From Haplosporangium gracile (Eukaryota; Mortierellomycota; Mortierellomycetes; Mortierellales; Mortierellaceae): 19,010 bases of DNA. The DNA is taken from NCBI GenBank assembly GCA_015499985.1, contig JAAAUF010000789.1, forward strand, positions 710-19,719, given 5' to 3'. Of the stretch, positions 1-19,010 are shown in pieces. The notes under the pieces are model-generated. The model searched no databases, was not told where the DNA came from, and saw only the letters and a list, made by a program, of their open reading frames with translations. The position numbers and the translations under genes were made by a program. Positions within the stretch are counted from its first letter, which is position 1, and every line of letters starts with the position of its first letter.

Positions 1-1582
1 CTTTTCTTACTTAGAAGTAGATTTGAGAATCGGTGAACGTAGTGTGTGATGTGAGGGCGGAAAAAACAGCTTATTCAAGGAGACGAAAGAATGCGACATA
101 ATGTGGTATGGTATTGAGCAAGGTGGGCGGTGAGGAATACGGAATATCGGTCACCATCTCCACGCGTCTCCACCGCTTACACCTTTCCTAACCAGTGTAT
201 ATCCCACTTGATTCTCAATTACTCATGGAACCGTCTGCGCATCCAGCCGCTCAATCACTCGTCTCAAATCCAACCGGTCAAGCGGTGTTCACCAATAAGC
301 ATGCCTATCCATTGTCTCCTCCAAATTTTCTTATCGTCCTGCTGCCTGCTGCCTGCAGCACTATCCATTTCAAATTCAAGAGGACTGAAAAGTTGCTCAA
401 GGAAACCGCAAGCATATTCAAGAGCTTGGGCTGACACTAGAGAACGGTAAAGAGCAGCGCCAATCTCGTTTTAAAAACTGTACGTCGAAAGATCTTGAAA
501 ACCAAGCTATGGGATCGGGTATGTCGATTGTGAGACGAGATCCACAGGTACATATATATATTCTTTGCATAGCTTGCCTGACCTTGTTCATCGTTTTTTA
601 GTTCATGCACAACTACAAAAGCTGATGTGATCTTTTCAACCTTTTTTTTTTACCTTGAAAAAGAGTTCTAATCAATTTTTTCCCCAAGAATACGACATAC
701 ATGTCAAGTAGGACCTGAAAGCGATTAAGGTATCTACGGATCGTGCAACCTTCAAAAACAGTCGAAACACGGAGAAAACGCGTCGTTGACACGGACAAAG
801 TTAAAGGCGGGTAAGAAAAAAAATGCTAAGTTTTTTTTTTATTGGAAGAAGCATTCAAACGTGAATCATGTTTATACCATCGTTTATTTTTTCACGATGT
901 ATCCAAGCATAACAAGAGTCATGTTCACACAGCACTCTCCTACATTTTTTTGTATGACATTCGACAGGCTTCCGAGATTTTCTTTTTAAAGTTCACCGTA
1001 ATGGACAAAGATATCCAGGAAACGAAAGACTGCAGCGAGGCTCCAACAACGGGAGCACAAGGGCTTCGCCAATCCATCGACGCGTGCTTGAAAAAAGAAG
1101 CCAAATAGGACGGGTACTACTGGCTAAACCATCTTTCCCGGTTTCCTTTGGCATTCAAACCGTCCAGAAAGTTTTTTTTTCGATTTTTTTCTTTACCAGT
1201 CCGCAGCTGGCGACGAAGGTGGTCGAGATTAAACAAATCATATCGTTGGCATCCATCAAGAATCGGTCGGATGAGGTTGGCACAGCTGTTTATTATATTA
1301 TTCAATCCTCATAGCATATCGAAAGTATTTTCAAAGGCGCATTCTTTCTTTCTTTGACTTTTTGAATTGGACTCATTGTTGACTGTCTTTGCTGCATAGT
1401 CTAGTCTGAGCAAAAAGTTTAGCGTGCCCAACAATCCACTGAATATTCCTTTTGAGAACCATCGTTTTTGATAGTGTGCGATGTTTTTATCTATCGATTG
1501 GTTGATCCTATCAAGTTGTATCGGGCCAATGAACGTTGGAAGCGCGGTTCGCCTCGATGTGATTTCTTCCTTGGACGTCTCA
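1..1582. other. Intergenic, no convincing gene
   Basis: I find no reading frame here with family motifs, biased codons or clean splice structure. The open frames are short, rich in K, F and S, and overlap one another on both strands. The stretch is AT-rich with many A and T runs (for example the T run near 831-840) and a TATATATA tract near 553-560. A 35-codon ATG frame at 1001-1108 is the most coding-like piece but has nothing supporting it. The part nearest 1583 may still be transcribed as distal 3' UTR of the minus-strand cyclin gene. Confidence 0.6.
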
Positions 1583-1588
1583 TTTATT
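1583..1588 (-). terminator. Poly(A) signal AATAAA of the cyclin gene
   Basis: The plus strand reads TTTATT, so the minus strand has AATAAA about 250 nt past the cyclin stop codon. It is the first canonical signal I see on that strand, and would give a 3' UTR of roughly 260-280 nt. Confidence 0.5.
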
Positions 1589-1686
1589 CTTTTGTTACAA
1601 GCGAAAGAGCAGGGAAGGAAGGGATAAGCGAAACAGGCAGGTGAGCAGCGAACAAATGAAGAGTGCAGAGTGAGAATGAATGATAT

Positions 1687-1726
1687 CATGTCTCTAGACA
1701 TGTAGGTGTAACAGTGCAGACATGTA
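1687..1726 (-). repeat. Palindrome and direct repeat in cyclin 3' UTR
   Basis: CATGTCT and AGACATG form a perfect inverted repeat of 7-nt arms with a 2-nt spacer (1687-1702). The nonamer AGACATGTA then occurs twice in direct orientation (1696-1704 and 1718-1726), start to start 22 nt. In the cyclin transcript this reads as two copies of UACAUGUCU beside a short hairpin. A role in RNA binding or stability is possible but is only inference. Confidence 0.35.
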
Positions 1727-1839
1727 AATGAAGGAGTGGAGGTAAAAGTACATTGTACATTAGGTTGCATGAATACAAATGAGTGGTGAGGCGGGTAAGA
1801 GACGTATGAGAGGGGACATCGACACAACAAGGCGATCCG

Positions 1840-4034
1840 TTAGAGGATTTGGATATGTGATCGACGCTCAATCCAGCGGGCGACCAAGAGCGAGACAAAC
1901 GAGCGGCGGCTAGTTTGGTACTTGTGGAATGGAGCCGTGCGGGTGACATAGCTCTCGCTCAGGAACGAGATCATGTCCAGCACCACCGGTTCCATCTCTG
2001 CAAACGAGTATCCCGAGTACTCAACCAAAATGGCAGGCTGCATACATAGCGCGAGTGAAAAAAAGAGAGTGATTTGATATTAGCAGCCAGGTCGAAGAGC
2101 GAGCAGCACAGCGCGAGCTTTAAAAAGAAAATGAGCAAAGTGACACTCACCCAGTCCTCGCGTCCTTGCATGGATCGACCGATGTACAGGGCTGCTGCTG
2201 CTTGCAGAGATGGTCGGTAAAGCACAAACCGCTCATCGACCAGGATGACCTCGAGGATGTATTTTGCTACCAACCGAGCAGCTTGGTCACAGTTGTCCGC
2301 ACGCGAGCACCGACGCAAGAACGACAATGGACCAGGCCACCCGAGTTTGTAATCAAACAGCTGTAAGAGATGTCGTTCTCCCGCTCGAAAGATGACCGGA
2401 TCAAGAAGAGGCAACCCCAATCGCCCAAGGATATGGAGAAAGTCGATCACACGTGCGAATGGGTTGCGCTCCTCGAACTTTGACGCGATCAGGACACAGG
2501 TGACAATCAATATGCGTGGCTGGTGGAGGTTATCCTGCAGGGTGCGACAGCTGAGATATCGATCCATTAGATTGACAGCCAAGAAGACTGTCTCACCAAT
2601 GGTGTTGAGACTGTCACACACCCTGCAGGCGATATCCACACAGATTCGCCGAACCGACCAAGCATCTCTTGGTTTGCTCTCCAAGTAACCGATCGCGGGC
2701 GCCAACATGATCTATGTGTATGTGTCGAGGAGGCGGATAGAAGGTTGAATTTTTGCATATATGAGTAGTTGTGCACAAAAGTCATACAAGATCACGAAAG
2801 CGAATATTATTACCTCAAGTTCACGCATGTATGAAAAGATGCCCTCAGAATACTCGCCGGCCAGCATAGGGTCCTCCAACTCCTGGACCCGAAGTGTGCG
2901 CTGCAACTCATCAGACTCGTCGGCTTCTCGTCGGCGCTTCCCAGGTTTTGTATCAGCGGATCTTGCTTCCTCAGCTGCAACCGCTCGCTCAAGTCCGGTA
3001 TGTGTTGCTGGATACTCTGTGGTCGTTGTTACCAGTCGTGCGTCCGCATGTACTGGAACCCGCGCTCGACATGTTACATCGATAGTACTAAGTCCTTCAA
3101 GGCGTTCGATAGGCGCGGCGAGTTGGGTGAGTGCAGTTGTGGTGTTCCGAGTCAGAATTGCTCTAGGCGATGATAAGGTTGCTGCGCGTCGATGAGCTGG
3201 ATCACTTGTGCGGGGAGTTGACTTCGGCGCATGTAAAGGGACGTCCTTGACCCCTTTTTCTGCAGCGACTGTGCGTCGAGTTGTTCTGTCAATAGTCTCC
3301 TGGTATCGACCTGTAGTTGGCGAACGGGCTGTAGTTGTAGACGTTTTTGCCGTAGCCACTGCGATGGTTTTGGTGGTCCTGACAATAGGAGATGACGATC
3401 TTGATGTAGCTGTTTGATCTGGGTTGCTCCAACCTGCAGCCACTCTTGCATTGATAAGCTCCGACAAGGGCTGCCTAGTGGCTGGTCGTGGTACGCCTCC
3501 CGTACGAGCCTGGCTTTGAGCAAGCGGCTGTTTGGGACGAAGGGGACGGTAGGGTTGCTTAAGGAGAGCATTGCGGTTGCTTGGGAGTTTGAGTAGGTTG
3601 ATTCCTCCGTAGTTGGTGGTCACTGCTGTCGTTTGAGTTCTGACTTTGCTGTCATGTTGTTCATAATATCGCCGTTTTGGATCAGGAATTACAGAGGGTG
3701 GTGGTCGTGGGATAGACATTCGAGGTCTATTTCCTTCACCAGTTGTTTTCAAGGGTTCCCGAGGAGTTGTGGATGTAGCCGTTGCATTGATGATGACGCT
3801 CGAGTTCTATTTTGTGTATGAGTGCTCCAGTAGTTAGTACTGTGATCACAAGTGCAGGAACAAAAGGAGCGAATAGAGCGAGCGTCGTTATTGTTACTGC
3901 AAAAGTACTTCTGTTTGTGGATCAGGAACGTTCTCCTTGTTGTTGGCTTGGTCGGTAGAGTGGTGAGCAGACGCGTTTTGAAGACGGTTCCTCGGGTTGC
4001 GTGCAGTCCGAAGCGAGGACTGAGTTGGAAGCAT
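1840..4034 (-). CDS. B-type mitotic cyclin, divergent
   Basis: Proposed exons are 4034-3909, 3806-2814, 2711-2151 and 2037-1840, all phase 0, giving 625 residues. Cyclins bind and activate a cyclin-dependent kinase; B-types drive mitosis in the nucleus and are destroyed through the APC/C. Residues 1-370 form a long, low-complexity, basic region with a KEN box (33-35, context NKENVP) and a D-box (RQPLSELIN, 153-161). The N-terminal cyclin fold starts at MRELE (369-373) and includes DRYLS (423-427) and ASKFEE (449-454); a Glu near 485 (GERHLLQ) may be the CDK-contact partner of K451. The C-terminal fold opens with WPGPLSFLRR and contains EYSGYSFAEM. The usual MRAIL/VDWL segment reads RRICVDIAC, so the substrate-docking patch is unusual. 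A downstream ATG (TCT following, about residue 72) could serve as start if exon 1 were wrong, but exon 1 supplies the KEN box. The subclass assignment is by motif recognition only. Confidence 0.87.
2038..2150 (-). other. Cyclin intron 3
   Basis: This is a 113-nt phase-0 intron with donor GTGAGT directly after the Trp codon of GREDW and acceptor GCAG before PAILVEYSGY. CTAAT within GCTAATATC is a plausible branch site. Splicing restores the C-terminal cyclin fold, whereas reading through gives unrelated sequence. Confidence 0.9.
2712..2813 (-). other. Cyclin intron 2
   Basis: This is a 102-nt phase-0 intron with donor GTAATA after MRELE and acceptor CATAG before IMLAPAIGYLE. It sits at the start of the cyclin box, and splicing joins the two halves of the canonical first helix. 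Confidence 0.88.
3807..3908 (-). other. Cyclin intron 1 (boundaries uncertain)
   Basis: The minus strand has a perfect TACTAAC branch sequence (plus-strand 3833-3839) about 25 nt before a TAG acceptor at 3807-3809. With donor GTACTT at 3908 the intron is 102 nt and phase 0. A second in-frame solution uses donor GTAACA at 3897 and a GAG acceptor at 3799-3801 (99 nt, phase 2); it has the better donor and the worse acceptor. Either choice joins the KEN-box exon to the main N-terminal exon. Confidence 0.6.
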
Positions 4035-4145
4035 AATAGAAGCGCCCGTCCAGCTCTGTTCTGGGCGCGTTTTTTGTGAAGGGACGTGAAAGGGTGAGGA
4101 AGGAAGGTTAAAAGAGAAAGAGGGGAGTCAAGAGAGATCAAAGGC

Positions 4146-4154
4146 GGCGCGAAG
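4146..4154 (-). promoter_or_regulatory. E2F/DP-like site
   Basis: GGCGCGAAG matches eight of nine positions of the E2F consensus read on the minus strand (TTTSGCGCS reversed). It lies about 115 nt upstream of the cyclin start, a sensible place for cell-cycle control. One short motif match is weak evidence. Confidence 0.3.
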
Positions 4155-4414
4155 GAAGAGTTGGGCGCCGTCTTGTACTTTTGTTGCCTGGAAGGTGTTG
4201 GAATGAGGAAAGCGAAGGGTGGGATGAGTACGAAGGAAAGTGAGGAGCTGGCCACCAGAATTCAGAGGCCAAATGAAGACGCCACCAAAAGAACGCAAAT
4301 AGAAGTGACTGCCCTACCTGAAAAAACACAAGCAGACAGAATAATAAGGGACACTCATCGCAATAAGATTAACAAGAACCATCACCATCCCAACAGACAC
4401 GCACAAGGGCAAGG

Positions 4415-4420
4415 ACGCGT
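4415..4420 (+). promoter_or_regulatory. MCB-like ACGCGT hexamer
   Basis: The MluI cell-cycle box core of SBF/MBF-type factors lies 10 nt before the start codon of the plus-strand gene, so probably in its 5' UTR. ACGCGT also occurs in cyclin exon 1. The position argues against a strong role. Confidence 0.2.
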
Positions 4421-4429
4421 TTAGGCAAC

Positions 4430-5173
4430 ATGGTTCGACTGTACAGATTCACGCACAAGGCAATCAATCTCATCGCCGACAACCACAACAGCAATACTAG
4501 CAATGCTGACAGCACTGTCCCAGCAGAGATCAACCTGCCCAACCTGACAATGTTCTCGACCATCCTCTTCATGACAGAGTTCAGGCAGATGGGCATGGGC
4601 GACTCTGTCGACGTCTCAAAGACCTGCAACATGTCCGAGTGGCATCGTCGTCTCTACCAAGGCGCCGTCGAGACAGCTCAGTCAGACAATGACCCCTATG
4701 TCGACGTTCTAACGCTGTCATCTAGGCCAGTCTCCGAGGCAGGAATTATCTATGTGACCACTACCTGCCCAGCAGACCAGGACGACGGCAAGGAGGCGTT
4801 CTCGTCATTCCTCTTTGCGATCCACAAATCGTCCATTGCCAAGACGATTCCCTCAACAAACAACGGAGAGACGCACAAGTTGCCACTGGAGGCAGAGGCG
4901 TTGGTCTCTGTCAAGGGAGCTACGCATATCTGGTTATGTGGGTCAGATCCTGAGCAGAGACGTCACCGGCTCATGAGCCAGTGTCTTGCGCAGCTCGAGC
5001 AGGATGTTCGCGAGTGGAAGGCCAACGGACAAGGATCGGGGGTGCTGACAGTTCATACGCTCCCTAGAGCGTTCCCAGGAATGGTCCAGTTCTTGAAAAA
5101 GAATGGATTTGTTGGTGGCGACAAGGTCATTGGCGGTGATGGCGACAAGGTGCTTTATTGGAAGGCGCTCTAA
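4430..5173 (+). CDS. Putative GNAT-fold protein, intronless
   Basis: The gene is a single 247-codon frame. The start context is GCAACATGG, with A at -3 and G at +4, and the stop is TAA. I do not recognise a named family member. The last 80 or so residues have a GNAT-like order: a strand (THIWLCGSD), a pyrophosphate-loop position followed by a helix (PEQRRHRLMSQCLAQLEQ), a strand (GVLTVHTL), and the typical ending helix and strand (AFPGMVQFLKKNGFVGGD). GNAT proteins usually transfer an acyl group from acetyl-CoA to an amine, with a Q/RxxGxG/A loop. Here that loop reads EQRRHRLM without glycine, so activity is doubtful. The first 60 residues are Asn/Ser-rich and probably loose. There is no signal peptide or membrane segment. 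It shares a promoter region with the cyclin gene. The ORF is well supported; the GNAT label is tentative. Confidence 0.75.
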   Translation: MVRLYRFTHKAINLIADNHNSNTSNADSTVPAEINLPNLTMFSTILFMTEFRQMGMGDSVDVSKTCNMSEWHRRLYQGAVETAQSDNDPYVDVLTLSSRPVSEAGIIYVTTTCPADQDDGKEAFSSFLFAIHKSSIAKTIPSTNNGETHKLPLEAEALVSVKGATHIWLCGSDPEQRRHRLMSQCLAQLEQDVREWKANGQGSGVLTVHTLPRAFPGMVQFLKKNGFVGGDKVIGGDGDKVLYWKAL

Positions 5174-5752
5174 GTAAGTCTCTATGATCACTTTCCCTAT
5201 TTTCACTGTTGAATAAACTTGCAATTGCACTGAGGAGAGAAACGCGAAGACACTCTAACACAACTTGACTGGAAAGTGCTACGGGTAAGTGTCTTGGACC
5301 ACCTCGTCCTTTTTCACCTAATGAGATAAATTTGTGACTACGCCGACGAAAGAAATATAAAAAAAACTTACACTATCACTATAGTATATATGTGGGACTG
5401 AGTGAGAGTAAATGACGCGAACCTATGGATGGCCAAACCGCCGCCGTTACCTCACAAGATATTCTCTTTGGCCCGAAGCGGGTTCTTCGAGGTAATATGC
5501 TCAGCATTAGGATAGGGAGTAAGGATCAGGTCTCACACAGGAAAGACACGCAGAGACTGAAGGGTGAAGAATGAGTGAAATATACAAAAAAACATCATGC
5601 CACTCTATTGTTTGTCGTACAAAAGGAGGACTCAAATTCAACTTGGAGAATAATGCGCGTTCTAGATCTTGTCATGGAACCTCTTGCGATACAATGTTGC
5701 CATGAAGATACTAGGCGAGTGGTCACAGAGCTGTGAATCATGAATGGAACGA
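5174..5752. other. Intergenic before the pseudogene
   Basis: After the 3' end of the GNAT-like gene I see no coding signal. No similarity to the missing 5' part of the repeat-protein gene (12488-14363) is visible, so the pseudogene's signal peptide and first three modules are absent, not merely decayed. The switch from unrelated to homologous sequence is sharp at 5753. Confidence 0.65.
5212..5217 (+). terminator. Poly(A) signal AATAAA after the GNAT-like gene
   Basis: The hexamer lies about 40 nt after the stop codon, in an AT-rich context. A perfect donor-like GTAAGT follows the stop codon immediately (5174-5179), so a 3' UTR intron cannot be excluded. Confidence 0.55.
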
Positions 5753-5908
5753 TGGCTACTTTGGCATCCAGGCTCAGTTGGATGGCGCCCAGCTGGCTGG
5801 TCTGGAGATGAATACTGGCCTTAACTACGCTGGTGGCTGTGTTCAGATGGATGCTGGTATTGCTTTCAACGTCGGCACTGGCCCCACTATCAGCAGCAAA
5901 GTTGCTGC
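5753..5908 (+). repeat. High-identity tract shared with 14364-14519
   Basis: These 156 bp align without gaps to the intact gene with four mismatches by my count. Similarity falls to about 75% directly afterwards. The tract starts at the pseudogene's truncation point, so recent gene conversion or templated repair is likely. Confidence 0.8.
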
Positions 5909-6057
5909 CCTTGTCAACGCCATTATTACCAAGCAGGCTGTCGCCAGCACTATTGGTATCTCTGGCATTGTCATTGGTAACAGCCTTACCGACCTGATCA
6001 ACGCGCTCTCTGGGATCTCTGTCCAGCTGCCCCTCGGTGGATTGATCGGCGGAGTTG

Positions 6058-6193
6058 GTAAATCTTAATTTCCTAACACCTTTTGATTTTTTAACGTGTG
6101 CGTTTGTACGTTTTTCTCCTATCATATTTAAATAAACAGAACACTTACTAATCATTTTAATCCTCCACCTCTTTACCGCGCCTCCTGTTTTAG
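6058..6193 (+). other. Fossil intron in the pseudogene
   Basis: This is a 136-nt intron with donor GTAAAT, a CTAAC near the 5' end, an ACTAAT near 6145, and acceptor TTTTAG. It is equivalent to the 138-nt intron at 14669-14806 in the intact copy, with the same phase (1). Its near-equal length supports choosing the distal acceptor in the intact gene. Confidence 0.8.
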
Positions 6194-6291
6194 CTCTTTC
6201 CTCGCTTCCTTCCAATTTCCTCAACGGCACTCTTGTACAGCTCGGTCTCAACCTCGCCGACTTCTCCTTGGCCAACATCTCCGGCACTGGC

Positions 6292-6356
6292 CTCCGCGTC
6301 GGTGCAAGGGCTATCTTCTCCAACCCCATCCCCATCTCCGTCTCTGTCCCCTACAT
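6292..6356 (+). repeat. Second high-identity tract shared with 14896-14960
   Basis: These 65 bp have one mismatch (6314) to the intact gene, with synonymous positions also conserved, inside a surrounding region of clearly lower identity. Confidence 0.7.
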
Positions 6357-9300
6357 TGGAATCAGCGGCGGCCTTGACAACATTTATCTTGCTAGTATCG
6401 GTGTCAACAACTTGGCTCTCACCCCCGGCGGTAACTCCCTCCAGGCTGGCATTGATCTCAACTTTAACAACGCTGCTAACGCTCAGACCAAGATCGCCAC
6501 TTTCCTCGGCGAGCTCCTTGACGGTCAGCTCGGTGCCACCCCTGAGCTGTTGACTGTTCACAACTTGGGCCTTGGCGCTTCACCCTCTGACTACTTTGAT
6601 TTGCCGTCGTAGATTAACATTGCGATCCCATCCAGGGACATTATCAACAAGGCCAACCTCGACCTTATTACCAGCAAGCTCGGCAATATCAACATTACCC
6701 AGATCACCAACTACCTGCTCAGTACCTTACAGATTGGCGACAGCTCTGACTTGACCAAGGCTCCTATATTGAGCTTGGGCGCATCCGTTTCTGTCAGCAA
6801 CGACCATTCCCCGGTTGGGTCTCACCTCTGCCAACAACTCTTTGTCGATCAACTTTCAGGCTCTTGTTGATGTCAAGCAGACCCCCGAGGCCAGCGGCCA
6901 GGTCGCGAAGCTTATCGGGTCCTTGTTGAATCCCGGTCAGGTCACTCCCCCTACTGCCTTAGTCATCTTCCAGCCGGTTTTTGGTGGTGATATCAACCAC
7001 TTATTCCACATCCTATCGCAGATCAAAGTCAGCGTTCTCCTGGCTCCTTACTTTCAGCAGATCGGTGAATTGTTAAACAGTGCTGTTGCCGGAGGCAGCA
7101 ACTTGTTGACTGGTCTCGACATCGGATCGCTTGTTGTCGACCTCAACTCTCCCCAGATCATCGGAATCGACGTTGCCATCTTACTCAAGAACATCACTAT
7201 CCCTGCCGAGATCAAGCTCAAATATGTCGGAGTAAACATCGCTGTTAACACCATTGGTCTTGCCCAGATCTCGATCCCCACCTTCACCCTCAAACCTGCC
7301 AACGGTACCTTGGCTAACACTGCTCGCGTCAACGTTGCTTTGTTGTCCAGCCCCGAATTGAGCAAGGCCCTTTCAGGATTGATTGGCGGTGTCCTTAGAA
7401 GCCAGACCCTCCCTCAGACCAACATCATTCTCTCTAACGCCGTCTTTGGGCAGTCTGCCACCAACGTCTTCACTTTCCTTCAAGGAGTTGTTATCTCCGT
7501 CAACATTTCGCCCTACATCTCGTAGATTGGCGGTGCTGTTGGTGGAGCTGGTTCGTTCTTGAACGGTCTTGGACTCTCTGGCTTGGCCATTAACCTTAAC
7601 TAGGCCACTGTCATTGGTATCGATGCTAGCGTTGCTGTCTGCAACTTAACCCTTCCTGCCAAGCTCTACCTTGGTTGCCTTGGACTCGATATCGGCATTA
7701 ACAACGTTCCCTTGGTCAAGGTCGATCTCCCCAAGCTCGTCTTGGAACAGAACGGACGCGATTTCACTATCAGCACTCACGTTGACGCCATCCTTCAGGG
7801 AACTTATGCCTCCAAGACCCTCGTTGCTGGACTTGTCAACGGTATTGTGGCCGGTCAGGCTCCTCAGGGAACTATCTTAATCTCGGGTATCACCTTCGGG
7901 GCCAGCGCCAACAACGCCTTCACCTTCCTCCAGGGTGTTTAAATTCCCATTCCAATCTCCAAAATTCTGTCGCTCGTCACCGCCATCCCAGGAACCAACG
8001 CCACCTCGTCCCTGAGCTAGTTGGATCTCCAGAAGGCCGACATCAACATGAAAAACCTCCCAGCGTCGGTACCGATATCGCCATCGCCCTTCTCGGCTAT
8101 CAGTTCGATACCCAGTTGTTGCTCAGCTATGTCAGCATCAGCGCCTTCTTGGACACCATCCCTTTGGCCACAATCACTGTCCTTGGTATCCAGCTGTCGT
8201 CTGGCAACAGTCAGGTCGCCTTGAGCGTTCACTCATTGGCCAACTTGACCAGCGGTGGTGATATCCAGACCAAGGTCGCTGCTACTGTCAACCAGGTGCT
8301 GGGTAATGGTGAGCTCAGAACGCAAACTTGGTCGTCTCCAACGTTGCCTTTGATGGTAGCGCCTTCAGAACTTTCAACATTTTGGATAAGGTTCAGGTCT
8401 CGGTTCCTATTGACCCTTACATCCAGCAGTTGACCGGTATTGTCGGAGGCATTGTTGGTGACAACACCACTGCACCCGCTGGTGCCTCCCTCAGTGTCAC
8501 TCAGTTGGATATCAGCACCACTGCCCCCAATGACTTGTCTGTTGCTGTTGGTGCTGCTATAGGTGATCTTGGATCCAAGATCTCGGTCGAGACGCCCTAC
8601 ATTGGTCTCCAGGTCGCTGCCATCGGTAATGGCCTCGTTAATGCTACTATCAACAACCTGCAATTAGCCAAAGGCAAGGTGTCTTTGACCTTGGCTCTTC
8701 CCTTCCAGCCCGCCGCTAAGAGCATCATTGTCTCGCTCTCGACCCCGTCTCGCAGCTGATGTTCTCGACTGTCGGCACTGTTCCTGGCGCGATTGTCGCC
8801 AACAACATCCAGTTCGGAGCCTCAGCCAGCCAGTCGTTCGACATTACTTTGAAGGTTGCAGTTAACAACGAGTTAAACTCGGTCTTTCAGAAGGCCCAAG
8901 CTTACATTGATGCCCATAACTCACTCCACGTGAATGATATGAACACGGTCTTGACTACCACGGGTATCCAGGCCACGATTGTTGTGCCCAGTATTCCCCT
9001 GGGTAGCTTGCCTCTCAAAATGGATTTCCCCATCATTCTCTCGGGATACCACCAGAATGTTGCCTTCCTTGGTATCCAGGCCACCTCGATGGCTCTCACC
9101 TCGTCTCCTTGGGTCTTAGGTACCAACATCAATGTCATCCAGCCTGCCTTTGGTACCGCCATGAACTTGATCCTCCCTAACGCCCTCCACTGGAAGAACG
9201 CCGTTCAGGATGTGACCCTCGGTGATGTCACCCCTGGTTCCTTCACCGTCCTTCAGGGTCTTCAGATCACACGCCCCGTCATCACCGTCTGGTTGCCCAT

Positions 9301-9739
9301 CACCGCGCCCCTGAACCAGCTCAAGTTGCACCTCTCACCCCTGGGCATGGACTTTGCTGCTTCTTTCGTTAACTGCGGCCCCATGCGTGTTGATGTGGGC
9401 TCAATCGACATTATGGTCAAGCAAGGACCTAACACCGACGTCATCGAGATCCAGAACTTGGGAGGTTCCATCCATTTCAACTACGTCAACCAGAACGGCG
9501 GCAATAACCTCTTGGCGTTCAACGCCTCCTTGAAATTCAACTTCTTGCAGTTCTTCACCATCATTGGGGCGCTTCTGAACCCTAAGGACAACTTCCAGTT
9601 TGTGTACTCGATGAAGACCGCCTCAAGTCAGCCTATGCCCTGGTTACAGGACGCTCTGAACGGTGTGCCTGATACCCTCTTTGCCAACCTCTTATTTATC
9701 CTCGTTAAGGCCCTCCAAAACGTCAATTTTGGTTTTTAA

Positions 9740-11968
9740 TGGGATGGAGAGAGAGAGAGGTGGTGATGCTATCGCTTCTGGTACTTTATTTTTGTCAATG
9801 TAGAATGTAGAACGCAAAACTTAATTATGATAGCGACTACGATCAAGTTGAATATGAAAGCAAACACGAAGCGAATTCTGTACAAAAAAACCTCAATAAA
9901 ACGATCATTTTATTAAAGAACCAACTCCCCCCCCCCTCCCCCTCCGTGTGCCATAGTGGTGTTTGTGTGGATGAATGGGTCATTGGAATACAGGATAGAA
10001 AGGTACACTTCCAAATGGAACAATGCTACCAACGGGGGTTTTTTTTCTCTTTATTTTTTCCCTATCCAGACATTCATTAAAAAAGGTACTACCATCCATC
10101 CATCATTCCCTCTCTTCGAACGCTTTTGTCCTTTGTGTTCGCTTGACGAAACCAGGCGAGGGGGCCATAAGGCTCGCGAGACGGTTTGTCACAATAGAAC
10201 AAAAGAGGAGAACCAACAAACAGACAATATTACATACTTTCTGTTTCCTTTCCCCCTCTTCTCTTCGAGTAATTTTGTTGCTATGAATGTGCACTTGTTT
10301 GGTTGTAAAGAAAACAAAAACGTAAAGTGATGAGAAAGTCTGCTACGAGTGCTAAGGATGATGCCGAGACACTTAAAGAAACCAGTACACACCTTGCAAA
10401 AGAAAAATAAATAAGGAACGCCAGGAGTAGTCATTTTGGGCGATATGCTAGTGGATTTTTGTGCCTGAACTAGGAAATGGGGGTGAGTGTGCATCTATTG
10501 TAATGATGTGAGAGCCTATGCCGTGACCTGAATTAAACAGTTGATAAGAGGAAGAGGGCGGTGCTTGTTTGCTTGCAGGGACATGGACCATTGACGGCTA
10601 CTGCATCGGCTTGATATTATTTTACATCTCCGCGCGCCACTTCTGACCTACTTTATACCTTACTCTCCCTCCATATCGTAATTTTCCACTCATGTCCAGC
10701 ATACACAGCACATCCAAACCAGATGGTACTCATGGGTCAGTTGCTATGGTTCGATTGGCAAGGATCGATACCTGAAACGAAACGAAGCACTTACATTTTG
10801 ACTCGATGGTTTTGAATGAGGGAAGGACAGGAAACCACAGGACTATTGCCCGTGGATACATTTTTTTTTTTTTTTTTGCTTTGAAGTGTTTTTGCTGACA
10901 GGGAAGTAAACAGTGGGACAAATGAACGTTTTTTTTTGGCCAATGGACCAAGCAAAGTGTACAGTACATACATAACAACTGAGTCGAGAGAGATAGGAGG
11001 GGGCCATGTTGAGACTCAATACTAATCTCTCTTTTAAAGTTGGTTAATATATCGTGCGTCATGGAGAGCATACAAAAAAAGAGATTTTGAAGACGCACAT
11101 GGCAATTTGGACGTCTTGTGCTGACAGATTTTATTTGCTTCGACATGCAACCTAATATCCGCTACTCTACGACCACTATGCGGACGCCGTGTAGAGGGAT
11201 ATTGAGGTAGCTGGAGGAGAACATCGCCTGATGTTTTCTGTTGTTTTGTCTAATAAAGCTGGTCTGCTATTGCTTCTTGTCCTACATTGCCCAATTGGAT
11301 GTCACCCCCTTCTCTATCCTGTCCCTCAATCTCCCTCCTCCCTATCTTTTGTATTTTTGTGAGGGAGGACAAGGTGTAGGGGTGCCACAATTTTTTTTAA
11401 CTGTCGCTCACTTCCTTGCTTCGATGTATTCTCCACGCTATAAATCTGTGGGGGGAAATCCCCGAAACCTTGTTGCTCAGCTACACGCAACACGCTCGTT
11501 CGATGCTTGCTTATTAGTTCCGAGGGAAAGCTTACTCTGGGCCTCTTAATTCCCCCTTCTCTCTTCAATATCTTTGTAGCCTTGCAAAGGACTTGATGAT
11601 GCCAGTCCGGGGACAAGATACCAGGTACTTGGATATGACAATTTGCGGACGTCAATAAGGAAATAAAAAAGAGAAAAAAGACAAAAAAAAAGATCTTCAA
11701 GGGGTATCTTTCGTATTCAGCACAGATACTGAGGAGGGGGCAGAGAGACAAGAGGAAAGACAGGAGGACAGATAGTACCGCTCGGTGTGTATGCGCAAAG
11801 GTACATGTACATTGCGCTTAGTAACCCTAATAAGCATGCGCATTCTCATTTCAGAGTTAAAAAAAAGAGCTATCTGGGATCTGTAAGAGACGGTCATTCG
11901 TACAGTCAGTCTACTCGTTCAAGAAGCTGATTCGATGGTGTTCATTGTAAACTGACACTCACATATAC
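9740..11968. other. Intergenic, low-complexity, no gene seen
   Basis: This stretch separates the pseudogene from the leader of the intact gene. It holds a GA repeat (9747-9759), a ten-C run followed by C-rich sequence (9927-9945), and T runs, the longest 17 nt at 10861-10877. The open frames on both strands are short, made of simple sequence, and lack recognisable motifs. I found no tRNA or rRNA signature, and no transposon ends or coding remnants. Confidence 0.6.
9895..9900 (+). terminator. Poly(A) signal AATAAA of the pseudogene
   Basis: The hexamer lies 155 nt after the inherited TAA stop, in an A-rich stretch, and may be a relic of the working gene's 3' end. It has no obvious similarity to the 3' flank of the intact copy. 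Confidence 0.4.
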
Positions 11969-12184
11969 CATTTCTCTTTCCCTTTCTTCACTTGTGCCGC
12001 CCTTTTTTTCTTCTTTTCATTTTCGTTGTTGCCATTCCCCTCTCTTCTCCCTTCTCTTTGCGTATTTATTTCATTCCCTCCTTGTCAGGTTACCCTCCTC
12101 GCCTTGTTTTCTTATTCCTTTCTTCTCGCCCCCTCCCCTTCCCCTTCTGGCCACCCTTTCGCACTCCCTCACTCCTTCTACAGG
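11969..12184 (+). promoter_or_regulatory. Pyrimidine-rich promoter/leader of the giant gene
   Basis: The plus strand is almost entirely C and T for some 215 nt, ending in CTACAG. Such CT tracts are common upstream of highly expressed fungal genes and near transcription starts. It is followed by about 300 nt of mixed leader before the first ATG. CAG or TAG acceptor-like sites at the tract end and near 12380 leave room for a 5' UTR intron, which I cannot place. Confidence 0.5.
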
Positions 12185-12487
12185 CACCATCCTCTTGATC
12201 ATTTATCTGTCGTTCTGACGACTTGTTGAAGGCAAGTCCTGCATATCCTCAATTTCAGCATTACATCTATCTCATACCTTGCCTCACATCATTGAACAAC
12301 AATCAACCGGTACCACATATCCAAAAAAACATCTCAACGAGCGTGCAATACTAACACCAGATCGTCTTTACTTTTTACAGGGATAACGCAACTCTCCCTC
12401 CGATAGCTTTACAACGTACATACTCTGTCCCTTCTTTCACAAACCTCCGCCTTCATGACCCCACCCCTCTCCACACGAAGCTCAAAA

Positions 12488-12565
12488 ATGAGATTCCTCG
12501 TAGCAATGACGACACTAGTCGGCGCTTCGATGGTCGCATCCATATTCCTCCCCATCGCCACAGCT
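12488..12565 (+). other. Signal peptide
   Basis: The protein starts with MR followed by a hydrophobic stretch of about 20 residues (FLVAMTTLVGAS...), then ends in IATA before Asp. The A-x-A pattern at residues 24-26 suits signal peptidase. If cleavage failed, it would act as a type II membrane anchor. Confidence 0.75.
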
Positions 12566-15500
12566 GACACGATAACCGACTCCCCCGGCGCCATCATCCT
12601 CGGTGGGCTCGGTTCTCTGGTGCCCAAGCCATCCCCCAGCACCGCAACGAGTTACATCACACCTGGCATGGCCAATATCACCAGTGTCGGCGTCTTTGTC
12701 AATACGTCAACTCTCATCTCCTTCACCGCAAACGGCACACTCAAGAACCCTCTCAGCGAGTCCCCTCTACCACTTGGTCGCGCTGGATTCAGTATTGCGG
12801 TCGATGGTCAAAATATCGCCAACATCACGACATACAACTTGACCCTGCCTGGTGGAACGGGTCCTGTCTTTCTCAACGCCACCATCGCCCTGCCTGAAGT
12901 GTCTTCTAGTCCTGCGATACAAGCTTCTCTTAATAACCTCGTCACCAATCTCTTGGGCAAAACTACTCCCAGCGGCCCTCCACCGGTAATCGTCATTTCT
13001 GATTTTACCCTCTCTGGAATCAACATGGGGTTGCCATCCATTACTATCCCTGTCCAGTCTGCATCGTCCGCTCCCCCACCTATACCAGACGCCATCCCAC
13101 CTCCTCCAGTCATTGGTACCTGGGGTATTTTGAACCCTGGTGTTGCCTTTGAGGCACCTACGCTCAAGAAACTGGTCATCAAAGCTGTCTCGGGTGCCAA
13201 GCTGACTCTTGCTGCTGACTTTGAATGGAACAACCCGTTGAATATTGCCCTCGATATCCCGTTTATTGCGGCTGACCTTGGCTTTAACAGCACTCGTGTT
13301 GCTACCATTGGCATGCATGCTGTCCAGCTGGCCCCTGGTCGTATGACTGCTGATACCCAGATCGACCTCACGTTCAACAACGATGTTGAAGCTTCCGTCC
13401 AACTCTCAGCTTTTATTCGTGACTTTCTTGCTGGTGTGTAAATCTAAAACGAGTTCATCAAATTAATTTTTCGCGTTCGGACATGCAGCCCGCACAACGA
13501 GCTAACACCCCTTCCTTTATTTTCTGTCCCTTTTGCGTTGCAGGCCAGCTCAGCCAGACTGTGAACATTGGCAACCTGTCCTTCGGCAACTCTAGTGACA
13601 CCTCTGCGACAGGCACGGTCCTCAACACCTTGTTCAGCGGTGTCACTGTTGACTTACCCCTATTGGGCTATAATACCATTGTTCTTCAGCAGTTGGTCCT
13701 GGGGCTCGTCGAGCCGTTCCTCCCCTTCCCTATCGACCTTAGCAAGCTCGGTGGTTCTGGTGCTTCCATATTGCAGTATATTCAGAGCCTGGCCATATCC
13801 ACCGCTCCTGGGCACACTCTCTTGATCCAACCCAAGATCCAGCTTCCCTCCCCCTTCTTGTTGGACTTGAATATTCCATACCTCGCTTTGGATGTCAACT
13901 TCAATGACAACTTGCTTGGTCAGTTGTTCCTGACCAACCTTGTCGGTTCTGGTCAGGGTAAGATCGCAGTGTCGCTCGGCATTGGACTCGTCTTCAGACA
14001 ACCAAACCCATCGGTTCCCGCTACTGTTGCACAGTTGTTGAACGGAATCTCTACCGGCGCGCCTAGTGATACCACTGCTGGTGTTGGGAATTTGGCTATC
14101 GGTGTCTCTCCTTCAGATGCCATTAACACTCTCAGCGGCCTTTCAGCGTCTGGTCCCTTCTCGAGTATCATCGCGGGCTCGCTCGGTGGTGGTAGCTCTC
14201 TCCAGACCAACATTACCGTTGTCCAGAACGCAATCAGCATCAAAGCCGGATCTCTTTTTGAGTTGGTAATCCATGGTGCCAGCATCAATGTCCTCCCCAA
14301 CAATCTCATCACCGCTGTCGTCAAGCTCGAGGTCTTTTTGGGTCTCCCAGTTGTTGCCAACATTGGCTACTTTGGCATCCAGGCTCAGTTGGATGGCTCC
14401 CAGCTGGCTGATCTGGAGATGAACACTGGCCTTAACTACGCTGGTGGCCGTGTTCAGATGGATGCTGGTATTGCTTTCAACGTCGGCACTGGCCCCACTA
14501 TCAGCAGCAAAGTTGCTGCTCTTGTCAACGCTATCATCGCAAAGCAGGCTGTTGCTGGCAGTATCGGCATTTCTGGAATTGTCATTGGTGATAATCCAAG
14601 TGACATCATTGATGCCCTCTCTGGTCTCTCGTTTGCTCTGCCCCTCAGTGGTCTATTGGGCAGTGATAGTAAGTATTCCCTTCTTTTCCATTGAGCTGGT
14701 GGATGTTTGGTCTAAGTGTGTGCGTCGTTGTTTGTTTTAGATAAAGTTGGATCATTCACAGCACTGACCAAATTATCTTTCTGTTTCTCATCCCATTCTC
14801 TCACAGCCTCCTCTGGCGGGTTTCTCAACGGTACACTCGCTCAGCTCGGCTTCAACCTTGCCGACTTTTCACTATCCACTATCCCCAATGCCGGTCTCCG
14901 CGTCGGTGCAAGGGCTACCTTCTCCAACCCCATCCCCATCTCCGTCTCTGTCCCCTACATCGGGATCAACGGTGGCCTTGACAATGTTGATCTTGCAACC
15001 CTTGGCCTCAACGACCTGGCCTTTGTCCCCGGTGCCAACTCCCTCCAGGCCAGCATCGATCTCAATTTCAACAACGCTATCGCTAGCCAGGCCAAAATCA
15101 CTGCCTTCCTTGCCAAACTCCTGAGTGATCAGTTTGGTAGCACCCCTGAGCAGTTGACTCTCCACAACCTGCGCATCGGTGCTTCACCCTCGAATTATTT
15201 TGATCTGTTCTCGCAGATCAATATTGCCTACCCGTCCAAGGATCTCTTCACCAAGTCCAACCTGGATACTCTCTATGCCATGTTGGGTATTGATTTTTCC
15301 AAGGCGGCCGGCACTCTTTTGGATAAGCTGAAGATTGGCGCAATATCTTTGGGTCTAGACGAGGCCCCTGTCATGGACCTTAGTACCTCGATCGCGCTCG
15401 GCAACTTTTCCCTGAAAGCTGCAGTCGACATTGGATATTTCGGTTTGGATCTTGCACTTGACAATCACGTCCTGGGCCACGTTGACATCCCCTCGATAAA

Positions 15501-18500
15501 CATCTCGACCTCCAACAACCAACTCATCCTTGCCCTCAAGGCTGCCATCACCGTCGAGGATACACCTGCAGTCCAGACCGACATCGCCAACATTGTCGAC
15601 TTTTTGTCGTCCAATACTACCACTGCTTCTCCTGTCAGCAACCTTGTGGTTTCCAAGCCTGTGTTTGGAGTCTCGGAGTCGGACAACATCCAGACATTTG
15701 CCTTGCTCCAGTACCCCTTTGCTCTGACTGAGGTGATGACCAAGGCTAGAATGAGCATTGCACAGTTGTTTTCCGGCGCTGGTGGACTTATCACGAACAA
15801 CATGGTCCTGTCTGGACTCGTCCTGGACTTGAACAGTCCCTCGGTCGCTGGTGTGCAAGGTGGTCTCCAGATTAAGGGCCTCACTCTCCCTGTCGATCTC
15901 AGCATCAGCTATATCGGTGCGTCCCTCGGATTGGATGCCATTCCCTTGGGCGATCTCACCATCCCTTCGTTGGCCTTAACCTCGGCCAACAACCAGCTCT
16001 TGATTGACTTCAAGGCAAGCCTCAACCTCCAGCAAGGCGAGGAAGCCAGCTCCCAAGTTGCCAAGTTGTTCGGTGCCCTTCTTTACCCTGGCAAGGTCAT
16101 CTCTCCTACCAACCTCGTCATATACAACCCTGTCTTTGGTGGCGACCCACAGCACCTCTTCCATATCCTGTCCCAGGTCAAGTTTAACATTGCCGTCGCC
16201 CCCTACATGCAAAAGCTTGGAGCGATCTTTAGTGGTAGTAGTGGTAGCCTGTTGGATGATCTCGCCCTCGGAGCACTGAAGGTCAACCTCAACAACCCAC
16301 AGACCATCGGTATCGATACGACTGTTGCCATCAAGAACGTCACCATTCCTGCCGAAATCAAGCTGAACTATGTCGGTCTCAATCTCGCTCTCAACACTGT
16401 CGGTCTGGCCCAAGTTACTAGCCCCCAGTTCACTCTTACGCCTGTCAATGGTGCTCTTTCCATCTCTGCGCACCTTGACATTGACATGTCGATCAGCAAG
16501 GAGCTCAACTCAGCCATCAATAACTTAATTAGTGCGGTCGTCAATAATCAAACCGTCCCCGCCACTAACCTCGTTCTCTCTGGCCTGGTCTTTGGCGGCT
16601 CTCAGACTAACGTCTTCACTATTCTCCAGGGTCTTACCATCCCCATCGACGTATCGTCCTATGTTGCCAAGCTCGGAGGCCTTCTCAGCGGCGCAGGTTC
16701 ATTGTTGAACGGTCTTGGTCTCTCGGGTCTTGCGATCGATTTGAACCAGGCTCCTAATATCGGTATCGATGCCAACATTGCTCTCCAGAACTGGGCCCTC
16801 CCTGCCGAGTTGACTGTCGGATATGTTGGCCTGAGCATGTCTGCCAGCAATGTACCTCTGGCCAAGATCGGCATCCCCAAGATTCAGCTCGGCACCAGTG
16901 GCACTAGCTTGACCATCGCCACTCACCTCGGTATTGCCTTGGAGGAGAGCGATAGTACTCAGACTTTGGCTGCTGGCCTTGTTAATGCTCTTGTTGCTGG
17001 GCAGACTCCTCAGGGTACTGTTGTCTTTTCTGGTCTCACCTTTGGTCCAAGCGAGAGTAATGTCTACACCTTCCTCCAGGGCATCCAAATCCCCATTCCG
17101 ATCTCTAGTATCATCTCGGTTGTCGCCCCTGCTACTGGTGGGCCCGGCGCTGGAAACTCGTTCTTGGACAAGCTGAGCCTCCAGAGCGCTGACATCAACA
17201 TGAAGAACCCTCCTAGCATCGGTGCCGATTTTGCAATCGCCCTCCTCGGCTACCAGTTTGACGCCAAGCTGTTGCTTAACTATGTCAGTCTCCGCGCCTT
17301 CTTGGACACCACCTCATTGGCGACTGTCTCTGTCCCCGGTATTGCTCTCTCCTCTGGCAACAACCAGATCGCCGTCAAGGCCAATGCTCTGCTCAACTTG
17401 GCCAGCGGTAGCGATATCCAGGCCAAGATTGCGGCCATTGCTGCAGAGGCCATGGGTAACGGCGGCGGAGCGCAGAATGTCAACTTGGTTCTGTCTAATA
17501 TTGCCTTTGGAGGCACTGCTGAAAAGGTGTTCCATATCCTGGACAAGGTCAAGGTCTCGATTCCTATTGGCCCTTACATCCAGCAGTTCGCGGCTTGGGT
17601 CGGTCGCATTGTCTCTGGCGGCAGCAGCAACTCTACACTCAGTATCAGCCAGTTGGATATTACAGCCCCTGGTGCCACCGAGCTTTCTGTTGCTGTTGGT
17701 GCCGCGATCGGCGGTATTGGGTCTAAGGTCTCGGTCGAGATGCCGTACATCGGTCTTCAGGCCTCAGCTAACGGCAATGGGTTCGTTTATCCCACGATCA
17801 ATGACTTGCAATTGGCTAACGGCAAGCTGGCTCTCACATTGGCTCTTCCCTTCCAACCCGCTGCCAAGAGCATCATTGCCTCGCTTTCAAATCCAATCTC
17901 AGAGCTCCTGTTCTCGACAGTCGGCAATGTCCCTGGTTCACTCATCATCAACAGCGTCAAGTTTGGTGCCTCTGCTGGTCAGTCTTTTGACCTCGCCTCC
18001 AAAATCGGTCTGACGTTCAGTGTCAACTCGGTCTTCCAGTACTTGCAGTCGTTCATGGGTAAGCCCGGGTCACTCCAATTAAGCGACGTAAATGCCCTCC
18101 TCACCGCGACCGGCGTCGAGGCATCAATCGCCATCTCGGGTGCTTCTCTGAACGGTCTGCCTCTGAAGCTCAATTTCCCTATCAGTCTTGCGGGCTACTA
18201 CAAGAACGATACCTTTGTGACCGCAGACATCACATCGATGGACCTAAACCGCTCCCCTTGGTCCCTCGGTACCACTATCCGAGCTGATGAGCCTGCGGCC
18301 CAACCTGCGGTGAGCTCGATGATCACCAACAGTCTGCAGGGCAAGAACGTTATTCAGGATATCACCCTACGAGGCATCAACCTGGGTCCATGCACAGTCT
18401 TCACCGGTCTGACGATCTACCCCCCCGCAATGGGCTCCGACTCCTCCATGTCAGCCACAGACGTCAAGACCCACCTCTCCCCCTTGAGCGCAGACTTTTC

Positions 18501-18882
18501 CGTCACCTACCCCAACAAAGGCCCGCTCCGAGTCGACATGGGCCCTATCCACATCCTCATCAAACAAGGTCCCACTACCGACGTCATGGAAATCTACAAC
18601 ACCAACCCTACCCCTTCCTCCCCCATCCACATCAACAACATCCTTCAAAACGCAGGCAACAACCAGATCCCGATGCTGGCCATGATGAAATTCAGTTTCT
18701 TTGAATTTTTTGGTGTCCTGGCGGGATTGATGAATCCAGGGGATAGGTTCCAGTTTGAGTTCTTGGTCAAGACTGCCGGTGGAGAGGAGGAGATTGGGTG
18801 GTTGAGGGATGGGTTGAATGGGGTATCGGATGTGGTTTACGGAAGTTTTTTGCCGGGGATCGCCAAAAACCTTGTCTTCTGA
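12488..18882 (+). CDS. Giant exported protein with ~12 DUF3712/LEA-2-like modules
   Basis: Exons are 12488-13433, 13544-14668 and 14807-18882, giving 2,048 residues. I chose the ATG at 12488 for its A at -3 and a normal signal-peptide start; an in-frame ATG at 12455 (T at -3) would add 11 residues. After the signal peptide come six N-glycosylation sequons (N63, N72, N82, N112, N117, N130), a Pro-rich linker near 200-220, and modules starting at about 60, 223, 388, 530, 694, 859, 1016, 1170, 1321, 1473, 1631 and 1775, then a distinct tail of about 120 residues. A typical module has an NP-type motif (LNNPQTIGID), a Y(V/I)GL strand and an (F/I)Gx(S/D) turn. This resembles fungal DUF3712 and the LEA-2/WHy fold; yeast vacuolar Tag1 is, from memory, a relative with few modules. 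LEA-2 domains are suspected of binding lipid, so a lumenal or secreted lipid-handling or structural role is possible but unproven. Only one Cys is present and no further membrane segment. Codons are strongly C-ending, suggesting high expression. Confidence 0.9.
13434..13543 (+). other. Intron 1 of the giant gene
   Basis: This is a 110-nt phase-1 intron with donor GTGTGT, CTAAC near 13502 as a likely branch, and acceptor GTTGCAG. Splicing joins DFLA to GQLSQTVN inside module 2. Without it the frame stops at once (GTG TAA). Confidence 0.88.
14669..14806 (+). other. Intron 2 of the giant gene
   Basis: This is a 138-nt phase-1 intron with donor GTAAGT and acceptor TCTCACAG. The pseudogene's equivalent intron is 136 nt. 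An earlier acceptor (TTTGTTTTAG, ending 14740) is also in frame and would add 22 residues. Confidence 0.78.
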
Positions 18883-18923
18883 TAGATACAGAGACAAAAG
18901 AGAGACACTTGATTGAAGGAGTA

Positions 18924-18929
18924 ATAAAA
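18924..18929 (+). terminator. Poly(A) signal AATAAA of the giant gene
   Basis: The hexamer lies 42 nt after the TGA stop. A genomic run of 16 A follows at 18987-19002, which could be mistaken for a poly(A) tail in cDNA priming. Confidence 0.6.
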
Positions 18930-19010
18930 GTAGTCAGTTCCTGTACTCTTTGATTTTTGTTGTTTTCGTTGTTGCTTTTCTGGCACAAAAAAAAAAAAAA
19001 AAGAAGCGCT

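Follow-up and report, generated by a model that had tools for sequence, protein, structure and literature searches.

The window analysed here is a 19,010-nucleotide stretch of DNA from the soil fungus Haplosporangium gracile. It covers nearly all of a 19,719-base contig (positions 710-19719) in a genome of 37.5 Mb, and the window features described below all lie on its forward strand. The main gene occupies 12488-18882 and is composed of three exons. Exon 1 (12488-13433) encodes residues 1-316 with the final codon split, and it agrees with the homologue P0001. Exon 2 lies at 13544-14668, and exon 3 with the stop codon lies at 14807-18882. The exons are separated by intron 1 (13434-13543, 110 bases, within module 2) and intron 2 (14669-14806, 138 bases), both of the GT..AG type. 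The original prediction had assigned a protein of 2048 residues to this span, and both the span and the length proved exact when the two introns were removed, leaving 2048 codons. Judged by eye, P0005 and a paralogue on contig C100 each have a long last exon that apparently starts at the place corresponding to intron 2. The start of the protein is ambiguous, as the homologue annotations use differing ATGs: an upstream one at the position of 12455 here (P0002), the one at 12488 (P0032) and a later one (P0001). Cysteine occurs once and tryptophan six times in the protein, which also carries 19 N-glycosylation sequons.

Upstream of the gene, the stretch at 5748-9739 is, judging from its alignment, a decayed copy of a 14-module paralogue. 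Its pieces, over 5748-9736, align with the Linnemannia hyalina protein P0065 with 66-88% identity in the best chain. The first 609 residues of P0065 are missing, and about three modules' worth is missing inside (917-1407 in the chain, with limits that are uncertain because of the repeats). The frame is broken, and there are five in-frame stops at 6610, 7523, 7601, 7940 and 8018. A different genetic code was considered for these stops and rejected, because the intact gene has no in-frame stops; the frame breaks and deletions of the upstream copy also speak against it. Because a decayed copy adjoins the window gene, the gene itself might be thought a misread or decayed repeat region encoding no real protein. 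This is very improbable, as the gene is open across 2048 codons, its exon 3 is 91% identical to a Linnemannia schmuckeri protein, and full-length relatives are present in many species.

About twelve regular modules had been expected in the protein, and this was borne out. A module HMM was built from residues 1329-1465 as seed and refined iteratively with 53 homologues and the window protein. It found 12 modules with 60.7-125.1 bits each, at a spacing of 142-169 aa (median 155). The controls were 401 sequences, namely 400 shuffles and one reversal. The best control domain reached 8.4 bits and a domain with E<1e-3 appeared in 5 of the 401, so chance repeats were rejected. Since the iteration took in homologues, a run with the seed only is the cleaner check. 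Without iteration, nine other modules were found at E<0.005. Modules 4, 5, 6, 7, 8 and 10 (12.6-83.4 bits) exceeded the 8.1 bits of the best control in this run, modules 1, 2 and 3 (3.1-7.1 bits) were below that value, module 11 had an E of 0.11, and module 12 was unlisted. The autocorrelation of the protein peaks at lags of 457, 153 and 304, and the pairwise identity among the modules is 10-39%.

The array begins with module 1 (12701-13060, residues 72-191, 68.4 bits), followed by module 2, which is split by intron 1 (13178-13662, residues 231-355, 84.5 bits), module 3 (13795-14157, residues 400-520, 78.8 bits) and module 4 (14284-14649, residues 563-684, 90.3 bits). Module 5 (14872-15237, residues 713-834, 103.3 bits) is the top match of the own-genome DUF3712 HMM. 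Module 6 (15355-15726, residues 874-997, 105.7 bits) and module 7 (15829-16197, residues 1032-1154, 115.2 bits) come next, and then module 8 (16288-16653, residues 1185-1306, 124.5 bits), whose type is multiplied in longer paralogues. The array continues with module 9 (16741-17106, residues 1336-1457, 125.1 bits), module 10 (17200-17568, residues 1489-1611, 113.0 bits), module 11 (17674-18024, residues 1647-1763, 81.5 bits) and module 12 (18100-18420, residues 1789-1895, 60.7 bits). The recurring motifs that had been claimed for these modules are real but looser than described when the module alignment is read by eye. [FI]G occupies one common column in 10 of the 12 modules, and the exact Y[VI]GL is present in three of the 12. 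NP is not a single motif: modules 1, 2 and 5 have it at the LEA-2-like column, modules 8 and 10 close to strand 1, and modules 3, 4 and 11 in other places.

The structure of residues 850-2048 (1199 residues) was predicted with a mean pLDDT of 74.9, and a model of three modules alone gave 76.6. The longer model spans module 6 onwards, and modules 7 and 9 are seen in both models. As anticipated, repeating domains appeared, in the form of eight beta-sandwich-plus-helix units. Each module is predicted to have a run of strands and one helix of 12-15 aa, plus a linker helix; the helix of module 11 is broken in two. The unit at about residues 1906-2012 (18451-18771) has a strand and helix order similar to that of the other modules. 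It is a probable thirteenth module seen in the predicted structure only, as the module profile did not match this region (-0.5 bits). The LEA-2 domain of LEA14 is a two-sheet beta sandwich with one helix. The predicted strands and single helix of each module agree with this description at the level of predicted secondary structure. The mean hydrophobic fraction of the model strands is 0.64 on the more hydrophobic face and 0.26 on the less hydrophobic one, and both faces are at least half hydrophobic in seven of the 47 strands. The modelled pattern is that of an ordinary amphipathic sandwich and speaks neither for nor against a groove. Foldseek matched the three-module model to sandwiches in the PDB, with TM values of 0.25 or less among the 50 matches listed. 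The VIA matches listed included rods of Ig-like type and a mastigoneme protein from an alga, all with low Z. No recognised LEA-2 entry was among the matches listed in these PDB fold comparisons, a result that excludes nothing. A PDB sequence search with E up to 10 gave no match for exon 3 or for P0073, and the module profile gave one Als3 adhesin row (E 0.91) within the same limit.

The modules had also been predicted to be of the LEA-2/DUF3712 type. The curated Pfam cut-offs are 25.4 bits for LEA_2 (PF03168), which includes plant LEA14 and NHL, and 24.1 bits for DUF3712 (PF12505). The window protein stays below the LEA_2 cut-off, with a match of 16 bits (E=0.017) in exon 1 only, at residues 248-299 in module 2. 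DUF3712 was not matched in it by the exon scan or by the own-genome search, and the LEA_2 search of the whole genome gave no match. Two homologues pass the LEA_2 cut-off where the window protein does not. P0073 from Blastocladiella scores 50.0 bits over three stretches, the best of which (1120-1171) lies inside a module placed at 1109-1223 by the window-family HMM, and P0009 from Mortierella sp. NVP41 scores 27.9 bits on a module. LEA_2 was below the cut-off in P0001 (16.4 bits), P0013 (10.2 bits) and P0074 (13.2 bits), and was not found in P0053 and P0054. A LEA_2 match at E 0.1 or better was obtained for four of the 12 members of one homologue alignment. When 36 single modules were compared with Pfam at E up to 1, LEA_2 was matched by four (best E 0.0011) and DUF3712 by one. 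Nineteen Pfam families appeared in this comparison; LEA_2 alone matched more than one module, and the others matched one each. Calycin_like, Invas_SpaK, EBV-NA1, STIV_turret_2nd and other Pfam rows were below the cut-off and were set aside. PF26150 is listed by the database for 17 of the 75 homologues, and NCBIfam gave nothing useful on P0073 and P0009.

DUF3712 is matched above the cut-off in 26 places of the same genome and in none of the window protein. These matches lie on 13 contigs (C295, C305, C712 and ten others), none of which is the window contig. At several of the loci a single reading frame contains two or three DUF3712 domains, so that these loci are serial like the window protein, and their modules are homologous to its modules in register. 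An HHalign comparison was performed between 36 modules, including 11 of the 12 from the window, and 20 own-genome DUF3712 domain rows from partly overlapping loci. It gave a probability of 95 and a score of 46.4 over 87 columns with 14% identity; the best of 60 column shuffles scored 12.3 and the reversed alignment 17.6. An HMM of the own-genome DUF3712 domains matched window modules 5, 2, 1, 3 and 6 with 16.3 to 5.3 bits, scores that carry no shuffle control. In the other direction, the module HMM matched all five DUF3712-bearing frames given to it; the top score per frame was 8.1 to 20.4 bits, against 5.1 bits for the best of 200 shuffles. These five were taken from eight frames with DUF3712 matches, the remaining three of which overlap them. 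Each HMM thus finds the other family in register. From the LEA_2-passing homologues, the HHalign result and these reciprocal matches, sequence comparison firmly places the modules in the LEA-2 superfamily in the broad sense. The superfamily kinship that had been predicted therefore stands, and membership of the two Pfam families by their cut-offs does not hold for the window protein.

Three protein searches yielded 75 distinct relatives. Scoring in each search was limited to the roughly 8000 candidates with the most shared words, and the distribution described here is that among these candidates. The third search, started from an alignment with the chytrid protein P0053 at its head, gave P0053 itself and one new relative. 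All of the 74 relatives examined, partial ones included, carry at least four modules at a median spacing of 147.5-162, and the 75th has 13 modules; full-length relatives mostly have 12 to 22. Relatives of the window gene are widespread in Mortierellomycota, where they are deposited as hypothetical proteins. Four, all distant, were found outside this phylum. Those of Quaeritorhiza, Chytriomyces and Gorgonomyces (Chytridiomycota) have 13 modules each, the Chytriomyces one being incomplete, and that of Blastocladiella (Blastocladiomycota) has 22 modules in 3776 aa. Among the remaining 71, six are unnamed, Linnemannia belongs to Mortierellomycota by taxonomy look-up, and the other named ones bear Mortierellomycota names. 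The nearest protein is Linnemannia schmuckeri BG015_009555 (P0001), which has 12 modules; it is a clear orthologue, and no difference was seen beyond sequence divergence. A search for a plasmid-borne relative of one module of P0073 found none (three rows, E 5 to 8).

Comparison of arrays of different length points to how they may grow. Modules 1-7 of the window protein pair with modules 1-7 of P0065, and modules 9-12 pair with 11-14. Window module 8 is similar to all three of the P0065 modules 8, 9 and 10, with 61, 51 and 51% identity, and the best-pair identities overall are 51-82%. Podila minutissima P0054 has 16 modules, and its modules 9-11 are mutually 72-84% identical. The likeness among the Blastocladiella modules peaks at a lag of four, with a mean identity of 0.38 versus 0.23-0.31 for the remaining lags between 1 and 7, the outermost pairs being trimmed in this comparison. 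Arrays appear to lengthen by duplication of middle modules, with the end modules conserved.

The protein had been described as exported, and a putative cleavable signal peptide lies at 12488-12565 (residues 1-26), with the presumed cleavage between ATA and D. The survey was performed on 56 rows with a conserved start; P0012, P0022 and P0037 are truncated or wrongly caught. A hydrophobic core above 1.8 was present in 54 of the 56, and AxA just after the core in 47. This family-wide signature supports export through a signal peptide. The window protein has no N-terminal anchor: its start is signal-peptide-like, and outside it hydrophobicity averages at most 1.8 over any 19 residues. P0073 and P0075, one blastoclad and one chytrid relative, have an N-terminal membrane segment with a mean hydropathy of 3.21 and 2.71 (19 residues), after tails of 74 and 54 residues, respectively. 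A similar layout (hydropathy 3.15) is found in the open reading frame just upstream of a 1214-aa DUF3712 exon on C295. This frame is presumably the first exon of that gene, which would then probably retain a membrane anchor. In all three, a short V/I/F stretch before a proline was seen by eye after the segment. The annotated form of P0053 lacks such a segment, and the start of P0074 is missing. We read this pattern as a signal peptide having taken the place of the anchor in Mortierellomycota, the presumed direction of change being from anchored to free.

Tag1, Vac7 and TMEM106B are built of an N-terminal tail, cytosolic in Tag1, and a membrane anchor. This is the layout of the two anchored relatives, and the signal peptide of the Mortierellomycota proteins stands where those proteins have the anchor, a comparison made by description only. 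Plant LEA_2 members are short and typically have one domain. In PMC12297828, LEA-2 domains are stated to have a long lipid-binding groove. PMC10340176 gives three LEA-2 domains for Tag1 and one each for Vac7 and TMEM106B, all proposed to be lipid transfer proteins. The window protein would share with them a proposed lumenal domain superfamily and differ in the count, with 12-13 domains here and up to 22 in a relative. Both papers cite Levine 2022, a prediction by its title. A paper on giant fungal LEA-2 arrays was not found in the one open-licence library searched, nor was one on DUF3712, nor one on LEA-2 with Mortierella. Judged by their titles, the family papers listed there (30 of 66) deal mostly with plant LEA proteins, and none with giant fungal ones; late embryogenesis abundant with Mortierella returned no paper on such proteins by title and abstract start in the same library. 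The original prediction of an undescribed system has to be toned down, as DUF3712 loci, several of them multi-module, exist in the same genome and hypothetical relatives of the gene are deposited from many Mortierellomycota. The LEA-2 domain is already known, and what sets these proteins apart is how many modules they have, the missing anchor and the apparent growth by middle duplication.

We tentatively propose that the protein is soluble and exported and forms a rod in which about thirteen beta-sandwich modules of the LEA-2 superfamily follow one another, with lipid-type sites at which lipids would bind. The module array would probably descend from type II membrane-anchored LEA-2 proteins. 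The anchored state would persist in the chytrid and blastoclad relatives and, probably, in a DUF3712 gene of the same genome. In Mortierellomycota the anchor would be gone with a cleavable signal peptide in its place, and the array would for that reason be free, either secreted or in the vacuole lumen. Each module may offer a hydrophobic site for a sterol, a fatty acid or another lipid, as proposed for LEA-2 domains. With one such site per module, the array could hold many ligands or pass them along, and lipid transfer along the rod may result. Duplication of middle modules, flanked by conserved end modules, would determine how long the array is.

The closest competitor, possible and ranked somewhat below the proposed lipid-site rod, is a purely mechanical rod. 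The protein would then belong to the cell wall, spore wall or matrix and use LEA-2-type sandwiches as spacers without any lipid, comparable to the Ig-like strings of adhesins. Array length that varies through module duplication, mostly from 12 to 22 in full-length relatives, would suit such a rod, as would the ordinary amphipathic strands, the 19 sequons, the Ser/Thr/Pro-rich C-terminal tail of three Mortierella alpina proteins, and the Ig-like rods and mastigoneme protein among the low-Z VIA matches listed. However, the order and identity of the end modules are kept between paralogues more than a spacer seems to need, and Pfam found no wall-binding domain in the scanned window exons and homologues. 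Described LEA-2 proteins, moreover, are lumenal with a proposed lipid groove according to PMC10340176 and PMC12297828. The ranking of the lipid-site rod over the mechanical one is kept this tentative because the strand pattern is silent on a groove and LEA-2 function is known via prediction. An unlikely further reading makes the protein a vacuole-lumen sensor or regulator like Tag1, which would report breakdown products such as lipids and, being without an anchor, would act in trans. The modules are homologous to DUF3712 domains and anchored relatives exist, and yeast Vac7 and Tag1 are described in PMC12297828 and PMC10340176 as vacuolar and as regulating PI(3,5)P2 and autophagy. Tag1 acts in the termination of autophagy. 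Against it, the window protein has no cytosolic tail or membrane segment for signalling, and the same genome carries separate DUF3712 genes.

VPS13 and ATG2 are bridge-like lipid transfer proteins that form very long repeated beta-rich rods; they are cytosolic and have a different fold. The window array shares the long repeated beta-rich rod with them by analogy only. A bolder and rather improbable extension of the lipid-site reading is an exoplasmic lipid bridge, in which the grooves of thirteen or more LEA-2 sandwiches would be aligned into one long lipid path. If true, this would be a counterpart of VPS13-type bridges outside the cytosol, spanning the vacuole lumen, periplasmic space or wall in early-diverging fungi to carry lipids, with a length adjusted via middle-module copying. 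Mortierellomycota are lipid-rich fungi. Human TMEM106B, a protein with an unsettled molecular function, is a proposed member of the LEA-2 superfamily. A natural array of a dozen or more LEA-2 domains, apparently soluble and with many variants across Mortierellomycota, could be a source of single- or multi-module constructs for studying whether such domains bind lipid. The family also suggests a route by which a membrane-anchored lumenal protein may become a free exported rod growing by module duplication.

Consecutive locus numbers suggest that L. schmuckeri, L. hyalina, L. exigua and L. zychae likewise carry, side by side, a pair of genes like the window gene and the copy upstream of it. The C100 paralogue of the present genome consists of three long open exons and is 89% identical to the 14-module L. 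elongata protein P0013 over its full length by tblastn.

The stretch at 5748-9739 (+) is a decayed copy of the neighbouring paralogue with 14 modules. Parts of the copy are missing, its reading frame is broken in places, and it contains five in-frame stops. Related species have this paralogue in intact form. The decayed copy was compared with the intact gene of the window, and a 226-base tract (5753-5978 in the former, 14364-14589 in the latter) showed 92% identity, whereas the identity of the remaining matching stretches was 74-76%. Such a difference in sequence identity suggests gene conversion between the decayed copy and the intact gene.

An exon of a cyclin gene was found at 2157-2708 (-); it matches Cyclin_N at 62.3 bits and Cyclin_C at 54.8 bits. 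The adjoining ORF at 2712-3752 (-), which gave no Pfam match at E <= 0.01, may be the N-terminal exon of this gene. An intact open frame of 247 aa at 4430-5173 (+) gave no Pfam match at E <= 10; judged by eye, it could encode an acetyltransferase-like protein.

The distant relative P0073 from Blastocladiella emersonii is an anchored protein of 3776 aa with 22 modules. It shows signs of a higher-order duplication with a unit of four modules. In the H. gracile genome itself, DUF3712 matches are spread over 13 contigs, and several of the matching loci are multi-module genes. One DUF3712 gene of this genome probably has a membrane anchor. The DUF3712 genes of H. gracile form a large family that merits a separate study.
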